Below, one piece after another: positions 1 to 64,000 of a stretch of DNA of 64,000 nt. The notes beneath the pieces were generated by a model, which ran no database searches, was not told where the DNA came from, and was given only the letters and a program-made list of their open reading frames with translations. The position numbers were made by a program, and so were the translations under genes. Source of the stretch: Desulfosporosinus acididurans (lineage in GTDB: Bacteria; Bacillota; Desulfitobacteriia; Desulfitobacteriales; Desulfitobacteriaceae). Position 1 is the first letter of the stretch; each line of letters starts with the position of its first letter. The stretch is from assembly GCF_001029285.1 (NCBI RefSeq), contig NZ_LDZY01000010.1, positions 62,001 through 126,000 on the forward strand, written 5' to 3'.

Positions 1-450
1 GGCCAGTATAATAGCCTGCATCGTTGTTCCATAACGTTTAGCAATTTTGTATACAGTGTCACCTTTTTTAACGACATAAACTTCATGAGCTGGAGTTGGT
101 TCCGGCATAGTGCTGTGCACCATTGGTTCCGGAGGACACGGCATCGGGGGGCAAGGCATCGGACAACAAGGATCTGCATACATTCCTTGATGCATTCCCG
201 CTTCCGGCATCCCCATCATTCCGGGCATAGCTTGAGCACCCATCATTCCAGGCATTGCCTGAGCGCCCATCATTCCAGGCATTGCCTGAGCGCCCATCAT
301 TCCAGGCATTGCTTGAGCACCCTGCATTCCAGGCATTGCTTGAGCACCCTGCATTCCTGCCATTCCTTGAGCATCCGGAGCCATACCTGACATTCCTGAC
401 ATTCCACCCATACCAAGTGTAGGATTATAAGCAACGGAACGTAATTCCAT
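1..450 (-). CDS. LysM-domain surface or spore-coat-like protein (C-terminus beyond window)
   Basis: The reading frame runs off the left edge of the window, so 150 N-terminal codons are visible. The ATG at 448-450 follows a GGAGGAAAT ribosome site. Residues about 25-80 are a tandem 9-residue repeat of the form MPGMMGAQA, very rich in Met, Gly and Ala. A Cys/Pro segment with repeated CPMPCPP-like units follows, and then the start of a LysM domain (VYVVKKGDTVYKIAKRYGTT). LysM binds peptidoglycan or chitin-like glycans. In spore formers such a domain behind a low-complexity region is typical of coat or cortex-associated proteins of the SafA type, but that role is inferred. No signal peptide is visible, which fits a mother-cell coat protein better than an exported wall enzyme. 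Confidence 0.8.
   Translation of the reverse strand, partial: MELRSVAYNPTLGMGGMSGMSGMAPDAQGMAGMQGAQAMPGMQGAQAMPGMMGAQAMPGMMGAQAMPGMMGAQAMPGMMGMPEAGMHQGMYADPCCPMPCPPMPCPPEPMVHSTMPEPTPAHEVYVVKKGDTVYKIAKRYGTTMQAIILA
217..372 (-). repeat. 27-bp in-frame tandem repeat (5 full copies plus one partial)
   Basis: Five consecutive 27-bp units begin at 217, 244, 271, 298 and 325, with a partial sixth from 352. Each encodes nine residues of the LysM protein (MPGM[MQ]GAQA). Copies 2 and 3 are nearly identical and the outer ones have diverged, mostly at third positions. This is a coding repeat, not a CRISPR, because there are no unique spacers. Confidence 0.9.
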
Positions 451-919
451 ATTAATTTCCTCCTTCAGTGTTCAGATCATTTAACATTAAGCGGCTGTTT
501 TTCCTTTTGGTTAATAACAATATATGGTTTGCCAGTTATATTGTGTATGTACCATGAATTTCTTGCTATTTATTTGCATAACTATTTTCCTCATTGATGA
601 ATGTCCCATTTTAAGGATTGCATGTACCATTTCCATAACATCTAGCGAGAAAAGCCAACAGTAATTTATAATATTCACCCAGAATTCATCGCTTTCCAAT
701 TGACGCTTTAAAGTTAGTCCAAGTTTTTAGCTATTTCTTTAAAGAAATCCCGTTTTAGCTAGTCTTAACACAAATGAAGCCAACGACTGCACCCTCTACC
801 AGGGGAAAAACTCATTGCTTGGAGAAGCGGTAAAGCCTATAAAATTGCGTGAGGGGAGATAGCAAAAAAGAGCCGACGAAAGTCAGCTCCCCCATGTCCC
901 TGTAGCGCTAAAAAGCACT
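451..919. other. 469-bp intergenic region, no convincing gene
   Basis: This lies between the LysM gene start and the DUF1858 gene end. It contains the DUF1858 terminator at its right end (864-889) and the LysM ribosome site at its left end. A 62-codon open frame on the minus strand (511-699, TTG start) has no ribosome site and no recognisable sequence. The promoter of the LysM gene must lie here, but no convincing -35/-10 pair could be fixed by eye. Confidence 0.5.
864..889 (-). terminator. Rho-independent terminator of the DUF1858 gene
   Basis: Read on the minus strand, GAGCTGAC and GTCGGCTC pair around a TTTC loop with one internal mismatch. A run of six T follows (864-869 on the plus strand is A6). 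Confidence 0.8.
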
Positions 920-1120
920 TTAACCTTTTCCCGTAATTGCCTCATTAAGCTGGGCAACTAATTTATTAGGATCCCGCCCATGAGTCAAGGCGGCTCCTTC
1001 CAGGCTTTCCGTAGCCGATGAAGGGCAGCCGAGGCAATGCATACCCAACTCTAAAAAAATCTGAACCGTTTGAGGATATAATTTCAATACTTGACCAACT
1101 GTCATCTCTTTTGTCAGCAT
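920..1120 (-). CDS. DUF1858 domain protein (hybrid-cluster-associated redox disulfide domain)
   Basis: A 66-residue protein that consists entirely of the DUF1858 domain. It starts MLTKEMTVGQVLKLYP, has the conserved GMHCLGCPSSATESLE core with a CxxC pair, and ends in a short helix. Such domains occur alone or at the N-terminus of hybrid-cluster and ScdA/RIC-type proteins, where the two cysteines are thought to act in redox or metal chemistry. A GGAGAG ribosome site precedes the ATG. The gene is followed by its own terminator, and a degenerate copy of the dispersed repeat lies just upstream. No partner is obvious nearby, so its biological role cannot be named. Confidence 0.85.
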   Translation of the reverse strand: MLTKEMTVGQVLKLYPQTVQIFLELGMHCLGCPSSATESLEGAALTHGRDPNKLVAQLNEAITGKG

Positions 1121-1142
1121 TTCCTGCTCTCCTTCCTACACT

Positions 1143-1196
1143 GTTTATCCAATTCTAAGACTTCCACTTCCATCATGGGAGTAGTCCCTCTTCACT
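1143..1196 (-). repeat. Degenerate copy of dispersed two-hairpin repeat
   Basis: The plus strand shows TTATCCAATTCTAAGACTTC and then a weakened CCACTTC..GGGAG hairpin. This matches the right half of the better copies at 27,906-27,998 and 62,181-62,272. The left half with the GTGAACTC box is largely lost, with only a possible remnant at its right end. Confidence 0.6.
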
Positions 1197-1210
1197 GCTA
1201 TCCTGATCCT

Positions 1211-2272
1211 TTAATAACTTCCGATATCCACTAACAATTTATAAATATGTTCCGCTAACTCTTTACTTAACGTTCCTGTTCCGCAGCTGGGGGTAAGCAT
1301 ACTCTGCTGCCGCAGCAGAGACTCATCCACACCCCGTTTAACAAGTTCCCGAATATTGTCTTCCAGGCGTCTTCTAATAGTGTCACCACTTTCCTCCCAG
1401 GCATTATTATTTGTAGGCACAATCCCCCAGGACAGAATTCCCCCACGCTGCAAAAATTCATTGAGAGGCTCCCCTAAGACCATCATACTAGGCATATAGC
1501 TATAAGCATCAAAATTAAGGACTTTGATTGCGGAGTCAAAAATTAGTGTCCAATCCATTCCCGCACAAACATGAACCCCTGGAATTCCCCGCTGCCTGAC
1601 AATTCCTCCGGCAATGATATTTAACTCCTCAATAAGCTGGGTTCTGTCGAGAGTCACGTGTGTAGAGGCACCAAAAGCATAGAGACCAGGATCATCAATA
1701 GTCATCAGTACCGGTAAGCCAAAGGATTGGAGTCGTTTCGTCTGCCACTCCGCATGCATCGCCAAGTTCTTGACCAGCATATCCCTTAAAGTTTCGTTAT
1801 AATAACTGGCTTTTCTCTGATTATCCGTTATCTGCATTCCCAAAGTCAATGAACCGCTAAGCTGTCCCTTTAAGAGGACCGCATTGCGAGTTCCGTTTAA
1901 TTCCAAGTCGCGGCAGAACAATTCAAAACCTTCCCCGCCTGCGTCACTAAAACCGAATTTTTGCAAAGCCTCTTCATCACCGTCCAAGGCCTTCAAATAT
2001 AGTTCAAAGAAAGCAGTCATCCGCTCAGTCCAGTCTTTCGCTTCAATCTGGAACTTTGGGGCATTAACATCCTCGATAACCCCTGTTTCCAACAATGCAT
2101 TAAGATATTGGGCCACAAAGGAACTTTCAGCCCCCAGTCCGGGAAGCTGGGGCCAATGAGGCGCTCGCGGGATACTCGACCAGATTAACTCCAAAGCCTC
2201 TTCGCCCCTAGTATGAGGGACACTGCCAACCCCCGAAATCAAGAAATTCGGTTTAAACTGAATGTTATACAT
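1211..2272 (-). CDS. MetE-like / cobalamin-independent methionine synthase family protein (UROD/MetE fold)
   Basis: A 353-residue single-domain protein resembling the C-terminal TIM-barrel half of cobalamin-independent methionine synthase. The N-terminus has the family opening SGVGSVPHT. Near residue 235 is HVCAGMDW, an HxC zinc-ligand motif, and near 330 is LTPSCGTG, a second cysteine. The three likely zinc ligands are therefore present. Free-standing proteins of this kind act in methyl transfer from methylated corrinoids or other donors in anaerobes, or remain uncharacterised. The N-terminal folate-binding half of MetE is missing, so true methionine synthase activity is not assumed. An AAGGGG ribosome site precedes the ATG. 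No corrinoid protein is adjacent. Confidence 0.75.
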   Translation of the reverse strand: MYNIQFKPNFLISGVGSVPHTRGEEALELIWSSIPRAPHWPQLPGLGAESSFVAQYLNALLETGVIEDVNAPKFQIEAKDWTERMTAFFELYLKALDGDEEALQKFGFSDAGGEGFELFCRDLELNGTRNAVLLKGQLSGSLTLGMQITDNQRKASYYNETLRDMLVKNLAMHAEWQTKRLQSFGLPVLMTIDDPGLYAFGASTHVTLDRTQLIEELNIIAGGIVRQRGIPGVHVCAGMDWTLIFDSAIKVLNFDAYSYMPSMMVLGEPLNEFLQRGGILSWGIVPTNNNAWEESGDTIRRRLEDNIRELVKRGVDESLLRQQSMLTPSCGTGTLSKELAEHIYKLLVDIGSY

Positions 2273-2299
2273 TGGCCTAACCCCTTTCCTGCTGATACT

Positions 2300-4462
2300 T
2301 TAAAGAGAAAACTTAAAGGACAAGGATCTAAAATCCCAATTTTTCAGCAGATGCCACAAATAAATTCCATCTGCGTAGTGAAAAGCTCCCCAGACCAGGA
2401 TAAAACCAACAAAAATTCCCGGTACCAGCAAAAATGGCAAGTAACGCCCACCAATGCGATGGATATCATGGACACGAAGAGGAAACAGCAAACAACTAAA
2501 CAGCAAGTAGCCGAGCAAAGGAACGTATACTGGAATTCCCCAGGACAATGCGGCCCAGCCAAGGGCAACTAAAACTGCAAAGTAATAACGTCGTTCAAGC
2601 CAATAAAGAACTCCTAAGACATGAGGAGCATTAGGCAAATGGGGAGCGGCGACACCAACCTGTAATAGCCTCATAAGAATGCCTAACATGCTTACCAATC
2701 CCCAAATCAGCCAAGGAGATTGCTCCTGCAATGACTCGATGCCCGGCCATAAATGGACAAACCAAGGACTGAAATTCGTCGGAATACGATATAAAACCGA
2801 GGTGATCAGCCCGCCAATTAAGCCTTCCCGTGCCAGAACAAGCAATCCGTTCCAGAGCCACGCATTGCGCAAACGCCTTCTCGGTTTAGCCGCTCCTAAT
2901 TCTTTATAACGCCATGTAACAGAACGGATATTCATCCAAGTTATGAAAATCATCAAGAACGTCCAGAATCCCGAAACTATCGGTTCTTTTGCCCAGACAG
3001 GACTGGGCAGAGATAATGATTCTGCCTTGACCTCTCCCCAAGATCCTTGAATCGTATTACCTTGCACCACCAAAGATTGAGCATCGGGCAGCCCGGTTAC
3101 CGAACTCGGCATGGCTCTAATGACAAAAGCCAAATCAGGCTGAACCTTAGCTGCTGCTTGCTGCAAATAGGTCTGAGCCGTTGAATCGGAATCTAACCCC
3201 TTACCCACTGTCCAGGCCCAGAGGGAGGGGTGAATCATTTTTTCCGCAGAAATCCTAACCGCATCTTCAGGCTTAGCAAGCCGACTGGAAGGAACCCCGG
3301 CAACGGGTAATTCTGCCCATATACCCATCCCCGCCTGATCGGCCGTTTTCAGCCAGAGCTCATCAGGGTACTGACCAATGAAGTAGATAAGATTGATTCC
3401 TTTGCGCTGTTCACCCTTAAGCCAAGACGCCAATTGCCCAGTATGACGAATCTTGTATTCCTCATCAGGGGTTAAGGCTTCGCCTTTAATGGCAAGCGCT
3501 TGATCATTCAAAAGCCATTTCCCGGACGAAAAAGCAATCGTCCTTAGTCCAAGAGGAATTGCTAAATCATCAATATCTCCGCGGTTGTTCGTTACTGTCA
3601 GATGCAGCTGATAGAGAAAAGGAGATTGGGGGGTCCAGCGCCGGGCATTCGGAACTGTAAACAGGAGATTAACCGCTTGATGATCAGCATTATTCTTGGG
3701 CTGAACCGTGATAGTCTGTTCGGCAACACCGGCTGATCCGTCAGAAATAACCCCATAAACCGTCCAAGGACCTTCAGGGGTAAAGTCATGGTGCCAAAGC
3801 TCTGTAGTAACTGCAACCTGGGCAGTCGCATTATTCCAGGTAACCTTAAGCTGCGGCTCTGTCAACGTCGTTTCAACAACAGCCTCTAAATTAACGTCCC
3901 CGGTAATTCGTCCCAATTCCGGCCAGGATGACCCTAAAAACATGGTTCGCTGCTGAATACTTGAGGAAAGTGCAACGATTAAAATATTATCTTCTCCATA
4001 ACGAAATGCCTTGGGAGGTATCTCTACAACGTCTGCCCCGCCGCTTCCCTCAAAGTCTCCGATTTTATCAGGGCTTGTTGTCCCATTTAAGTAAACTGAC
4101 ACATGCCCCTGCACCCCGTTTAAGGTAAGGAGCATGGTTCTGGAGCTCCATTCTGCCGGCACACGAAACCGCTTCGCCCCTATGGAAAACATTTCACTTG
4201 AAGGTAATGTCATAGGACGCCCGGCAGTTAAAATAGATTGGTTAGTTTTCCCTTGAGAACGTTCAGATTCCGTTGTCCAGGCCTGCCGTAACGAAGAAAA
4301 GCGATCCCACGTCCCATCCAAAGCTTGCGTATAACGGCTTGAACTTATTACATTTTGGCTCACTTGGAGAGCCAGTCCTGCAGGGTTGTGCCAGTTCCAC
4401 CATAATGTTCCGATTAATAAAACAAATGCTGCTAAAAAAACAATGATGCGTCGATTGAACAT
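2300..4462 (-). CDS. Membrane-anchored glycoside hydrolase family 2-fold protein, probably catalytically inactive
   Basis: 720 residues from the ATG at 4460-4462, which has a GAGGGAG ribosome site; an in-frame ATG 12 codons upstream lacks one. Residues about 4-22 form a membrane anchor. A sugar-binding jelly-roll domain follows, then an immunoglobulin-like domain. Next is a GH2 TIM-barrel segment with ALAIKGEALTPDEEYKI, TADQAGMGIWAELP and HPSLWAWTVGKG. At the position where GH2 enzymes carry the acid/base glutamate in a W-S-L-G-N-E motif, this protein has W-T-V-G-K-G, so the catalytic residue seems lost. The last 210 residues hold five or more membrane helices. It may bind glycans at the cell surface, but the role is unknown. 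Confidence 0.7.
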   Translation of the reverse strand: MFNRRIIVFLAAFVLLIGTLWWNWHNPAGLALQVSQNVISSSRYTQALDGTWDRFSSLRQAWTTESERSQGKTNQSILTAGRPMTLPSSEMFSIGAKRFRVPAEWSSRTMLLTLNGVQGHVSVYLNGTTSPDKIGDFEGSGGADVVEIPPKAFRYGEDNILIVALSSSIQQRTMFLGSSWPELGRITGDVNLEAVVETTLTEPQLKVTWNNATAQVAVTTELWHHDFTPEGPWTVYGVISDGSAGVAEQTITVQPKNNADHQAVNLLFTVPNARRWTPQSPFLYQLHLTVTNNRGDIDDLAIPLGLRTIAFSSGKWLLNDQALAIKGEALTPDEEYKIRHTGQLASWLKGEQRKGINLIYFIGQYPDELWLKTADQAGMGIWAELPVAGVPSSRLAKPEDAVRISAEKMIHPSLWAWTVGKGLDSDSTAQTYLQQAAAKVQPDLAFVIRAMPSSVTGLPDAQSLVVQGNTIQGSWGEVKAESLSLPSPVWAKEPIVSGFWTFLMIFITWMNIRSVTWRYKELGAAKPRRRLRNAWLWNGLLVLAREGLIGGLITSVLYRIPTNFSPWFVHLWPGIESLQEQSPWLIWGLVSMLGILMRLLQVGVAAPHLPNAPHVLGVLYWLERRYYFAVLVALGWAALSWGIPVYVPLLGYLLFSCLLFPLRVHDIHRIGGRYLPFLLVPGIFVGFILVWGAFHYADGIYLWHLLKNWDFRSLSFKFSL

Positions 4463-4614
4463 AATAGCTCCCTCAATATCCAGAAGATTTATACGCATTA
4501 TATTCGTGCAAAACCTTAAAAACCCTTGCCTTTAAAAAAATAAACCCACTTGGCAGAGGGTGACTTTGTCACTGCTGCACAAGAGGGTTCATTGGTCATT
4601 CATAACAATCCTGA

Positions 4615-5043
4615 TCAGTTTAGCACCTCATCCTGGCGGCATTCCGGACAGATACCATAGAATTCCAGACGATGGCCAAGAATTACAAAACCGGATTTTT
4701 CCTGCGCTTCCTGAGAAAGATCAATGAGGGGGCGATGAAAATCTACGACCTTACCACATTTTGAACAGACTATGTGATAATGATTATGAGGATTGCCGTC
4801 AAAACGGCTTGACATATCCCCGTAAGACAATTCTAAAAGATGTCCATGAACTTTAAGCATGTTCAATGTATTATAAATGGTCCCTAAACTCACGCCTGGA
4901 AACTTCGCTTTGACATGATGATAAATCTCATCGGCAGTGGGATGAGTCGTAGTACCAAGGAGAAATTCCAAAATTGCCTGTCTCTGAGGCGTAAAGCGGA
5001 CACCTTTATCCTTTAATTGCTTAAGAATTTCTATCGCATCCAA
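4615..5043 (-). CDS. perR: Peroxide-sensing Fur-family repressor PerR
   Basis: A 142-residue Fur-family repressor with an N-terminal winged helix (RFTPQRQAILEFL) and a C-terminal metal and dimerisation domain. The residues matching the five regulatory metal ligands of Bacillus PerR are all present: His34, Asp82, His88, His90 and Asp101. The Asp82 type distinguishes PerR from Fur, Zur and Mur. The structural zinc site is complete with Cys93, Cys96, Cys132 and Cys135. PerR-Fe is oxidised on a histidine by hydrogen peroxide and then releases peroxide-defence genes. A promoter and a near-consensus Per box lie immediately upstream, so autoregulation is likely. The assignment as PerR rather than another Fur paralogue is well supported by the ligands. 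Confidence 0.88.
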   Translation of the reverse strand: MDAIEILKQLKDKGVRFTPQRQAILEFLLGTTTHPTADEIYHHVKAKFPGVSLGTIYNTLNMLKVHGHLLELSYGDMSSRFDGNPHNHYHIVCSKCGKVVDFHRPLIDLSQEAQEKSGFVILGHRLEFYGICPECRQDEVLN

Positions 5044-5061
5044 AGAGAAAACCCCCTTTCC

Positions 5062-5076
5062 TTATAATTAAAATAA
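5062..5076 (-). promoter_or_regulatory. Per box (PerR operator) upstream of perR
   Basis: TTATAATTAAAATAA matches the Bacillus Per-box consensus TTATAATNATTATAA at 12 of the 14 specified positions. It sits between the inferred transcription start and the perR ribosome site, where binding would block early transcription. Confidence 0.65.
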
Positions 5077-5087
5077 TTTTTAATTAA

Positions 5088-5116
5088 ATTTTAAACTAAT
5101 GTAAGTTATTTGTCAA
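5088..5116 (-). promoter_or_regulatory. Sigma-A-type promoter of perR
   Basis: On the minus strand TTGACA (5111-5116) is separated by exactly 17 bases from TAAAAT (5088-5093). This is an almost perfect housekeeping promoter. The Per box lies about 12 bases downstream of the -10 element. Confidence 0.75.
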
Positions 5117-5118
5117 TG

Positions 5119-5146
5119 AAAAAGGAGAGTCATAACTCTCCTTTTT
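5119..5146. terminator. Bidirectional terminator between ferredoxin and perR
   Basis: AAAAGGAGAGT and ACTCTCCTTTT pair around a CATA loop and are flanked by A and T tracts, so it can act in both directions. It ends the minus-strand ferredoxin transcript before the perR promoter. Confidence 0.8.
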
Positions 5147-5170
5147 GTGATCCTTCAATCATGCCGTCAA

Positions 5171-5341
5171 TTAAGCTGGATTTGGTGCTTCAACAGGACA
5201 AACACTAGCACAGGAACCGCAATCAATGCAGAGATCTGCATTAATAACATATCGATCTTCGCCTTCACTAATGGCAGAAACTGGGCATTCCCCTTCACAA
5301 GCACCACAACTGATACAATCGGTACTAATAACATATGCCAT
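5171..5341 (-). CDS. 2[4Fe-4S] bacterial ferredoxin
   Basis: A 56-residue protein, shorter than common ORF cut-offs. It begins MAYVISTDCISCGACEGECP and carries two CxxCxxCxxxCP clusters: Cys9, 12, 15 and 19, and Cys38, 41, 44 and 48. This is the classical clostridial two-cluster ferredoxin, a cytoplasmic low-potential electron carrier. An AAGGGG ribosome site precedes the ATG at 5339-5341. It is transcribed separately from perR, with a terminator between the two genes. A zinc-ribbon mini-gene lies just upstream on the same strand. Confidence 0.95.
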   Translation of the reverse strand: MAYVISTDCISCGACEGECPVSAISEGEDRYVINADLCIDCGSCASVCPVEAPNPA

Positions 5342-5451
5342 GATTAAACATCCCCTTTTTCTCCAACTTCAAAGTCAATATACCAAAGCTTAAGAAAAAA
5401 GGCAAGCATAAAAACGATGTTTCAGGGCATGATGTATAATTTCGTACCAGA

Positions 5452-5607
5452 TTATAGATCGCGTTCCGGCCTATACGGCACCTGGTATAATCGGCGCATA
5501 CAATATGAGCAATAAGGCAAGACACGATTACTCACATGATTTCTTCGAAAGAGTACGTGTTCTAAATCTTCATGTTCAAAACCGCAGGCTCTACATTTTT
5601 CCAACAT
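5452..5607 (-). CDS. Small CxxC/CxxC zinc-ribbon-like protein, unknown function
   Basis: 51 residues from the ATG at 5605-5607, which has a GAGGG ribosome site; a longer frame from 5649 lacks one. The protein starts MLEKCRACGFEHEDLEHV and ends with YCSYCMRRLYQVPYRPERDL. The two CxxC pairs are about 26 residues apart, which suggests one structural zinc. It is rich in Arg and aromatic residues in the second half. I do not recognise the family. It stands alone between the ferredoxin and VWA genes. Confidence 0.6.
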   Translation of the reverse strand: MLEKCRACGFEHEDLEHVLFRRNHVSNRVLPYCSYCMRRLYQVPYRPERDL

Positions 5608-5691
5608 TTTTCTTCCCTCACTTTGTGTAATTGAGAACAAATAGCTCATTTATAGTATGCTCTGTTTGCTCTCAGAATAAACACTGCCAGC

Positions 5692-7038
5692 TTAGAATTG
5701 TTGCTTCAAAATTTGAGTCAAATGGCCCAAAGTGTAGCATTCATACATTTGACAGCTGGGAAGAAATGCTTGAACAAAAGGAGTCTCTTGCCAACGACGT
5801 TTAGGAAGAGTATTCAGCCATAGAACTTCATGAACATGGCGCCGAATCTGTTCTAATAAAACCGCTGCCTTTTCTCCTTCTAAGGTTTGACCGTCACTGA
5901 CTACGATTAAGAGTGTTTGTTTGGCAAGAGCTGCTGGAAAGGCTTGCTGCAGAGTCACCAAAGCATTGGCAAAATTTGTTCCTCCGCCCCATTCTTTTCC
6001 CGAAATTTTCAGGGCTTCCTTAACCATTTCCTCAAACGTTTGCTCTTTTTTTAATTGTCCCGACAAAGGAATGAGAGCTTCGCCAAAAGCGAAGGTTTTA
6101 ATCCCTTTGACAGCTGCAGAAAGTCCATAAACAAATTGCCAAATAAACTCGGTATATTTGAGCATCGAGCCCGAAATATCACAAAGCAAAACAATTTTAA
6201 GTCGTGCCCTGCGCCGGGAGCGGTAACTCCGTTCCATGAGCACTCCGCCATAACGCAAATTCTTACGCAGCGTTGCCCGCATTTCCACCCCACCGCGCCT
6301 GTGATCAGCACGATAACGTCGTGTAACCTGGGTGGCAAGACGCTGACTCAGACGACGGATTAGGCGTGTCACTTCCGGCCATTCTTCTGCGGATATTTTT
6401 TTTAAGTCCCGGCTTAAAACGTCTGCTTCACGTTCCCGTAAAGCCCGTTCAACTTCTGACAATACACCATCCGTTGAGCTCGGCGAAAGAATCGGATCGT
6501 CCTCATTCAACCGTTTGCGCCAATATTCCAAAGAACCGCGCAGAACCCGTTCAACCATAGGCTGATATGTATGATCAACGGGGATCCCGCTTTTTGTCCC
6601 TTGCGCTGACTTATCCAGGAAATCTTTTAATCGCTGTTTATCGTTCTCAGGCAGACTTGCATAAACAGCCCTCTGTTCTTCCGTGATCTCCAACTCATTT
6701 CCCTGAAAACGCAAATCCTGCCTTGCCTGCTCCAACTGTTCCTGCCATTGGCTGGCTTTTTCCGCCGTTTCCTTCTGCCACACTTCTTTTTGCTTCATAC
6801 TGGCAAAATAGGCCCGAAAGGCTTCTTGGAACGAGGGGATATAACGGACATCTTTAACAAGGGTTGCCTGCAACACTGCTTCAACCTTGTTCTTATCTGC
6901 CATCCCCAGTATCGTTAATCCTTGTGCAGCATCATAGATTTCCGAAGGACTGATCTTTAAGCCAACAGAGCGTAATAATTGGGCAAATTCAACTAAATGG
7001 CGGTCTAATTCACTCACTCTCTCAGGTTTATTTTCCAT
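5692..7038 (-). CDS. VWA domain protein, CoxE-like partner of MoxR ATPase
   Basis: 448 residues from the ATG at 7036-7038, which has an AGGAAAGG ribosome site; an upstream in-frame start at 7077 would overlap the previous gene by 50 bases. The N-terminal 280 residues are charged and helical. The C-terminal von Willebrand A domain carries the metal-ion site DISGSM at about 287-292, with the later T and D elements (GGTNF, VSDGQT). CoxE-type VWA proteins work with MoxR AAA+ ATPases in assembling or activating metalloenzymes. The MoxR gene lies directly upstream and overlaps by 11 bases, so the two are translationally coupled. The client protein is not encoded in the window. Confidence 0.82.
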   Translation of the reverse strand: MENKPERVSELDRHLVEFAQLLRSVGLKISPSEIYDAAQGLTILGMADKNKVEAVLQATLVKDVRYIPSFQEAFRAYFASMKQKEVWQKETAEKASQWQEQLEQARQDLRFQGNELEITEEQRAVYASLPENDKQRLKDFLDKSAQGTKSGIPVDHTYQPMVERVLRGSLEYWRKRLNEDDPILSPSSTDGVLSEVERALREREADVLSRDLKKISAEEWPEVTRLIRRLSQRLATQVTRRYRADHRRGGVEMRATLRKNLRYGGVLMERSYRSRRRARLKIVLLCDISGSMLKYTEFIWQFVYGLSAAVKGIKTFAFGEALIPLSGQLKKEQTFEEMVKEALKISGKEWGGGTNFANALVTLQQAFPAALAKQTLLIVVSDGQTLEGEKAAVLLEQIRRHVHEVLWLNTLPKRRWQETPFVQAFLPSCQMYECYTLGHLTQILKQQF

Positions 7039-7939
7039 GAGCACGCCTTTCCTCTTGTCCCAGTTTGCTCGCTTCAAAGAGAAGTTGCTCCGCCCCCATT
7101 TCCCGATAAAACAAGTCTACATCATCTTGACTTTTTAATAACAAAGTCAATGTCGCCTCTACCCAGGCAGGATCCAAGCCGCTTTTTCCCATAACCAGCA
7201 GGGCTTTGGCCCAATCCATCGTTTCTGAAACTGAAGGCACCTTATTTAACGAGAGCCTGCCCCGCAAAATATGAACTGCACGAGCCACCTCTAAAGCTAA
7301 ACGTTCCGGCAAATCAGCAACCTTTTTGCGCAAAATTCGGACTTCTTTGTTCACAGATGGAGGCTCAACATTAAGAAAAATACATCGCCGCTTTAGCCCA
7401 TCGGAAAGATCCCTTTCCCCATTGGAGGTCAAAACGACTATCGGAGGTTCTTGGGCCCTGATTGTCCCCATTTCAGGGATGGTCACCTGAAATTCTCCTA
7501 ATAATTCAAAGAGAAAAGCCTCGAATTCGGTATCGGTCTTATCAATTTCATCCACTAACAAGACACTCTTTTTGGGATTGACAAGGGCTTGCAGCAATGG
7601 CCGCGGAAGCAGGTAATCCGAAGAAAAAAGGTCTTCTTCCTTTAACTTTTCCTGACTCATTTGAATTTTCAAAAGCTGCCTTTGATAATTCCATTCATAA
7701 AGTGCCTTCGTTTCATCTAACCCCTCATAACACTGCAAACGAATCAAGGGCGCCCCAAAAACCTGGCTGAGAACTTTAGCAATCTCCGTCTTGCCAACTC
7801 CCGCTGGTCCGGAAATCAAAAGAGGCTTGCCTAACTCCGTCGCTAAAAAGGCCGTGAGAGCAATCCGATCATCCCTCTCTGTAATATAGCCAATTTCCTC
7901 CAAAGCATCTTCAAACTGATCAAGGGTCATCCGGTTCAT
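7028..7939 (-). CDS. MoxR-family AAA+ ATPase
   Basis: A 303-residue AAA+ ATPase. Walker A GPAGVGKT is at 44-51, Walker B SVLLVDEID at about 125-132, and sensor 1 is in VVLTSNGERDLSDGLKRRC with the following arginine pair. The order and length match the MoxR/CoxD subfamily, which acts as a chaperone for cofactor insertion together with a VWA protein. That VWA protein is the next gene, overlapping by 11 bases. An alternative ATG three codons in cannot be excluded. Confidence 0.88.
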   Translation of the reverse strand: MNRMTLDQFEDALEEIGYITERDDRIALTAFLATELGKPLLISGPAGVGKTEIAKVLSQVFGAPLIRLQCYEGLDETKALYEWNYQRQLLKIQMSQEKLKEEDLFSSDYLLPRPLLQALVNPKKSVLLVDEIDKTDTEFEAFLFELLGEFQVTIPEMGTIRAQEPPIVVLTSNGERDLSDGLKRRCIFLNVEPPSVNKEVRILRKKVADLPERLALEVARAVHILRGRLSLNKVPSVSETMDWAKALLVMGKSGLDPAWVEATLTLLLKSQDDVDLFYREMGAEQLLFEASKLGQEERRAHGK

Positions 7940-8001
7940 AGTCCTCCCCCTTTCACATTTCCTAGAATTGTTCTCAATTCAAATTTTATCTCAGCTCCCG
8001 C

Positions 8002-9168
8002 TCAATGTCCTGGAACAATTTTCTTCAAGCCACTGAACCTGGGACTTTGAACCACACTCTCATACACCTTCTCATACTCCGAAACTGCCCGCTCCACCGG
8101 AAATGTCTCTCTGGCCCAGCGGACTGCCTGTTCAGAAAATGTTTTGTAACGTGCTTCATCAGAGAGCAGCTCCACAACTGCTTCACTCATTCCTTCAAGG
8201 TCTCCGACCTCCTTCAGGAAGCCCGTTTTCCCATGCTGGACAACTTCCGGTAATCCACCGACTCTGCTGGCAACGACAGGAACTCCACAAGCCATTGCTT
8301 CCAGTGCTGTTAACCCGAAGCTTTCTTGTTCTGAAGGAAGCAGAAAGACATCAACCATCTGGAGAATCTCATGAACGCTTTCTTGCTTGCCTAAAAATTG
8401 GACCTTGCCTTCTAAACCCAGTCTCACTACCTCCCGTTCAACCCGGCTCATCTCAGGCCCATCTCCTATCAGTAATAAACGACAATCTAGTCTCTTCTCA
8501 ACCCGAGCAAAAATATCGACTACATCAACCACGCGTTTTACCTCTCGGAAGTTGGAAATATGGGCTAAAATCTTCTCACCTTGAGGAGCAAAATACCGTC
8601 TGCATCGTCGCGTTGAACTGCTTAAAGGACAATAAACTTTATGATCAATGAAATTGGGAATCACTTGAATTCCTTGATCTGTTTTCCCAAACGTCCTTTC
8701 TGTTTCCAGAGCAAGGGCTTGAGAAACAGATGTCAGACGGTCACTCACCTTTAAGGCTAAGCGTGTCAATTGAAAAAACTCTTCATAGGCTCCGACCAAA
8801 GTGACATCCGTTCCATGCAGGGTAGTTACTAAAGGCAGCGGCTTCGCCATCATCTGCACAGCTAAATAGGCACTGATACTGTGAGGAATTGCATAATGAG
8901 CGTGGATAATATCCAGCCCCGCAAAATTGGCGACATCAACAATTTTATTAGCCAGCAACAGGGTATAAGGTGCCGTTTTAAACAAAGGATAACTCACCTC
9001 GGTTACCTCATGAAAAAATAGCTGCTCATGATAGCGATGTAAGCGAAAAGGGCGAGACGAAGAGATAAAGTGGACTTCATGACCTCGCTCACCCAATGCA
9101 TAGCCGAGCTCAGCAGCGACAACACCGCTTCCTCCATAACTCGGGTAACAAACCATTCCGATTTTCAT
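8002..9168 (-). CDS. bshA: N-acetyl-alpha-D-glucosaminyl L-malate synthase BshA
   Basis: A GT4 glycosyltransferase of 388 residues from the ATG at 9166-9168, chosen because BshA proteins begin MKIG. A TTG two codons earlier is also possible. The N-terminus KIGMVCYPSYGGSGVVAAEL is characteristic of BshA. The nucleotide-sugar site EQESFGLTALEAMACGVPVV lies in the C-terminal Rossmann half. BshA joins UDP-GlcNAc to L-malate, the first step of bacillithiol synthesis in the cytoplasm. The last enzyme, BshC, is encoded at 21,848-23,428. BshB deacetylase was not seen. The gene stands between MoxR and YlbF and is not in an obvious bacillithiol operon. Confidence 0.9.
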   Translation of the reverse strand: MKIGMVCYPSYGGSGVVAAELGYALGERGHEVHFISSSRPFRLHRYHEQLFFHEVTEVSYPLFKTAPYTLLLANKIVDVANFAGLDIIHAHYAIPHSISAYLAVQMMAKPLPLVTTLHGTDVTLVGAYEEFFQLTRLALKVSDRLTSVSQALALETERTFGKTDQGIQVIPNFIDHKVYCPLSSSTRRCRRYFAPQGEKILAHISNFREVKRVVDVVDIFARVEKRLDCRLLLIGDGPEMSRVEREVVRLGLEGKVQFLGKQESVHEILQMVDVFLLPSEQESFGLTALEAMACGVPVVASRVGGLPEVVQHGKTGFLKEVGDLEGMSEAVVELLSDEARYKTFSEQAVRWARETFPVERAVSEYEKVYESVVQSPRFSGLKKIVPGH

Positions 9169-9225
9169 TCTCAAGCACCCACTTCAAATCCGGCATAGCC
9201 TCTGTCAAGTCAGCCAAGAGGCCTT

Positions 9226-9585
9226 TCAAGGATTCATATCCTCAAAGCCGATAGGCATTGCATCCTGAATGGCCTCTCCGATGATCTTCTGGATATCATT
9301 AACCATTCGTGACACTTCAAATTCAGCCTCCAAATACTCCCTCGCTGCCGGATTAATGCTCACTAGACTATATAAACGTTCAAGCTCTTGCTGTTTTTCC
9401 TCGCTGACTTCTTGTTCCAACATTTGCGCCTCACGTATCTCCCATTGTTTTAATTGAAATTCACGAACCATCTTATGATTATTAGCATCACTCATAACCT
9501 TTGCTTTTGATTTGTAAAACTGCTTGAATTCAGCGGATTCTTTAAGTGTACGGGCCAATTCGTGAGCCAAATCATGTGCCGCCAT
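9226..9585 (-). CDS. YlbF/YmcA-family regulator
   Basis: A 119-residue, almost fully helical protein of the Com_YlbF family. It starts MAAHDLAHELARTLKESAEF and has the family pattern of an amphipathic helix pair with NPAAREYLEAEFEV near residue 80. In Bacillus, YlbF, YmcA and YaaT form an Fe-S complex that alters RNase Y activity and so affects sporulation, competence and biofilms. Which paralogue this is cannot be told from sequence alone. An AGAGGGGGT ribosome site precedes the ATG. It lies upstream of bshA with a 57-base gap. Confidence 0.8.
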   Translation of the reverse strand: MAAHDLAHELARTLKESAEFKQFYKSKAKVMSDANNHKMVREFQLKQWEIREAQMLEQEVSEEKQQELERLYSLVSINPAAREYLEAEFEVSRMVNDIQKIIGEAIQDAMPIGFEDMNP

Positions 9586-9667
9586 TTCTTACCCCCTCTT
9601 TCCCTCTTCATCTAATGATTGTCAATATTATATAAAAATTTGCGGTATGAAACAAATAGTAAGTTTT

Positions 9668-10369
9668 TTAAAATGACGAGCTATGAAAGACGAGTTTTGC
9701 CAAAAGCTCAAAAGCCTGCAAACGACTGTACGCCAAAAATTCCTGCCATTGTTCCCGGCTAATTACCCAAGGACAATGAACCGCTTTCCAGCTTGCAAAC
9801 CCTAAGGGATTTCCGCCATACATTTTCTCCAAGCGACGCTGCGCAAGACTAATAATTCCCCGCGCATGACAATTAACTGTAATGGGTTCAAGGCAGAGAA
9901 CAGGCTCTTCTTCATAGGTAACAAGCAAGGAAAACTTAGTAAGTTGTTGGATGCCCACGTTTTCTCGTTGAATCACCTCTTCCAGCGGAAGGGGATCCGG
10001 CCGCAGAACTCCTCCGATTTTCTCCCAAAATGCTCGTTCATCCAGGCTTTGGATAGAGGCACAAACTCCTACAGCGCCCATCTGACCGGCGAAGCGAACG
10101 ACAAAACGCGCAAAATCGTAATCAACCGAATCTTTCAGCTCTAAGCCATCTAAAAGCACCAAGCGTTCTGCCCTCCGCAAGGTCAGCGCTCCGACCCCTT
10201 CCTCTCCCATATGAACCACATTATATCCTAACGACCTGCTAATCTCCGGCTTCAACCCTGTTCCCTTTTCCGTCAGAAACGCCCCCAGAGCTAAGGCCCA
10301 ATCTTCCAGGCCCTCTTCATTCCAATCCAACGAAGAATCAATTTCTATTTCCATCCAAGGCATGGACAA
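9668..10369 (-). CDS. Conserved-looking protein of unknown function
   Basis: 233 residues, probably from TTG at 10,367-10,369, which is six bases after GGAGAGG; an ATG two codons later is the alternative. The sequence is acidic at the N-terminus (MEIEIDSSLDWNEEGLEDWA), has a Gly-rich hydrophobic middle (FAGQMGAVGVCASIQ) and several conserved-looking Trp residues near the C-terminus. No signal peptide, membrane helix or known motif was found. It lies between YlbF and another unknown gene and may be cotranscribed with the latter. I do not recognise it. Confidence 0.6.
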   Translation of the reverse strand: MSMPWMEIEIDSSLDWNEEGLEDWALALGAFLTEKGTGLKPEISRSLGYNVVHMGEEGVGALTLRRAERLVLLDGLELKDSVDYDFARFVVRFAGQMGAVGVCASIQSLDERAFWEKIGGVLRPDPLPLEEVIQRENVGIQQLTKFSLLVTYEEEPVLCLEPITVNCHARGIISLAQRRLEKMYGGNPLGFASWKAVHCPWVISREQWQEFLAYSRLQAFELLAKLVFHSSSF

Positions 10370-10450
10370 AACACCTCTCCTTTACAAAAACACTAACACT
10401 TGGATAGTGTTACACCGTTAGGGAGAGTCTATGCCACCCCAAAAGGGCAA

Positions 10451-10942
10451 TTAGCGCAGCCTTTCAAGCAGTGTCCAAGCACGGGCTTGAAAATCATAAA
10501 ACAACAACCAAATTATCGCAAAATCTGAAGGAGGAACTTGGATTTTAGAAGCATATACTTCAAAATCGACCATGTGAAAAACCGGAGAAACTACTCGAAT
10601 CAACAGTGCAAGAGGATCTTGATGGCTATACCCTTTTGCTTTCTCGCTCTTTTGCTGAAGAAGAACATTCAGACGCCGAATATATTCTTCAATATATTCG
10701 GGAGGGTGACATTGCGCATGGGATCTGCCAAAGACAGCTCTCGCCTCTTCAGAATCGTAAAAAAGGTGTGTTACTTCTACTCCCAAACGACGTCCATTCT
10801 GTTGATTTTCGATGATGATATCCGGTCTGTCGGCATGCTTAGTAATCTTATAGTCTTTTCCTTGCTGACTGTTTAAGATTGCTACCAAGGCCTGAGCAGC
10901 GCCTTCTTCCATTAACCATTTTTCGTTGAGTGGATAAGACAA
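10451..10942 (-). CDS. Unknown protein with PD-(D/E)xK-like nuclease motif
   Basis: 163 residues from a TTG with a strong GGGAGGAG site. Residues about 38-60 read ADRPDIIIEN...RLGVEVTHLF. That is a PD followed, one strand later, by ExT, the spacing seen in divergent PD-(D/E)xK nuclease folds. A helical region with many Gln, Lys and Glu residues follows, and a hydrophobic C-terminal strand (FAIIWLLFYDF). Nuclease activity is only an inference from this short pattern. The gene sits directly downstream (13 bases) of the PHP phosphoesterase gene, so the two are probably cotranscribed. Confidence 0.55.
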   Translation of the reverse strand: MSYPLNEKWLMEEGAAQALVAILNSQQGKDYKITKHADRPDIIIENQQNGRRLGVEVTHLFYDSEEARAVFGRSHAQCHPPEYIEEYIRRLNVLLQQKSEKAKGYSHQDPLALLIRVVSPVFHMVDFEVYASKIQVPPSDFAIIWLLFYDFQARAWTLLERLR

Positions 10943-10954
10943 GGCTCCTCCCCC

Positions 10955-11716
10955 CTATGCTAAGGTGTATCTAAGTTTTTCAAAGCCTCTGAACCCAATA
11001 ACCTCTTGCACTCCGATCTGCCGCAGCAGCATAATCGCTTCATCAATGTCTCGCCCGACAACTTCCGCGCTATGCGCATCCGAACCTAAGGTAACACTGA
11101 TTCCCCGCCGTTTGATTTCTTCCAGAAGCCGCTTCTCCGGATAAAATTCCCGGACAGGTTTATATCTGCCATTGGTATTAATCTCCAAAACCAAGCCCTT
11201 TTCGGCAACTGCCGTTAAAGCCTCATCGGCAAGGGTTAAAATATCCGTAGTAGGCCGGACTCCAAAAATTTTGATCAAATCAAAATGGCCGATTGTTGTG
11301 AATAACCCACTTTGAGCTGCCTTGGTCACTAGGTTAAAATAATCTCGATAAAGTTTATCTGCCTCTTGCTGATGATGCCTCGGCTCTTCTTCCGGAAAAT
11401 CGAAAGCCCAACCCGCAATTTCATGCACAGATCCAATCACAAAATCGAAAGGGAACTGACTCAAGAGGTTTTGAATTCTCTCTTCTTCCATCAGCCGATA
11501 GTCCGCTTCCAGACCAATTCGAACCTTCAGATTTGGATACTCCACGGCCGCCTCTCGGATCAAGGGAAAATTCATTTGCTCCCAATAATAATCATGATCG
11601 GCAAATCCGATTTCCTTTAGCCCTTTGCGGGATGCCTCTTCTAAAAAGGCCCGAATATTTTGCCGATTGGCCTCACGGTCTTCGTGCCCCAGAAGATGGA
11701 CATGCAAATCCAACAT
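10955..11716 (-). CDS. PHP-domain metal-dependent phosphoesterase (histidinol-phosphatase-like)
   Basis: A 253-residue PHP domain protein with the four family motifs in order: DLHVHLLGH at the N-terminus, GFADHDYYW, GLEADY with IGSVHEI, and TLGSDAH near residue 215. All are metal ligands of the trinuclear site. HisK/HisJ-type histidinol phosphatases have this size, but no histidine biosynthesis genes lie nearby. The substrate therefore remains open and could be a nucleotide or sugar phosphate. The ATG follows an AGAGGGG ribosome site. Confidence 0.82.
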   Translation of the reverse strand: MLDLHVHLLGHEDREANRQNIRAFLEEASRKGLKEIGFADHDYYWEQMNFPLIREAAVEYPNLKVRIGLEADYRLMEEERIQNLLSQFPFDFVIGSVHEIAGWAFDFPEEEPRHHQQEADKLYRDYFNLVTKAAQSGLFTTIGHFDLIKIFGVRPTTDILTLADEALTAVAEKGLVLEINTNGRYKPVREFYPEKRLLEEIKRRGISVTLGSDAHSAEVVGRDIDEAIMLLRQIGVQEVIGFRGFEKLRYTLA

Positions 11717-11735
11717 CTCATTTTAACCCCTCTCG

Positions 11736-13055
11736 CTATAATTTCTGCACTCCGGTCCTTACCAAAAGATATGGATGCAGGCTCAAATCAGACCGCCCTA
11801 GCTTAGTTGTGGCTGCGGCCAAATCCTTAAAGAAATTTCCTGTTAATTTCACATCTACGCGTCCGACGATCTCTCCCTTAATAATTCGCAGACTATGGGG
11901 AGCGCTGAGAGAATACGATCCCGCCACAGCATCTTGAGTATGTAAGCCAAGAACCGATAAAATCAAAACTCCGTCCTCAATAGTACCCAGAATCTTATCC
12001 CAGGTTTCCTCAACAGTATGCTGTAAATATAGCCCTGCAGCCCCCTGGGGCAGTCCTGTCGGTTTCGAACCCCAACGAAGGGCATCTTTTACCCGCAGAA
12101 ATGGCGTTTGCAGCTTTCCTTCATGAACCAAAGACGTTTGAAGAGCCGGCACTCCCTCAGAAGTAACCATGTAGGAGCCTAATTCAAGCGGCCGAAGAGG
12201 ATCAATCGTCAGAGAGAACTGAGGATGAAAAACTTCTTTGTGCGTTTGGAAATTTTCCTTAGAAAAGGCTCCCTGCCCTTCAATGACTCGCTCCCCGGAG
12301 AAATTAGGGACGATAAACTGTCCCAAAAGTTCTTCAGTCATGGCAGGAGAAAAAATCACCTGAGTCTCAGGATTAACAGCAGGCGCCTCTCCGGCCAGGG
12401 CTTCATAGCGTTTCACCGTCTGAGTCCATAGCTTTTTTTGTTCTTCCGGACGAATAAGCCTCCGTTTGGCAAAACCGCCTCCCACTAAACTGTCAAAGGT
12501 AAACCAAGACACAAATTGAGATTGTTGATACGTCACCGCCAGCCCTGTAGACGTTCGCACATTGCGATATCCCCATGCGGCTTGGATACTGCCTTGAACT
12601 TTGGCCTGATCCGGTTTTTCCTCGAGCCACTGCTTGGCAAGGTCAAATAAAACGTTATCGTCGCCCTCGATAATTTCTCGGATAGTTCTGTCTTCAACAG
12701 CCACGAGAGGCAACGCTTCGGGAGCAGGAATATAAGAAGCCTCAGGGTCAGTGTAAGCAGCTTGCTTCCACTGCTGCATTTTCTGCTCCCAAAACTCTGC
12801 CATACTCTGAGGCTGCAGTTGAACTATAGCCTCGCTGCAAGTTCCATCTGCCCAGACTAAGAAAACCTCTCCGCTTTCCTTCTGCCGATAGCTTGGAGGA
12901 GTATATACTCCTCCGGGAGAATTATCTTTTATCCCCAGAGAGACAACTTGTGATTCATTGACTAACAGGCGCCAAGCAGATAAGCGCAAAGTCTCGTCTT
13001 TCGGTGCCTGTTGATAACGATAAAAAAGCTCCTCTAATTGCGCAACGAGTTTCAT
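11736..13055 (-). CDS. TldE/PmbA-family protein
   Basis: A 439-residue member of the TldD/TldE (PmbA) family without the metal-binding HExxxH motif, as is normal for the TldE subunit. The C-terminal beta-rich domain has GLYLQHTVEETWDKILGTIEDGVL and SLRIIKGEIVGRVDVKLTGNFF, typical of the TldE C-terminal half. TldD and TldE form a heterodimeric protease in which TldD holds the catalytic metal and TldE shapes the substrate tunnel. The start ATG overlaps the tldD stop codon (ATGA), which indicates translational coupling and equimolar production. Confidence 0.82.
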   Translation of the reverse strand: MKLVAQLEELFYRYQQAPKDETLRLSAWRLLVNESQVVSLGIKDNSPGGVYTPPSYRQKESGEVFLVWADGTCSEAIVQLQPQSMAEFWEQKMQQWKQAAYTDPEASYIPAPEALPLVAVEDRTIREIIEGDDNVLFDLAKQWLEEKPDQAKVQGSIQAAWGYRNVRTSTGLAVTYQQSQFVSWFTFDSLVGGGFAKRRLIRPEEQKKLWTQTVKRYEALAGEAPAVNPETQVIFSPAMTEELLGQFIVPNFSGERVIEGQGAFSKENFQTHKEVFHPQFSLTIDPLRPLELGSYMVTSEGVPALQTSLVHEGKLQTPFLRVKDALRWGSKPTGLPQGAAGLYLQHTVEETWDKILGTIEDGVLILSVLGLHTQDAVAGSYSLSAPHSLRIIKGEIVGRVDVKLTGNFFKDLAAATTKLGRSDLSLHPYLLVRTGVQKL

Positions 13056-14545
13056 CCCTGTGTTCCTCCCAAACTGACTTGTTGATCAGGGTCCATAAGC
13101 AAATAGCGATGACTTCCACCGCTTGAAGGAACCGCTTGACCGCCCTTACCGCATGTTCCAATCGCATCAAAACAGCCTTCACCCAAACCGCCCCGAATTG
13201 CTTCCAAAGCCGAAAGGATCTTGCCGCTGAAAATCGAAGGTTGGTAAATCGGCAAATCCGGATCAGCAACATCAATGATTCCATCGCATTGAAAGACAAA
13301 ATCTCCTGTTTTAGGATTAACTTGCCCGCCCCGATATCCCAAGAGGAGAAGATTTTTCTGTCCTTCCAGAATCTCCTCATTGTTTACGAGGATTTCGCGA
13401 ATTGACTTCACCTCATCCATTAAGGACAGAGATGGAGGCAAAGGAAACGAGCGATCAACCAACAGTCGAATATTGCTCATGCGCGGCAAAGGAACATGGG
13501 TATAACTTTCTGCCCTCCCGGCTCCGGTAACCGGCATCCCGGCTTCAGATGCTGAAAAAACATCTCCTAGTCCGGCTTCCAAGACTCCATCTTTAACAAT
13601 CGTCACCGTTTCCCGCAGAAGCCCGTTGGCTGAATAGGGCTGATAGGCCCAATCTCCCACAAGAGGTCCATCAATGATATGTACGCCTGTTCTTGCGACT
13701 CGCAAACCAATCCGCAGTTTTCCTTTTTCTCCAAGTACCGATTCATTAAGATGATCGGATTCTACCGCATGACCAAAAGCTTCGTGGGCCAAACCTTTAG
13801 CCAATCCATAGTCAATGATGAGGGGATAATGACCGCTTGGCAGCTGAGGAGCGGTACATACGGCTTGAGCAAACTTAGCCCTGTTTACCGCTTTCTCTTC
13901 CAGGCTGTGATCCTCTAATTCTGCATAGAGAATTGAAGCATCCATCCCGCTGCGGTGAATAAGTGTGCTTTGTGCTTTTCCTTCGGCCCGAACAGTCCCT
14001 TGATGCATCAGTACCGCTCGGGGAACTGCAAACGATACCAGGGTGCCATCAGTTCTCCCAATACACCAGATCTCTTCGGCTTGACGGTAACTGGTCTGCC
14101 AGACCGCTTGGGAAAAGACTGTTTTCATCCTTGAGTGCAAGGTCATAATCATCCCCTCTAAATCAGCCAAAGGGACTTCTTCGAAAGTCTTTTGTGCCGG
14201 ATTCACCTCTTCTGCTCTAACCTGTGACGCATCCCAAATTTGACGATTGAGCTTCGTCCCAAGTGCTTCATTTCTGCGGGCAAGCTGAGTAGCCTTGGCC
14301 ACCAGTTTACGCCCGATCTCTTTCTCTAAAACATCAGAGCTGGCAAACCCTGTCGCCCCGCTCTCGGTAAAAGCCTGAACTCCAAAACCATGGTCTTCGC
14401 CCGTTGAAACACGCTCAAAACGACCGTTGCTAAGACGCATGCTCCATTCCCGGCGAGACTGAGCACGTACTATCACATACCCCTCAAAGGATGAGGCTTC
14501 AGTCAAGACTGTCTGAACGAATGTTTTAAGCTCCTTTTGTTCCAC
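13052..14545 (-). CDS. tldD: TldD-family metalloprotease
   Basis: 497 residues from GTG at 14,543-14,545 behind an AGGAGGG site. The active-site motif HEAFGH is at 254-259 (HExxxH). Downstream, GRAESYTHVPLPRMSN and GYRGGQVNPKTGDFVF are TldD signatures. The family degrades unfolded peptides and in some species matures modified peptides such as microcins. No peptide precursor gene was seen here, so a general peptide-degrading role is the default reading. The next gene, tldE, overlaps by four bases. Confidence 0.88.
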   Translation of the reverse strand: MEQKELKTFVQTVLTEASSFEGYVIVRAQSRREWSMRLSNGRFERVSTGEDHGFGVQAFTESGATGFASSDVLEKEIGRKLVAKATQLARRNEALGTKLNRQIWDASQVRAEEVNPAQKTFEEVPLADLEGMIMTLHSRMKTVFSQAVWQTSYRQAEEIWCIGRTDGTLVSFAVPRAVLMHQGTVRAEGKAQSTLIHRSGMDASILYAELEDHSLEEKAVNRAKFAQAVCTAPQLPSGHYPLIIDYGLAKGLAHEAFGHAVESDHLNESVLGEKGKLRIGLRVARTGVHIIDGPLVGDWAYQPYSANGLLRETVTIVKDGVLEAGLGDVFSASEAGMPVTGAGRAESYTHVPLPRMSNIRLLVDRSFPLPPSLSLMDEVKSIREILVNNEEILEGQKNLLLLGYRGGQVNPKTGDFVFQCDGIIDVADPDLPIYQPSIFSGKILSALEAIRGGLGEGCFDAIGTCGKGGQAVPSSGGSHRYLLMDPDQQVSLGGTQG

Positions 14546-14683
14546 AATTGCCCTCCTGTTTCCCTAGACTAAAGTGTTGACCTATAATTTCCCTTATTGA
14601 TAGGGTTATTATACCATAGAGACAGACAAAACTCGTCTCGTACCCTACGTGCAAAGCGCCTTCTCTCTGACTAAAGATCGTAA

Positions 14684-14727
14684 GAAAAATATCCCGGGGT
14701 CTGTATAAATAAGAACTCCTCGGGATA
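14684..14727 (-). terminator. Terminator of the GNAT gene
   Basis: On the minus strand ATCCCGAGG and CCCCGGGAT pair around a long AT-rich loop, and ATTTTTCTT follows. It lies downstream of the GNAT gene end and upstream of the tldD leader. Confidence 0.6.
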
Positions 14728-14813
14728 CACTTTAATTAGTCTCACGTTTTTCTTTTTTAATCCCCACTCCTCTCTTTTACTTCACTTGCGGCGAAGATCG
14801 TCGCAAGCTTTTT

Positions 14814-15326
14814 TTATAAACATTTGACCATGATTTTACGTTCCTCGACGAAACCGGACTTTTCATACAAGTGCAGGGCCGGAATATTATGACTGCTGCA
14901 GGCCAGCCCCAGATAAGCGATATCATGCTGCCGACAATATTCTTCTGCCGCCTTAAGCAACTTTTCGCCGATCTTTTGGCCACGCCATTCCGGAAGTACA
15001 CCAAAATCCATGATCCATCCCTGATAAACACCTGTCAGCTCTTCGCGGGAAGAAGGATGGAGCACCAAATACCCCAGCGACTGATTCCCGTCTGGCCCCG
15101 TCATTGGAGTATTGTCACTAAACTCCTCTGCCGTAGCTTCCGCTATAAAGACAATTGACCCTGTCTGCTGAATCCAGGTCCAAAAACCTTTTAGAACAGC
15201 TTCCCGATATTTGAGAGTTTCCTCCAGCGGCTGCTTGCGCCATGGTGAAGCACTATCCGGTATATTGATTTTCCCCAAAGAATAGATAAATGGCCAATCC
15301 CGAATACTCCCTTGACGAACTCGCAT
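14814..15326 (-). CDS. GNAT-family N-acetyltransferase
   Basis: 170 residues from the ATG at 15,324-15,326, which has an AGAGGTGAT ribosome site; an upstream start has none. The acetyl-CoA binding motif A is visible as GVLPEWRGQKIGEKLLKAAEEY. Motif B follows with LACSSHNIPALHLYEKSGF. The fold is a single GNAT domain and the substrate cannot be predicted. It is transcribed alone and ends in its own terminator. The opposite-strand transporter gene begins about 200 bases away. Confidence 0.85.
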   Translation of the reverse strand: MRVRQGSIRDWPFIYSLGKINIPDSASPWRKQPLEETLKYREAVLKGFWTWIQQTGSIVFIAEATAEEFSDNTPMTGPDGNQSLGYLVLHPSSREELTGVYQGWIMDFGVLPEWRGQKIGEKLLKAAEEYCRQHDIAYLGLACSSHNIPALHLYEKSGFVEERKIMVKCL

Positions 15327-15520
15327 ATCATCACCTCTTATGGTAAGGTATGCACATGTCAAGGGAGTGTCACTTTAATGAACTCGGAAGTGGGGGGGAA
15401 ATTCAAAGCCGCGAAATTATACAAGAACGTTCTTGATGCAGTTCCATTTCATATACTTTAACTGGCGATGAACCATGGCAAACGGAAGGTATTCATATCT
15501 TTCCGAAAGAAGGTGATTCC

Positions 15521-16435
15521 TTGTTTATACTTACTTTGATCATAGGTCTGGGTCTTCTGCTCTGGGGAATGAAGGTATTGAGACAGGGTCTGCAATCCTT
15601 TGCGGGACATCATCTGCGCAAATTTCTCCTTTGGATGACGGTAACCCCCAGCCGTGGATTTTGCACCGGAGCGATCACTACTGCCTTGCTTCAATCCAGT
15701 ACTGCCTTAACGGTCATGGCTGTCTCTTTCGTCGATGCGGAACTGCTTCCCTTCGAAAATGCTCTGGCCTTAATTTTAGGCAGCAATATCGGGACAACGC
15801 TAACCACACAACTGCTCGCTTTCTCTGTAGAATCGTTTATTCCTTACCTTTTGATTCTTGGTGCTCTTGGTTATCTATTTATCTCTGGTCGAATTCGCTA
15901 CCTTTTTTTATCTTTTTTCGGACTGAGTCTTCTCTTTTTTGCCTTGAATATGCTTCAGGCGGGCATGGCCCCTCTCGCCGACAAACCTTTCATTCAGCAA
16001 TTTCTTCAGCAATTAGGAGATAATCATCTCAAAGGCGTTCTCGCCGGTACAATCCTTTCGGCCCTACTTCATTCATCCAGCGCCACAACAGGCATCGTCA
16101 TGGTCTTGACGGAAGATGGCCGAATAACCCTCCCAACTGCCCTCGCCTTCATTTTCGGGGCCAATATAGGAACTTGTTTCACTGCCGTTTTAGCAGCCTT
16201 AGCCAGTTCAAGATCTGCTCAAAGAGTAGCTCTCTTTCACGTGCTGCTCAACATTTTTGGCGTTCTGCTCTTCTTGCCTTTTGTCAGTACCATAGCCAAT
16301 GGCCTTGACCTTATGGGCGGAAGTCTTTCTCGCCAAGTTGCCAACGCTCATACACTCTTCAATGTTCTTTCCTCTCTCTTAGCCTTACCGCTCTTGCCCA
16401 AAACTGCACAACTCCTGGCAAAGATTCTTCCGTAA
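15521..16435 (+). CDS. Na/Pi cotransporter-family membrane protein (short, without PhoU domain)
   Basis: One of only two plus-strand genes in the window. 304 residues from TTG at 15,521 behind AAGAAGGTGA. It contains the repeated family signature: LLQSSTALTV with LGSNIGTTLTTQL in the first half and LLHSSSATTGIVMVL with FGANIGTCFTAVL in the second. This inverted repeat with QSS motifs is the core of NptA/YjbB-type sodium-phosphate carriers. About eight membrane segments are visible. The usual C-terminal PhoU-like domain is missing, so this is the minimal form. Phosphate is the family substrate but other anions are possible. Confidence 0.85.
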   Translation: MFILTLIIGLGLLLWGMKVLRQGLQSFAGHHLRKFLLWMTVTPSRGFCTGAITTALLQSSTALTVMAVSFVDAELLPFENALALILGSNIGTTLTTQLLAFSVESFIPYLLILGALGYLFISGRIRYLFLSFFGLSLLFFALNMLQAGMAPLADKPFIQQFLQQLGDNHLKGVLAGTILSALLHSSSATTGIVMVLTEDGRITLPTALAFIFGANIGTCFTAVLAALASSRSAQRVALFHVLLNIFGVLLFLPFVSTIANGLDLMGGSLSRQVANAHTLFNVLSSLLALPLLPKTAQLLAKILP

Positions 16436-16462
16436 AGTCATAGGATAACCTATAATGTGCCC

Positions 16463-16550
16463 AGTGAACTCGTTCAGCTAAAGCTGAACATCGGGGATTC
16501 AGTGACGAAAGTGCCCTATGGACACTTTCGTCGAAAGCGCCCAGCCCCTA
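16463..16550 (+). repeat. Copy of dispersed two-hairpin repeat
   Basis: It begins GTGAACTC, then a GTTCAGCT..AGCTGAAC hairpin and CATCGGGGATTCAGTG. This closely matches the reverse complement of the copy at 27,906-27,998. The second hairpin differs here: ACGAAAGTG pairs with CACTTTCGT around nine bases. It lies between the convergent ends of the Na/Pi transporter and mobB genes and may also act as a terminator. Confidence 0.75.
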
Positions 16551-16579
16551 ACAAATGCGATATGCATTACAATGAAAAA

Positions 16580-17125
16580 CTAACCCTCTCCATCAGATGA
16601 CTTTTCTCGCGCCCTAATTCCAAATAAAGATTCGATTAAATCGCAAATCCCTGAGGCATCATCTAACCCAAAGGTAGGAATGCCGAGATCAAAGTTTAGA
16701 TCACTGACAATGGCTATAAGCTCTTCCGGCCGACAAAATAGTTTTTGGTGCACACCTGAGCGAAAAACTTCAATTTTTGGTTTATTGCCCGACTTATAGC
16801 CTTCTGTAAAAATAACATCAACACCCTGGATTCTGGCAATTACCTCATCTAAGGGTTGATCTTCTGTTACGTTTTCCATGACAGCAATCTTTTGGGGTGA
16901 ACTAATGGCCACAACATCCGCTCCGGCTTGGGCATGCCGCCAGGAGTCCTTACCCGGCTGATCAAGATCGAAGCCATGGACATCATGTTTCAGGGTTCCA
17001 ACTCTCCAACCGCGCTGCTTTGCCTCACGAATAATTTTTTCCAGCAGCGTTGTCTTGCCGGAATTTGAGCCACTGCCGACAATTGATATAACAGGAATCC
17101 GAGTTTTCCCTTTAGTTCCGATCAT
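16580..17125 (-). CDS. mobB: Molybdopterin-guanine dinucleotide biosynthesis adaptor MobB
   Basis: A 181-residue P-loop GTPase-like protein with GSGSNSGKTTLLEKII at the N-terminus. MobB-specific elements GTLKHDVHGFDLDQPGKDSWRH and DVIFTEGYKSGNKPKIEV follow. MobB binds MobA and GTP and helps attach GMP to molybdopterin for the bis-MGD cofactor of enzymes such as formate dehydrogenase. It starts two bases from the end of moeA, so the pair form an operon for cofactor assembly. Selenium and molybdenum cofactor genes in one window fit an organism with a seleno-formate dehydrogenase, which is an inference. Confidence 0.93.
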   Translation of the reverse strand: MIGTKGKTRIPVISIVGSGSNSGKTTLLEKIIREAKQRGWRVGTLKHDVHGFDLDQPGKDSWRHAQAGADVVAISSPQKIAVMENVTEDQPLDEVIARIQGVDVIFTEGYKSGNKPKIEVFRSGVHQKLFCRPEELIAIVSDLNFDLGIPTFGLDDASGICDLIESLFGIRAREKSSDGEG

Positions 17126-17126
17126 A

Positions 17127-18341
17127 TTAATTCTCCCAAGGTTCTATCCAATTTGCCCATAATAACTCTCCCGGACTCACCGGACCATGATCTGCCGGCA
17201 CATCGACCAACAGTTGACTGCCAACCATGGAACGCAGAACTCCTGAACCTTGGGCAGGCGCTAAATCCGCCCAAAGTTCCCCATCCTTGAATAACGCTCG
17301 AGCCCGCAAAAAACGCCGTTGTTTTCCTCCCTTGGCAAAGCCGTTAGCCATTTTAACGAAGCTTCTTTCCCCTTCGATTACTGAATAACCCGCAAGTTTG
17401 CGCAAAGCAGGACGAACTAAAAGTTCAAAGGTCACTACAGCGGCAGCAGGATTCCCGGAAAGTGAAAAAAATAGCTGCTGCCCCTTTCGGCCCGCCGCTA
17501 AAGGGGTCCCCGGCTTCAGGCGAAGCTTCCAGAAAAGCATTTCACAGCCAAATTGGCCAAGGGCATGGCGCATAACGTCATAATCCCCTACTGATGCGCC
17601 TCCCGTTGAAATAACAATGTCGGCATCAGCCACTCTTTCTAAGGCTGCCAATGTGTCTTCAATTTTGTCAGAAACAATCGGAACCGCTATGACCTCACAG
17701 CCAATATTTTGAATCATGCCGCGAAGCGTATAGCTGTTACTGTTATAGATTTTAGCAGGAAGCAGCGGCTGTCCGATAGCCATCAGCTCTGATCCTGTAG
17801 CAAGCAGACCAACACGCGGCCTACGGTATACCTTAGCCTGATCCCAACCCATTGCAGCCAAAAGGCCAACGGCAGGCGGCGTCAAAAAGCAACCACGTTT
17901 GAGAAGCAAATCCCCATTTTTGATTTCCTCTCCTTGATAGACTATATTTTGGTTGGGCATGATGGGACGCAGAATGGTTACCTGGTCCCCATCACGTTCC
18001 GTGTCTTCTTGACGTACTACACAATTTGCTCCGGGCGGGATCGGAGCGCCCGTATAAATCTTTGCCGCTTCGCCGGCCATAATTTCCCGCTCGGAAAAAG
18101 TTCCGGCAGGAATTTCACTCACGATCGCCAGATGCAAGGGATTATCTTCCAGACCTGTTGAACGATAAGCATAACCATCCAGCGGAGAACGGTCAAAAGG
18201 AGGCATATCAATCTTCGCAGTCACATCCTGAGCCAATACTCTCTGAAACGCATTGGCAAGGGAAACGTTTTCCTCCCCAACAGACCTTATCTCCTTAAGA
18301 ACCAGTTCCTTAGCTTCTTCCAACTCAATCATAATTTTCAT
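17127..18341 (-). CDS. moeA: Molybdopterin molybdenumtransferase MoeA
   Basis: 404 residues in the standard MoeA order: N-terminal domain with DMPPFDRSPLDGYAYRS, then IYTGAPIPPGANCVVRQEDT, the MoCF-binding domain with STGGASVGDYDV and LFFSLSGNPAAAVVTFELL, and a small C-terminal beta domain. MoeA inserts molybdate into MPT-AMP. The ribosome site is weak, and an ATG three codons in is equally possible. mobB follows by two bases. A large palindrome separates the gene from the upstream fapA. Confidence 0.93.
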   Translation of the reverse strand: MKIMIELEEAKELVLKEIRSVGEENVSLANAFQRVLAQDVTAKIDMPPFDRSPLDGYAYRSTGLEDNPLHLAIVSEIPAGTFSEREIMAGEAAKIYTGAPIPPGANCVVRQEDTERDGDQVTILRPIMPNQNIVYQGEEIKNGDLLLKRGCFLTPPAVGLLAAMGWDQAKVYRRPRVGLLATGSELMAIGQPLLPAKIYNSNSYTLRGMIQNIGCEVIAVPIVSDKIEDTLAALERVADADIVISTGGASVGDYDVMRHALGQFGCEMLFWKLRLKPGTPLAAGRKGQQLFFSLSGNPAAAVVTFELLVRPALRKLAGYSVIEGERSFVKMANGFAKGGKQRRFLRARALFKDGELWADLAPAQGSGVLRSMVGSQLLVDVPADHGPVSPGELLWANWIEPWEN

Positions 18342-18440
18342 CTACTATTCATCTCGATTTTCCTCTCAAAACTCTATTTCATCATTTATCTTAGTGTATC
18401 GGCAATTCCAATCATTGTCAAAGAGACTAAATTAGCAAAT

Positions 18441-18531
18441 TAGAGCAAAAGAGCAAGAGGGACGGTCCTTTTAACACAGCGTGTTAAAAGGACCGTCCCT
18501 CTTGCTCTTCCGTTTTGCACATTTTGCTCTA
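18441..18531. repeat. Compound palindromic repeat (MITE/REP-like)
   Basis: Perfect 28-bp arms at 18,450-18,477 and 18,481-18,508 are separated by three bases. An outer pair of 10-bp arms (TAGAGCAAAA at 18,441-18,450 and TTTTGCTCTA at 18,522-18,531) encloses them. The core contains GGGACGGTCC. The right outer arm includes the stop codon of the fapA gene. It may serve as the fapA terminator. Confidence 0.85.
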
Positions 18532-20475
18532 AAAAGGATTCGCCTTGAGTTTATCGACGTGTACGCGTCCATCCTCCCGATAAATCTCCAATTGTTTGCA
18601 GTCTTCTTCTATCTGAATAACTTCTCTTCCCGCTGTTATGATAACATTTTGATGACAATACGTCACAGAAAGTCTACTGTCAGATCCTATCTGAACATAG
18701 GTGGCACTAACTCCTGAACCTCCCAATTCATTGATCTTAACATCGCCTCCGGCAAAGATTTTCCCACCCCGGCATACACCTTCAATGGTGACATCTTCTT
18801 CAATATGAATTTCTGAGTTGTAGATTCCCTTTGAACACTTAAACGATCCGCCGCATTCAACGTTTGCCCCTTGTAGATAGCCTACTTCCAAGCTGAGTTT
18901 TTCCGGGATTTCGACGGACATATTTTCAACATATTGCCTCAAAACTTCATCAACTCGTTGTAAGGCCTGCACTGATTGAACTTCAAGGGGCCCTAAGCCA
19001 ACCAAAAAGCGTTTTGCAGTTTGGATCGAAATAACTAAACCCTCGGATACCATTTCATCGTCTTTATGTTCCTGGATATATTTCTCGATTCGAGCACATA
19101 GTTTGGGAAGATTGGAATACTGCCTCTCCAGGATAAGTTTCAGACATTGTCCCGGTTTTAAGTTGTTGTTCCCTGAAGCCTTTAGCAAAACGGCTGTGTT
19201 AGCTAAACAGCTGTTCAGCTGATCCTGCAGATCAGACAACGATCGAAGCAGTTGCGAGCGAGCAACATATTTTTCTCCGATAAGGGTCTTGCCGCCCATA
19301 ATGTTCCCATAAATCTTAGCGCCTTTTTCGGCCCTGATCTCGGCTCGGGAAACTGAACCTTTAATTTCTATTTTCCCCCCCGCCAAAATATGAAGCCCAT
19401 CGTGAACATTTCCATTGACATAAACATCCCCTGGAAAATCAATACTTCCGCTTGCTAAATCAACATCCTGATTTTGAACATAGACGTTTTCTACCATGTA
19501 CGTCTTTTCATCAACTCGTACCGGCTGCCCGGAACATGAGGCAATAACTTCAAGTCCATCCTCAGAAAGATGGACATTCTTTTTTAAGTGGAATTGAAAA
19601 TCCTTGACTACGGCTGTTCCAAGCTCTTTGCCAAACACATCTTTTCCGGGAGTTCCCGGCTTTCCTGGTATTTTACGGGCTAAAACGGTTCCCTCTTCAA
19701 CTAACTTCACTTTGGAGGCGTAAAAATCAACCTTATTCTCGTCCGAAGCAATGCTCTTCTGGGGCTCCCCCACAAAGTCCTCTAATTGAGCGTGCTGAGG
19801 CGGAACCACTGGAGTAGCTTCAGCAACAATAACTTCACCAAAACCTTTCACGGACAATATTTCTGACCAACTTTGAGGCCGACGTCCGTGAACAATCTGT
19901 AACTGTTCCAGATCTCTATTCAGCTTCGTTTCATCCCAGGCCTCGCTGCTTATAGGCAGGGATTCCCAGTAGGCAAATTGGGCCAAATCTATAGCTTCAG
20001 ATGCTGGAAGTTCCTCCGGAATAAGATAGCGTCCCGGAAGTTCATGCCTAACTTTAGCAGCGACGGCCAATCCCTGATTACGTATTTGCAATTCCCAGGT
20101 CAATTGACCCGTTTGCTGCACAGGATAAAATTCCACTTGATCTCCAAAGTTAACAAAAAAGGGCTTGCTCTGAGGACTGCCATTCCGTTGAATTTCTCCC
20201 GCTCGAGGAAAAGGGATAAAGCGTTTTACACCTTCGCCGAAGACAAACGTATATTTGTTATCCTCCCGCTTAACTTGGGTAGGGGTTAGATGTAAATCCT
20301 CGGGAGTTTGCTCAATAAGATCATTCCAAGACAAACGAACCTTCCATTTTTTTGAAAAAAATCGAGGTTTTTCTAGAACTTCAATTCCGATCTCTTCTTG
20401 TGGCAACTTAAGCTTAGTCGCCCACTCTACTCTAATTTCTTCGAGAGAATCACCATGAACGACTTCTTCCGGCAT
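18529..20475 (-). CDS. FapA/DUF342 family polymerising-type protein
   Basis: 648 residues from the ATG at 20,473-20,475 with a GGGGAG ribosome site; a frame extending to 20,520 lacks a site. An N-terminal Jag-N/KH-like module (EEIRVEWATKLKLPQEEIGIEVL) is followed by the DUF342 signature KIPGKPGTPGKDVFGKEL near residue 270. After it comes a long right-handed beta-helix made of short Gly-rich repeats (VYVNGNVHDGLHILAGGKIE), interrupted by a coiled-coil segment of about 100 residues (SQLLRSLSDLQDQLNSC). The family is called flagellar assembly protein A because of studies in Vibrio. Here it is far from the flagellar cluster, so a flagellar role is not assumed. Confidence 0.8.
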   Translation of the reverse strand: MPEEVVHGDSLEEIRVEWATKLKLPQEEIGIEVLEKPRFFSKKWKVRLSWNDLIEQTPEDLHLTPTQVKREDNKYTFVFGEGVKRFIPFPRAGEIQRNGSPQSKPFFVNFGDQVEFYPVQQTGQLTWELQIRNQGLAVAAKVRHELPGRYLIPEELPASEAIDLAQFAYWESLPISSEAWDETKLNRDLEQLQIVHGRRPQSWSEILSVKGFGEVIVAEATPVVPPQHAQLEDFVGEPQKSIASDENKVDFYASKVKLVEEGTVLARKIPGKPGTPGKDVFGKELGTAVVKDFQFHLKKNVHLSEDGLEVIASCSGQPVRVDEKTYMVENVYVQNQDVDLASGSIDFPGDVYVNGNVHDGLHILAGGKIEIKGSVSRAEIRAEKGAKIYGNIMGGKTLIGEKYVARSQLLRSLSDLQDQLNSCLANTAVLLKASGNNNLKPGQCLKLILERQYSNLPKLCARIEKYIQEHKDDEMVSEGLVISIQTAKRFLVGLGPLEVQSVQALQRVDEVLRQYVENMSVEIPEKLSLEVGYLQGANVECGGSFKCSKGIYNSEIHIEEDVTIEGVCRGGKIFAGGDVKINELGGSGVSATYVQIGSDSRLSVTYCHQNVIITAGREVIQIEEDCKQLEIYREDGRVHVDKLKANPF

Positions 20476-20601
20476 CTTAATCTCCCCGCTTATTGAAAAA
20501 ATCACCTTTGAATTTACCATATCAGAAATTTATCGAAAACCACATAGGCCTTTGGTCCTAAAAGCCAATAATATTTTATAATTTAGGATAATCTTCTGAA
20601 A

Positions 20602-21657
20602 TCAGGGAGTAGTTTGGCTAGCTTCAACATTAAAAATCTCATAATCTGACGATTGAGTCCCATTCGGATCCCGACTGTTCCCTGGGACTTTGGGCAGGGG
20701 CTTACTGGGTGTTGGAATAACAGGTTTTAATAAGTCAACGGGCTCTTCGTCGATGACTCTGTCCGTCGTCAACCCTTGCTGCAAATTTGCAACAACTTTC
20801 TTAACATCCAGAGGATCAACCTGCCAATAACTAACCCCATCAACCTCTAAAAATGACCCCGGTAAGGTCTGGGAAATAACATTTGAACTATTAAAACCTA
20901 CGGCCGTCTTAGCCACTGCCAAGATATCCTTGACGGATAAATTGGTCGACACGGCCTGCATTAATTCTGGAACAAGATAAGGCAGCTTTGGTAACGTGCT
21001 CAATTGAACCATTTCTTTGGCCACAGCCTTTAAGACAATCTGCTGTCGAGCCGTTCGGGAAATATCGGAAAGTGCATCATGCCGAAAACGAGCATACTCC
21101 AAGGCTTTCTCACCGTCCAGGCGCTGCAAACCTTTATGCAGATTAATATAGCCATCCTCTTGATCGCCGGTTTCATAATACATATCCTTTTCTACATTAA
21201 CTGCGACCCCGCCCAATGTGTCAATTATTTTCTTGAAGCCTTGGAAATTTGTCAGAATATAACCTGAGATTGTCTCACCGGTTAAATCTGCCACACTGTT
21301 TTGCAAGACTTCTAAATTTTTCAGCGAAGCAATAGCATTGATTTTTATATATCCATGCCCTGTGAGGAAAATTCTTGTATCTCGGGGAATAGACAATAGA
21401 CTTATCCTCCGCGTTTTAGGGTCAATGCTTGCGACAATAAGAGAATCTGTATTAAATTTTGTTTCCTCCAGTCTCTGATCAGCGCCTATGAGTAAAATAT
21501 TGACCTGTTCGTCAAAGTTTTTGGCTGAATCATTAGAAGAATTTCCCTTGGAAATGGTTTTCCCAGAGCCACTGAATCCCTTATACCCCCAAAAACCAAG
21601 GGCCAGCACCCCACAGATCGTGATAGCTGTCAGCCTTGCGACCCATTTATTGATCAT
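20602..21657 (-). CDS. LytR-CpsA-Psr (LCP) family cell-wall glycopolymer ligase
   Basis: A 351-residue protein with one N-terminal membrane anchor (about 8-26) and an extracellular LCP domain. Family elements are NILLIGADQRLEE, ASIDPKTRRISLLSIPRDTRIFL and EYARFRHDALSDISRTARQQ, the last holding the conserved arginines. LCP enzymes transfer undecaprenyl-linked glycopolymers to peptidoglycan on the outer face of the membrane. A C-terminal Pro/Ser-rich tail of about 50 residues is not part of the catalytic fold. It is a single gene without cell-wall neighbours. Confidence 0.88.
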   Translation of the reverse strand: MINKWVARLTAITICGVLALGFWGYKGFSGSGKTISKGNSSNDSAKNFDEQVNILLIGADQRLEETKFNTDSLIVASIDPKTRRISLLSIPRDTRIFLTGHGYIKINAIASLKNLEVLQNSVADLTGETISGYILTNFQGFKKIIDTLGGVAVNVEKDMYYETGDQEDGYINLHKGLQRLDGEKALEYARFRHDALSDISRTARQQIVLKAVAKEMVQLSTLPKLPYLVPELMQAVSTNLSVKDILAVAKTAVGFNSSNVISQTLPGSFLEVDGVSYWQVDPLDVKKVVANLQQGLTTDRVIDEEPVDLLKPVIPTPSKPLPKVPGNSRDPNGTQSSDYEIFNVEASQTTP

Positions 21658-21786
21658 CTATAACAACTCCATTATAAAAAGCTCTTCCTTGAATTATAAC
21701 CAAATTTTAGCATCTAAAAGCCCTGTCTTAACATTTATATTAAAAATGATGATTACTTTTTAGGGAGCTCTTGAGAAATACAAATA

Positions 21787-21832
21787 GTCCGAAAGGATGC
21801 GTTTAACGCTTTTAAACCTTTCGGACCTTTTT
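21787..21832 (+). terminator. Hairpin with T-tract downstream of bshC
   Basis: GTCCGAAAGG and CCTTTCGGAC pair around about 20 bases and CTTTTTCTTTT follows on the plus strand. It lies between the end of bshC and the start of the LCP gene, both on the minus strand. Termination in the minus direction would depend mainly on the stem because the T-tract faces the other way. Confidence 0.5.
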
Positions 21833-21847
21833 CTTTTGCCAAAAATA

Positions 21848-23428
21848 CTATAGCAAAATCTTCTGTTCGCAAAAATCCCCTGTTAAAGGAAGTTCAGCAA
21901 TACGATCAACGAAACCCTCACCAAACAGCGTAACAAAGTACAAAGGATTTAGGATCCGCTCCTGTCTCCCTTTATTAGGCGTAATCCCATCCTCAAGCAC
22001 CCTCAAACCCTCGAGAACCGCACCATATTTCTTACGCTGAGCTTGCCAGAGTTTTTTCCTTAAGTATTCAATTTGGAGATTAACTTTCATTTCGTTCCGA
22101 ATTATCCAATCATGAACATTAGCATGAATGTCCTCAAGGGGACCCAATTCTTTATAGCCTTTTTCGATAACAGACCTCAACTGCTGTATACGATGCTCAA
22201 TATCCAGAGAATCCCGATCGCGAATACAACGTTCTTTGTAACCATCTAACCCCTGATAAACATCAGCCAGCGTCAATCCTTCTTTGCTAAGCGATTTCTG
22301 CCAGGAAGGTGTCACGATAACTGCCGACAACCGGGGAAATAAGATGGGCATAATAAACCCAAAGGATAGAAACACTTCTCCCAGCTGAGCCCAATAATTC
22401 AATTCCCCAGGACCGGGAACATAGGCTAAGGTGGGGAATAAAAATTCCTGAACAATTGGTCGAGTCACAACGTTGGGAGAGAACATTCCAGGATTTTTCC
22501 TTAACAACATAGGCAAAACGTCATTATCCAAGATTTTGTCTTGGCCCCTTAAATAATAACTGTGACCCTGATTTAAAATTGCCCGGCGTTCTGGATTGGC
22601 CAGGAATAAGTTCACTTCGCCTCCCAGGGGCTGAATCTGGGCTGAAAAACCAAGTTTTGTCCAAGCCTCAGTTCGCCGGAACAGAGCCTCCCGAACACTA
22701 CTATGTAGTTTAAGGATTTGTTCATACATTGGAGCCGCCAAACGTTTGAATTCCGGCAGCAAAGGATCAAACAAGATCAGGCCCCATTTTTTGAGCAGCC
22801 ACTGTAAAGTTAAGGCAAACCATTGGGCGAGATTTTCTGCTTGATTAAGGAAACGCCGGCAATGCTGGAGAACTAAGTCTCTAAATTCGCCATCAGGCAG
22901 CTGCAAAAGTTGCAGCTCAATAGCTTCCCAGGAGGGAACAGGCAGAATTCCCACTGATTTTCCTTCTTCTCCGTCACCCGGGAGACTGCAGGGAAAAGGC
23001 TTCCCTTTATAATTTAGAAAGAAGGTTTTATGTATTTCTATCCAGTCATGATCCTCACTGGCAATCCAAAACACCGGTACTACAGGCCGCCCAAGCCTTT
23101 TCCGTTGTTCCTCGGCAAGGCGAATAATCGTCATCGCCTTATATAAGGTATACAAAGGTCCGGTCAAAATACCTGCTTGTTGGCCGGTAATAACGACCAG
23201 GGTTTCATTACGCCTCAGCTCGTCAATCATTTGCAGCGTTTCCTTGTTTGCCCCTAAGAAGCGGTGATAGGCTTTTAATGTATCAACAAGTTCTTCTCTT
23301 GGATAATTCCTGGAATCCAGATACCTTGCTCGCCGCTCAAAACTTTCTTGAAGCCGCGGATTGCCGCTGGGAAAAAAAAAAGCTACTTGTTCAAAACAAG
23401 TAGCCAAGGCTTGCATCGGATCTCTCAT
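21848..23428 (-). CDS. bshC: Bacillithiol biosynthesis cysteine-adding enzyme BshC
   Basis: A 526-residue protein with BshC signatures: VVITGQQAGILTGPLYTLYKAMT near residue 80, PVFWIASEDHDWIEI near 120, and a C-terminal coiled-coil with LRVLEDGITPNKGRQERILNPLYF. BshC adds cysteine to glucosaminyl-malate in the last step of bacillithiol synthesis. bshA is about 13 kb away at 8,002-9,168. The selD gene ends 41 bases upstream, so selA, selD and bshC may form one transcript. This would link selenium and low-molecular-weight thiol metabolism, which is an inference from position only. Confidence 0.92.
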   Translation of the reverse strand: MRDPMQALATCFEQVAFFFPSGNPRLQESFERRARYLDSRNYPREELVDTLKAYHRFLGANKETLQMIDELRRNETLVVITGQQAGILTGPLYTLYKAMTIIRLAEEQRKRLGRPVVPVFWIASEDHDWIEIHKTFFLNYKGKPFPCSLPGDGEEGKSVGILPVPSWEAIELQLLQLPDGEFRDLVLQHCRRFLNQAENLAQWFALTLQWLLKKWGLILFDPLLPEFKRLAAPMYEQILKLHSSVREALFRRTEAWTKLGFSAQIQPLGGEVNLFLANPERRAILNQGHSYYLRGQDKILDNDVLPMLLRKNPGMFSPNVVTRPIVQEFLFPTLAYVPGPGELNYWAQLGEVFLSFGFIMPILFPRLSAVIVTPSWQKSLSKEGLTLADVYQGLDGYKERCIRDRDSLDIEHRIQQLRSVIEKGYKELGPLEDIHANVHDWIIRNEMKVNLQIEYLRKKLWQAQRKKYGAVLEGLRVLEDGITPNKGRQERILNPLYFVTLFGEGFVDRIAELPLTGDFCEQKILL

Positions 23429-23469
23429 AATTCATACCCCCGCTACCTTCCAATATACGGGGTATTTTA

Positions 23470-24543
23470 TCATGGGTGCAGGGAAATCGCAATTTTTCCG
23501 GGCTGACCGGCGCAGACTCGTCCGATCACTGCGGCTGCCGGCGTTTGAGCAATAGTCAGCTGTTTTAACAAAGGTTCCAGATGATCTTGGGAAACTGCAA
23601 TAAGAAGTCCGCCTGAAGTTATGGCATCACAGAGCACAACCTGCAATTCCTCGGGTACATCTGAAGCAAACTCTATCCAACCTTCCAGGTGGCGCTGATT
23701 AGCTCTTGTCCCTCCGGGAATCGCCTGTTGCTCAATACATTGCCAAACACTCTCTAAAACCGGGACATCACCAGCATATACTTCAGCACTTGAGCCGCTT
23801 GCCGAAAGCATCTCATGTAAATGTCCCAACAACCCGAAACCTGTTATATCCGTAACCGCGTGAACACCTGCTTCAACTGCAGCTTCAGCAGCTCCCTTGT
23901 TCAAAGCTGCCATGACCTGAATAACTTCTTGTTCTGCCTTGGCTGAAACAATACCACGCTTTATTCCTGTCGTAATAATTCCTACACCGAGAGGTTTCGT
24001 AAGAACTAAGTAATCTCCATCCTCAGCTTTAGCATTGGAAAGAACGTTATCTGGATGAACAACTCCGGTAACGGAAAGTCCATATTTCGGCTCAGAATCA
24101 TCAATAGAATGTCCTCCGACCAAAACCGCCCCCGACTCCCGGATTTTATCACTTCCGCCCTGAAGAATTTGGGCTAATACTTCCATTTTTAATTTACTAA
24201 TAGGAAACGAGACTAAGTTCATCGCCGTCAAGGGTTTGGCCCCCATGGCGTAAATGTCACTTAAAGCATTGGCCGCAGCGATTTGACCAAAAGCATAGGG
24301 ATCATCTACCACGGGAGTAAAGAAATCGACGCTCTGTACAAGAGCCTGTTCATCGTTAATTCGATATACTCCAGCATCATCAGAAGTATCCAGACCTACA
24401 ATCAAATTAGCATCTTCTTGATTTGGAGGTAAGCAGCACAAAACTTGTGCCAGGTCCCCAGGACCTATCTTGCATCCTCAGCCTGCTTTTGTTGAGAACT
24501 GGGTCAAGCGGATTTTATCTTGACTATTGAGACCAAGTTCCAT
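23470..24543 (-). CDS. selD: Selenide, water dikinase SelD with selenocysteine at residue 22 (TGA codon)
   Basis: The true gene starts at ATG 24,541-24,543 (MELGLNSQDKIRLTQF) and reads through an in-frame TGA at 24,478-24,480. This gives AG-U-GCKIGPGDL, the known SelD active site in which selenocysteine replaces cysteine. The full product is 357 residues. The rest is a standard AIR-synthase-type fold with VGLDTSDDAGVYRI, QSVDFFTPVVDDPYAFG and LVGGHSIDDSEPKYG. SelD makes selenophosphate from selenide and ATP. A conventional caller starts at the in-frame TTG at 24,441 and loses the active site. A GGTGGTGA site precedes the ATG. selA lies upstream. Confidence 0.95.
24440..24480 (-). promoter_or_regulatory. 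Putative bacterial SECIS element of selD
   Basis: Twelve bases after the TGA, GGTCC and GGACC pair around a TGG loop (24,453-24,465), and CACAA..TTGTG can pair just downstream. This is the place and the kind of G-containing loop where SelB binds in bacterial selenoprotein mRNAs. A fold calculation was not possible here. Confidence 0.6.
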
Positions 24544-24647
24544 TCTAGTCACCACCAAAATTTAATATACGTTATGGCTATACATCACGTTGTAATTATC
24601 ATTATAGCTAGATTACTCTCAACGTCAACCTAACGCAGAGTGAACTC

Positions 24648-26060
24648 CTATTTCCAATCATTGATGCGTTGAGCTATATCCTCAATGTCTCCGTCGAGCA
24701 AAGTTCGTACATCGAAAAGTATCCAATCCTTCTGAATGCGGGTTAAAATCGCTGCTGGGCCCAAACGGAGGAACTTTTCCAGTTCGTTAACACTTCCTTG
24801 CTTGGGACGGACAGAGCAAACCCATGTCGGCAGATTCACTGTGGGCCATGCCCCGCCTCCTACTTGCGATACATCCTCTCTAATTTCAACGGAAATAGTC
24901 TTACTCGGTTCCAAAACAGTTTTCAGTTCCTCTGCCTTGGCTTTCAACTCCTGGGAAGAATACGAGAGCATTCTCCAGACAGGAATTTCCCCGCCCTCTC
25001 CATTTAAGTACATACGGAGTGTTCCTTCTAAGGCGGCTAATGTCAACTTATCAATTCTGAGAGCTCTCGTCAATTGATTCGTTTTCAGGCGATCAATAAA
25101 ACAACGTTTGCCGACGATAATCCCGGCCTGCGGACCACCTAACAATTTATCACCGCTGAACGTGACCAGATCCAGTCCAGCCTTTACCGTTTGCTGAACC
25201 GTTGGTTCAGGAGGAAAACCCAAACTTATCCCATCAAAAAAGCTCCCACTCCCTAAATCCTCCATGACAGGAATACCCCGTTTTTCTCCAAGCTCCACTA
25301 ACTCTGCTCCAGCAACGGCATGAGTAAAGCCTTCCAGGCGATAATTACTGGTGTGAACCTTCAAGAGAAGTGCTGTTTCCGTGGAAATCGCATCTTCATA
25401 ATCTCTGTACCAGGTCTTATTCGTGCTTCCAACCTCAACAAGTTTCGCCCCTCCGGCTTTTAAAACTTCAGGTATTCGAAAGGACCCTCCGACTTCAACT
25501 AATTCGCCGCGGGAAACAACGACTTCTTTGCCCAAGGCAAACGTATTCATCATCAGCAGTACAGCCGCAGCATTATTATTGACTACCATAGCCGCTTCTG
25601 CACCGGAAAGTTCACACAGGAGCTGCTCAACAAGAGTATAGCGTGAGCCCCGTTCTCCGGTCTCAATATTCAATTCCAGATTACTATAGTGTTCAGCTTG
25701 AGCAGCCACGAAGCGGGCGATTTCCGGTGCAAGAAGTGCCCGGCCGCAATTTGTATGTAAGACAACGCCAGTGGCATTAATCACGCGGCGCAAATTTGTT
25801 TCAGGATTGGCTAAGGCTTGATACAGTTCGTCTATCAGCCACGGCCATAACTCCGCTTCAACATCCTCACCCCAATCCGATGTATTACTGTAGACATTTT
25901 CGCGCGCTTTTTGTAAAAGCTGTCGAACGCAATGTTTTATCCGGGGCAAGCTTCTCTTATTCGTCAAGAAGGGACCGAATTCCGCCTCTGCTTCCAGACG
26001 AGCCAGCACTTCATGAACTGCTGGAAGTGCTCTTAAACGCCGTTGTTTATCTTCCTCCAT
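24648..26060 (-). CDS. selA: L-seryl-tRNA(Sec) selenium transferase SelA
   Basis: A 470-residue PLP enzyme of the SelA family. It has RRVINATGVVLHTNCGRALL at about 91-110, ETGERGSRYTLVEQLLCELSG, and the PLP lysine in FSGDKLLGGPQAG (Lys305). It converts seryl-tRNA(Sec) to selenocysteyl-tRNA(Sec) with selenophosphate from SelD, whose gene follows after about 105 bases. SelB and the selC tRNA were looked for near these genes and not seen, so they must be elsewhere. An AAGGAG site precedes the ATG. Confidence 0.95.
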   Translation of the reverse strand: MEEDKQRRLRALPAVHEVLARLEAEAEFGPFLTNKRSLPRIKHCVRQLLQKARENVYSNTSDWGEDVEAELWPWLIDELYQALANPETNLRRVINATGVVLHTNCGRALLAPEIARFVAAQAEHYSNLELNIETGERGSRYTLVEQLLCELSGAEAAMVVNNNAAAVLLMMNTFALGKEVVVSRGELVEVGGSFRIPEVLKAGGAKLVEVGSTNKTWYRDYEDAISTETALLLKVHTSNYRLEGFTHAVAGAELVELGEKRGIPVMEDLGSGSFFDGISLGFPPEPTVQQTVKAGLDLVTFSGDKLLGGPQAGIIVGKRCFIDRLKTNQLTRALRIDKLTLAALEGTLRMYLNGEGGEIPVWRMLSYSSQELKAKAEELKTVLEPSKTISVEIREDVSQVGGGAWPTVNLPTWVCSVRPKQGSVNELEKFLRLGPAAILTRIQKDWILFDVRTLLDGDIEDIAQRINDWK

Positions 26061-26191
26061 CGGTTACCACTCCTTACAGGCCGTTTTTTAAGCGGCCAAT
26101 TATACATTCTTAAGGCTTGCACACTTTTTAGGATTTCGACATCCAAATTAGCATATGATATAGTCACAAGCTTAATTGAGGAGGAATTTCA

Positions 26192-26395
26192 TTGTCCAGC
26201 ACAAAATTGACTCAGCCATTACACCAGCCAGCTCAACAAGCTGTTATTATTTCATTTTCTGAACTTGCTCACAGAAAAAACCGATTCCAGCCCTGCATCT
26301 TTTGCGGAGAAACCATGGAGGTTCACAAGTTTAAAGGTAAAAACGTTTGCACCCGCTGTTTGCACCAGATACCGGCAATATTTTCCTTCGGCTGA
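26192..26395 (+). CDS. Small zinc-finger protein resembling anti-sigma-G factor Gin
   Basis: 67 residues from TTG at 26,192, seven bases after GAGGAGG. The N-terminal 30 residues are polar and Gln-rich. Residues about 33-60 read PCIFCGETMEVHKFKGKNVCTRCLHQI, a CxxC, a hydrophobic centre and a second CxxC. This layout resembles the Gin/CsfB zinc finger that inhibits sigma-G and sigma-E during sporulation. The match is by pattern only and the N-terminal extension is unusual. It is plus-strand and flanked by minus-strand genes, with its own terminator, so it is an independent unit. Confidence 0.6.
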   Translation: MSSTKLTQPLHQPAQQAVIISFSELAHRKNRFQPCIFCGETMEVHKFKGKNVCTRCLHQIPAIFSFG

Positions 26396-26479
26396 GGCAA
26401 ATCACCTTTGACTTACGTATGTCTTATCCTCGAACTCTTGGAAGCTGAGGGTAAGCTTAATATTAAAGATTATAATTAA

Positions 26480-26518
26480 GAGCCTTCCGTCACTTACGTG
26501 TCGTGAAGGCTCAATTTT
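26480..26518 (+). terminator. Terminator of the Gin-like gene
   Basis: GAGCCTTC pairs with GAAGGCTC, with partial pairing inside the loop, and AATTTT follows. It lies 85 bases after the stop codon of the Gin-like gene. Confidence 0.65.
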
Positions 26519-26570
26519 CAGATATCATTCATTATCTTATTGACAGTCCCAAGCCCCTGGTTTACACCGA

Positions 26571-26607
26571 AGCCTCGATGTTTAGTTTTACCTGAACGAA
26601 TTTACTC
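26571..26607 (-). repeat. Degenerate fragment of dispersed repeat at the mecA stop codon
   Basis: ACACCGAAGCCTCGATGTTTAG, followed by AACGAATTTACTC, matches the left half of the 27,906-27,998 copy with scattered substitutions. The last bases overlap the stop codon of mecA. Confidence 0.55.
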
Positions 26608-27204
26608 ATTCTCCTTTGGCTCAAGCTTATTAAAGGAATTATTGAGTACCTGCACTGCCTTTTCGGGAATAATAACCGTCCCATGTTCACCTAAGAAAGC
26701 GCTCGCAATGGCTACAATCTCCCCGTATTCATCGAGAACAGCTTCGGCCAAGAGTCTCTTCTTCCCTGCTCCCATCCGACTTAAGATAAGGTAATATTCA
26801 TCTTCAAACAGATAGAGGCTTGAACGCAATTGGTTAAATACAGGTAATCTTCCTACGGCAGAAACCACATCTTCGAAATCAGCAAAAACATAAACTAATT
26901 CCGTCACACGTCCCTTTACGGGTTTGCGTACAGCCTTTTCTTTGATCAACCCTTCCAGTTGTTCTTCTTGCTTCATAATGGTAATGACAAACTCATCATT
27001 GGTCGCCACAGTAGCCTGAATCCAAAAGGGTTGGTCTAAATTGAATTCAACTTCTTCTCTCGCTTGCGCAATAAGTTCCCAAAACAATTGTTCCGTTTTT
27101 GCTGATCGTTGAAACAAATCAGCCATCGTAATATCCCTGTCAGTTAATTCTGTCAAGGAGATAAAGATGCGGATGGTATGCTCATTAACTTTTTGTACAC
27201 GCAT
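26602..27204 (-). CDS. mecA: Adaptor protein MecA
   Basis: A 200-residue MecA-family adaptor. The N-terminal domain begins MRVQKVNEHTIRIFISLTELTDRDIT, as in Bacillus MecA, where it binds substrates. The C-terminal domain has VYVFADFEDVVSAVGRL and YYLILSRM, which bind the ClpC chaperone. MecA delivers proteins such as ComK to ClpCP in Bacillus. The target here is unknown because no ComK gene is in the window. The gene is monocistronic with a GGAGAG site. Its last codons touch a dispersed-repeat fragment. Confidence 0.9.
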   Translation of the reverse strand: MRVQKVNEHTIRIFISLTELTDRDITMADLFQRSAKTEQLFWELIAQAREEVEFNLDQPFWIQATVATNDEFVITIMKQEEQLEGLIKEKAVRKPVKGRVTELVYVFADFEDVVSAVGRLPVFNQLRSSLYLFEDEYYLILSRMGAGKKRLLAEAVLDEYGEIVAIASAFLGEHGTVIIPEKAVQVLNNSFNKLEPKENE

Positions 27205-27438
27205 ATCCCCACTCTCCTTTCCGCATCAAGTTCATACCCTATCTTATTCTCATTATATCATATTAAGCCAGTACTTTTTCAGTTAAAACCATAGATATTG
27301 ACGATCTTTATAAAACTTTAATATATTCAAAATATCAGTCATTAATCCCTAAAATTGTTTTCAGTCCTGGAAGTAGTCTTTCCTGGTTAAGGCTTGATCA
27401 ACCCCCCCTTGCTATCCAATTTTAAAGGAATTTTTACT

Positions 27439-27888
27439 TTAATGCAAACTTTTGAGAACCTCACAGCTCACAACATCTCTCCGCACGGGTAAAAACGTTA
27501 ATTTAACCTGGTCTTCAAGCTTAATCTGCTCATAAGACTTCTGATCAATATAAAAGGGCTGTTGTTTCTTGTTATCCCCAACTTCCAAAACATAAGCCCC
27601 TAATCTCGAGTCATATGCTTTGGCCATAACTGATCCTTGAATAACCCCTGGCTGCTTAAACCAGTCCGGCTGGGACAGTAATAACATTTCTGTATAAACA
27701 CCTAAGAATCCTGCCCAAATCAGAACTTTCAACCCAAACACTATAAAACCCAAGGCATCATGTTCAAACCGCCAGGTATACCTGAATTTCCAACCCAAAC
27801 GCCCAAGAACAAGCCCCCAGATCAAAAAAAGCCCGATCAGATCAGGCCAGGTCGCACTCCAAAGATAGCGATAATAAGCTGCCATCAT
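27439..27888 (-). CDS. Small membrane protein of unknown function
   Basis: 149 residues with two or three membrane helices in the first 75 (PDLIGLFLIWGLVLGRLGW, DALGFIVFGLKVLIWAGFLG) and a soluble C-terminal part rich in beta-strand (GAYVLEVGDNKKQQPFYID). An AGAGGG site precedes paired ATG codons, so the start may be either. No motif was recognised. The gene lies alone between mecA and a dispersed repeat. Confidence 0.65.
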   Translation of the reverse strand: MMAAYYRYLWSATWPDLIGLFLIWGLVLGRLGWKFRYTWRFEHDALGFIVFGLKVLIWAGFLGVYTEMLLLSQPDWFKQPGVIQGSVMAKAYDSRLGAYVLEVGDNKKQQPFYIDQKSYEQIKLEDQVKLTFLPVRRDVVSCEVLKSLH

Positions 27889-27905
27889 TTACCCTCTTTA
27901 AAAGT

Positions 27906-27998
27906 TTGTTTATCCAATCGTAAGACTCCCTCTTCTACAAGTGGGAGTGATTCCCACACCGAAGCCCTGATGTTCAGCTATAGCTTAACGAGTTCACT
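27906..27998 (-). repeat. Copy of dispersed two-hairpin repeat
   Basis: The plus strand shows TTATCCAATCGTAAGACTCCC, then a CTTCTACAAG hairpin with GTGGGAGTG, ACACCGAAGCCCTGATG, a GTTCAGCTATAGCTTAAC hairpin and GAGTTCACTT. Both ends match the copy at 62,181-62,272 in opposite orientation. It lies in the leader of the small membrane protein gene. Confidence 0.8.
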
Positions 27999-28084
27999 TG
28001 ATTTTAAAAATTGTTTTCTTTAAAGTCAATACAAATTAACATTTTGTTTAAGTAATTATCTTCCAATTTTAATAATTTGCTTCA

Positions 28085-28121
28085 AACCAAAAATAACCTC
28101 GCATAGAGGTTATTTTTGGTT
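28085..28121. terminator. Bidirectional terminator after the Ig-like surface protein
   Basis: Perfect 16-bp arms AACCAAAAATAACCTC and GAGGTTATTTTTGGTT surround a five-base loop. The right arm contains the first two bases of the complement of the stop codon, so the terminator starts at the end of the gene. Confidence 0.85.
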
Positions 28122-29406
28122 ATGATACAACAGAATTCATATCCAGGGTATAAGTATTACCTGAGCTGTCAATCACCTGGATCTCTATTTTTTTCCCTTT
28201 TAACGAGCTCAGTTTTGCACTGAAATTCCCATTTTTATCAGGTTTCACCGAGTTTAGCAATTTCGGAGTTGTCGGCAACGTATCGTAGATATTGACAACT
28301 GCATCAAGATTTACACTTCCGGCAATTACAGTAGTCGCAGCGTCAATTCCGCTTAAAACGCCTGATCCATCGTCTGTGAGCGGCGAGTTAAGCTGTAGTC
28401 CAAGTTTATTTATGGGATCCTCCACATTGACTGTCTCCAGCGGCGTGACCATTTGCCCGCTAGATACTGTCAACTTATAACTGTGTTTCTTGTATTCTGA
28501 ACTTTTCCCATCAACCACTAAAGTGTAAGTACCGGTAGGCAAATTAACCTTAAAATTCCCGTAGGAATCAGTAGTGGTACTCCAAGTAGTCGTGGAGTTC
28601 GATATGTTCACGGCTACAGGTGCAGGCCTGATTGACTGTAAGTTCAAATTGTCGGGCACAATACTACCGCCGATTGACCCTGATTTGCCCTTGTTTATCC
28701 CTTCTTCTGTGGGAATTACCAAGGACACCTTTTTGACCGACGATGACCCGTTTGTCGGCACTGTAATCTTTGACAATTTAACAGTTTCCGTCGTCAACAT
28801 ATTATTGACTAAACTTATATATTTTATGAAATAATCACCGCTTTGTTCTATAGAAAAGGTGAATTTTCCTGTTGAATAGTCATTGAAAGTCGGTGCCAAA
28901 GAGTTCCCTTCGGAATCAACCAAAGATAGGGCGCCCAAGCTATAGCCGGGTATAATCTGTTTAAGATCGTCAGTAACATCGACTTCAAGTGAAAGACCGC
29001 TCAAAGAGTCCACAGTGAAGGGAACAACAACCTGCTCGCCGAGTGGAGCACCTCCCATAGACATTATCCCATTGGTTATATATAAATAATAATCGTCTCC
29101 TGATTGGTATGGACCCGACGGTGTCACGACAGCAGAAAGAGCATCATCCGATAGTTTAACTGTTGTCGCAAATTTACTTTGCTTGCTGTCTGTTACATAT
29201 ATCGTCTTGCTATTAACACTTGAACTCAAAAGAGGTGTGTTAAAGGAAATTTTCCAAACCTTGTTGACATCATTGACTGTAACTGTAGGCCATATTTTAA
29301 AGCCTAAGGCAGATGCAGGTGAGGTGGCCGCTAATACTGATGAAGCTGGCTGAAGCAATAAAACAATTGTCAAAAAGCAAGCGATCCACCAAGTTCTTTT
29401 ATTCAC
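28120..29406 (-). CDS. Secreted Ig-like (SbsA/Big_5-type) surface protein
   Basis: 428 residues from GTG behind AGGAAGGATGG. A clear signal peptide (MNKRTWWIACFLTIVLLLQP, cleavage near AAT at 27-29) is present. An SbsA-type Ig-like domain follows (KVWKISFNTPLLSSSVNSKT, residues about 40-130), then several beta-sandwich modules including a carboxypeptidase-regulatory-like repeat (GNFKVNLPTGTYTLVVDGKS). No LPXTG or SLH anchor is seen. It probably sits in the cell envelope as an adhesive or structural protein, which is inferred from domain type. It is transcribed alone just downstream of the flagellar cluster. Confidence 0.75.
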   Translation of the reverse strand: MNKRTWWIACFLTIVLLLQPASSVLAATSPASALGFKIWPTVTVNDVNKVWKISFNTPLLSSSVNSKTIYVTDSKQSKFATTVKLSDDALSAVVTPSGPYQSGDDYYLYITNGIMSMGGAPLGEQVVVPFTVDSLSGLSLEVDVTDDLKQIIPGYSLGALSLVDSEGNSLAPTFNDYSTGKFTFSIEQSGDYFIKYISLVNNMLTTETVKLSKITVPTNGSSSVKKVSLVIPTEEGINKGKSGSIGGSIVPDNLNLQSIRPAPVAVNISNSTTTWSTTTDSYGNFKVNLPTGTYTLVVDGKSSEYKKHSYKLTVSSGQMVTPLETVNVEDPINKLGLQLNSPLTDDGSGVLSGIDAATTVIAGSVNLDAVVNIYDTLPTTPKLLNSVKPDKNGNFSAKLSSLKGKKIEIQVIDSSGNTYTLDMNSVVS

Positions 29407-29428
29407 GCTACCATCCTTCCTAATAATT

Positions 29429-30091
29429 CTACACTTTCCAATCTCTTCGATTCAACCCGGCCATTATTTTTTGGACATAGTTTTGAGTTTCTTTATAGGG
29501 CGGAATGCCCTGATACTTATCTACAGCACCGGAGCCGGCATTATAGGCAGCTAAAGCGAGGGGAATGTTCCCTTGATAATGATCCAGTAAGTTCTTCAAA
29601 AGATGGGTCCCCCCGTCCAAGTTTTGCAGCGGATCATAGGCATTCCCGACACCATAGGCTGCAGCAGTACCCGGCATGAGCTGCATTAAACCCTTAGCCC
29701 CTGCGGGTGACATAGCATGAGAATTAAATCCCGATTCTGCCTTGACAACCTGTTTTATAAGGTTTGAATCAACTCCATATTTTTGGGCCATGGAATTTAT
29801 GAGGTTATCGAGTGAACTGGGGCTTTTATTGACAGACTGAAGATCAGTGGAACTCTGATAATTCTGTATTGGAGATCCTCCAGATCCGGTCAATTCTTGA
29901 GAAAGAGTATTGAATCCTTGAAGATCTGCTGTTTCGCTTCCCATAGCAGCTTGGAGCAAGGAAGCAAAAAGCTGAGACCCGGAAGTTCCGCTGTTTCCAA
30001 GGTCATACAGCCCCTCATTCCCCTGCTGAGACTGCCAGGAAGCATTCAGCTGCTGAACTTGAAAGAGTAGAAGCATTTGGGCAATATTCAT
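29429..30091 (-). CDS. Lytic transglycosylase (SLT domain)
   Basis: 220 residues with a Gln/Ser-rich N-terminal 90 and an SLT domain at about 95-215. The catalytic glutamate is Glu119 in VVKAESGFNSHAMSP, followed by GAKGLMQLMPGTA and NIPLALAAYNAGSGAVDKY. It cuts peptidoglycan glycan strands. No signal peptide is seen, which is common for enzymes exported by the flagellar type III system. As the last gene of the motility cluster it could open the wall for rod assembly, an inference from position. Confidence 0.82.
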   Translation of the reverse strand: MNIAQMLLLFQVQQLNASWQSQQGNEGLYDLGNSGTSGSQLFASLLQAAMGSETADLQGFNTLSQELTGSGGSPIQNYQSSTDLQSVNKSPSSLDNLINSMAQKYGVDSNLIKQVVKAESGFNSHAMSPAGAKGLMQLMPGTAAAYGVGNAYDPLQNLDGGTHLLKNLLDHYQGNIPLALAAYNAGSGAVDKYQGIPPYKETQNYVQKIMAGLNRRDWKV

Positions 30092-30135
30092 TCCGATACC
30101 TCCTTTCCTGCCCCGATCCTAAGTCTAACCGGCGA

Positions 30136-30600
30136 TTATGACCGTAATTGACTAAGCCCTTCAACCTCGCCGCTGCGAAGAATCTCCTCGGGATTAAGTT
30201 GAATGACAATCCTGCCGGGGAGATTGGCAATACCACCAATGAAAGGGGCGTTCAATAGCGGAGGCGGTGGTGCGATATTCTCTAAAATTCGAACCTCCCG
30301 GACTTGATCGACGGCAAAACCAACATTCGCGCCATGAACCTCGGTAATTAAAGCAAAAGTATTGCGTTCCTCCTGCGGAATTTCCAAGTCCGCTTTATCC
30401 TTTGTTCCTCCGAAACTAAATCGCTCGTGCAGATCAATAATGGGGATGGCCTCGTCCCGCAGGTTGATCAAGCCGCAAACATAGGCAGGCGCCTGCGGAA
30501 TCGTCCGCATTTCTCCCAAGCGAGTAATTTCACGAATAATATCGATGGGCATGGCATATTCTTCTTCATTTAATTTAAAAATAACCACCTGAACTGGCAT
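30136..30600 (-). CDS. cheW: Chemotaxis coupling protein CheW (second copy)
   Basis: A 154-residue CheW domain protein. It has VQVVIFKLNEEEYAMPIDIIREI at the N-terminus and AYVCGLINLRDEAIPIIDLHERF with a charged insert after it. CheW links receptors to CheA. A second cheW is at 57,129-57,554 next to cheA. This copy is at the far end of the cluster behind the rod genes, and has an acidic insert (GGTKDKADLEIPQEERN) not seen in the other. It may serve a different receptor set. Confidence 0.9.
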   Translation of the reverse strand: MPVQVVIFKLNEEEYAMPIDIIREITRLGEMRTIPQAPAYVCGLINLRDEAIPIIDLHERFSFGGTKDKADLEIPQEERNTFALITEVHGANVGFAVDQVREVRILENIAPPPPLLNAPFIGGIANLPGRIVIQLNPEEILRSGEVEGLSQLRS

Positions 30601-30616
30601 GAATTCACCTTCTTAA

Positions 30617-31363
30617 CTAAATCTTCCCGACATCATTAACAGCCTTACTCAACATCTCATCTTGAGTCTGAATCACTTTTTGATTCGCTTCATAGGCTTT
30701 CATGACCGTCATCATTTGAACCATTTGTCCCGAAAGGTCAACGTTCGATGCTTCGATAGAACCCTGAAGCACTTGAGGGTTTGCAGACCCTTGAACCGCC
30801 TGAGAGGAGCTGTAAAGTGATTGTCCTTCACGAGTTAAGGCTGTTTCCGGAATATCAACAATCCGCAGGCGATCGACCACTTGCCCTTTATCATTAACAG
30901 TCCCATCGGCCGTAACGCTAAAATCAGGGCTAAGAGGACCAATAGAACCTTTTTGGCCCTGCACTGCATACCCATCAGGAGTCTGAAGCATTCCATTGGC
31001 ATTGAGCTTAAAATGACCGTTACGGGTATATCGTTCTCCTTGCGGCGTCTTAACCACAAAATATCCCGGCGAGGTTAAGGCTAAATCTGTCTTAAGGTCT
31101 GTCTTTTGTAGAGCACCCTGGGCATTCGACACAGAACCGCGGTCGACACTGACTCCTGTTACCATGGAACCGATTGGTGTAACTTCCGAACCCACGTTTC
31201 CAGAGTCTATACGGTCTGTAAGAATGGAGTCAAAAGCCCGATTGCTGGCCAGCTCCTCTTTATACCCTGGTGTCCTTACATTTGCAATATTATCGCCAAT
31301 AACTTCACTTTGGGTTTGAGTTGCCAACATTCCCAAAGCTGACGTATATAATCCTCGAATCAC
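30617..31363 (-). CDS. Flagellar rod protein, FlgF/FlgG family
   Basis: 248 residues from GTG behind GGGGAG. It has the rod/hook N-terminal motif MIRGLYTSALGMLATQTQSE with GDNIANVRTPGYKEE. The C-terminal motif is GSIEASNVDLSGQMVQMMTVMKAYEANQKV. Both terminal helices form the coiled-coil core of the axial structure, and the protein is exported without a cleaved signal. It may correspond to FlgF or to FlhO of Bacillus. The cluster carries a second, longer FlgG at 31,843-32,628. Confidence 0.85.
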   Translation of the reverse strand: MIRGLYTSALGMLATQTQSEVIGDNIANVRTPGYKEELASNRAFDSILTDRIDSGNVGSEVTPIGSMVTGVSVDRGSVSNAQGALQKTDLKTDLALTSPGYFVVKTPQGERYTRNGHFKLNANGMLQTPDGYAVQGQKGSIGPLSPDFSVTADGTVNDKGQVVDRLRIVDIPETALTREGQSLYSSSQAVQGSANPQVLQGSIEASNVDLSGQMVQMMTVMKAYEANQKVIQTQDEMLSKAVNDVGKI

Positions 31364-31432
31364 TCGACTCCCCGCCTTATTGATCCAAATTTAAACCCCA
31401 GTTTCTTTAATGAAGAGGGAATTTCCAAAAAC

Positions 31433-31837
31433 TTACTTTTGCTCAATAACCATCCGCAGCAATCCTAATTGAGAAGAGATCGTATGGGCGAGAGACTCAT
31501 AATAAAGGCCGTTTTCGGCGACATTGGACATTTCCTTATCAATATCCACATTGTTGCCGTCATTTCGTAATGACGTGGATTGATCTAGAACAACTCCATT
31601 ATTATCCGGCCCTAAGACACCGGAAAGGTGCTGGGGAAGAGTCTCTTTCATAGGCAATATTTCACCGTCTTTCCCTAATGCCGCCCCCAAAACCGTTTGA
31701 AAGTCTACATCAGAGCGTTTGAAATTTGGAGTATCAACATTGGCCACATTATTGGACAATACCTGTTGCCGTAAACTGGATGCCTCAAGGCCTTTTTGCA
31801 AAACACTTAAGACCGGCCCATCTAACCAACCAGACAT
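31433..31837 (-). CDS. flgB: Flagellar basal-body rod protein FlgB
   Basis: 134 residues with EASSLRQQVLSNNVANVDTPNFKR at the N-terminus and the FlgB-specific LRNDGNNVDIDKEMSNVAENGLYYESL at the C-terminus. FlgB is the first rod protein on the MS ring. In most genomes flgB is next to flgC and fliE. Here flgC and fliE are about 24 kb away (55,105-55,938) and flgB lies between two FlgG-type genes. Only five bases separate it from flgG. Confidence 0.88.
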   Translation of the reverse strand: MSGWLDGPVLSVLQKGLEASSLRQQVLSNNVANVDTPNFKRSDVDFQTVLGAALGKDGEILPMKETLPQHLSGVLGPDNNGVVLDQSTSLRNDGNNVDIDKEMSNVAENGLYYESLAHTISSQLGLLRMVIEQK

Positions 31838-31842
31838 TTTTC

Positions 31843-32628
31843 TTACCTCCTAATGGTATTGGCGATACCCCACATCTCATCTCCGTCGGAGATTAAACGG
31901 GCATTCAATTGGTAGGCCCGCTGGGCCTGGATTAGATCTGTCATCGAGGCGGCCAAATCTACATTGGATTGTTCCAGAGACTGGCCGCGAATCGTTCCTA
32001 AGGTGACGTTCCCCATGGTGTTCCCCGGCTGGCCAACCTGGGGTGCCCCGGAATTAACTGTTGCAGTATAGAGATTATCGGCATTTTTAGATAACCCTTC
32101 AGGGTTTTGAAAGCCTACAAGAGAAATCTGCCCGAAAGTCGTCTCTTTGCCCGCCACATCGCCCGATACTTTTCCCTTAGCTGAAACCTTTAAGTTTGTC
32201 ACTCCGGCAGGAATTTTGATGCTCGGTTGAAGCAGATTCCCTTGCATATCCGCAAACTGCCCCGAACCATCAACTTGAAAATTTCCCACCCGTGTATACG
32301 CTGTATTTCCATCTGCCGTCCTAACCTGAAAGAATCCCGCCCCATCAATGCCCAAATCCAAGGGACGATCTGTAGGAGAAAGCGTGCCTTGTTGGAAGTT
32401 GGTTCCGATGCCACTTGTCAGAACCCCGGCCCCAACCCCGGTAGTAATCGCTGTATTCCCGGTAAATTTGGGATTAGCCGTTTGCACTTGCGTCGACAAA
32501 GCCTCGGCGAAATCCACCTGACTCTCTTTATAGCCCAAGGTATTGACATTAGCAATATTATTTCCTATCGTATCCATCGCCAGCTGCTGCGCACGAATCC
32601 CCGCCGCACCAGTTCCTAATAGGCGCAT
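31843..32628 (-). CDS. flgG: Flagellar basal-body rod protein FlgG
   Basis: 261 residues beginning MRLLGTGAAGIRAQQLAMDT with GNNIANVNTLGYKESQVDFA. The C-terminal motif is GTIRGQSLEQSNVDLAASMTDLIQAQRAYQLNARL. This size and these termini match FlgG, the distal rod protein, exported by the flagellar secretion system. The gene follows flgE by about 85 bases and precedes flgB by five. Confidence 0.9.
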   Translation of the reverse strand: MRLLGTGAAGIRAQQLAMDTIGNNIANVNTLGYKESQVDFAEALSTQVQTANPKFTGNTAITTGVGAGVLTSGIGTNFQQGTLSPTDRPLDLGIDGAGFFQVRTADGNTAYTRVGNFQVDGSGQFADMQGNLLQPSIKIPAGVTNLKVSAKGKVSGDVAGKETTFGQISLVGFQNPEGLSKNADNLYTATVNSGAPQVGQPGNTMGNVTLGTIRGQSLEQSNVDLAASMTDLIQAQRAYQLNARLISDGDEMWGIANTIRR

Positions 32629-32712
32629 GAAGCAGCCCTCCGTAATTCTTAGAAGTAAATGCCTTCCGATCCAATATTTTAGCTCTTTGTTTTACCCCTT
32701 AATGGGCGAAGA

Positions 32713-33603
32713 TTAACTACGTTTGAGATCAATCAGTTCTTGCAAAAGGGTATCGGAAACGGTAATAACCCGAGAGTTAGCTTGAAATCCACGCTGAGCA
32801 GTGATCATATTGGTCATCTCTTGAGAAAGATTAACGTTGGACATCTCCAGAGCACCAGTCACTAAGGTAGTTCCTGAAGGATAATTACTGGAACCTCCGT
32901 TTCCGTACAGGGCAGGATTAGTAGTGTTAGTAGAATCCCCTGAATTGTTTGACGGTAAGTAATAGTTATTTCCTATGCTTGTCAATCCAGAAGGATTGGC
33001 AAACAAGGCAATTCCGATATTTCCTCCGTAACTCGTGTCTTCCGAACCATCAGACTTATAAGCGGTTACTTTTCCTGTAGAATCAATACCATAAGTATCA
33101 CCATCCGGAATTTGAATATACTTTGGACTAGCGGAAGTAGAACCCTGAGGTACTGTACTGCTTGCGTCTAGCACATACGCCCCAGTCGTGGAATCTACTA
33201 AGAACCCATCGGCATTAAATTTAAATGCGCCTGAGCGAGTATATACAATCTGATTACCATTCTGTAAAGCAAAGAATCCATTCCCTTGAATCATCATGTC
33301 TGTATCAACCCCAGTAGACTCATTACTTCCCTGTGACATATCTTGGTCAATCGCTCCCACCGTAGTCCCCAAACCTACCTGAATCGGATTTGTACCACCG
33401 GTATCTCCAATGGCAGGAGAACCTGCTGACGCCACATTTGGCGCGCCTGCACCTCTAATAGATTGGCTCAAAGCTGTAGCAAAGTCCACCCGACTGCTCT
33501 TAAACCCCGTAGTATTAACATTGGCAATATTATTTCCAATAACATCCATATCTGTTTGATGGGCTTTTAACCCGGAAACTGCTGAATAAAGCGAACGCAT
33601 CAT
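32713..33603 (-). CDS. flgE: Flagellar hook protein FlgE (short form)
   Basis: 296 residues with MMRSLYSAVSGLKAHQTDMDVIGNNIAN at the start and GALEMSNVNLSQEMTNMITAQRGFQANSRV at the end. The middle is a Gly/Ser/Thr-rich region with FALQNGNQIVYTRSGAFKF. Hook proteins usually have 350-450 residues, so the surface domains here are reduced. It follows flgD and precedes flgG, the normal hook position. Identification as hook rather than rod rests on the flgD neighbour and the central domain. Confidence 0.8.
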   Translation of the reverse strand: MMRSLYSAVSGLKAHQTDMDVIGNNIANVNTTGFKSSRVDFATALSQSIRGAGAPNVASAGSPAIGDTGGTNPIQVGLGTTVGAIDQDMSQGSNESTGVDTDMMIQGNGFFALQNGNQIVYTRSGAFKFNADGFLVDSTTGAYVLDASSTVPQGSTSASPKYIQIPDGDTYGIDSTGKVTAYKSDGSEDTSYGGNIGIALFANPSGLTSIGNNYYLPSNNSGDSTNTTNPALYGNGGSSNYPSGTTLVTGALEMSNVNLSQEMTNMITAQRGFQANSRVITVSDTLLQELIDLKRS

Positions 33604-33703
33604 GGCCGTATTTCCTCCTTTTTATGTTTCCCGTTCGAAATGTAAATCCTATCCTTTAAATAATGACTTCTTTTGACTAAGTACCAGAAACGAATATAGT
33701 TTC

Positions 33704-34225
33704 TTAATTAGTAGTTTTGCTTGTATTCGATGGATCAGTTGAATTTGTTGTATTCGATGCAGAGGAAGCATCCTGAACCTGCGTAATCATACTCATATCC
33801 AAATCCGCGAGTGTTCCGTCGGACTCACGAACTTCCAGCATAGGATTTCCGTCAGACCACTTTACCAATTCAACCGTACCGGAAATAGTTGTTTTACCAT
33901 CTTTATCCAGGCCGCTCACCGATTTGCCGATCATCGCAGCTCCTTGCGAAAGTAAGGATTGTTGATAGTATTCCGAAAAGGTTTGATTCAACGTATTCAT
34001 AGCTGTAGCAACATTAGTCATCTGCTGCAGAGCACTAAACTGTGCCAATTGAGCAACAGATTGTGTATTATCCATCGGACTCGTAGGATCTTGATTTTCC
34101 ATCTCGGTTACAAGTAAATCGAGAAAATCATTTTCTCCGAGGGATGCATTGCTGTTAGTACTGTTTGTACTGTTTGTACTGTTTGTACTGTTTGTGGAAT
34201 TAGTCGTATCAATTGCAGTACTCAA
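33704..34225 (-). CDS. flgD: Flagellar hook-capping protein FlgD
   Basis: 173 residues from TTG behind GGGGAGG. An unusual N-terminal NST repeat (about residues 8-25) precedes the FlgD core ENDFLDLLVTEMENQDPTSPMDNTQSVAQLAQFS. The second half has ALIGKSV-type GAAMIGKSVSGLDKDGKT. FlgD caps the growing hook and is exported early. It lies between fliK and flgE, as expected. The low-complexity leader may be an export signal or linker. Confidence 0.92.
   Translation of the reverse strand: MSTAIDTTNSTNSTNSTNSTNSTNSNASLGENDFLDLLVTEMENQDPTSPMDNTQSVAQLAQFSALQQMTNVATAMNTLNQTFSEYYQQSLLSQGAAMIGKSVSGLDKDGKTTISGTVELVKWSDGNPMLEVRESDGTLADLDMSMITQVQDASSASNTTNSTDPSNTSKTTN
34140..34205 (-). repeat. 9-bp coding microsatellite in flgD
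   Basis: Four adjacent near-identical 9-bp units (AACAGTACA on the minus strand) encode Asn-Ser-Thr repeats near the FlgD N-terminus, with less regular NST codons around them. Copy-number slippage in multiples of nine keeps the frame. Confidence 0.8.
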
Positions 34226-34240
34226 AGAACATACCTCCCC

Positions 34241-35962
34241 TTATGCCGTTACATTAATTTGATTGCTTCCATCTTCTTCAAAGACAGAAATTTTATGGGC
34301 TGGTATAATATCTTCGTCCTCAGCAACGTTTATTTTGGGTTGACGAGTTTGGGAGGACTCGTTACCATGAGAGTTCCGTTGGTCTTTACCGCCCATGCCC
34401 ATTTGCAGCATGCCGCAGTTTATTCCTTGATTCTCCAGAGCTTGACGCAGATCCGGCAACTGATTTTGCAGCAGCTGGCCTGTTGCGGCTTGAGAAGCCT
34501 GAACTTGAAGGTGAACCTGCCCATTTTCCCAGCGCAGATCAATTTGAATCTTGCCCAAATCTGCCGGCTGAAGCTGAATGTCCAACTGTTTCAAAACCTG
34601 CGGCTTGTTCATAAGCTGCTCACTAACTGCCGCAGAAATTTGTTGATAGACCGGTATAGCGGTTGTCTTGCCGTCTGTAACGTTAGCTGCTGTAATATTA
34701 TTGGTTAGCCCTATATTCAAAAGAGGATTTTGATCTTGATTTTGCATAGCTTTTACTTCTGAAGGTTCATTGGATTTCGTGCCCGTTTCATTAATCAGTT
34801 CTTTGTTTAGAATTCCTTTAACCTTCGTCAACAAGGCTGCATCTTTGGAGCTTTCGCCTCCATTACCGGCAAGCGAATTCAAAAAGGTTTGTAAGAAAGA
34901 CTTTGCGCTCGAAACAAAGCTGTTCTTGTCAAACCCAGCGACCAAACCTTCAGTCTTAGACGACAAAACTGTATCTTCAGCACCCTTGTTTTCTTCGCTA
35001 AGCAAATTGCTTAGAGTCGTCAACAAAGAAGTTTTTGAGTCCTGAACCGATTTGTTCTCGTTAGACCCCGTGACCGAGCTATCGAGCTTGGCGTACAAAT
35101 CTGTATTTTGATTGCCTTTTTCTCCTTCATCCTGTAAGAAACCGAGAATACCTTGTAAAAAAGTATTCAAATCCAAAGTCGAGGCGTTATCCTTACCAAC
35201 CCCTATTGTCAGGCCGGCAGACGATTCTTGACTTACTTGTTGCCCATTTACATCCATAAGCCAGCCTTGGATGATTTTGGCTAAATCTTGGTTAGACTTA
35301 GCATCAACATTTTTCAGATCAATTCCTGAAATTGAGGCAGTACTTTTTCCTGAAATATCAGTAATTTTACCAGAAAGTTCTTTCAATAGATCTGCGATAA
35401 CCTGTTTATAATTATCCAATTCCGAAATTGCTGGGTTACCCCCCTGAGATTTCACCATTGTCGTCCCTAACTGGGAAGAAACCTCATCTGAAGACTGAGA
35501 GAGAAGATTCACCAGAGCTAACTCCTGGTTCTTACCGTCTAAGAGCGAACCCTTAGACATTGATGAGTTAACAGTCAATGAATTCCCTGCCTCCAGGCTT
35601 GCTTCGTTTCCGGAATTAGCCTCCTTGCCTGCCGGAAATTTGTTCTGCAGCCTCATCTGAGCAAGAAAAGACAACGCCAAATTAGCATACCCCATCACAC
35701 TTCCCTGTTCATTGGACGTGTTCTCTGAGATATGCTTGGAGTTTTGACTATTCTGCTTTTCCTGTGCATCGTGACTTGCTCCAGAACTCTGCCCTTTCGT
35801 ATCTGCGGCTGATTTGCTTTGAATCTGACCGTTAAGCATTTGTGCGAAAGCACTTGCAGCGTTGCCAGAACTGTCTGCCGCAGTTTTTCCCTTGGTGGTT
35901 GATGCATTTCCTGTCTTGCTGCCGCCCTTAGGAACTTCCGAAAGGACATCAATACTTGCCAT
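34241..35962 (-). CDS. fliK: Flagellar hook-length control protein FliK
   Basis: 573 residues from the ATG at 35,960-35,962, eleven bases after AGGAGG; two earlier in-frame starts are too close to or upstream of the site. The long N-terminal two thirds is Ser/Gln/Asn-rich and of low complexity. The C-terminal Flg_hook domain has QLDIQLQPADLGKIQIDLRW followed by QNQLPDLRQALENQGINCGM. FliK measures hook length and triggers the export switch in FlhB. It lies directly upstream of flgD. Confidence 0.88.
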   Translation of the reverse strand: MASIDVLSEVPKGGSKTGNASTTKGKTAADSSGNAASAFAQMLNGQIQSKSAADTKGQSSGASHDAQEKQNSQNSKHISENTSNEQGSVMGYANLALSFLAQMRLQNKFPAGKEANSGNEASLEAGNSLTVNSSMSKGSLLDGKNQELALVNLLSQSSDEVSSQLGTTMVKSQGGNPAISELDNYKQVIADLLKELSGKITDISGKSTASISGIDLKNVDAKSNQDLAKIIQGWLMDVNGQQVSQESSAGLTIGVGKDNASTLDLNTFLQGILGFLQDEGEKGNQNTDLYAKLDSSVTGSNENKSVQDSKTSLLTTLSNLLSEENKGAEDTVLSSKTEGLVAGFDKNSFVSSAKSFLQTFLNSLAGNGGESSKDAALLTKVKGILNKELINETGTKSNEPSEVKAMQNQDQNPLLNIGLTNNITAANVTDGKTTAIPVYQQISAAVSEQLMNKPQVLKQLDIQLQPADLGKIQIDLRWENGQVHLQVQASQAATGQLLQNQLPDLRQALENQGINCGMLQMGMGGKDQRNSHGNESSQTRQPKINVAEDEDIIPAHKISVFEEDGSNQINVTA

Positions 35963-36030
35963 GCCTGCCATCACCTCCTTCATAACTCTATTAGTTTTAT
36001 CGACAAAGTTCCCCTAAAACATTAGAACGT

Positions 36031-36783
36031 TTAGAACAAATTTTTCTTTTGACGGCTAAGTCTTCCCCGCAAGCGCATAATCGCTTGGGAATGGAGCTGG
36101 GATATTCTGGATTCTGATAATTTTAAGACAGCGGCAATTTCCTTTAGCGTAAGTTCTTCTTGATAATAAAGAGCAATGACTAACTTTTCTTTCTCCGGCA
36201 ATTTTTCCACAGCCAGAGCAAGGATCTTTTTTTGTTCTTCTTTTTCAATCGCCTGGTAGGCCTCTTGAGCGTCATCATCAATAAGTAAATTAAGGGGCGA
36301 GCCGCTGCTGTCACCTTCATTATCGACTGTCGTTTCATCAAAGGACGTCAAGGTCAGCACCTGAGCTTGTGCCAAAATCCCGTTGATTTCTTCAACCTTA
36401 ACGTTCAGCATTTCAGCAACTTCTTCAGAAGTAGCTGCACGCCCCAGCTGATATTCCAGCTCTGCAAAACCGTCTTGAACTCGTTTTACCTTTTGTCTGG
36501 CAGAATGAGGGACCCAATCCATCGTTCGTAATCCATCGATCATAGCTCCTCGAATCCGTATGGAAGCATAAGTTTCGAATTTAAACCCGCGAGCAGCTTC
36601 GAAACGATCAATGGCATCGAGCAGCCCGAAAACTCCATATCCTATGATATCATCTTCCTCAATATGGGGCGGGAGAGACATAGATAAACGTCCGGCAATA
36701 CGTTTGACTAAAGGTAAATACCGTTCAATATACTCTTGTTTCAATTGTCCCCGTGAAACGGATTCATAAGCATTTGGTATCAA
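36031..36783 (-). CDS. fliA: Flagellar sigma factor FliA (sigma-28/SigD)
   Basis: 250 residues from TTG behind GGGGAGGTGA. Region 2 reads EDDIIGYGVFGLLDAIDRFEAARGFKFETYASIRIRGAM with the typical FliA tail DGLRTMDWVPHSARQKVK. Region 4 has LTLKEIAAVLKLSESRISQLHSQA. It directs RNA polymerase to late flagellar and chemotaxis promoters. It lies between the cheC/cheD unit and fliK, as in Bacillus. No FlgM anti-sigma gene is in the window. Confidence 0.95.
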   Translation of the reverse strand: MIPNAYESVSRGQLKQEYIERYLPLVKRIAGRLSMSLPPHIEEDDIIGYGVFGLLDAIDRFEAARGFKFETYASIRIRGAMIDGLRTMDWVPHSARQKVKRVQDGFAELEYQLGRAATSEEVAEMLNVKVEEINGILAQAQVLTLTSFDETTVDNEGDSSGSPLNLLIDDDAQEAYQAIEKEEQKKILALAVEKLPEKEKLVIALYYQEELTLKEIAAVLKLSESRISQLHSQAIMRLRGRLSRQKKNLF

Positions 36784-36785
36784 GT

Positions 36786-37169
36786 CTACTCACCTCCCCA
36801 ACCCATTCGACGTATAATATCGGCTTGTTTCTTGCTGTCCGGTAAGCCTAAACTTAAATCTTTGTCTACCTGCCCGGGAACATCAGAACTTTGCATAAAT
36901 GAGGTAAGATCATCCTCTCCGACGGAAAAATCAACTAACCCTCCGCGTCCCGCTTCGTTCTTATCCGGTCCAGGCTGCGGCAAAGCAGTTTTCTCAAAGG
37001 CTCTTAAGGTTCCTATTAAGAGCAGAAACATTATTCCAAAGGAAACGCCCGCCCGCACAATGACATTAAATATCTCCACCCCATTGATCCAACTAAGTAA
37101 AGCAACAATCAGAGCAACTACAATAGAAATGCGCATCAACCAGACCGTGAAATTCGGGTTGCTTTTCAT
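36786..37169 (-). CDS. Small two-helix membrane protein in motility cluster, unknown function
   Basis: 127 residues. Two membrane helices are clear (WLMRISIVVALIVALLSWI and VSFGIMFLLLIGTLRAF). A soluble, acidic tail of about 65 residues follows (DKDLSLGLPDSKKQADIIRRMGWGGE at the end). It resembles the small membrane proteins found between cheD and fliA in related clostridia, but I cannot name a function. It overlaps nothing and sits six bases from cheD. Confidence 0.7.
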   Translation of the reverse strand: MKSNPNFTVWLMRISIVVALIVALLSWINGVEIFNVIVRAGVSFGIMFLLLIGTLRAFEKTALPQPGPDKNEAGRGGLVDFSVGEDDLTSFMQSSDVPGQVDKDLSLGLPDSKKQADIIRRMGWGGE

Positions 37170-37174
37170 GGTCG

Positions 37175-37657
37175 CTAAACCACCTTTTCCCCATGATTAA
37201 TGGTTCGAATGCGTAGTTCCCCTGTCGCCACATTAAAATGAATCGTTCTGCCAAAACTTCCGCCGACATCAGAAACCAACAGCGGAATTCTGTGTTTTTT
37301 CAGTTCTTGTTCTACTGCTTCAGCATTGCGGTCTCCGATCTTGAGAACAGGCGTTTTTCCCGGAAACGAAAACATCTGTGCACCGCCAGCGATTTTAGCT
37401 TTAAGACGAGATTGACTTGCTCCCATATCTAATATTTGCCTCAACATGAGCTCCAGAGCAGTGTCTGCGTACTTCATCGGGTTCCCGCCTTGACTTCCTA
37501 TTGAAGTAGGCAGCATAATATGGGCCATCCCACCCAATTTTAGAGCTGGGTCATAGACGCAAATTCCGATGCAAGACCCTAATCCGGCTGTCATTAATAG
37601 ATCCGGAGATTTCGCAGTTTTAAAATCAGCCATGCCGACAGTGATAATCCCACTCAT
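37175..37657 (-). CDS. cheD: Chemoreceptor glutamine deamidase CheD
   Basis: 160 residues of the CheD family. The catalytic cysteine is in GLGSCIGICVYDP and the histidine in LGGMAHIMLP, followed by LKAKIAGGAQMF. CheD deamidates receptor glutamines and, bound to CheC, takes part in adaptation. It overlaps cheC by four bases, so the two are made together. Confidence 0.93.
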   Translation of the reverse strand: MSGIITVGMADFKTAKSPDLLMTAGLGSCIGICVYDPALKLGGMAHIMLPTSIGSQGGNPMKYADTALELMLRQILDMGASQSRLKAKIAGGAQMFSFPGKTPVLKIGDRNAEAVEQELKKHRIPLLVSDVGGSFGRTIHFNVATGELRIRTINHGEKVV

Positions 37658-38250
37658 AATCCCATTGCCCCTAATAATTTTTCCAAAGAACCTTCATCAG
37701 GCAGAAAGATGAATTGTCCTTCAATTTTTGGCAATCCGGAAAGCTGCGTATCAATAAACAACACAGTATCGTCCAGCGTCCCTTCCTCGAGAAAAATTGC
37801 GTCTAAAAGTGCCCCTATCATATCTACGGACAGCGCCGGTACTGATGCTTGAAGAGGGATACCAGAAAACTCCGTTAAAGCAATCAGGAAAGAACTCACC
37901 AAGATGTTTCCAACCTCTTTCAAAGCCGACTGTGCCATCTCATCGCTGAAAAGATCCCTTTCTTCGCCGGTCCCGAAAAGAGCCTGAACGACAATTCCAG
38001 CACTTTCGACAGGGAAGAAAAAAACCGCTTTCCCGGGAGCATCCCCTTCAACTTTGACATAAATGACCGCCTGAGGTGTGTCCAATTGTCCCACGATCGC
38101 CGTAATCTGTTCAAAAGGAACTGCCCAAACTTCTGGTACAGACATATCAATCCGTCGTTGTAAGAGGGTGGATAAGGCCGTAGCAGCATGGCCGGAGCCA
38201 ATATTTCCGATTTCACGCAAGGCATCCAGTTGGCACTGTGTTACTTCCAT
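37654..38250 (-). CDS. cheC: CheY-P phosphatase CheC
   Basis: 198 residues with the two CheC/FliY phosphatase signatures: LREIGNIGSGHAATALSTLL near the N-terminus and ALKEVGNILVSSFLIALTEFSG near residue 110. Each has the E-x-x-N pair that attacks phospho-CheY. CheC pairs with CheD to control receptor adaptation. It is coupled to cheD by a four-base overlap. Confidence 0.93.
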   Translation of the reverse strand: MEVTQCQLDALREIGNIGSGHAATALSTLLQRRIDMSVPEVWAVPFEQITAIVGQLDTPQAVIYVKVEGDAPGKAVFFFPVESAGIVVQALFGTGEERDLFSDEMAQSALKEVGNILVSSFLIALTEFSGIPLQASVPALSVDMIGALLDAIFLEEGTLDDTVLFIDTQLSGLPKIEGQFIFLPDEGSLEKLLGAMGL

Positions 38251-38254
38251 AGTT

Positions 38255-38905
38255 CTATATCAACCCTTTCTTGCGCATTTCTCGTTGTCGTTCAAAAACA
38301 CAGCGAATGATATGGTCTCTTTCTCGTTCTGTAAGATCACTAAACTCGACAGTAACATCATAACGCTTCGTTTCTTCGATCTTCGCTGTCCGGCAAACAC
38401 GGCCTGAAGTCTGAATTTCTCCGTTAGGAATACCTAAAAGAACATAAAGCAGCGCTTTATTCTCCACCGATTCATTGGTAATAAAGCGTACACCCCCGCC
38501 GCTTAAGTCAACCATCGTACCTCTGAAAAGATCACTTAGCCCTTCATCAGTCACAGTTCTATAGGAAATAGAAAAGGAGGCAGGGACTCGAACAAAATTT
38601 CGGCGCTGAACTTTTTTAATGGCATCAGGAAATTTCAAGACGAAAAGCGGTATGGGAACAGCAATCCGTTGCATAATCTCCCCCTCAAACTCATAAGCCG
38701 ATAAATTATCCCAAAAAGTAATAATAACCTTCGTCCCTTCACGCAGGGGCACAACTTCGCCTTTTTCGTAAGGTGCGCCTACTGTGAGGATTTTTTCTCC
38801 TACTTCCTCAATGCGGGTTCGATATTTTCCACAATATTCTCCATCGAGCACGATAAGATCTATAGCAAGACCGTGTGAAAGCTTCTCACTATATGCCAAA
38901 ATCAT
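38255..38905 (-). CDS. PilZ-domain (YcgR-like) c-di-GMP receptor
   Basis: 216 residues with an N-terminal YcgR-type domain and a C-terminal PilZ domain. The c-di-GMP binding motif is RRNFVRVPAS at about 119, with the second element VDLSGGGVRF near 152. YcgR proteins slow the flagellar motor when c-di-GMP is high. Position inside the motility cluster between flhG and cheC agrees with this. The N-terminal YcgR-N domain reads VLDGEYCGKYRTRIEEVGEK. Confidence 0.9.
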   Translation of the reverse strand: MILAYSEKLSHGLAIDLIVLDGEYCGKYRTRIEEVGEKILTVGAPYEKGEVVPLREGTKVIITFWDNLSAYEFEGEIMQRIAVPIPLFVLKFPDAIKKVQRRNFVRVPASFSISYRTVTDEGLSDLFRGTMVDLSGGGVRFITNESVENKALLYVLLGIPNGEIQTSGRVCRTAKIEETKRYDVTVEFSDLTERERDHIIRCVFERQREMRKKGLI

Positions 38906-38932
38906 TCCCCCCTTTAACTTATTGACTTGGCC

Positions 38933-39799
38933 TTACGAATGGGAACGAAGCAATTTGCTCAAAAAGCCCTTGATTCCCTCAACTTGACGAGGCGGATGAT
39001 TGTTTGCCCCAACAATCGTGCTGGCAATCCACTGTATGCAGCGATAGGCTGAACTTTCAGGATAGCCGATTCCCAAAGGAACCTGCTGCATAACAGCACG
39101 GCCCATAAAAGGATCATCATAAACCCAGCCCCAGGAGTCAATCGATTCTTTTAGAAACCTGCTGGCTGCAGTTTCCAGGCGCGTAAAGGTCGCCTGTGCT
39201 TCACCTTCTGTTCGTACCCTGTTGGCAACAACATGCGTTGGTACCTTTATCGCTTCTTTATTCAAGGTTTTAAGTACACCATAAGCATCAATCAAAGCCG
39301 TGGGTTCCGGCGTTGTCAGGAGTATAATCTCGTCAGCTCCCCGCAGAAAGTTGGTTACTGTGTGCCCAATCCCTGCTCCCGTATCAATTAGCAGCACATC
39401 AGCTAACCCCTCCAGACGTCCAAGATTCGTTAGTACATTAGCAATCTTGTCCCTTTCCATGTTGGCAAGATCTTGAACTCCGGCACCACCCGGAATGATC
39501 ATAATCCCCTGAGGACCAGTAAGGAGAATCTGCTCAATGGATTTTTCTCCGGCCAATAAATGTTCAATAGTATACTTAGCGGTAAGGCCAAACGAAATAT
39601 CAACATTAGCAAGGCCTAAATCTCCGTCAAGAATAATGACGCGTTTTCCGTATCCAGCTAAGGCCAAGGCAATGTTAACCGTGAAATTAGTTTTCCCTGC
39701 CCCCCCTTTGCCGCTGGTCACAGCAAGAACTCTCATTTTCGTTTGTTCGTGTTTTTCATTCGAGACTAACTTACGCAAGGCGCTAGCTTGATCATTCAC
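38933..39799 (-). CDS. flhG: Flagellar number regulator FlhG (MinD-like ATPase)
   Basis: 288 residues from GTG at 39,797-39,799, which overlaps the flhF stop and follows GAGAGGGG; a longer upstream frame lacks support. The deviant Walker A SGKGGAGKTNFT is at about 29-40. LDGDLGLANVDISFGL and DVLLIDTGAGIGHTV follow. FlhG is a membrane-associated MinD-type ATPase that limits flagellar number and works on FlhF and FliM/FliY. The overlap with flhF suggests coupled translation. Confidence 0.92.
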   Translation of the reverse strand: MNDQASALRKLVSNEKHEQTKMRVLAVTSGKGGAGKTNFTVNIALALAGYGKRVIILDGDLGLANVDISFGLTAKYTIEHLLAGEKSIEQILLTGPQGIMIIPGGAGVQDLANMERDKIANVLTNLGRLEGLADVLLIDTGAGIGHTVTNFLRGADEIILLTTPEPTALIDAYGVLKTLNKEAIKVPTHVVANRVRTEGEAQATFTRLETAASRFLKESIDSWGWVYDDPFMGRAVMQQVPLGIGYPESSAYRCIQWIASTIVGANNHPPRQVEGIKGFLSKLLRSHS

Positions 39800-40946
39800 T
39801 GCGCTTCCCCTCTCCAAACACAAAGCGTACCAACCGATTTGAGTTAGCAGCAACAATATCATCCGGGACATTTTGACCGTTTGTTAAATAGGCTGTCGGG
39901 AGTTTTGCCTGATCCAAGAAATTCAAGATCATCCCAGGGCTCTCAGTCTCATCGAGCTTTGTAAAGATAAAATGTGTCGACAAGTCTTTAAAACGTTGAT
40001 AGATCTTTAACTGATCCGCAAGCTGTGTCGTCGCACTCATAACAAGCATTGTGTAATCAGGGTTTGCCTTTTTCAAAAATGCCCTTAATTCCGACATATG
40101 CAAATCATGGTGGGGGCTTCGGCCTGCAGTGTCTATAAAAATCAAATCTTTATCCTGATGACGGCTCATGGCCGCCTGAAGTTCGGAGGGTGTCATTACG
40201 ACATCTACGGGCACTCCTATAATCTCGCCAAAAGTTTTGATTTGCTCAACGGCAGCGACACGATACGTATCTGCCGTTATCAAGGCTACGTTTCGCTTAT
40301 CAACAATACTAAAACCGGCCGCCAGTTTACCAATCGTTGTCGTTTTGCCAACACCTGTCGGACCAATGAGAGCAATGACCTTCGGCTTCTCTCTATCTGT
40401 CTGGATCGGACCCGTTGCTCCGCAGATTTGTATCATTTCTGCTCCAATCTGCGCATAAACTTGGTTGTCGTCCTCCCACTTATCTTCCGGCAGAATTTGT
40501 TGTACATGCCCGATTAGGCACTTAATCAAAGGTTCACTAACTCCTCGGTTTTGGAGACGATCTGCCCATTTTTGCAGAACTGAGGGCCAGACCTTTTTTT
40601 CACTTCCTAGGATCTCGATGTTCTGATTTAATTTTTTCAACAATAAATGCATAGACTTTAGATCATTTTGAAAAATTTCCTGTTGGACTGGAGGATCTAA
40701 AACGGGAGGAACTTTGCTTGCTCTTTCCTCGTCGCGCTTAAATTCATATCTCGGAGTGTTAAGGCCAAGTGCCGGTTTTTCCTCGATAGCCGCCGTAATT
40801 TCAACCTTCATCGTGCCAAAAAGACCGAGAAAGCCTCCTTCGCGAAATTCACGTGTCTGAAGAATAACGGCTTCTGATCCAAGTTCTCTTTTAACTTTCC
40901 CCATCGTTTCGGCAACGTTATCACCTACAAACCGCCTAACTCGCAC
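39792..40946 (-). CDS. flhF: Flagellar placement GTPase FlhF
   Basis: 384 residues from GTG. A short N-terminal basic region precedes a proline-rich linker (KVPPVLDPPVQQ) and the SRP-type NG domain. P-loop GPTGVGKTTT is at 195-204, with ITADTYRVAAVEQIKT, FIDTAGRSPHHDLHM and FTKLDETESPG following. FlhF is an SRP-like GTPase that sets flagellar position. It overlaps flhA by 11 bases and flhG by 8. Confidence 0.95.
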   Translation of the reverse strand: MRVRRFVGDNVAETMGKVKRELGSEAVILQTREFREGGFLGLFGTMKVEITAAIEEKPALGLNTPRYEFKRDEERASKVPPVLDPPVQQEIFQNDLKSMHLLLKKLNQNIEILGSEKKVWPSVLQKWADRLQNRGVSEPLIKCLIGHVQQILPEDKWEDDNQVYAQIGAEMIQICGATGPIQTDREKPKVIALIGPTGVGKTTTIGKLAAGFSIVDKRNVALITADTYRVAAVEQIKTFGEIIGVPVDVVMTPSELQAAMSRHQDKDLIFIDTAGRSPHHDLHMSELRAFLKKANPDYTMLVMSATTQLADQLKIYQRFKDLSTHFIFTKLDETESPGMILNFLDQAKLPTAYLTNGQNVPDDIVAANSNRLVRFVFGEGKRSE

Positions 40947-43005
40947 GATCCATCCCCACCATTCCTATTGCTTGAACTTGTATACCTTGGACCAATTCGT
41001 TATATGAAAGCACGATGAGATGTGGAAGCTGCCGCTCAGTAACTCGTTTGATGTTAATTCTGACGAGCGGAGCACAAACCAGCACGGGTGAAAGCCCTTT
41101 AAGCATAAATTTTTCCACCTCTCGCGAAAGATTTTGGACAAAGACTTGTAATAGCTTCGGATCTAAGGCTAAGAAAGAGCCGTAATCAGATGGCTGAATA
41201 CTGTCGAGAATTTGCTGCTCACTTTTCGGATCCAGCGTAAGGACAGACAACGTTTTATCCTTGCCGACTAGGGGCTGCGTAATCTGACGCGCTAATCCCT
41301 GTCTGACATGTTCTGTCAGGCGGTCAATATCTTTCGTGGTTTGAGCTTGATCGGCTAAGGTTTCTAAGATCGATACCATATCTCGGATGGAGACTCTTTC
41401 TCGCAGCAAGTTCGCTAAGACTTTCTGAACTTGTCCCAGACTGAGTATGTCTGGAATGAGCTCTTCGACCACGGCAGGAGCTTGTTCCTTGGCATGATCG
41501 ATAAGCGTTTTTACATCTTGGCGATTAAGAATCTCCCAGGCATTCGTCTTAATGACTTCCGTAAGATGGGTGGCTAAAACTGTCGGAGCATCTACAACCA
41601 TCCAGCCCTTAAGCTCTGCTTGTTCGCGGTACATAGCATTGATCCATTTCGCTTCAAGTCCAAAGGCCGGATCTCTGGTCGGTGTTCCCGGAATAGCATC
41701 GTCATCCATGCCGCTGCTCATGGCCATATAATGATCAGCCTGGATCTCACCGGCAGCAATTTCCGCTCCCCTAATCTTAATGAGATATTGATTAGGCTGT
41801 AAGTTCATATTGTCGCGAACCCGAATCACCGGAACGATAAACCCAAGCTCACTGGCTATTTGCCGGCGAATGAGCACGATTCTGTCCAGCAAATCCCCGC
41901 CTCTCTGAACATCAACTAAGGCTACCAGGGCATAGCCAAGTTCCAGTTCCATATGGTCAACATGCAAAAGGTTCAAGACATTTTCCGGTTTTTTGCTCTC
42001 AGCAATCTCCGATTCCCGAGCGGCAACAGTTTCCTTAACAACAGAAACCTTGGATTTTTTTCGGATTGCCAAACCGGCAAAAATTAAAAATGCTGCTACT
42101 ATAAACATAGGGGTCGGCGGTAAACCTAAGAGAGCTAAAGTTATTAAAACTCCGGCCGTAATAAAAAGCGTCGTAGGATTTTGGAACAACTGTTTGCTCA
42201 AATCCTGCCCTAAACTGTTGTCTGAGGCTGCCCGAGTCACTACAAGGCCTGTCGCTGTAGAGATTAACAGCGCCGGTATCTGGGAAACCAAGCCGTCGCC
42301 GATGGTTAGAATCGTATATTTGTTCAGAGCATCAAGCAAAGGCAGGCCTTGCATGGCCACACCAATAATAAAACCTCCCAGGATATTAACAACCATAATA
42401 ATAATAGCTGCGATAGCGTCCCCTTTAATAAACTTTGTGGAACCATCCATAGCTCCATAAAAGTCAGCTTCCCGCTGTATACCTTTCCGCCTTTCACGAG
42501 CCTGCAGTTCGTTAATCATCCCGGCATTAAGGTCAGCATCAATGGACATCTGCTTTCCGGGCATAGCATCCAAGGTAAAACGAGCAGCCACTTCTGAAAC
42601 ACGTTCAGCCCCTTTGGTGATAACTATAAATTGCACAATCACCAGGATAAAGAAGACGACAAAACCGACAACTGCGTTGCCGCGAATGACGAATTGCCCA
42701 AACTGCTGGATGACTTGTCCGGCATAACCGTCGAGAAGGACAAGGCGTGTTGTCGAGATATTTAAGGACAGCCGAAACAAGGTCATAGTCAATAAAAGGG
42801 AAGGGAGAGCCGAGAACTCTAAAGGCTCCTTGGCAAAAAAGGCAATCATTAAAGTTAAGACTGATCCCGTAATATTAAGAGTTATTAACAGATCCAATAA
42901 GGCTGCCGGCAGAGGGATAACCATCATGACCACGATGCCTACCATCCCGATTGCTGCTATAACGTCTGTATTATTTAATAACCGGCGTTTCATCGATACG
43001 GCCAA
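40936..43005 (-). CDS. flhA: Flagellar export gate protein FlhA
   Basis: 689 residues from TTG behind AAAGGAGG. The first 330 residues hold eight membrane helices with the FHIPEP-type region (GNAVVGFVVFFILVIVQFIVITKGAERVSEVAARF and DAMPGKQMSIDADL). The rest is the cytosolic FlhA-C ring that docks chaperone-substrate complexes. It is the largest part of the type III export gate. An alternative ATG four codons in lies farther from the site. Confidence 0.97.
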   Translation of the reverse strand: MAVSMKRRLLNNTDVIAAIGMVGIVVMMVIPLPAALLDLLITLNITGSVLTLMIAFFAKEPLEFSALPSLLLTMTLFRLSLNISTTRLVLLDGYAGQVIQQFGQFVIRGNAVVGFVVFFILVIVQFIVITKGAERVSEVAARFTLDAMPGKQMSIDADLNAGMINELQARERRKGIQREADFYGAMDGSTKFIKGDAIAAIIIMVVNILGGFIIGVAMQGLPLLDALNKYTILTIGDGLVSQIPALLISTATGLVVTRAASDNSLGQDLSKQLFQNPTTLFITAGVLITLALLGLPPTPMFIVAAFLIFAGLAIRKKSKVSVVKETVAARESEIAESKKPENVLNLLHVDHMELELGYALVALVDVQRGGDLLDRIVLIRRQIASELGFIVPVIRVRDNMNLQPNQYLIKIRGAEIAAGEIQADHYMAMSSGMDDDAIPGTPTRDPAFGLEAKWINAMYREQAELKGWMVVDAPTVLATHLTEVIKTNAWEILNRQDVKTLIDHAKEQAPAVVEELIPDILSLGQVQKVLANLLRERVSIRDMVSILETLADQAQTTKDIDRLTEHVRQGLARQITQPLVGKDKTLSVLTLDPKSEQQILDSIQPSDYGSFLALDPKLLQVFVQNLSREVEKFMLKGLSPVLVCAPLVRINIKRVTERQLPHLIVLSYNELVQGIQVQAIGMVGMDRAS

Positions 43006-43029
43006 ATAAGGTTCCTCCTTTAGTCATCC

Positions 43030-44088
43030 TCATGCTCGTTTCCTTTTCTTCAAACGATAAACAAAAGCCAGGACTTCGGCAACAGCCTTGTAAAGTTCTT
43101 CCGGAATTCCCTGACCAATCTCTACTTGAGCGTAGAGAGCCCGAGCCAGGGGCCTATTTTCCATGATTACAAGTCCATATTCTTTAGCCAATTCCCGCAT
43201 CCGCAAGGCGATTTCATCTTGCCCTTTGGCAACAACGTAGGGCGCGCTTTGCACTTTCAAATCATAGCGAAGAGCAACTGCATAATGTGTTGGGTTGGTG
43301 ACGACGACATCAGCCTTTTTCATATCCTGCATCATCCGGCTCAAAGCTAAAGCACGCTGTTTTCGCTTGATTTCCCTCTTGATCTCTGGATTACCCTCAG
43401 TTTGCTTAAATTCTTGTTTCAATTCTTCATGAGACATACGTAATTGTTTTTCATGATCCCAGCGCTGATAAAAATAGTCCAAAATCGCCAAGCCGAAAAA
43501 GGAAATTGAGATTTTCCAGCCCAGTTCCAGCACAGCCTGACCTAAAAAAACCGCCCCCTGCCCCAGGTCCAGTTGCTGAAGGGCAGGATAGATCTGAAGT
43601 CTGTCACGAACACTTGCATATAAGAAATAACCGATCAGAATCACTTTTGTCATTGATTTCGCTAATTCAACCCAAGCCTTGACGCCAAACATTCGTTTTG
43701 CGCCACCGATGGGACTTAAGCGGGAAATCTGCGGTTGCAAGGGTTCAAAGGTGAAAAGAATTCCAACTTGAAGATAATTGGCTGCTAAAGCAACAACTAA
43801 GGCAGCGGCTAAAATTGGCCCCACAATTTGAATCCCGATCCACAAAAGGTTAACCATAAGGCTGGCAACAGAACTCTCAGTCCATTCGAAAGAAAGGTTC
43901 AAAACATAGGGAAATAGTCCCGCCATACGCTCCAGCATAACCGGAAGCCAGAACTTGAGAACCGCCACAGCGGTTAAAAGCATAAAGGAAGAAATGATTT
44001 CCTGACTCTTAAAAATCTGACCTTTTTTACGCGCTTCACTGCGTCGTTTGGCTGTAGCCGGATGTTTTTTCTCACTCACTGCTTCCAC
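43030..44088 (-). CDS. flhB: Flagellar export switch protein FlhB
   Basis: 352 residues with four membrane helices in the first 210 and the C-terminal autocleavage site NPTH in VVTNPTHYAVALRYD. Cleavage between Asn and Pro allows the switch from hook to filament export. The GTG start overlaps the fliR end; a second GTG three codons in is possible. The N-terminus EKKHPATAKRRSEARKKGQ is the normal basic FlhB leader. Confidence 0.96.
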   Translation of the reverse strand: MEAVSEKKHPATAKRRSEARKKGQIFKSQEIISSFMLLTAVAVLKFWLPVMLERMAGLFPYVLNLSFEWTESSVASLMVNLLWIGIQIVGPILAAALVVALAANYLQVGILFTFEPLQPQISRLSPIGGAKRMFGVKAWVELAKSMTKVILIGYFLYASVRDRLQIYPALQQLDLGQGAVFLGQAVLELGWKISISFFGLAILDYFYQRWDHEKQLRMSHEELKQEFKQTEGNPEIKREIKRKQRALALSRMMQDMKKADVVVTNPTHYAVALRYDLKVQSAPYVVAKGQDEIALRMRELAKEYGLVIMENRPLARALYAQVEIGQGIPEELYKAVAEVLAFVYRLKKRKRA

Positions 44089-44855
44089 CCCTGATATAAA
44101 TTCAAGAGCCAGGTCATATCGATATTGAAGAGGTGAGAAACAGCTTCACCAAAAAATGGTACGGTAAGTATTAAAATAATAAGTCCAAAGATGACCTTTA
44201 CGGGAAAAACAACGGAAAAAATATTAAATTGGGGCACGGTTCTCATCAAAAGGCCCACCCCGATATCTGAAACAACAAGGGCCCCAAACACAGGCAAAGC
44301 GATTTGAGCGGATAAAGAGAAAACATGAGCAACAAGACCGGCGAAATAGAGATAATCAATAGGCAGTTTTGACGGGTTAAGAGGAATGTAGGCATAACTC
44401 TTGACCATAGCCGCAATCAAATAATGATGAGCATTCGTCGCTAATAAAAGCATCGTAGCCAGGATCATTTGAAAGTTGCCCGTCAGAGGGCTTTGTGCTC
44501 CATAAACCGGGTCAATGGCTGAAGCCATCGAAAAACCCATCTGAAAATCTATAAGCTGCCCTGCACCCTGGAAAATGGCAGTTAGTAAATAAACAACATA
44601 GCCAATGACCAGTCCCACAAAAATTTCCTTCATAACGACTGCAATATAAGGTAATAGTTCACTGGGAATTGTCGGATGGGTGGCAAAGATCAAGGGATAG
44701 ACAATCACTGTAAAACAACCCGCCAAACTGAGCCTGATAAATGTCGGGACACCTCTGGCGCCAAACACAGGAGCCAAGATTATCATTCCGGCCCAACGGG
44801 AAAGAATCAGTAAAAATAAGGAGAGGTTCCATTGGAGAATTTGCGCTAGACTCAA
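44076..44855 (-). CDS. fliR: Flagellar export gate protein FliR
   Basis: 259 residues from TTG. Six membrane helices are visible, with the family segment LIGLVIGYVVYLLTAIFQGAGQLIDFQMGFSMASAIDP-like region present as VGLVIGYVVYLLTAIFQ. It forms the export gate core with FliP and FliQ. It overlaps flhB by 13 bases. Confidence 0.95.
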   Translation of the reverse strand: MSLAQILQWNLSLFLLILSRWAGMIILAPVFGARGVPTFIRLSLAGCFTVIVYPLIFATHPTIPSELLPYIAVVMKEIFVGLVIGYVVYLLTAIFQGAGQLIDFQMGFSMASAIDPVYGAQSPLTGNFQMILATMLLLATNAHHYLIAAMVKSYAYIPLNPSKLPIDYLYFAGLVAHVFSLSAQIALPVFGALVVSDIGVGLLMRTVPQFNIFSVVFPVKVIFGLIILILTVPFFGEAVSHLFNIDMTWLLNLYQGWKQ

Positions 44856-44893
44856 TTTCTTCCCTCCTGTGTCAAGACGCTATTTTAAAGGTT

Positions 44894-45166
44894 CTATAAA
44901 TTCCCAAATGAAGCCAGCTGATTCAGCAAGTTTGTGGTGAAGGCTGTAATGACGGACAACATCCAAGGACCCAGTATAAGAAGAATGGCAACTACAGCAA
45001 TTACTTTAGGAATAAAGGAAAGGGTTTGTTCCTGAATTTGAGTCATAGACTGAAAGATGCTGACTAATAGGCCTACAATCAAGCTGGCACCAAGAACAGG
45101 TCCGCCCACGAGAATCACTGTTCCCAGAGCTTCTTTGGCTAAATATAGCACTGTATTCTGACTCAC
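44894..45166 (-). CDS. fliQ: Flagellar export gate protein FliQ
   Basis: 90 residues with two membrane helices (AKEALGTVILVGGPVLGASL and VIAVVAILLILGPWMLSVI) and the family sequence FQSMTQIQEQTLSFIPK between them. It is part of the FliPQR helical gate. It lies between fliP and fliR. Confidence 0.96.
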   Translation of the reverse strand: MSQNTVLYLAKEALGTVILVGGPVLGASLIVGLLVSIFQSMTQIQEQTLSFIPKVIAVVAILLILGPWMLSVITAFTTNLLNQLASFGNL

Positions 45167-45184
45167 ATCACGTTCTCCTTTTCC

Positions 45185-45952
45185 TTATTTGAAACTGGTC
45201 ACCAGGGACTGCACTACTAAATGCCAGCCATCCACGAGAACAAATAGGAGTATTTTAAAAGGCAATGAGATCATCATCGGGGGCAGCATCATCATGCCGA
45301 TAGACATGAGAGTACTTGAAACGATCATATCGATAACCATAAAGGGAATAAAGATCGCAAATCCCATCTGAAAAGCTGTCTTTAATTCGCTGATAACAAA
45401 AGCAGGAATGAGAACATATGTCGGAATATCGCGATACGTTTTAGGACGCTCCATTTTAGCCAGCCCTACGAAAAGTTCCAAATCCTTTTCCCGCGTCTGC
45501 TTAAACATGAAATCTCTTAAGGGCTCCTCAGCTTTGGTTAAAGCTTCAGTTTGGGTGATCTGATTTTTCATATAGGGCTGAATGGCATTCGTATTGATCT
45601 GATTCCAGGTCGGAGCCATCACAAAGAAGGACAGGAATAAAGCCAAACCCACTAAAACCTGGTTGGGAGGGAGCTGCTGGGTCCCCAGAGCATTTCGGAC
45701 AAAGGACAACACGATTATAATGCGTGTAAATGAGGTCATCAGCATGAGAATTGACGGTGCCAGCGTCAAGACTGTCAAGGCCATCAATAATTGCAGAGAT
45801 GTCCCCATTTGCTGTGAGGTAGACGTTCCAAGATCCAAGGTAACTCCAGCCGCAAAAACATTTTGGGGATCCGCCAACATCCCCATCCCCAAAGCTAAGC
45901 CTAATGGAATTCCCCACTTAAACAGTTTCTGAAATCTGCTTGAAGAATGCAT
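45185..45952 (-). CDS. fliP: Flagellar export gate protein FliP
   Basis: 255 residues with a cleavable-looking signal (LGLALGMGMLADPQNVFAAG). The FliP core is ILMLMTSFTRIIIVLSFVRNALG, VLVGLALFLSFFVMAP and FIPFMVIDMIVSSTLMSIGMMMLPP. FliP is the main component of the export gate. It shares one base with the fliO stop codon. Confidence 0.97.
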   Translation of the reverse strand: MHSSSRFQKLFKWGIPLGLALGMGMLADPQNVFAAGVTLDLGTSTSQQMGTSLQLLMALTVLTLAPSILMLMTSFTRIIIVLSFVRNALGTQQLPPNQVLVGLALFLSFFVMAPTWNQINTNAIQPYMKNQITQTEALTKAEEPLRDFMFKQTREKDLELFVGLAKMERPKTYRDIPTYVLIPAFVISELKTAFQMGFAIFIPFMVIDMIVSSTLMSIGMMMLPPMMISLPFKILLFVLVDGWHLVVQSLVTSFK

Positions 45953-46422
45953 TATTTTTCGTCCTCCTCAAGCAAACGGTCTAATTCTTCCGGAAAAATC
46001 CCCTTCCGGCGGAGATGTCTTCTTCGCCAAAGTTTGGCCAAATTCATAATCCAACCCTCAACTTTTTCAACAGGGCGTGAAGCTATCTCTTCCAAAATTT
46101 CTGCAGCAACCTCAGGATCATTAATCTCACTCAGCTTAAGGAGATGATGATCTGATCCCCCCAAGACCTGTAATTGACCTGCAATTTCGACTAAGTATAA
46201 GCTTTGTTGTCCACTTAAGACCTGACGGTCAAGAACCCTAGCCCAAGGAGCATTGAGGCTTCGAATCTTCGCCTGGTTGAGACGGCGAATGATCCAAAGT
46301 GATACGAGCAAGATTAAAAGGAAAACCACAAACGTTCCTATAAGCCCCCACCAAGAGGAGCCGGCTTGTGCTACAGGCGTAATGCTGCCACTCGAAGGAA
46401 ACGATTGGTCTTGATTGAACAT
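45952..46422 (-). CDS. fliO: Flagellar protein FliO
   Basis: 156 residues: a short polar N-terminus, one membrane helix (WGLIGTFVVFLLILLVSLWII) and a cytoplasmic domain with RVLDRQVLSGQQSLYLVEIAGQLQVLGGSDHHLLKL, the FliO core. FliO helps assemble FliP. The order cheY-fliO-fliP agrees. The C-terminal basic/acidic tail is longer than in some homologues. Confidence 0.88.
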   Translation of the reverse strand: MFNQDQSFPSSGSITPVAQAGSSWWGLIGTFVVFLLILLVSLWIIRRLNQAKIRSLNAPWARVLDRQVLSGQQSLYLVEIAGQLQVLGGSDHHLLKLSEINDPEVAAEILEEIASRPVEKVEGWIMNLAKLWRRRHLRRKGIFPEELDRLLEEDEK

Positions 46423-46424
46423 GA

Positions 46425-46784
46425 CTATTTCAACGCCTTTGTGACAGCCTCAATAACACGATCAGCTTGAAAGGGCTTGACGACAAAATCTTTAGCCCCG
46501 GACTGAATTGCTTCGATAACCATAGACTGTTGGCCCATAGCGCTGCACATAATGATCTTCGCCTTCGGATCCCGCTTAACGATTTCTTTAACCGCCTGAA
46601 GTCCATCCATTTCCGGCATTGTAATGTCCATAATCGTTAAATCCGGTTGCAGTTCCATATACTTTTCCACGGCAATAGCCCCATTTTCTGCCTCACCGGC
46701 TACGGTGACCCCATTCTTGGTCAAAATATCCTTCAACATCATACGCATAAAAGCAGCATCATCAACGATCATTACAGAACTCAC
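46425..46784 (-). CDS. cheY: Chemotaxis response regulator CheY
   Basis: 119 residues, one receiver domain. The acidic pocket is Asp8-Asp9 (IVDDAAFMR), the phospho-acceptor Asp53 (TIMDITMPEMDG), and the lysine in VVKPF near 103. Phospho-CheY binds FliM and FliY. It sits between fliY and fliO as in Bacillus. The start is GTG behind AAAGGAGG. Confidence 0.95.
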   Translation of the reverse strand: MSSVMIVDDAAFMRMMLKDILTKNGVTVAGEAENGAIAVEKYMELQPDLTIMDITMPEMDGLQAVKEIVKRDPKAKIIMCSAMGQQSMVIEAIQSGAKDFVVKPFQADRVIEAVTKALK

Positions 46785-46899
46785 ACAATTTTCCTCCTTT
46801 AAACTTCTAACAGTTTACTATAATTAGAGACATAACTTTTCATTTTATGGATTAACCATTCCAACAGTATGCAGTAACGGCATATCATAATGCTCTAGC

Positions 46900-48096
46900 C
46901 TAAGAGTTCAGTGAAATCCTTTCCGTTGGCTGAACAATATCGGTAATACGAATACCAAAGGTTTCATTAACGACAACCACTTCACATTTTGCGATCAGCT
47001 TACCATTGACAATCATATCTACTGCTTCTCCAGCCAAGCGGTCAAGTTCGACGACTGACCCAGGACCCATTTCCAGAATCTCCTTAATCGTTTTTTTCGT
47101 TCGTCCCAATTCCACGCTGATTTGCAGCGGCACATCGAGAATCAAATTTAGATTTTCAGGCTGCTTCGACATAACACCCTGCTGTAAAGGTGCAAACTGA
47201 ACCGGTTGAACAGGGGTCTGGCTTCTAGTTTGAGGATTAGGTTGTCCACCCCCATAAGGCGGATAGCCCCCCGGCGGATATGCAGCTTCATAAGAGGGTG
47301 GTGATGGCGGTGACTGTGGTGACAACGGGGGAACTTGGGCGAATTCCTGGTTGGGCATGCTCTGCTGAGGAGGGGCTGGTTGTGAGGCCGCTGCCGCTGC
47401 AGCATCACCGTTCATGGCAGCCATTAACTTGTTAACCATCCCTTGAGCAACACTCAGAGGAATTACTTGAATTAACGTACTGTCGATAACATCTTCAACG
47501 ATCATCCGGAAGGAAATCCGCACAAGAGGTTCATCAGGACTTAAGGTATCATGAATGACATCCTTATCTGCCGACAAATCATTCAGTACTAAGTCAGGAG
47601 GAGTAATGTCGACGGTCGCTTTAAACATTGTCGACATGGAGGTGGCTGCAGACCCCATCATCTGATTCATAGCCTCTGAAATTCCGCTGATTTGCAGGTC
47701 TGATAAGCCGGGGGTTGGGTTTTTTCCGTCTCCGCCCATCATTAAGTCTACTATTACTGAACCATCTTGCTGAGAGAGAATCAAGAGGTTGGAACCCTCG
47801 ATCCCCTCTTTATACTTGACATTACAAATCACGGAGGGAACAGGATAATCTTTCATAATCTGTTCCGAAGTTGTAATATCAACTTTCGGTGTTGTAATAT
47901 CAACCTTTTTGCCTAAGAGCAACGATAACGTTGTCGCTGCCGTACCCATGGAGATGTTGGCAATTTCGCCAAGGGTATCCTTTTCCATGTCGTTTAAAGT
48001 ATCTTCAGGCGGCTTTTGATCAGAACTCGAATCGAGATCTAAAGTCCCCTGCAGCAACGCGTTAATCTCTTCTTGAGAGAGAATCTCATTCCCCAT
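46900..48096 (-). CDS. fliY: Flagellar switch phosphatase FliY (FliN-type C-terminus)
   Basis: 398 residues in three parts. The N-terminus (MGNEILSQEEINALLQGTLD) resembles the FliM CheY-binding peptide. A CheC-like middle domain has two phosphatase helices (LGEIANISMGTAATTLSLL and ISEAMNQMMGSAATSM). After a Pro/Gln/Tyr-rich linker of about 85 residues comes the FliN/SpoA domain (LNLILDVPLQISVELGRTKKTI). FliY both builds the C ring and dephosphorylates CheY. The start overlaps the fliM end. Confidence 0.95.
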   Translation of the reverse strand: MGNEILSQEEINALLQGTLDLDSSSDQKPPEDTLNDMEKDTLGEIANISMGTAATTLSLLLGKKVDITTPKVDITTSEQIMKDYPVPSVICNVKYKEGIEGSNLLILSQQDGSVIVDLMMGGDGKNPTPGLSDLQISGISEAMNQMMGSAATSMSTMFKATVDITPPDLVLNDLSADKDVIHDTLSPDEPLVRISFRMIVEDVIDSTLIQVIPLSVAQGMVNKLMAAMNGDAAAAAASQPAPPQQSMPNQEFAQVPPLSPQSPPSPPSYEAAYPPGGYPPYGGGQPNPQTRSQTPVQPVQFAPLQQGVMSKQPENLNLILDVPLQISVELGRTKKTIKEILEMGPGSVVELDRLAGEAVDMIVNGKLIAKCEVVVVNETFGIRITDIVQPTERISLNS

Positions 48097-49084
48097 CTTC
48101 TTCCCTTCCTTCCTCTACGACTTCAGTAATCTGAACAGCGAGATGGTCTCCGTTTAGTCCTGGATTAGACTTGAATTTCATGTACTTTCCAACATAGATT
48201 GGAAGCGGCTCCGCCACAGCCTGCCGGAGAGGGATTACGTCCCCTACAGCTAGTTCAAGGAGATCCCGCACCAGAATCTCGGAGTGGCCCAAAAATGCCA
48301 CAACATCCACCTTGGCCCATTCGATTTTTTTACGAATAGCAGCGATTTGTTCCGGAGAGCTGACTTTAGCCTTCGTGGAGAAGAGGAAATAGGTACTCAA
48401 CTTTTCCAAGATAGATTCAAGTACCAAATAGGGTAAACACACTTCAATCATCCCTACTGTATCGCCCACAGTAACTTCAATAGTGACTAAAACAACCATT
48501 TCGTTAGGAGCAACGATTTGCACAAACTGCGGATTGGGCTCCATGGCGATGAATTGCGGTTTCAATTCATAAACTTCAGCCCAAGCCTCCTCGGTTAGAT
48601 TGATCATATGGGTAAGGCGGTGTTCGACAAGAGTCTTCTCAATTTCTGTTAAATCTCTGTTTTTTTCAACTTCCTGGCCTTGTCCTCCCAGGATTCGATC
48701 CACAATGGTGAAAGCAAGTGAAGGGCTTACTTCCATCAAAACAGTTCCCTCCAACGGTTCCAAGGTAAAAATCCCCATAACTGTCGGGCTTGGTAAAGAA
48801 CGTATGAATTCATCGTAAGTGATTTGTTCAATGGAAAGAACTTTACTTTCAATGGGCGAATGCAAGTTTCCGGAAAGATAGTTCGTCAGTGCGCGACAAT
48901 AATTTTCATGAATGTTTTGGAGGGAATGAATCTGATCCTTTGAAAACTTATTCGGACGCTTAAAATCGTACACTCGAACCTTTTTCGTATTATCAGTTGA
49001 CCGCATCTCTTCAGCGCTCAATTGTCCATCTGACAGTGCACTCAACAAAGCATCAATTTCGCTTTGGGATAAGACGTCTCCCAT
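48086..49084 (-). CDS. fliM: Flagellar motor switch protein FliM
   Basis: 332 residues: N-terminal CheY-binding peptide LSQSEIDALLSAL, CheC-like middle domain and C-terminal SpoA domain (VDVVAFLGHSEILVRDLLELAVGDVIPL). KVRVYDFKRPNKFSKDQI is a FliM signature. It forms the rotor switch with FliG and FliY. fliY overlaps its end by 11 bases. Confidence 0.97.
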   Translation of the reverse strand: MGDVLSQSEIDALLSALSDGQLSAEEMRSTDNTKKVRVYDFKRPNKFSKDQIHSLQNIHENYCRALTNYLSGNLHSPIESKVLSIEQITYDEFIRSLPSPTVMGIFTLEPLEGTVLMEVSPSLAFTIVDRILGGQGQEVEKNRDLTEIEKTLVEHRLTHMINLTEEAWAEVYELKPQFIAMEPNPQFVQIVAPNEMVVLVTIEVTVGDTVGMIEVCLPYLVLESILEKLSTYFLFSTKAKVSSPEQIAAIRKKIEWAKVDVVAFLGHSEILVRDLLELAVGDVIPLRQAVAEPLPIYVGKYMKFKSNPGLNGDHLAVQITEVVEEGREEDGE

Positions 49085-49120
49085 CGAATTCCCCCTCTCA
49101 AAAAGAATCGTTGTATTTAT

Positions 49121-49561
49121 TTACTGCTGATAAACTATTTTCTCAAATAAAACATCGGTAATTTCATTATTAGCAACTCCATTGAGTTTCTTCAATAATT
49201 CCGCTTTTAACTTCGTTAAATTCTCAGGAGTTTGCACATCGGCAAGAGGTCTATTCAATAATACCGAGTTGACTTTATCATTTAAAATCGCAGTTTTAGC
49301 CTTTAGATCTGTCAATGCTTTAGCGTCCACAACTTCCAGCGTAATAGTTGTTCTAAGAATGGCACCGCCTTGCAAATTAATTAACAGCTCACCGAGAGAT
49401 AGCAGCGGCCCGTCTTGTTTTGGTTGACTTACCTTGGCAGTACTTTGAGTTTTAAAGATCGTTTTCTGAGCTAGGATTGTCCCGCCTACACCGATTCCTG
49501 ACCCCAGGAGAACGGCTATAATGATGAAAATCAGGGTTTTTCGATTCATTAACTTAATCAC
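49121..49561 (-). CDS. fliL: Flagellar basal-body-associated protein FliL
   Basis: 146 residues with one membrane helix (TLIFIIIAVLLGSGIGVGG) and a periplasmic-type FliL domain (LGELLINLQGGAILRTTITLEV with a terminal VLFEKIVYQQ). FliL supports the stator ring. The start GTG overlaps the flbD stop. No motAB genes lie beside it, which is unusual for this group. Confidence 0.9.
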   Translation of the reverse strand: MIKLMNRKTLIFIIIAVLLGSGIGVGGTILAQKTIFKTQSTAKVSQPKQDGPLLSLGELLINLQGGAILRTTITLEVVDAKALTDLKAKTAILNDKVNSVLLNRPLADVQTPENLTKLKAELLKKLNGVANNEITDVLFEKIVYQQ

Positions 49562-49758
49562 TCCTCAATCATTGGAAACTGTTGACAATTACGCCGAAAC
49601 TCAATGATACGTTCAATCAGAACCTTGATACTCTCAGATACCACGAATTTATTTCCACCCGTCAACGTAATAACCGTATCCGGAGTTTCTTCCATCGTTT
49701 CTATCAAGTCGCAATTTAAGGCAAAGACTTTGCCGTTTAAGCGCGTGACATAAATCAT
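49558..49758 (-). CDS. flbD: FlbD family flagellar protein (SwrD type)
   Basis: 66 residues of the FlbD/SwrD family beginning MIYVTRLNGKVFALNCDLIETMEETPDTVITLTGG. In Bacillus SwrD raises motor power by acting on stators. It lies between fliJ and fliL with a four-base overlap. The motAB genes usually found after it are absent. Confidence 0.9.
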   Translation of the reverse strand: MIYVTRLNGKVFALNCDLIETMEETPDTVITLTGGNKFVVSESIKVLIERIIEFRRNCQQFPMIEE

Positions 49759-49773
49759 AGCTTCATCCTTCCA

Positions 49774-50250
49774 TTAGCACTGTAGAGAATGCTTTTTCTG
49801 CTGCCAGTGAAGAATCTGGCCTGTTTCATCGAGGATTTTTTGTTCCTTAAGTAATTCTTTCTGCAGAAACACCTTAAGTTGTTTCTCTTTCAGGCGCCGG
49901 AATTTCTCCGCTTCACGATGCGCCTCGATCAAAATAAGTCGCGTCTTCTCCACGATCTCTTCTTGTTCTAATTTCTCTGCTTCGCGTTTTTTTAGCCGGC
50001 TTCGCTGTTCAAAAACAAAGTTCTGCCAAATCGCTAAATCTTCCGGTGAGTGCATTCCTGCACTCCTCTGACCTTCTAAAGCATTATTAAAGATATCTCG
50101 CTGAGCTGTCAAGGCATCGACGCAAGCTTGCCAGCGCTGCATCTCTTGTGCAAACTCCCGCTTAGCCATGTCGAGCAATTGATCGGCAAGGCGTTGACTT
50201 GCCTCAAAACGAAAATGGAATCGGGCCACTTTCTTCACCCTTTCAGCCAA
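49774..50250 (-). CDS. fliJ: Flagellar export protein FliJ
   Basis: 158 residues, from TTG, almost entirely coiled coil (FRFEASQRLADQLLDMAKREFAQEM, then many Glu/Lys/Arg heptads). FliJ joins the FliI ATPase to the FlhA ring. It follows fliI by two bases. Sequence identity within the family is low, so the call relies on the coil pattern and position. Confidence 0.85.
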   Translation of the reverse strand: MAERVKKVARFHFRFEASQRLADQLLDMAKREFAQEMQRWQACVDALTAQRDIFNNALEGQRSAGMHSPEDLAIWQNFVFEQRSRLKKREAEKLEQEEIVEKTRLILIEAHREAEKFRRLKEKQLKVFLQKELLKEQKILDETGQILHWQQKKHSLQC

Positions 50251-50252
50251 TG

Positions 50253-51560
50253 TTAATCTTGGGCATAAATGGTCTCGAGGTGCTGAAGCATATCCTTAAA
50301 TTCGCACGTCTCGCTGACATCTTGTCGAGTAAAGTCTTGAATCCGATCTATATGTGCAACAGCAGAATCAATTTTGGGATTGCTCCCTGAAGTGTACGCT
50401 CCAATATCAATCAGATCCTTAGCATCACGGTAAACAGCCAAATGTTCCCGCAATTTTGAGGCTAACTCCTTATGGATGGGGCTGGCCACATCATTCATAA
50501 CCCGGCTAACCGATTGTAAAATATCAATGGCAGGATAATGATTTTGCATAGCCATTTCCCGTGTTAATACGATATGTCCGTCAAGAATTCCGCGCACAGA
50601 ATCAGCAATAGGCTCATTATGATCGTCTCCGTCAACCAACACTGTATAAATTCCCGTAATACTCCCCTTCTCTGACATCCCCGATCGTTCTAATAATTTA
50701 GGCAGGAGTGCAAAGACTGAAGGGGGATATCCCCGAGTTGCAGGGGGTTCACCGACAGTAAGCCCCACTTCCCGCTGAGCCATAGCAAAGCGGGTTACAG
50801 AATCCATCATTAAGAGTACGTCCTTGCCTCGATCACGAAAATATTCAGCAACTGCTGTAGCAGTAAAAGCAGCCTTTAAGCGGACTAAAGCCGGTTGATC
50901 CGACGTTGCCACGATAATTACAGATCGCGCCAGACCTTCAGGTCCTAAATCTTTTTCGATAAAATCCCGCAATTCTCGGCCACGTTCTCCTACCAGAGCA
51001 ATGACATTAACATCGGCTGCAGTATTCCTTGCCATCATGCCCAGCAAGGTACTTTTGCCTACGCCGGAACCTGCAAAAATTCCCATCCGCTGACCGCGGC
51101 CAATAGTGAGCAACCCATCAATGGCTCTGACGCCGACACTAAGGATATCAGTAATTCGCGGACGCAGGAGAGCATTTGGCGGCCTATTCTGCAAAGGATA
51201 CGGGGTTTCAGTCTTAAGCGGCCGGCCATCAATGGGCTGCCCCAATCCATCGAGAATTCGTCCCAAAAGTTCAGGGCCCACTGAAACTGTCAGCCTTTGC
51301 CTTTGAGGAATCACACGATCACCCGGAGCAATCCCTTCCAGTTCTCCTAGAGGCATAAGAAGAACGGTTGAGTCCCGAAAGCCAACAACCTCAGCTGGAA
51401 TCTCCTGTCCGCTGTAAGTGAGGATATGGCAATATTCGCCGACACTTACTCTTGGGCCGGCCGACTCAATCATCAGGCCCACAATTTTGGAAACTCTTCC
51501 TTGAGCCGAGATTGGGTCAAGCTGCTCCACCTTTTGAGTCATTAAGGTCCAGGCTCCCAT
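50253..51560 (-). CDS. fliI: Flagellar export ATPase FliI
   Basis: 435 residues of the F1-ATPase-like flagellar ATPase. Walker A AGSGVGKS is at about 163-170, Walker B VLLMMDSVTRFA is near 245, and the FliI signature GEPPATRGYPPSVFALLPKLLERSG follows. It powers or times substrate unloading at the export gate. It overlaps the fliH reading frame by 44 bases. Confidence 0.96.
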   Translation of the reverse strand: MGAWTLMTQKVEQLDPISAQGRVSKIVGLMIESAGPRVSVGEYCHILTYSGQEIPAEVVGFRDSTVLLMPLGELEGIAPGDRVIPQRQRLTVSVGPELLGRILDGLGQPIDGRPLKTETPYPLQNRPPNALLRPRITDILSVGVRAIDGLLTIGRGQRMGIFAGSGVGKSTLLGMMARNTAADVNVIALVGERGRELRDFIEKDLGPEGLARSVIIVATSDQPALVRLKAAFTATAVAEYFRDRGKDVLLMMDSVTRFAMAQREVGLTVGEPPATRGYPPSVFALLPKLLERSGMSEKGSITGIYTVLVDGDDHNEPIADSVRGILDGHIVLTREMAMQNHYPAIDILQSVSRVMNDVASPIHKELASKLREHLAVYRDAKDLIDIGAYTSGSNPKIDSAVAHIDRIQDFTRQDVSETCEFKDMLQHLETIYAQD

Positions 51561-52380
51561 ACTTGAACTCCTCTCGTAAGGTGTGCTCTAATTTATCTAA
51601 TTGAGCGTTTAGCCGGGCATCAAAGATCCCTTCTTGACACTCCAGGAAACAATCGCCTTGTGTTAACGATTCATCAGCAGTCCAAGGACAAGGTAATTGA
51701 TATTCCTGAAGCCAGCCGGCATCCTCTTTCGCCACATGTAGCATCCATCCTTGGCGTTCCTGTGGCAAGAGGGTGAGAGCTTGAATCGTGCTTAGCATTT
51801 TCTCCGGCTCGACTGCCAAGGTCGATCTTACAATTCGTTCAGCAATTTTTATCGCCAAATGCAGCAGCTCTGCATCAACTTTGGCATATTCCTCTTGGAC
51901 TGCATGCTGAGCCATCTGCAAAAACATAGTTGCACTTTTGGAGAAACGGCTCCCCTCGGCCAGTCCTTCAGACATCCCTGCTTGATACCCTTCAGCTTTA
52001 GCCGCAGGATAGACTTCAGCCCTTACTGACTCTCTAACCTCTGAGCGTAAACGTTCCACGTCATTTTGAGCTTGGGATCGAATAGTCTCAGCATCGGCCT
52101 CAGCCTGCTTCAGTATCTCTTGAGCTTCAGCGTCTGCCTTAGCCTTAATCTCCTGAGCTTCCTTTTTTGCTTGGTCCAGCGATACCACAATAACTTCCTG
52201 CGTTTCAGACGAAAGGGAAGACTCCAGAAGCTCATCTTGAGACGTATTCAGGTCAGTCAAGTCATTACTTGATTCTTTTGGCATAGGATCAGCTTGTACA
52301 ACTTTCGGAGTCCATTTCACAAGATGTGGCGTAGATACCTCGACATCCCAACTTTTTACGACGCCCGTTTTAGTAAACAA
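51517..52380 (-). CDS. fliH: Flagellar assembly protein FliH
   Basis: 287 residues from TTG overlapping the fliG end by 11 bases. A variable N-terminal third precedes a long coiled coil (KKEAQEIKAKADAEAQEILK and following). The C-terminal FliH domain has LHLAIKIAERIVRSTLAVEP. FliH is the stator-like regulator of FliI. The long overlap with fliI (44 bases) suggests coupled translation. Confidence 0.88.
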   Translation of the reverse strand: MFTKTGVVKSWDVEVSTPHLVKWTPKVVQADPMPKESSNDLTDLNTSQDELLESSLSSETQEVIVVSLDQAKKEAQEIKAKADAEAQEILKQAEADAETIRSQAQNDVERLRSEVRESVRAEVYPAAKAEGYQAGMSEGLAEGSRFSKSATMFLQMAQHAVQEEYAKVDAELLHLAIKIAERIVRSTLAVEPEKMLSTIQALTLLPQERQGWMLHVAKEDAGWLQEYQLPCPWTADESLTQGDCFLECQEGIFDARLNAQLDKLEHTLREEFKYGSLDLNDSKGGAA

Positions 52381-53386
52381 TTTCGTCTGCGCCTCCTCTT
52401 GAAATAACGATTGCGCCGCTCTCTTCCAGTTTGCGAATTACTTTAACAATACGCTGCTGAGCTTCTTCGACATCCCGCAGTCGAACCGGACCCATGAATT
52501 CCATATCTTCCCGCAGCATCTGTCCGGCCCTTGAGGACATATTGCCCATAACCTTTTCCACGACTTCAGGATTGCTCCCTTTCAGCGCCAATCCCAAGTC
52601 TTTTGTATCTACTTCACGCAGTACCATCTGAATACCGCGATCATCAAGGGTAATAATATCTTCAAAGACAAACATTTGTCGTTTGATTTGTTCCGCTAAC
52701 TCCGGATCGTCTTGTTCCAAAGCATCCATAACCACTTTAACCGTTCCGGGGTCAGTCCGGTTGAGAACATCAACAATATTTTGGATACCGCCGGAACTTG
52801 TATAATCTGTCGGGGCCAGACTGGAAATCTTCCGTTCCAGAACTTTCTCGATTTCTTTGAGCACGTCAGGACTCGTCCGGCCCATAATCGCGATTCTCTT
52901 CGCCACATCGGCCTGTCTCTCTTGGTTAAGACTAGCCAGCAAGGTTGCCGCTTTATCGACAGGAAGATGGGTCATAATGAGGGCAATAGTTTGAGGATGC
53001 TCGCCTTGGATAAAGGAGAACAGTTGTTTCGGATCTGTCCTCCGCACCAAGTCAAAAGGACGCATTTTCAGATTACTTGCCAAGCGGCTGATAATCTCAT
53101 TGGCTTTTGGCTCTCCAAGAGCCCGTTCCAATACTTCCCGCGCGTAATCCACTCCCCCGTAAGAAATATAATCATTTGCCAAACACATCTGATGAAATTC
53201 CTCAATAACATTATCCCGCTGTTCCGGAGTGATTTTACCCACATTGGACATTTCTAACGTTAATTTTTCAATTTCTAATTCATTAAGATTTTGAACTATT
53301 TTGGCAGAATTCTGTGAACCTAAAGAAATCATCAGAATTGCTGCTTTTTGGATTCCCGTTAAAGGCTGTGCTTGAGCCATTGTCAT
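52370..53386 (-). CDS. fliG: Flagellar motor switch protein FliG
   Basis: 338 residues with the FliG N, middle and C domains. The middle has PFDLVRRTDPKQLFSFIQGEHPQTIALIMTHL with the EHPQ motif. The C-terminal torque helix is MSSRAGQMLREDMEFMGPVRLRDVEEAQQ with the conserved charged residues. FliG couples to the stators and to the MS ring. The ATG is next to the fliF stop. Confidence 0.97.
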   Translation of the reverse strand: MTMAQAQPLTGIQKAAILMISLGSQNSAKIVQNLNELEIEKLTLEMSNVGKITPEQRDNVIEEFHQMCLANDYISYGGVDYAREVLERALGEPKANEIISRLASNLKMRPFDLVRRTDPKQLFSFIQGEHPQTIALIMTHLPVDKAATLLASLNQERQADVAKRIAIMGRTSPDVLKEIEKVLERKISSLAPTDYTSSGGIQNIVDVLNRTDPGTVKVVMDALEQDDPELAEQIKRQMFVFEDIITLDDRGIQMVLREVDTKDLGLALKGSNPEVVEKVMGNMSSRAGQMLREDMEFMGPVRLRDVEEAQQRIVKVIRKLEESGAIVISRGGADEIVY

Positions 53387-54976
53387 CTAACTCTCCTCTG
53401 CTAACCAGGTCTTAACAAGACGAGCGACTTCAGCCGGGTTATTCTGTGAATATTGTTCAACAGCCTCTTTCGTTTGTTGCATAAGGATCTCATCCTCAGT
53501 TTTTGCCTGTTTCTTGGCCATTTTGGCCTTCGCCTCTTGCTCCAGTAACTCTTGGGACATCATCAGTTCGGCATCAGCGAGAGTTACCGGCTGTTCACCA
53601 TTCATACCTAACATTCTAACCGCACGGGCTTTCTTTGCTCGTCTGACCAGAAAAGCAATGAGTGCTGCTAAGCCAAGTAAAACACCGGCCCCAATTTCAG
53701 CGTAGGTCATCATCTGCTGCCGTTGTTGTGCGCTTGCCATGGCTTGTTTTGCTTGAGCCAACTCAGAATTATTAAAGGGAATGGCGGCAACTTGAATTTG
53801 ATCTCCCCGAGTTAGGTCAATCCCAGCGGCAGATGCCACGATCGTCTTGATTTGATTAAGCTGGTTCGGGGTAACGACTGACGAATCCGCCATCACTGAC
53901 ACGGAAAGACGCTTAATTGCCCCTGGGCTCACCACTTGTTCTTCTTGACTGGAATCAACTTGATTATTAATTGTGTTCGTTGTCTTAGTTGAAGACGTTA
54001 CCCCCTGTGTCGCCGCTTGATAGGTAGGCGCCCCATTGGTCGTCACACCTGGTGTTCCGCCGGCCGCAGAGCCGTTCGTAGTGTTTTCGGTAGAATTTTG
54101 CTGACTAACTACGGCACCGGGGCCATAAGTCTGTTTAGTACGTTTAATCTGGTCAAAATCCAATACCGCATTGATGCGAACGATGGCTGCATTTGGGCCC
54201 AATACCCTGTCCAGCATACTTTGGACAGATTTTCGTGTATCTTCCTCTACAGATTGTTCAAGCTGATACTGGGTTCCTGTGAGACGATTAGGATCATTAC
54301 TTTTGCCAAGAACATCCGAGAGAACATTGCCTTGGGTATCCACAATCGTCACATTAGCCGGCTGCAGTCCTTCAACTGACCCTGCAATAAGATTAGCGAT
54401 CGCACGAACTTGATCATCGCTCAGTTTATTTCCGGGAGCGATTTTAAGAGTTACCGATGCGGTCGCCGCTTTTTGAGTATCGGCAAATAATGAATCATCC
54501 GGCATGACTAATTGAACTCGAGCATCTTGTACACCATTCAATATTTTCAAGGTAGTCTCTAATTCGTTTTGTAAACCAAGGGTGTAGCGCAATTTGCGGT
54601 CGGCATCAGTTTCACCGAGGTGCATCGTGTCCAAATAATCAAAACTAAATTTGCTGTTTTGGGGAAGTCCTGCGTTAGCCAGTTGTAAACGGACGTCAGC
54701 AGCTGATTGTTGAGGAACCATAATCGTGGATCCGTTATCTGCTAATTGGTAATTAACTTTCAAGTCTTTAAGTTTCGTCGTTATCGCTCCGGCATCCGAA
54801 TCACTGAGCTTTGTAAAAATAGCGACATATTGCGGACGGCTCGCCCAAGCAATTAAGGACACCAGCGCTACCATAACCATAAGAGGAGCAACAACCGTGA
54901 TTACTTTCTGTGGCCGAGAAAGCTTATCCCAAAAATTCTTTACCGAGTTCTTAATCCCGGCCCAAGAATAATCCAT
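53387..54976 (-). CDS. fliF: Flagellar MS-ring protein FliF
   Basis: 529 residues with two membrane helices (VITVVAPLMVMVALVSLIAWA near 25-45 and EIGAGVLLGLAALIAFLV near 430) around ring-building motifs. ADVRLQLANAGLPQNSKFSF and TLKILNGVQDARVQLVMPDDSLF are family signatures. The C-terminal peptide binds FliG. GAAAGG-like GAAAGGAG precedes the ATG. A dispersed-repeat fragment lies in the gap before this gene. Confidence 0.97.
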   Translation of the reverse strand: MDYSWAGIKNSVKNFWDKLSRPQKVITVVAPLMVMVALVSLIAWASRPQYVAIFTKLSDSDAGAITTKLKDLKVNYQLADNGSTIMVPQQSAADVRLQLANAGLPQNSKFSFDYLDTMHLGETDADRKLRYTLGLQNELETTLKILNGVQDARVQLVMPDDSLFADTQKAATASVTLKIAPGNKLSDDQVRAIANLIAGSVEGLQPANVTIVDTQGNVLSDVLGKSNDPNRLTGTQYQLEQSVEEDTRKSVQSMLDRVLGPNAAIVRINAVLDFDQIKRTKQTYGPGAVVSQQNSTENTTNGSAAGGTPGVTTNGAPTYQAATQGVTSSTKTTNTINNQVDSSQEEQVVSPGAIKRLSVSVMADSSVVTPNQLNQIKTIVASAAGIDLTRGDQIQVAAIPFNNSELAQAKQAMASAQQRQQMMTYAEIGAGVLLGLAALIAFLVRRAKKARAVRMLGMNGEQPVTLADAELMMSQELLEQEAKAKMAKKQAKTEDEILMQQTKEAVEQYSQNNPAEVARLVKTWLAEES

Positions 54977-54997
54977 TCTTCACACTCCTTTCCTTAA

Positions 54998-55027
54998 AGT
55001 GAACTCATTCAGCTAAAGCTAAAAATC
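54998..55027 (+). repeat. Fragment of dispersed repeat inside the flagellar operon
   Basis: GTGAACTCATTCAGCTAAAGC, then TAAAAATC, matches the left end of the 16,463-16,550 copy with two or three changes. It lies in the 128-base gap between fliE and fliF, the largest gap in the early part of the cluster. Confidence 0.65.
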
Positions 55028-55104
55028 TAAAATAATTTCCGTAAGACCCAACCAAAACAATAACTCCATCCGTATTAATAAATAAGAACATTTTTACTTT
55101 AAAT

Positions 55105-55437
55105 TTACATTTGCATATTCATAATTTGATGGTAGGCGTCAAGGACTTTATTACGGACTTCAACAGTCAAAGATAAAGACAGATTAGCTTTTTCCAAGGC
55201 CACCATAGCTGTCGATACGTCTTGGACCTGACCTGTCGCGAGCTGCATACTGGCTTTGTCTGCATTGGTCTGCAGCGCATTGACCTGTCCTAAAGCATCA
55301 CTTAAGAACTTCGCAAAATCCGTTCCCGCCTTTTGAGCCCCATCTCCAGAAGGAAGAGCAGCATTATTCCCAGTGCTTGCCGAAGAAATCGGATTCAGGA
55401 TTCCTGGCGATGAAATAGGCGCTATTGAAATGCTCAT
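55105..55437 (-). CDS. fliE: Flagellar hook-basal body protein FliE
   Basis: 110 residues with a Ser/Ala/Pro-rich N-terminus and the FliE core TDFAKFLSDALGQVNALQTNADKAS, ending VQDVSTAMVALEKANLSLSLTVEVRNKVLDAYHQIMNMQM. FliE joins the rod to the MS ring. It lies six bases after flgC. Confidence 0.95.
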   Translation of the reverse strand: MSISIAPISSPGILNPISSASTGNNAALPSGDGAQKAGTDFAKFLSDALGQVNALQTNADKASMQLATGQVQDVSTAMVALEKANLSLSLTVEVRNKVLDAYHQIMNMQM

Positions 55438-55443
55438 TTTATC

Positions 55444-55938
55444 TTACCCCTTTCCAATTTCTAAGGCTTTCGAAGCCATTGACTTACTGACATTAAGGGC
55501 AGTAACGTTTGCTTCATAGGCCCTGGAAGCCGAAATCATGTCTACCATTTCTGTTACAATATTTACATTCGGCTCTCGTACATAGCCTACAGGGATTCCG
55601 GGTTCGGCCACTTTGGCAGCGTCGGGCGAATCCGGATTGTACTCTAAACGAAAAGGGGCTTCAGTATCCGGAACACTGCTAATGCTGGAAACCTCTACGC
55701 CATTGCCAACATTTTGCCCGCTCATTTTTTCCCCAAGCACATTAGAAAACGATGCTGCCGGGGGACGTGGGACAAACACAGCCACTTCCCTCTGATAAGG
55801 GATAGGGTTTCCGGCAGGAGTCAGCTGTCCCGTTCGAGTTGTATTAATATTGGCTATGTTACTGGAAATTAAGTCCATGCGCAAACGTTGGGCAGTTAGC
55901 CCGGAAGAGCTGATATCCATCGAACCAAATAGGCTCAT
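55444..55938 (-). CDS. flgC: Flagellar basal-body rod protein FlgC
   Basis: 164 residues, somewhat longer than the 130-150 usual for FlgC. The N-terminus has MDISSSGLTAQRLRMDLISSNIANINTTRT and the C-terminal motif is VREPNVNIVTEMVDMISASRAYEANVTALN. The partner flgB, normally just upstream, is missing here and cheB occupies that place. The extra length lies in a central loop. Confidence 0.94.
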   Translation of the reverse strand: MSLFGSMDISSSGLTAQRLRMDLISSNIANINTTRTGQLTPAGNPIPYQREVAVFVPRPPAASFSNVLGEKMSGQNVGNGVEVSSISSVPDTEAPFRLEYNPDSPDAAKVAEPGIPVGYVREPNVNIVTEMVDMISASRAYEANVTALNVSKSMASKALEIGKG

Positions 55939-55942
55939 TTCC

Positions 55943-57127
55943 TTACCCCCTTTTCATAACGCACTCCACAATTGTTCGTCCAATCTCACCAAGCGGTACG
56001 ATTCGATCAGCTAAACCGGCATCAACTACAGACCTGGGCATACCGTAAACAACACAAGTCTCCTCAGATTCTGCAATAGAAAATCCTTCAAAAGCCTTAA
56101 CATCTTTCATTCCCTTAGTCCCATCATTGCCCATACCGGTCATGATGACTCCCAGAGTTCCTTTGCCTACAGACTTCGCCAGAGAAAGCAGCATAACATC
56201 CACCGAGGGGTGATAAAGGGTAGGGATCGGAGCTTCATCGCCGATATTTAGTACTAGCTGCCCCGACTTACGCTGGACTTGCATTTGCTTCCCAGCCGGT
56301 GCCACATAAATTGTACCGGCTTTGAGAACTTCCCCGTGAAGGCCTTCCCTGACATTTAAGGGGCAAAGCCCGTTTAAACGTTGGGCGAGAGGCCCAGTAA
56401 ACCCTGCAGGCATATGTTGAGCTACAAGTACAGGTACTGGAAAATTAGCAGGCAGTGAAGGAAGGACCGCTTGCAGGGCTGACGGCCCCCCTGTGGAGGT
56501 TCCAATCGCCACAATCTCAACTGCATGCTTAGGCAGAGAAGAACTTTTCCCCGTAATAAATGGACGTGGGGCTTGTCCTTTTGCCGGAAGAACACCCGCT
56601 TGAGGAACGGCCGAAGTTTCAACCTTTCTTCCAGGCGTTAAGTTAACAAGCCCTTTGTTCCCGGAAACCCCTGAACTAACAGGTAATCCCTTCCGTCCAA
56701 GACGAGAAAGGTTAACACCGGCGGCTGCCAATACCTTTTCAATTAAATCACGCGACAGTGCCTGGAGATCATTTCCTTGTGTCCCTGTCGGCTTCACAAC
56801 GACATCCACGGCTCCTAAATCCAAAGCCTTTAAGGTCGCTTGTGCTCCTTCTGTTGTCACTGAACTTAAAATAATTATCGGCGTTGGCTGCCAGCGCATA
56901 ACCTCGTCTAATGCCTGGAGGCCATCCATTACAGGCATCTCGACATCCATGGTAACTACCTGTGGACGAAGGGACTGGATTTTTAAAATTCCTTCACGCC
57001 CATCTCGTGCAGTATCTAAAACCTTAATATTAGGGCTTTGATTAAGAATCTTTTGCAAGGTCAAACGCATGAATGGCGAATCATCAACGATCAGCACCCC
57101 AACGGATGTATTTGGCCTTTCACTCAT
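55943..57127 (-). CDS. cheB: Protein-glutamate methylesterase CheB
   Basis: 394 residues: N-terminal receiver domain with Asp61 in VVTMDVEMPVMDG, a linker of about 60 residues, and a C-terminal esterase domain with the catalytic triad in GTSTGGPSAL, AQHMPAGFT and TGMGNDGTKG. CheB removes methyl groups from chemoreceptors. The methyltransferase CheR was not found in the window. The gene stands between cheW and flgC, where flgB would be expected. Confidence 0.96.
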   Translation of the reverse strand: MSERPNTSVGVLIVDDSPFMRLTLQKILNQSPNIKVLDTARDGREGILKIQSLRPQVVTMDVEMPVMDGLQALDEVMRWQPTPIIILSSVTTEGAQATLKALDLGAVDVVVKPTGTQGNDLQALSRDLIEKVLAAAGVNLSRLGRKGLPVSSGVSGNKGLVNLTPGRKVETSAVPQAGVLPAKGQAPRPFITGKSSSLPKHAVEIVAIGTSTGGPSALQAVLPSLPANFPVPVLVAQHMPAGFTGPLAQRLNGLCPLNVREGLHGEVLKAGTIYVAPAGKQMQVQRKSGQLVLNIGDEAPIPTLYHPSVDVMLLSLAKSVGKGTLGVIMTGMGNDGTKGMKDVKAFEGFSIAESEETCVVYGMPRSVVDAGLADRIVPLGEIGRTIVECVMKRG

Positions 57128-57128
57128 A

Positions 57129-57554
57129 TTAATCCCCGCCCATAATTTGATCGAGTTCTAAAAGAATGAGTAAGCGCTCACCAGTTTTCCCAACTCCGCG
57201 TATGAACTGAGAGTCAACACCAACCGCTATTGGCGGCGGGGGTTCGATACTGTCACTATCCAAATGTAAAACTTCTGTTACGGCATCCACGCGAATCCCG
57301 AAAACTTTAGCTTGTACTTGAACTACAATAATTCGGCTAAGTTCCGTTTCTTCCGCACGAGTCATGCCGAAACGAGTTGACAGGCTCACGACCGGAATCA
57401 CGTTCCCCCGTAAATTTATGACTCCTTCCACATAAACCGGGGCATTAGGAACCCGCGTAATCGGCGGAATTCGAATAATCTCCTGAACGCGCATAATATC
57501 AACGCCAAATTCTTCAGATCCTAAACTAAATGTTACTAATTGTTCTTCAGCCAT
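57129..57554 (-). CDS. cheW: Chemotaxis coupling protein CheW
   Basis: 141 residues with QLVTFSLGSEEFGVDIMRVQEII and VEGVINLRGNVIPVVSLSTRF, typical of CheW. It follows cheA by 13 bases and is likely its main coupling partner. A second cheW is at 30,136-30,600. Confidence 0.96.
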   Translation of the reverse strand: MAEEQLVTFSLGSEEFGVDIMRVQEIIRIPPITRVPNAPVYVEGVINLRGNVIPVVSLSTRFGMTRAEETELSRIIVVQVQAKVFGIRVDAVTEVLHLDSDSIEPPPPIAVGVDSQFIRGVGKTGERLLILLELDQIMGGD

Positions 57555-57567
57555 GCTTTTCTCCCCC

Positions 57568-59733
57568 TTAGATTTTTCTCGTAACTAAAACGTCTTGAAG
57601 AAGAGATCCTATATCAAGAATTAACGTAACTTTGCCATCGCCTAAAATTGTCGCTCCGGCAATTCCTGGCAGGTTATTAAGAAAATCACCCAGGGACTTA
57701 ATGACAACTTCCTGTTGTCCGCGCAATTCATCAACAATTAGTCCCAGCACTTTATCTCCAAAGCCCACAACAACAACAAAAACCTCATTTTGGAGAGTTT
57801 CCGCATCCGGAAGGCCAAATTTTTCTTGCAAAGAAATCAAGGGCAAAGTGTTTCCGCGCAGTTGAACCATCTGCAAACCGCCTACAGTCTTAATGTCCGA
57901 ACGGTTAACGAGCAAAGTCTCCAGAACCGAGGACAGCGGAACAGCATAAATTTCATCCCGTACTTCCACAAGCAAAGCTTGAATGATCGCTAAGGTCAAA
58001 GGCAGACGAATTGTAAAGGTAGTCCCCTTACCTTTGCGAGTTGTAATATCGACCATTCCTCCGAGATTATTAAGGGCCTTTTTCACAACATCCATACCCA
58101 CGCCTCGCCCGGAAATGTCAGTAACTTTATCTGCCGTACTAAAGCCGGGCAAGAAAATGAGATTGGCGATATCATTTTCAGAGAGTTCTTCCCGCTCATT
58201 AATAAGACCCTTAGTAAGAGCTATTTTCTTTATTTTGTCGAGATCTAAACCGCCTCCGTCATCGGAAATGAGAATCGCAATATGGTTGCCATCGTGATAT
58301 GCATCCAAAGTAACCGTTCCATGAACCGGTTTGCCTGCCGCCCGGCGTTCTTCCGGAGATTCAATACCATGGTCCACCGAATTACGAATAAGGTGCATGA
58401 GAGGATCACCGATCACTTCAACGACGGTCTTGTCAAGTTCAGTATCTTCGCCCTTTAACACCAGATCAATCTCTTTACCCGTCTTTTTAGCCAGGTCCCG
58501 CACCAAGCGCGGAAAACGATTGAAGACAGTTCCAATGGCGACCATGCGTAAGCGCATAACACTTTCTTGCAAATCGTTCATTAACCGTCCTAAGTAAACA
58601 TTCGCCTCATTTAAATTATTTACCATCGGGTCCGTGCTGTACTGAGATTTTAAATCCAAGCCAATTTGTACCAATCTGGTCCGGGTAATAACCATTTCGC
58701 CGACAAGGTTAATGAGATTATCCATTCTAACCGTATCAACACGAATTGTATGAACCTGAGTACTGCTTTCCCCATTCGTTGGCGGTTGTTCAGGAACAGC
58801 CGGCGCTGCCGCAGGTTTGCTTTTTTCTTTAGGTACGTCAGGTATACTCTGTTTAACAGTTTCATGATTCGCAGTTTCCTGGGGCACAATTTCGTTATTC
58901 GAAATATTCGGTTCTTTCACAGCACTCTCCGGCGTTAAATAGGGAAAAATGGCCACACTTGTTATGTCAGTGATCTCTAAAACTTCTTTTCGAATCTCTT
59001 CACCAGGTTCATCACTTAAAAAGAGAACAGAAAAGCCATCAGCCTGTCCCGCTTCCAACTCTTCAACACTCGGAAGAATTTTTATGACCTTCCCCATACC
59101 TTCAAGCCGTTGGATGGACATTACGGCACGAACTGCCTTCATGAGAGTATTAGGTGCAAGCTTGACATCAAGTTCAAAAACACCATGCCCCATACCATGG
59201 GCATCGTTAACTTTTTCACGTTCCTGCTCACTAAGAGAAAAGTCAAGCGGTACAAAACTGGCAGGCGCTTCCTCTTCATGGGCAAAGGTTTGCTCGGTTT
59301 TCTCTGAAGCCGCAGGGGCGGTTTCCCCATTTAATAAGGCTTTCATAGAATTCACTAAATCCTCAGATCCATATGTAATTTCTTGACGCTTCTCAACCTG
59401 TTCCAGCATAGCCTTGACCCTGTCAGTCACAGCAAGCAGAACATCAATCATTTCCAGCGAGACATCAATTTTCCCTTGTCTTAAGCGATCCAATAAATCC
59501 TCAGCGGCATGAGTTATTTCAACAATTGGAGTAAACCCCATCGTACCTGAAGCACCCTTCAAACTATGTGCCGAACGGAAAAGGTCGTTAATTAAGCCAA
59601 TATTTCCGCCCTCTTTTTCCAATTGTAATAACCCTGCTCCGAGCCTTTCAATCTGCTCTTGAGAATCTAATAAATAAAAGTCTAAAAATTCCCCTAACTC
59701 AACCCCTTGGTTTTTGTCATCGTCCTGGCTCAT
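57568..59733 (-). CDS. cheA: Chemotaxis histidine kinase CheA
   Basis: 721 residues from the ATG at 59,731-59,733, six bases after GAGGTGA; an in-frame start at 59,751 lacks a site. Domains in order are HPt with His56 in SAHSLKGASGTMGF, a CheY-binding P2-type region of about 100 residues, a Lys/Glu/Pro linker, dimerisation domain, ATPase with LIRNSVDHGIESPEER, DDGGGLDL and GRGVGMDVVKK, and a C-terminal CheW-like domain. It phosphorylates CheY and CheB. It is the first gene of the long motility transcript. Confidence 0.97.
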   Translation of the reverse strand: MSQDDDKNQGVELGEFLDFYLLDSQEQIERLGAGLLQLEKEGGNIGLINDLFRSAHSLKGASGTMGFTPIVEITHAAEDLLDRLRQGKIDVSLEMIDVLLAVTDRVKAMLEQVEKRQEITYGSEDLVNSMKALLNGETAPAASEKTEQTFAHEEEAPASFVPLDFSLSEQEREKVNDAHGMGHGVFELDVKLAPNTLMKAVRAVMSIQRLEGMGKVIKILPSVEELEAGQADGFSVLFLSDEPGEEIRKEVLEITDITSVAIFPYLTPESAVKEPNISNNEIVPQETANHETVKQSIPDVPKEKSKPAAAPAVPEQPPTNGESSTQVHTIRVDTVRMDNLINLVGEMVITRTRLVQIGLDLKSQYSTDPMVNNLNEANVYLGRLMNDLQESVMRLRMVAIGTVFNRFPRLVRDLAKKTGKEIDLVLKGEDTELDKTVVEVIGDPLMHLIRNSVDHGIESPEERRAAGKPVHGTVTLDAYHDGNHIAILISDDGGGLDLDKIKKIALTKGLINEREELSENDIANLIFLPGFSTADKVTDISGRGVGMDVVKKALNNLGGMVDITTRKGKGTTFTIRLPLTLAIIQALLVEVRDEIYAVPLSSVLETLLVNRSDIKTVGGLQMVQLRGNTLPLISLQEKFGLPDAETLQNEVFVVVVGFGDKVLGLIVDELRGQQEVVIKSLGDFLNNLPGIAGATILGDGKVTLILDIGSLLQDVLVTRKI

Positions 59734-60272
59734 CCATGTCACCTCAATCATTCAGGTTATTCCACAGTTAATAACTTCTCTCTATTTCCTAATCCGAGAC
59801 ATTGCAACTATTGCAATTCACCAGTTATCGACACATATCTTGTGGATTAGATATGTTCCTTCTATATATGTCTCTTCTATATTAAATTATTAACTCAGAT
59901 ACTTTTATTCGCCATCATTTATCATACTCCTCCACATATCCTTATGAATTTCCTAAATATGATAGTTCAAAATAATAATAAACCTTTTTTCGCATCGTGT
60001 TATATAGGACCTTTGGGTATAATTAAATGCTGCAGGTCGTATCCTCGGTAATTTGTTTAATTCCAATAATTTCAAATGCCAATTCATTATTTTCAAATCT
60101 TATAAATTTTCGAGTTAGTTTTTATTCTAGCATTTACTATGTTTATCGTATATAGTTTTTTCGACAAATTATACAGGAATATAATAGAAAATCGCAGGAT
60201 AATTGCGAGAATTATCCTGCGATTTTCTATTATAGCTGTATTCGAATTTTGGACAAATCGAGCTACATAACC
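59734..60272. other. 539-bp AT-rich intergenic region upstream of cheA
   Basis: There is no convincing gene. It should hold the promoter of the motility transcript on the minus strand. The element GTCGATAA (complement of 59,825-59,832) resembles the sigma-28 -10 GCCGATAA, but the upstream TAAT is at about 13 instead of 15 bases. Short AT-rich repeats (CTTCTATAT type) occur at 59,860-59,885. The terminator at 60,181-60,233 marks the right end. Confidence 0.45.
60181..60233. terminator. Perfect 23-bp inverted repeat, probable bidirectional terminator
   Basis: ATAATAGAAAATCGCAGGATAAT is mirrored exactly at 60,211-60,233 around a seven-base loop, with A and T tracts near the ends of both arms. 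It follows the coiled-coil gene ending at 60,273 and precedes the cheA leader, so it insulates the two. Confidence 0.85.
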
Positions 60273-60767
60273 TTAACCATTTTTATCCACAAACTTTGGT
60301 TCAGCTGAGCGCATCTTTTGATACAACTGATTTTGGAGTTGTGTAGTTTTAAAACGAATAATCTGAGACTTTGTTCTTTCTCTGACCATTTCAGCTTGTT
60401 CCTTATACTGTTTATCGAAGGCTTGAATTTGCACGATGACTTTGTTAATGTTAGCGTTTGTTGTCGTTAGATTCTGATACAAGTCATGAGAAATATAGGG
60501 CTTTATTGACTCAAGCTCAAAATTTCCGAAATTAAGTACATTGATAATTTGGTTACCAATCATAGTAACTTCTTTATTTACTATCTCAATTTTATTAATC
60601 AGATCTTGACGCTGCTCGAACATTTTAATGAACAACTCAGCTTCATCATCAGGTGACTTCATTTCAAGATGTTGAGTTATTTTGAGCATTTCCTCAAAAG
60701 CTTCAAGGTTTAAAGTCATTTTCTCGTAAATGGCCTCACATAGATTACTAACTTCTTTGTTGATCAT
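60273..60767 (-). CDS. Coiled-coil protein, possible flagellar export chaperone (FlgN/FliT-like)
   Basis: 164 residues, helical throughout. The first part (NKEVSNLCEAIYEKMTLNLEAFEEML) and MFEQRQDLINKIEIVNKEVTMIG follow the layout of FlgN-type chaperones. Then come two more long helices and a basic tail. No clear family motif was found, so the call is tentative. It lies just outside the motility cluster on the same strand, behind a terminator, and upstream of it is the FkbH/ACP cassette. Confidence 0.45.
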   Translation of the reverse strand: MINKEVSNLCEAIYEKMTLNLEAFEEMLKITQHLEMKSPDDEAELFIKMFEQRQDLINKIEIVNKEVTMIGNQIINVLNFGNFELESIKPYISHDLYQNLTTTNANINKVIVQIQAFDKQYKEQAEMVRERTKSQIIRFKTTQLQNQLYQKMRSAEPKFVDKNG

Positions 60768-60849
60768 CTCAAGCCACCATCACTTTCGACCGTTCTTTTG
60801 ATTTTGGCTTCCTTACTTGTAAGATAAAATACGATCCCTCTGCCAATCA

Positions 60850-62130
60850 TTATTCAATCAGATCTGCCTTAAGCAAAGCATCCACAATAGGGTACATTTG
60901 ATCGACAGGTAACCCTATGATCTCACTAATATCTAATAAATCATTACTCCCGTCAGCATAAGCAATAAAATTCATCATATTTCTGACGGTATTCCCAGAT
61001 TCTCGTGTACTGATCGTTGGATAAAGGCCTCGCCTTCCTAATTGAGGTTCGCCCAAACATTTTATCCGGTATTTTCTATTTATCTCTAATAGTTTAATAC
61101 AATCCTTCAAGACATCAAAACTTCCCTGTAAGCCCGCTGGAGAAATCAACGATAAATCGTCAAGCGAAGTGTGGTATTCCGGATATACTCCATACTTTGT
61201 GCGCATTATGCTCGCCATAGGCAAGTCAACTCCGGGGCTGCAGTATTGTCGTTCGTCACTTCCCCGTTCAAGATATGAATACCTTACGAACTCAGGATGT
61301 TTATGCGTCAAAACATTCAAAGCTACTCTGTCCGCCAATGTATTGCCATATCGAGAAGGTAGGAAAGAATAAGCCCTTTCATCGCCCACGCAAGATATAT
61401 TAAACCCTGCAACAACATTCTTCTTCATTTCCTTAAGGTTTTTGCTTAAATAAACAAGTGATCCAATGGTTTCAGGTACAAAGACTATCCGATAAGTATA
61501 TTTACGCCGCGGAAGCTCTAACAGCCACTTTGCTAAATAGGTTACAACCGCGGGCCCGGAAAGCTCGTTGTTCGCCATGGACGGGTGACAAACGTAAGTC
61601 GATAAAAATATCTCTTTCTCTGTTTCCCCAGGGATGATAAGCTCACCATAAGTTAAAGACCCCTGAGTCAAACTCGAATTAATACAAACCCGATATTGAC
61701 CTTCTTTTAGCGACAGACGCAGTTGATGGGAAAGACAAAAGCCCCATCGCTCTTTGTAGTAAGAAGTAACATAAGGAATAGCTTCGGGCATGCTTTCTAT
61801 AGAATAAAGATGCTGCTGCAGCTCCTGCAGGGACATTACCTGATCAATAGGGACGGAATAACCAACGACATGAAGATTATTCTTTTTGAAATCAATAACT
61901 TTGTTTCCCTCTTGGTCTTCAACGTACGCCTCAACAATATTCCACTCATTAGGCACTGTCCAATCAAAAGCCGACGAACCGCTGGGAACTTCTTTAATTT
62001 TAAGGGGAATATGCTCCTGAATAATTTTGAGTGTCTGCCTTACCCCCTCCCCGGTTATGCTGCGGCAAATAGGAAATAGTTCTTCAGCCAAACGATACAT
62101 GGCTTCACCCGTCATAGTTGTATCAGGCAT
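60850..62130 (-). CDS. DUF4910/DUF2172 (M28-like) aminopeptidase-family protein
   Basis: 426 residues with the DUF2172/DUF4910 layout: N-terminal MYRLAEELFPICRSITGEGVRQTL, then a peptidase-like core with STYVCHPSMANNELSGPAVV, FVPETIGS, ERGSDERQYCSPGVDLP and YPEYHTSLDDLSL, and a C-terminal winged helix of about 75 residues. The His, Asp and Glu residues correspond to M28-type zinc ligands. The family occurs in sugar and surface-polysaccharide loci, where substrates are unknown. It is the last gene of the FkbH/ACP/AAC(3) cassette. Confidence 0.85.
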   Translation of the reverse strand: MPDTTMTGEAMYRLAEELFPICRSITGEGVRQTLKIIQEHIPLKIKEVPSGSSAFDWTVPNEWNIVEAYVEDQEGNKVIDFKKNNLHVVGYSVPIDQVMSLQELQQHLYSIESMPEAIPYVTSYYKERWGFCLSHQLRLSLKEGQYRVCINSSLTQGSLTYGELIIPGETEKEIFLSTYVCHPSMANNELSGPAVVTYLAKWLLELPRRKYTYRIVFVPETIGSLVYLSKNLKEMKKNVVAGFNISCVGDERAYSFLPSRYGNTLADRVALNVLTHKHPEFVRYSYLERGSDERQYCSPGVDLPMASIMRTKYGVYPEYHTSLDDLSLISPAGLQGSFDVLKDCIKLLEINRKYRIKCLGEPQLGRRGLYPTISTRESGNTVRNMMNFIAYADGSNDLLDISEIIGLPVDQMYPIVDALLKADLIE

Positions 62131-62180
62131 TTTATCAGCAATCCTCCTATATTAACGGACACATTATGCTCTCTACTGCA

Positions 62181-62272
62181 GTGAACTCGGTGGGGGACTC
62201 TACCCCCACCGAAGCAGAGTACGGGGGACCCACTCCCACTTATAGAAGTGGGAGTCTTACGATTTGATAAAA
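62181..62272 (+). repeat. Copy of dispersed two-hairpin repeat
   Basis: GTGAACTC is followed by a GGTGGGGG..CCCCCACC hairpin, and ACTCCCACTT..AAGTGGGAGT is the second hairpin, then CTTACGATTTGATAA. The outer boxes match the copy at 27,906-27,998 while the first stem differs on both sides in a compensating way. It lies between the AAC(3)-like and DUF4910 genes. Confidence 0.8.
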
Positions 62273-62281
62273 ACTTATAGA

Positions 62282-63118
62282 CTACAAATTGGGCTCCCCT
62301 TCTAAAAAGAAATAGGGGTCCGAATCCAGTAATTTACAACCTTCGGCAAAGAGCTCCTCTGAGCTGATGCATTGGATGATACCGTTTCCCAAAGTGACTT
62401 GGTCTAACAATCCCTTGCTCAGCAGATGTTTTTCCAAGGGGTTTGTATCTAAGTTAACATTTTTACCTAAATAGCGGACAAAAAAAGTATAGCTATCCTC
62501 GTAGACCTGATCATCATTTATGATCGTTCCTGAAAATGTCTTGATATATCGATAATTACAGCCGTGCATTTGTTCAATATGATGGATATAGGTACAAGAA
62601 TGAAAGGGTGCACCCAAACATACAAATTTCCCTTTAACCCTGCGAAGCTTACCAAATATAGAATCATTATCAAAAGAATCGTGCCCAATGTTCATGAAAA
62701 AGTCTTGCTTTTCTCCCCAAACTGCCGCTGAAAATATGGGCTGCACTGTTCTTTTCACATCACTGCGTTGTCTAAAATGCTCTGTCAATACACCAACGGT
62801 CGATTTACTCTCGGCAACATTAAAGGACTCGCCATTACAAAAACTGTAACTGAAAGTTGGCATAATAATAGTACCCTGATCACCCACCACTTCAATAACA
62901 GCTTCAATAATACTGTCTAAGAGAAACTGTCGGTTGAAAACTGCCAGTTTACCAAATACAGCAATATCTGATGTCATATATACCGTATCACCCTTAGTAA
63001 TACCTAAGTTTTGTAAAGCCTTCACAAAGTCCAGGGAAGAAATAGCTGCATCATTATAAGTAAATAATGGCGTAAGGAATTCTGCTTTAGGACTTTGAAT
63101 TAAATCCACCTCAAGCAC
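62282..63118 (-). CDS. AAC(3)-fold N-acyltransferase-like protein
   Basis: 278 residues from GTG overlapping the ACP end by eight bases. It has the AAC(3)-family segments ALQNLGITKGDTVYMTSDIA, TIIMPTFSYSFC and HSCTYIHHIEQMHGCNY. True aminoglycoside acetyltransferases use acetyl-CoA. Homologues in surface-sugar loci lie next to an ACP and probably use an acyl-ACP donor. Given the ACP and FkbH neighbours, transfer of a glyceryl- or acyl-ACP to an amino sugar is the likelier role here, and antibiotic resistance is not assumed. Confidence 0.8.
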   Translation of the reverse strand: MLEVDLIQSPKAEFLTPLFTYNDAAISSLDFVKALQNLGITKGDTVYMTSDIAVFGKLAVFNRQFLLDSIIEAVIEVVGDQGTIIMPTFSYSFCNGESFNVAESKSTVGVLTEHFRQRSDVKRTVQPIFSAAVWGEKQDFFMNIGHDSFDNDSIFGKLRRVKGKFVCLGAPFHSCTYIHHIEQMHGCNYRYIKTFSGTIINDDQVYEDSYTFFVRYLGKNVNLDTNPLEKHLLSKGLLDQVTLGNGIIQCISSEELFAEGCKLLDSDPYFFLEGEPNL

Positions 63119-63338
63119 CCCGCTTCGCTAATACCAAATCCTGCAGTTGTTGAAATGTTTGTAATTCCTCAACTTCCTTCATGGTAAACTTAATGTTAAG
63201 CTGAGTCTCAATCTCGTTAATCAACATCATATGACCAAATGAGTCCCACCCCTCGGACTTGTTCCGAGTTAAAGACTCAGTAACTTCTTCTACACCAATC
63301 CCTAATACTTTAGCCGTTATGCTTTTTAAATCATCCAT
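63111..63338 (-). CDS. Acyl carrier protein
   Basis: 75 residues of the ACP fold. Ser33 in GWDSFGHMMLINEIE is the 4'-phosphopantetheine site (DSxxHM/L type). The protein is acidic and helical, as usual. It lies five bases after fkbH, and the AAC(3)-like gene overlaps its end by eight bases. This is a dedicated carrier, not the housekeeping one of fatty-acid synthesis, because no fab genes are nearby. Confidence 0.93.
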   Translation of the reverse strand: MDDLKSITAKVLGIGVEEVTESLTRNKSEGWDSFGHMMLINEIETQLNIKFTMKEVEELQTFQQLQDLVLAKRGA

Positions 63339-63342
63339 TCTA

Positions 63343-64000
63343 TCACCCCATTATAACTTGAATAAAATCAGGATAAGGAAAATCGTGCCGCATATCAAAC
63401 TCCCAGATTTGACGCTGTGCCTCTGTCCTCACATGCCGAAAACCATGTGAAACATAGAAATCCTGAGACGGTATGTTCTTGGCGGTTGGAATAAACTCTC
63501 CTTCAATTATTGATACCCCTGCTTGGCGAGCCTGTTCCCAAACATAAGCCAGCATTACATCTTCTATTTTCCGGCCTATAACTCGGCAGCTTAATAAGAA
63601 GTTGTCAATACGCCAGCGCTGGTCTCCTTTTTCAACCATGACCAAGCCAGTTATCCCATTATCGCCAAACTTATCTATGACCTGTACTCCGGCAATCAGA
63701 TAGCGGTTACTGGCTGCCATTGCGCGTATTTGTCCTTCTTCGTACCTCCGTGTCGTAAGGTTGAACTGGTTTGTTTTTAACGTCATCTGAGCAATTCTGG
63801 GAATCGTGAACGTATTTGCAGGATGAATTTTAGCAGTCATACCAAGCCCGGATAAATAGTCCTCCACGCTGGCAGACGATTCAAGCATCTCTTTACGTTG
63901 ACGCTGTGCAGTATACATCTGCCCTTTCTGTTGATCCTCAGCTGTAAACTGCAGTACATTCCAAATATTCAACTGTTGAACAGTAGTTAGGTACAAAGCA
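63343..64000 (-). CDS. FkbH-like protein, C-terminal part (HAD phosphatase/acyltransferase family), truncated by window edge
   Basis: The frame is open to the right edge, so only the last 219 residues or so are seen. They hold the FkbH linker (MYTAQRQRKEMLESSASVE), the family signature KTNQFNLTTRRYEEGQIRA and the C-terminal GNAT-like domain. The N-terminal HAD domain is outside the window. FkbH makes glyceryl-ACP from 1,3-bisphosphoglycerate, loading the adjacent carrier protein. It is the first visible gene of the cassette on the minus strand. Confidence 0.88.
   Translation of the reverse strand, partial: ALYLTTVQQLNIWNVLQFTAEDQQKGQMYTAQRQRKEMLESSASVEDYLSGLGMTAKIHPANTFTIPRIAQMTLKTNQFNLTTRRYEEGQIRAMAASNRYLIAGVQVIDKFGDNGITGLVMVEKGDQRWRIDNFLLSCRVIGRKIEDVMLAYVWEQARQAGVSIIEGEFIPTAKNIPSQDFYVSHGFRHVRTEAQRQIWEFDMRHDFPYPDFIQVIMG

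Follow-up and report, generated by a model that had tools for sequence, protein, structure and literature searches.

A predicted selenoprotein selD of Desulfosporosinus acididurans and a candidate two-hairpin recoding signal downstream of its UGA codon

Selenophosphate synthetases (SelD) that themselves contain selenocysteine (Sec) have long been described and are counted among the commonest selenoprotein families in the literature (PMC1794560, PMC4561486, PMC13188914), and the need of such an enzyme for its own product has long been recognised as well (PMC1794560). In the bacterial SECIS (bSECIS) model, as set out in PMC13188914, there is one stem-loop, whose apical loop lies 16-37 nt after the UGA and carries a G in its first two positions. 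According to a 2025 paper, the bacterial SECIS model misses some selenoproteins (PMC12013277). Photobacterium profundum has two selD genes, the Sec form next to selAB and the Cys form next to ybbB (PMC1273633). The window analysed here, the whole stretch of 64,000 nucleotides of D. acididurans DNA, holds a Sec-SelD gene that is itself mostly ordinary; it is the tandem hairpin after its UGA that would be worth a specialist's attention.

The selD gene and its selenocysteine codon

The minus-strand frame at 24543-23470 of the window is predicted to encode SelD (selenide, water dikinase; selenophosphate synthetase), a protein of 357 aa whose residue 22 is selenocysteine. It reads MELGLNSQDKIRLTQFSTKAG-U-GCKIGPGDLAQVL..., in which U is the TGA at 24480-24478, and its natural stop is also a TGA (23472-23470). 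The read-through protein matches the NCBIfam selD model TIGR00476 at 410 bits (4.5e-123, cut-off 125) and PRK00943 at 374 (cut-off 299), and the AIRS-type domains PF00586 and PF02769 are both found in it. In an alignment to E. coli SelD (PDB 3U0O, AGCGCKI), U22 falls on Cys17; within the catalytic loop AGUGCKIGPGDL, the motif AGUGCKIGP corresponds to AGCGCKISP of the E. coli enzyme, and the family pattern of a catalytic Cys or Sec, then G/A-C/A-K-[IL], is kept together with its invariant Lys. An ORF lister that stops at TGA begins the selD frame at the TTG at 24441-24439 (minus strand), inside the 3' arm of the second hairpin described below, and yields 323 aa; because it begins there, the catalytic loop is missing, and it is chiefly for annotation, where naive gene calls drop this loop, that a Sec-type selD matters here. 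The sequence-only reading of this DNA had already placed an in-frame TGA, followed by GCKIGPGDL, at 24,478-24,480 and had predicted the loss of the loop from calls starting at TTG 24,441; translation and the ORF list agree with it, and its coordinates were all right.

Directly upstream lies selA (L-seryl-tRNA(Sec) selenium transferase, 24648-26060, minus strand; TIGR00474, 6.4e-170). The 104 bases between selA and selD contain a promoter-like TTGACG-N16-TATAAT on the same strand (24601-24628, 11/12 consensus matches), and a similar TTGACG ... TATAA was seen by eye in many of 22 aligned upstream regions from Desulfosporosinus. Directly after selD comes bshC (bacillithiol synthesis, 21848-23428), and a bshC match also occurs within 27/63 selD loci of the AQV type, the group defined below. 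A search with Rfam at gathering thresholds gave zero matches across the window.

Across 129 distinct SelD loci, found with a pattern that permitted several residues at the active-site codon, this codon is TGA in 88, Cys in 41 and anything else in none. Because U and C are the only residues found there, a chance origin of the TGA is ruled out, and the earlier claim that the active-site residue of SelD is selenocysteine is borne out by alignment to SelDs of both kinds. Upstream of the TGA the frame (..RLTQ.S.KAG), whose conservation that reading required, is kept through the genus and beyond, and in the closest public genome, Desulfosporosinus sp. FKB, a 97% identical SelD keeps the TGA. None of the window's other in-frame TGAs resembled a selenocysteine site on inspection, the other top scorers being ordinary gene ends.

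The host genome (4.64 Mb) contains selA, selB and selC together with the TGA-type selD. The genes for SelB (631 aa, C3:270314-272185) and for tRNA-Sec with a TCA anticodon (C3:269176-269269) lie on a contig other than that of selD and selA. The other two uses of selenophosphate are likewise encoded, one by a 2-selenouridine synthase and the labile-selenium cofactor trait by the pair YqeB/YqeC. Of 83 genomes of the class, 53 have a TGA-type SelD whose frame is intact apart from this codon. As tallied by hand from tables, selB is over the cut-off in 52 of these 53 and selC is present in 52, and none lacks both, a combination in relatives that would have spoken against selenocysteine in the sequence-only reading. 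The exceptions are drafts, G019 without selB (85% complete, selC present) and G049 without selC (86% complete), and G019 is the only one of 19 genomes without selB to have a TGA-type SelD. Eight genomes of the class have selB and SelD matches that are all non-TGA, and therefore a SelD without Sec can serve the Sec trait.

The notion that the TGA is a true stop, due to a pseudogene or a sequencing error, with one of the remaining SelDs doing the work, is scarcely credible: the two other SelDs of the genome could make the loss of this one tolerable, but the intact TGA-type frames of the 53 genomes are matched by selB and selC, hairpins are maintained after the TGA, and the 97% identical Desulfosporosinus sequence retains the codon. 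On these comparisons selD is almost certainly a selenoprotein gene in which UGA is read as Sec22, a reading that appears secure short of experiment and is of a kind already known.

Paired segments after the UGA

The sequence-only reading had offered a GGTCC/GGACC hairpin as a candidate SECIS. This hairpin starts exactly 12 nt after the TGA and, with one outer pair added, forms H1 (A-GGTCC-TGG-GGACC-T, 24452-24466, minus strand), but it is half of the structure, as directly 3' of it lies a second hairpin that had been missed, H2 (GGCACAA-GTT-TTGTGCT, 24435-24451, minus strand; core arms 24450-24445 and 24441-24436, GCACAA-GTT-TTGTGC). When folded, the window segment gives H1 and H2 side by side.

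Because the GPGDL codons partly force GGTCC/GGACC, synonymous codons were resampled with each gene's own codon usage, and the idea that the hairpin is a mere by-product of these codons was thereby rejected. Against this codon-preserving null, H1 reaches a Z of 19.7 in 63 Sec-SelDs (the AQV group, defined by the protein motif AQV), 8.7 in the LysR-linked clade and -0.8 in 41 Cys-SelDs, and H2 reaches 18.1 in the 63 and has no signal in the Cys-SelDs, values that overstate independence since the sequences are related. Within the AQV group, Watson-Crick pairs amount to 4.43/5 in H1 (2.32 expected) and 5.56/6 in H2 (3.49 expected); in the 41 Cys-SelDs the pairing of both hairpins is at expectation. 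With any register allowed, the H1 zone holds a stem of at least 4 bp in 98% of the 63 (null 15%) and in 27% of the Cys-SelDs (null 14%), and the H2 zone a stem of at least 5 bp in 94% (null 7%) and 2% (null 3%), respectively. Run without guidance, RNAalifold gave H2 as the consensus of the AQV group and H1 as that of the SPGSG group, and it returned no structure for the Cys-SelDs.

Neither H1 nor H2 is found at these positions in 14 other Sec-SelDs, several of them planctomycete. A single hairpin ACCTG..CAGGT, possible in some relatives, was considered as an alternative and set aside; it competes for the H1 bases, its pairing in the window is incomplete by eye, and it is weakly supported in the 14 other Sec-SelDs (Z 2.2). 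Nine loci, mostly planctomycete Sec-SelDs (L050, L053, L057-L059, L063, L064, L069 and L086), seemingly form another single hairpin and thus a third layout, exemplified by GGACCTG-GGA-CAGGTCC in L058.

Covariation is stronger in H2. At alignment columns 33/43, where the wobble base of an Ala codon faces base 1 of the codon four places downstream, the pair is GC in 29 sequences, AU in 20, CG in 4, UA in 3, GU in 3 and other in 1, all four Watson-Crick pairs thus occurring at a synonymous Ala position. In terms of codons, GCA is accompanied by TGC/TGT (Cys), GCG by CGC/CGT (Arg), GCC by GGC/GGT (Gly) and GCT by AGC/AGT (Ser), with exceptions in 4/63. The covariation count gave 61 double-change cells against 20 when shuffled, and paired cells drop from 93% to at most 47% upon sliding. 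On a SelD tree built without the hairpin segment, supported branches provide 4-5 independent contrasts at this pair, too few for formal significance, with means of 3.7/4 and 4.7/5 agreeing and 0.0 opposing; the outer pair of H1 has zero supporting independent contrasts on this tree. In H1 it is mostly the sequence that is conserved, and the best evidence for it as a structure comes from six sequences that have lost the central U-A pair of GGTCC/GGACC, five of which keep a 5-bp hairpin in a register shifted by a one-base slip (AGCC/GGCT or GGGCC/GGCCC).

Assignment of the SelB site

In the window, the H1 loop (TGG, at 17 nt) and the H2 loop (GTT, at 33 nt) both fall within 16-37 nt of the UGA and have the G. 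It could be held that the UGA is read through with H1 as the only SECIS and H2 as an incidental palindrome. The 17 nt between H1 and the UGA lie within the published range (PMC13188914), and in the SPGSG clade H1 occurs alone, with a loop that starts with G in 11/11. This explanation is nevertheless unlikely, given that H2 has a codon-preserving Z of 18 of its own, that one of its pairs occurs in all four Watson-Crick types, that the RNAalifold consensus for the AQV group is H2 and not H1, and that G stands in the first two positions of the H1 loop in 33/63 of this group, the rule being broken in the remaining 30/63. The stronger covariation of H2 and the broken loop rule also mark the earlier candidate SECIS, GGTCC/GGACC, as real but incomplete. 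The H2 loop begins with GT in 63/63, partly by construction, as the Val of the AQV motif forces GT, and in many relatives the tip of H2 is CAGGTN(C)TG. This tip resembles the SelB site of E. coli fdhF (GCAGGUCUGC); the resemblance is a lead and not a test.

With moderate confidence, H2 would be the likelier SelB site in the AQV-type clade and H1 a compact spacer. SelB with Sec-tRNA would bind the tandem hairpin at the ribosome, most likely through H2, upon which UGA would be read as Sec22, and this residue would then act in selenide activation. The compact H1 stem between UGA and H2 may shorten the effective distance as a spacer, or may cause the ribosome to pause. For selD2, the paralogue linked to LysR, a lone H1 with a GGN loop probably suffices as the putative SECIS.

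The hairpins might also serve another purpose, for example as an mRNA switch by which SelB or selenium status tunes selD expression. The two stems here exceed the single stem that makes up the SECIS of E. coli fdhF. The level of selB expression is controlled in some bacteria, according to PMC13188914. Such an additional role is nonetheless improbable, as the hairpins are confined to TGA-type SelDs and lie at SECIS distance, Cys-type SelDs being almost without signal.

A more far-reaching reading, to which we give a probability of about 0.55, is that the Sec-SelD mRNAs of a large group of bacteria (Bacillota, Geotalea and others) are recoded by means of two hairpins, a spacer H1 and a SelB-binding H2, both under selection. 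The RNA would dictate the synonymous Ala codon and, in part, the residue four codons on (Cys, Arg, Gly or Ser), and with a one-hairpin paralogue in the same cell, one enzyme would be served by two recoding signals. If functional, the tandem hairpins would widen the bacterial SECIS model and provide a clear case of mRNA structure constraining enzyme sequence. No relevant paper on tandem bacterial SECIS hairpins was found in the open literature without supplementary figures, which is weak evidence of novelty.

Three SelD copies and comparison with known systems

The host genome encodes three SelDs, two Sec forms that differ in their hairpin layout and a single Cys form. The TGA-type selD2 (C7:190785-191810), whose product is 50% identical to the window SelD, has GGTCC-GGC-GGACC without H2, and a divergent LysR gene adjoins selD in all 11 members of its clade. 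The Cys-type selD3 (C13:16666-17667; 44% identical to the window SelD) has as neighbours yedF, a Se/S-carrier (DUF3343) gene and a gene for a cysteine desulfurase similar to SclA (Sec-lyase-like). Genomes with three SelDs are rare but not unique, G002 (contamination estimate 6%) having three TGA-types of different clades (C11 and C33).

Because making SelD needs selenophosphate, the window copy depends on pre-existing SelD activity, and a feedback on selenium supply through Sec-SelD, also proposed in the sequence-only reading, is plausible. The Cys-type SelD may supply the selenophosphate for making Sec-SelD, and because a Cys-SelD in the same genome could bypass it, a strict autocatalytic loop would not be required. 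Three SelDs beside three uses of selenophosphate (Sec, 2-selenouridine and the labile-Se cofactor) form a natural system for asking whether the copies are product-dedicated.

Two small candidate selenoproteins lie beside selD2 (G000:C7:191885-192142, equal to L002:2601-2861, and G000:C7:194133-194351), beginning MVIIKVYSNSPAGLRUSRLL... and MVTIKVFSNRPSGKTUTRLI... G007 has an orthologue (79%) and G372 a distant one (46%), with one TGA each, so that a TGA occurs in 4/4 copies found; the first candidate has zero Pfam or NCBIfam matches. Just downstream of the first lies a decayed-looking third copy with a TAA within its frame (L002:2905-3174). A frame of 463 codons, two of them TGA (L020:15634-17020, G000:C7), matches NCBIfam MbdU (metal-binding double selenoprotein, NF045648). 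Together with selD2, the LysR gene and the small ORFs, this MbdU-like frame makes up an island of selenium genes, next to which lie two serine-recombinase-like genes.

The window protein resembles the bacterial Sec-SelDs described in PMC1794560 and PMC4561486 without any difference, with Sec at a single catalytic position in an N-terminal loop, Cys homologues, and selA, selB and selC co-occurring. The bacterial SECIS of PMC4561486 is a simple stem-loop, whereas the window selD has tandem hairpins, a layout not mentioned in the accessible part of that paper. With the bSECIS model of PMC13188914 the locus shares apical loops at 17 and 33 nt from the UGA, each with a G in the first two positions; that model has one stem-loop, whereas conservation here extends to two stems side by side, and the G of the H1 loop is often absent in relatives. 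The LysR beside selD2 and the yedF and DUF3343 genes beside selD3 recall the LysR_Se, YedF and DUF3343 neighbourhoods of PMC5322559; unlike LysR_Se, the selD2 regulator stays under the cut-off of its closest NCBIfam model, LysR_Sec_metab (194 vs 250 bits). As in Photobacterium profundum (PMC1273633), Sec and Cys SelDs occur in one genome, but here there are three, a Sec form with selA, a Sec form with a LysR_Se-like regulator, and a Cys form with yedF, DUF3343 and a Sec-lyase-like gene.
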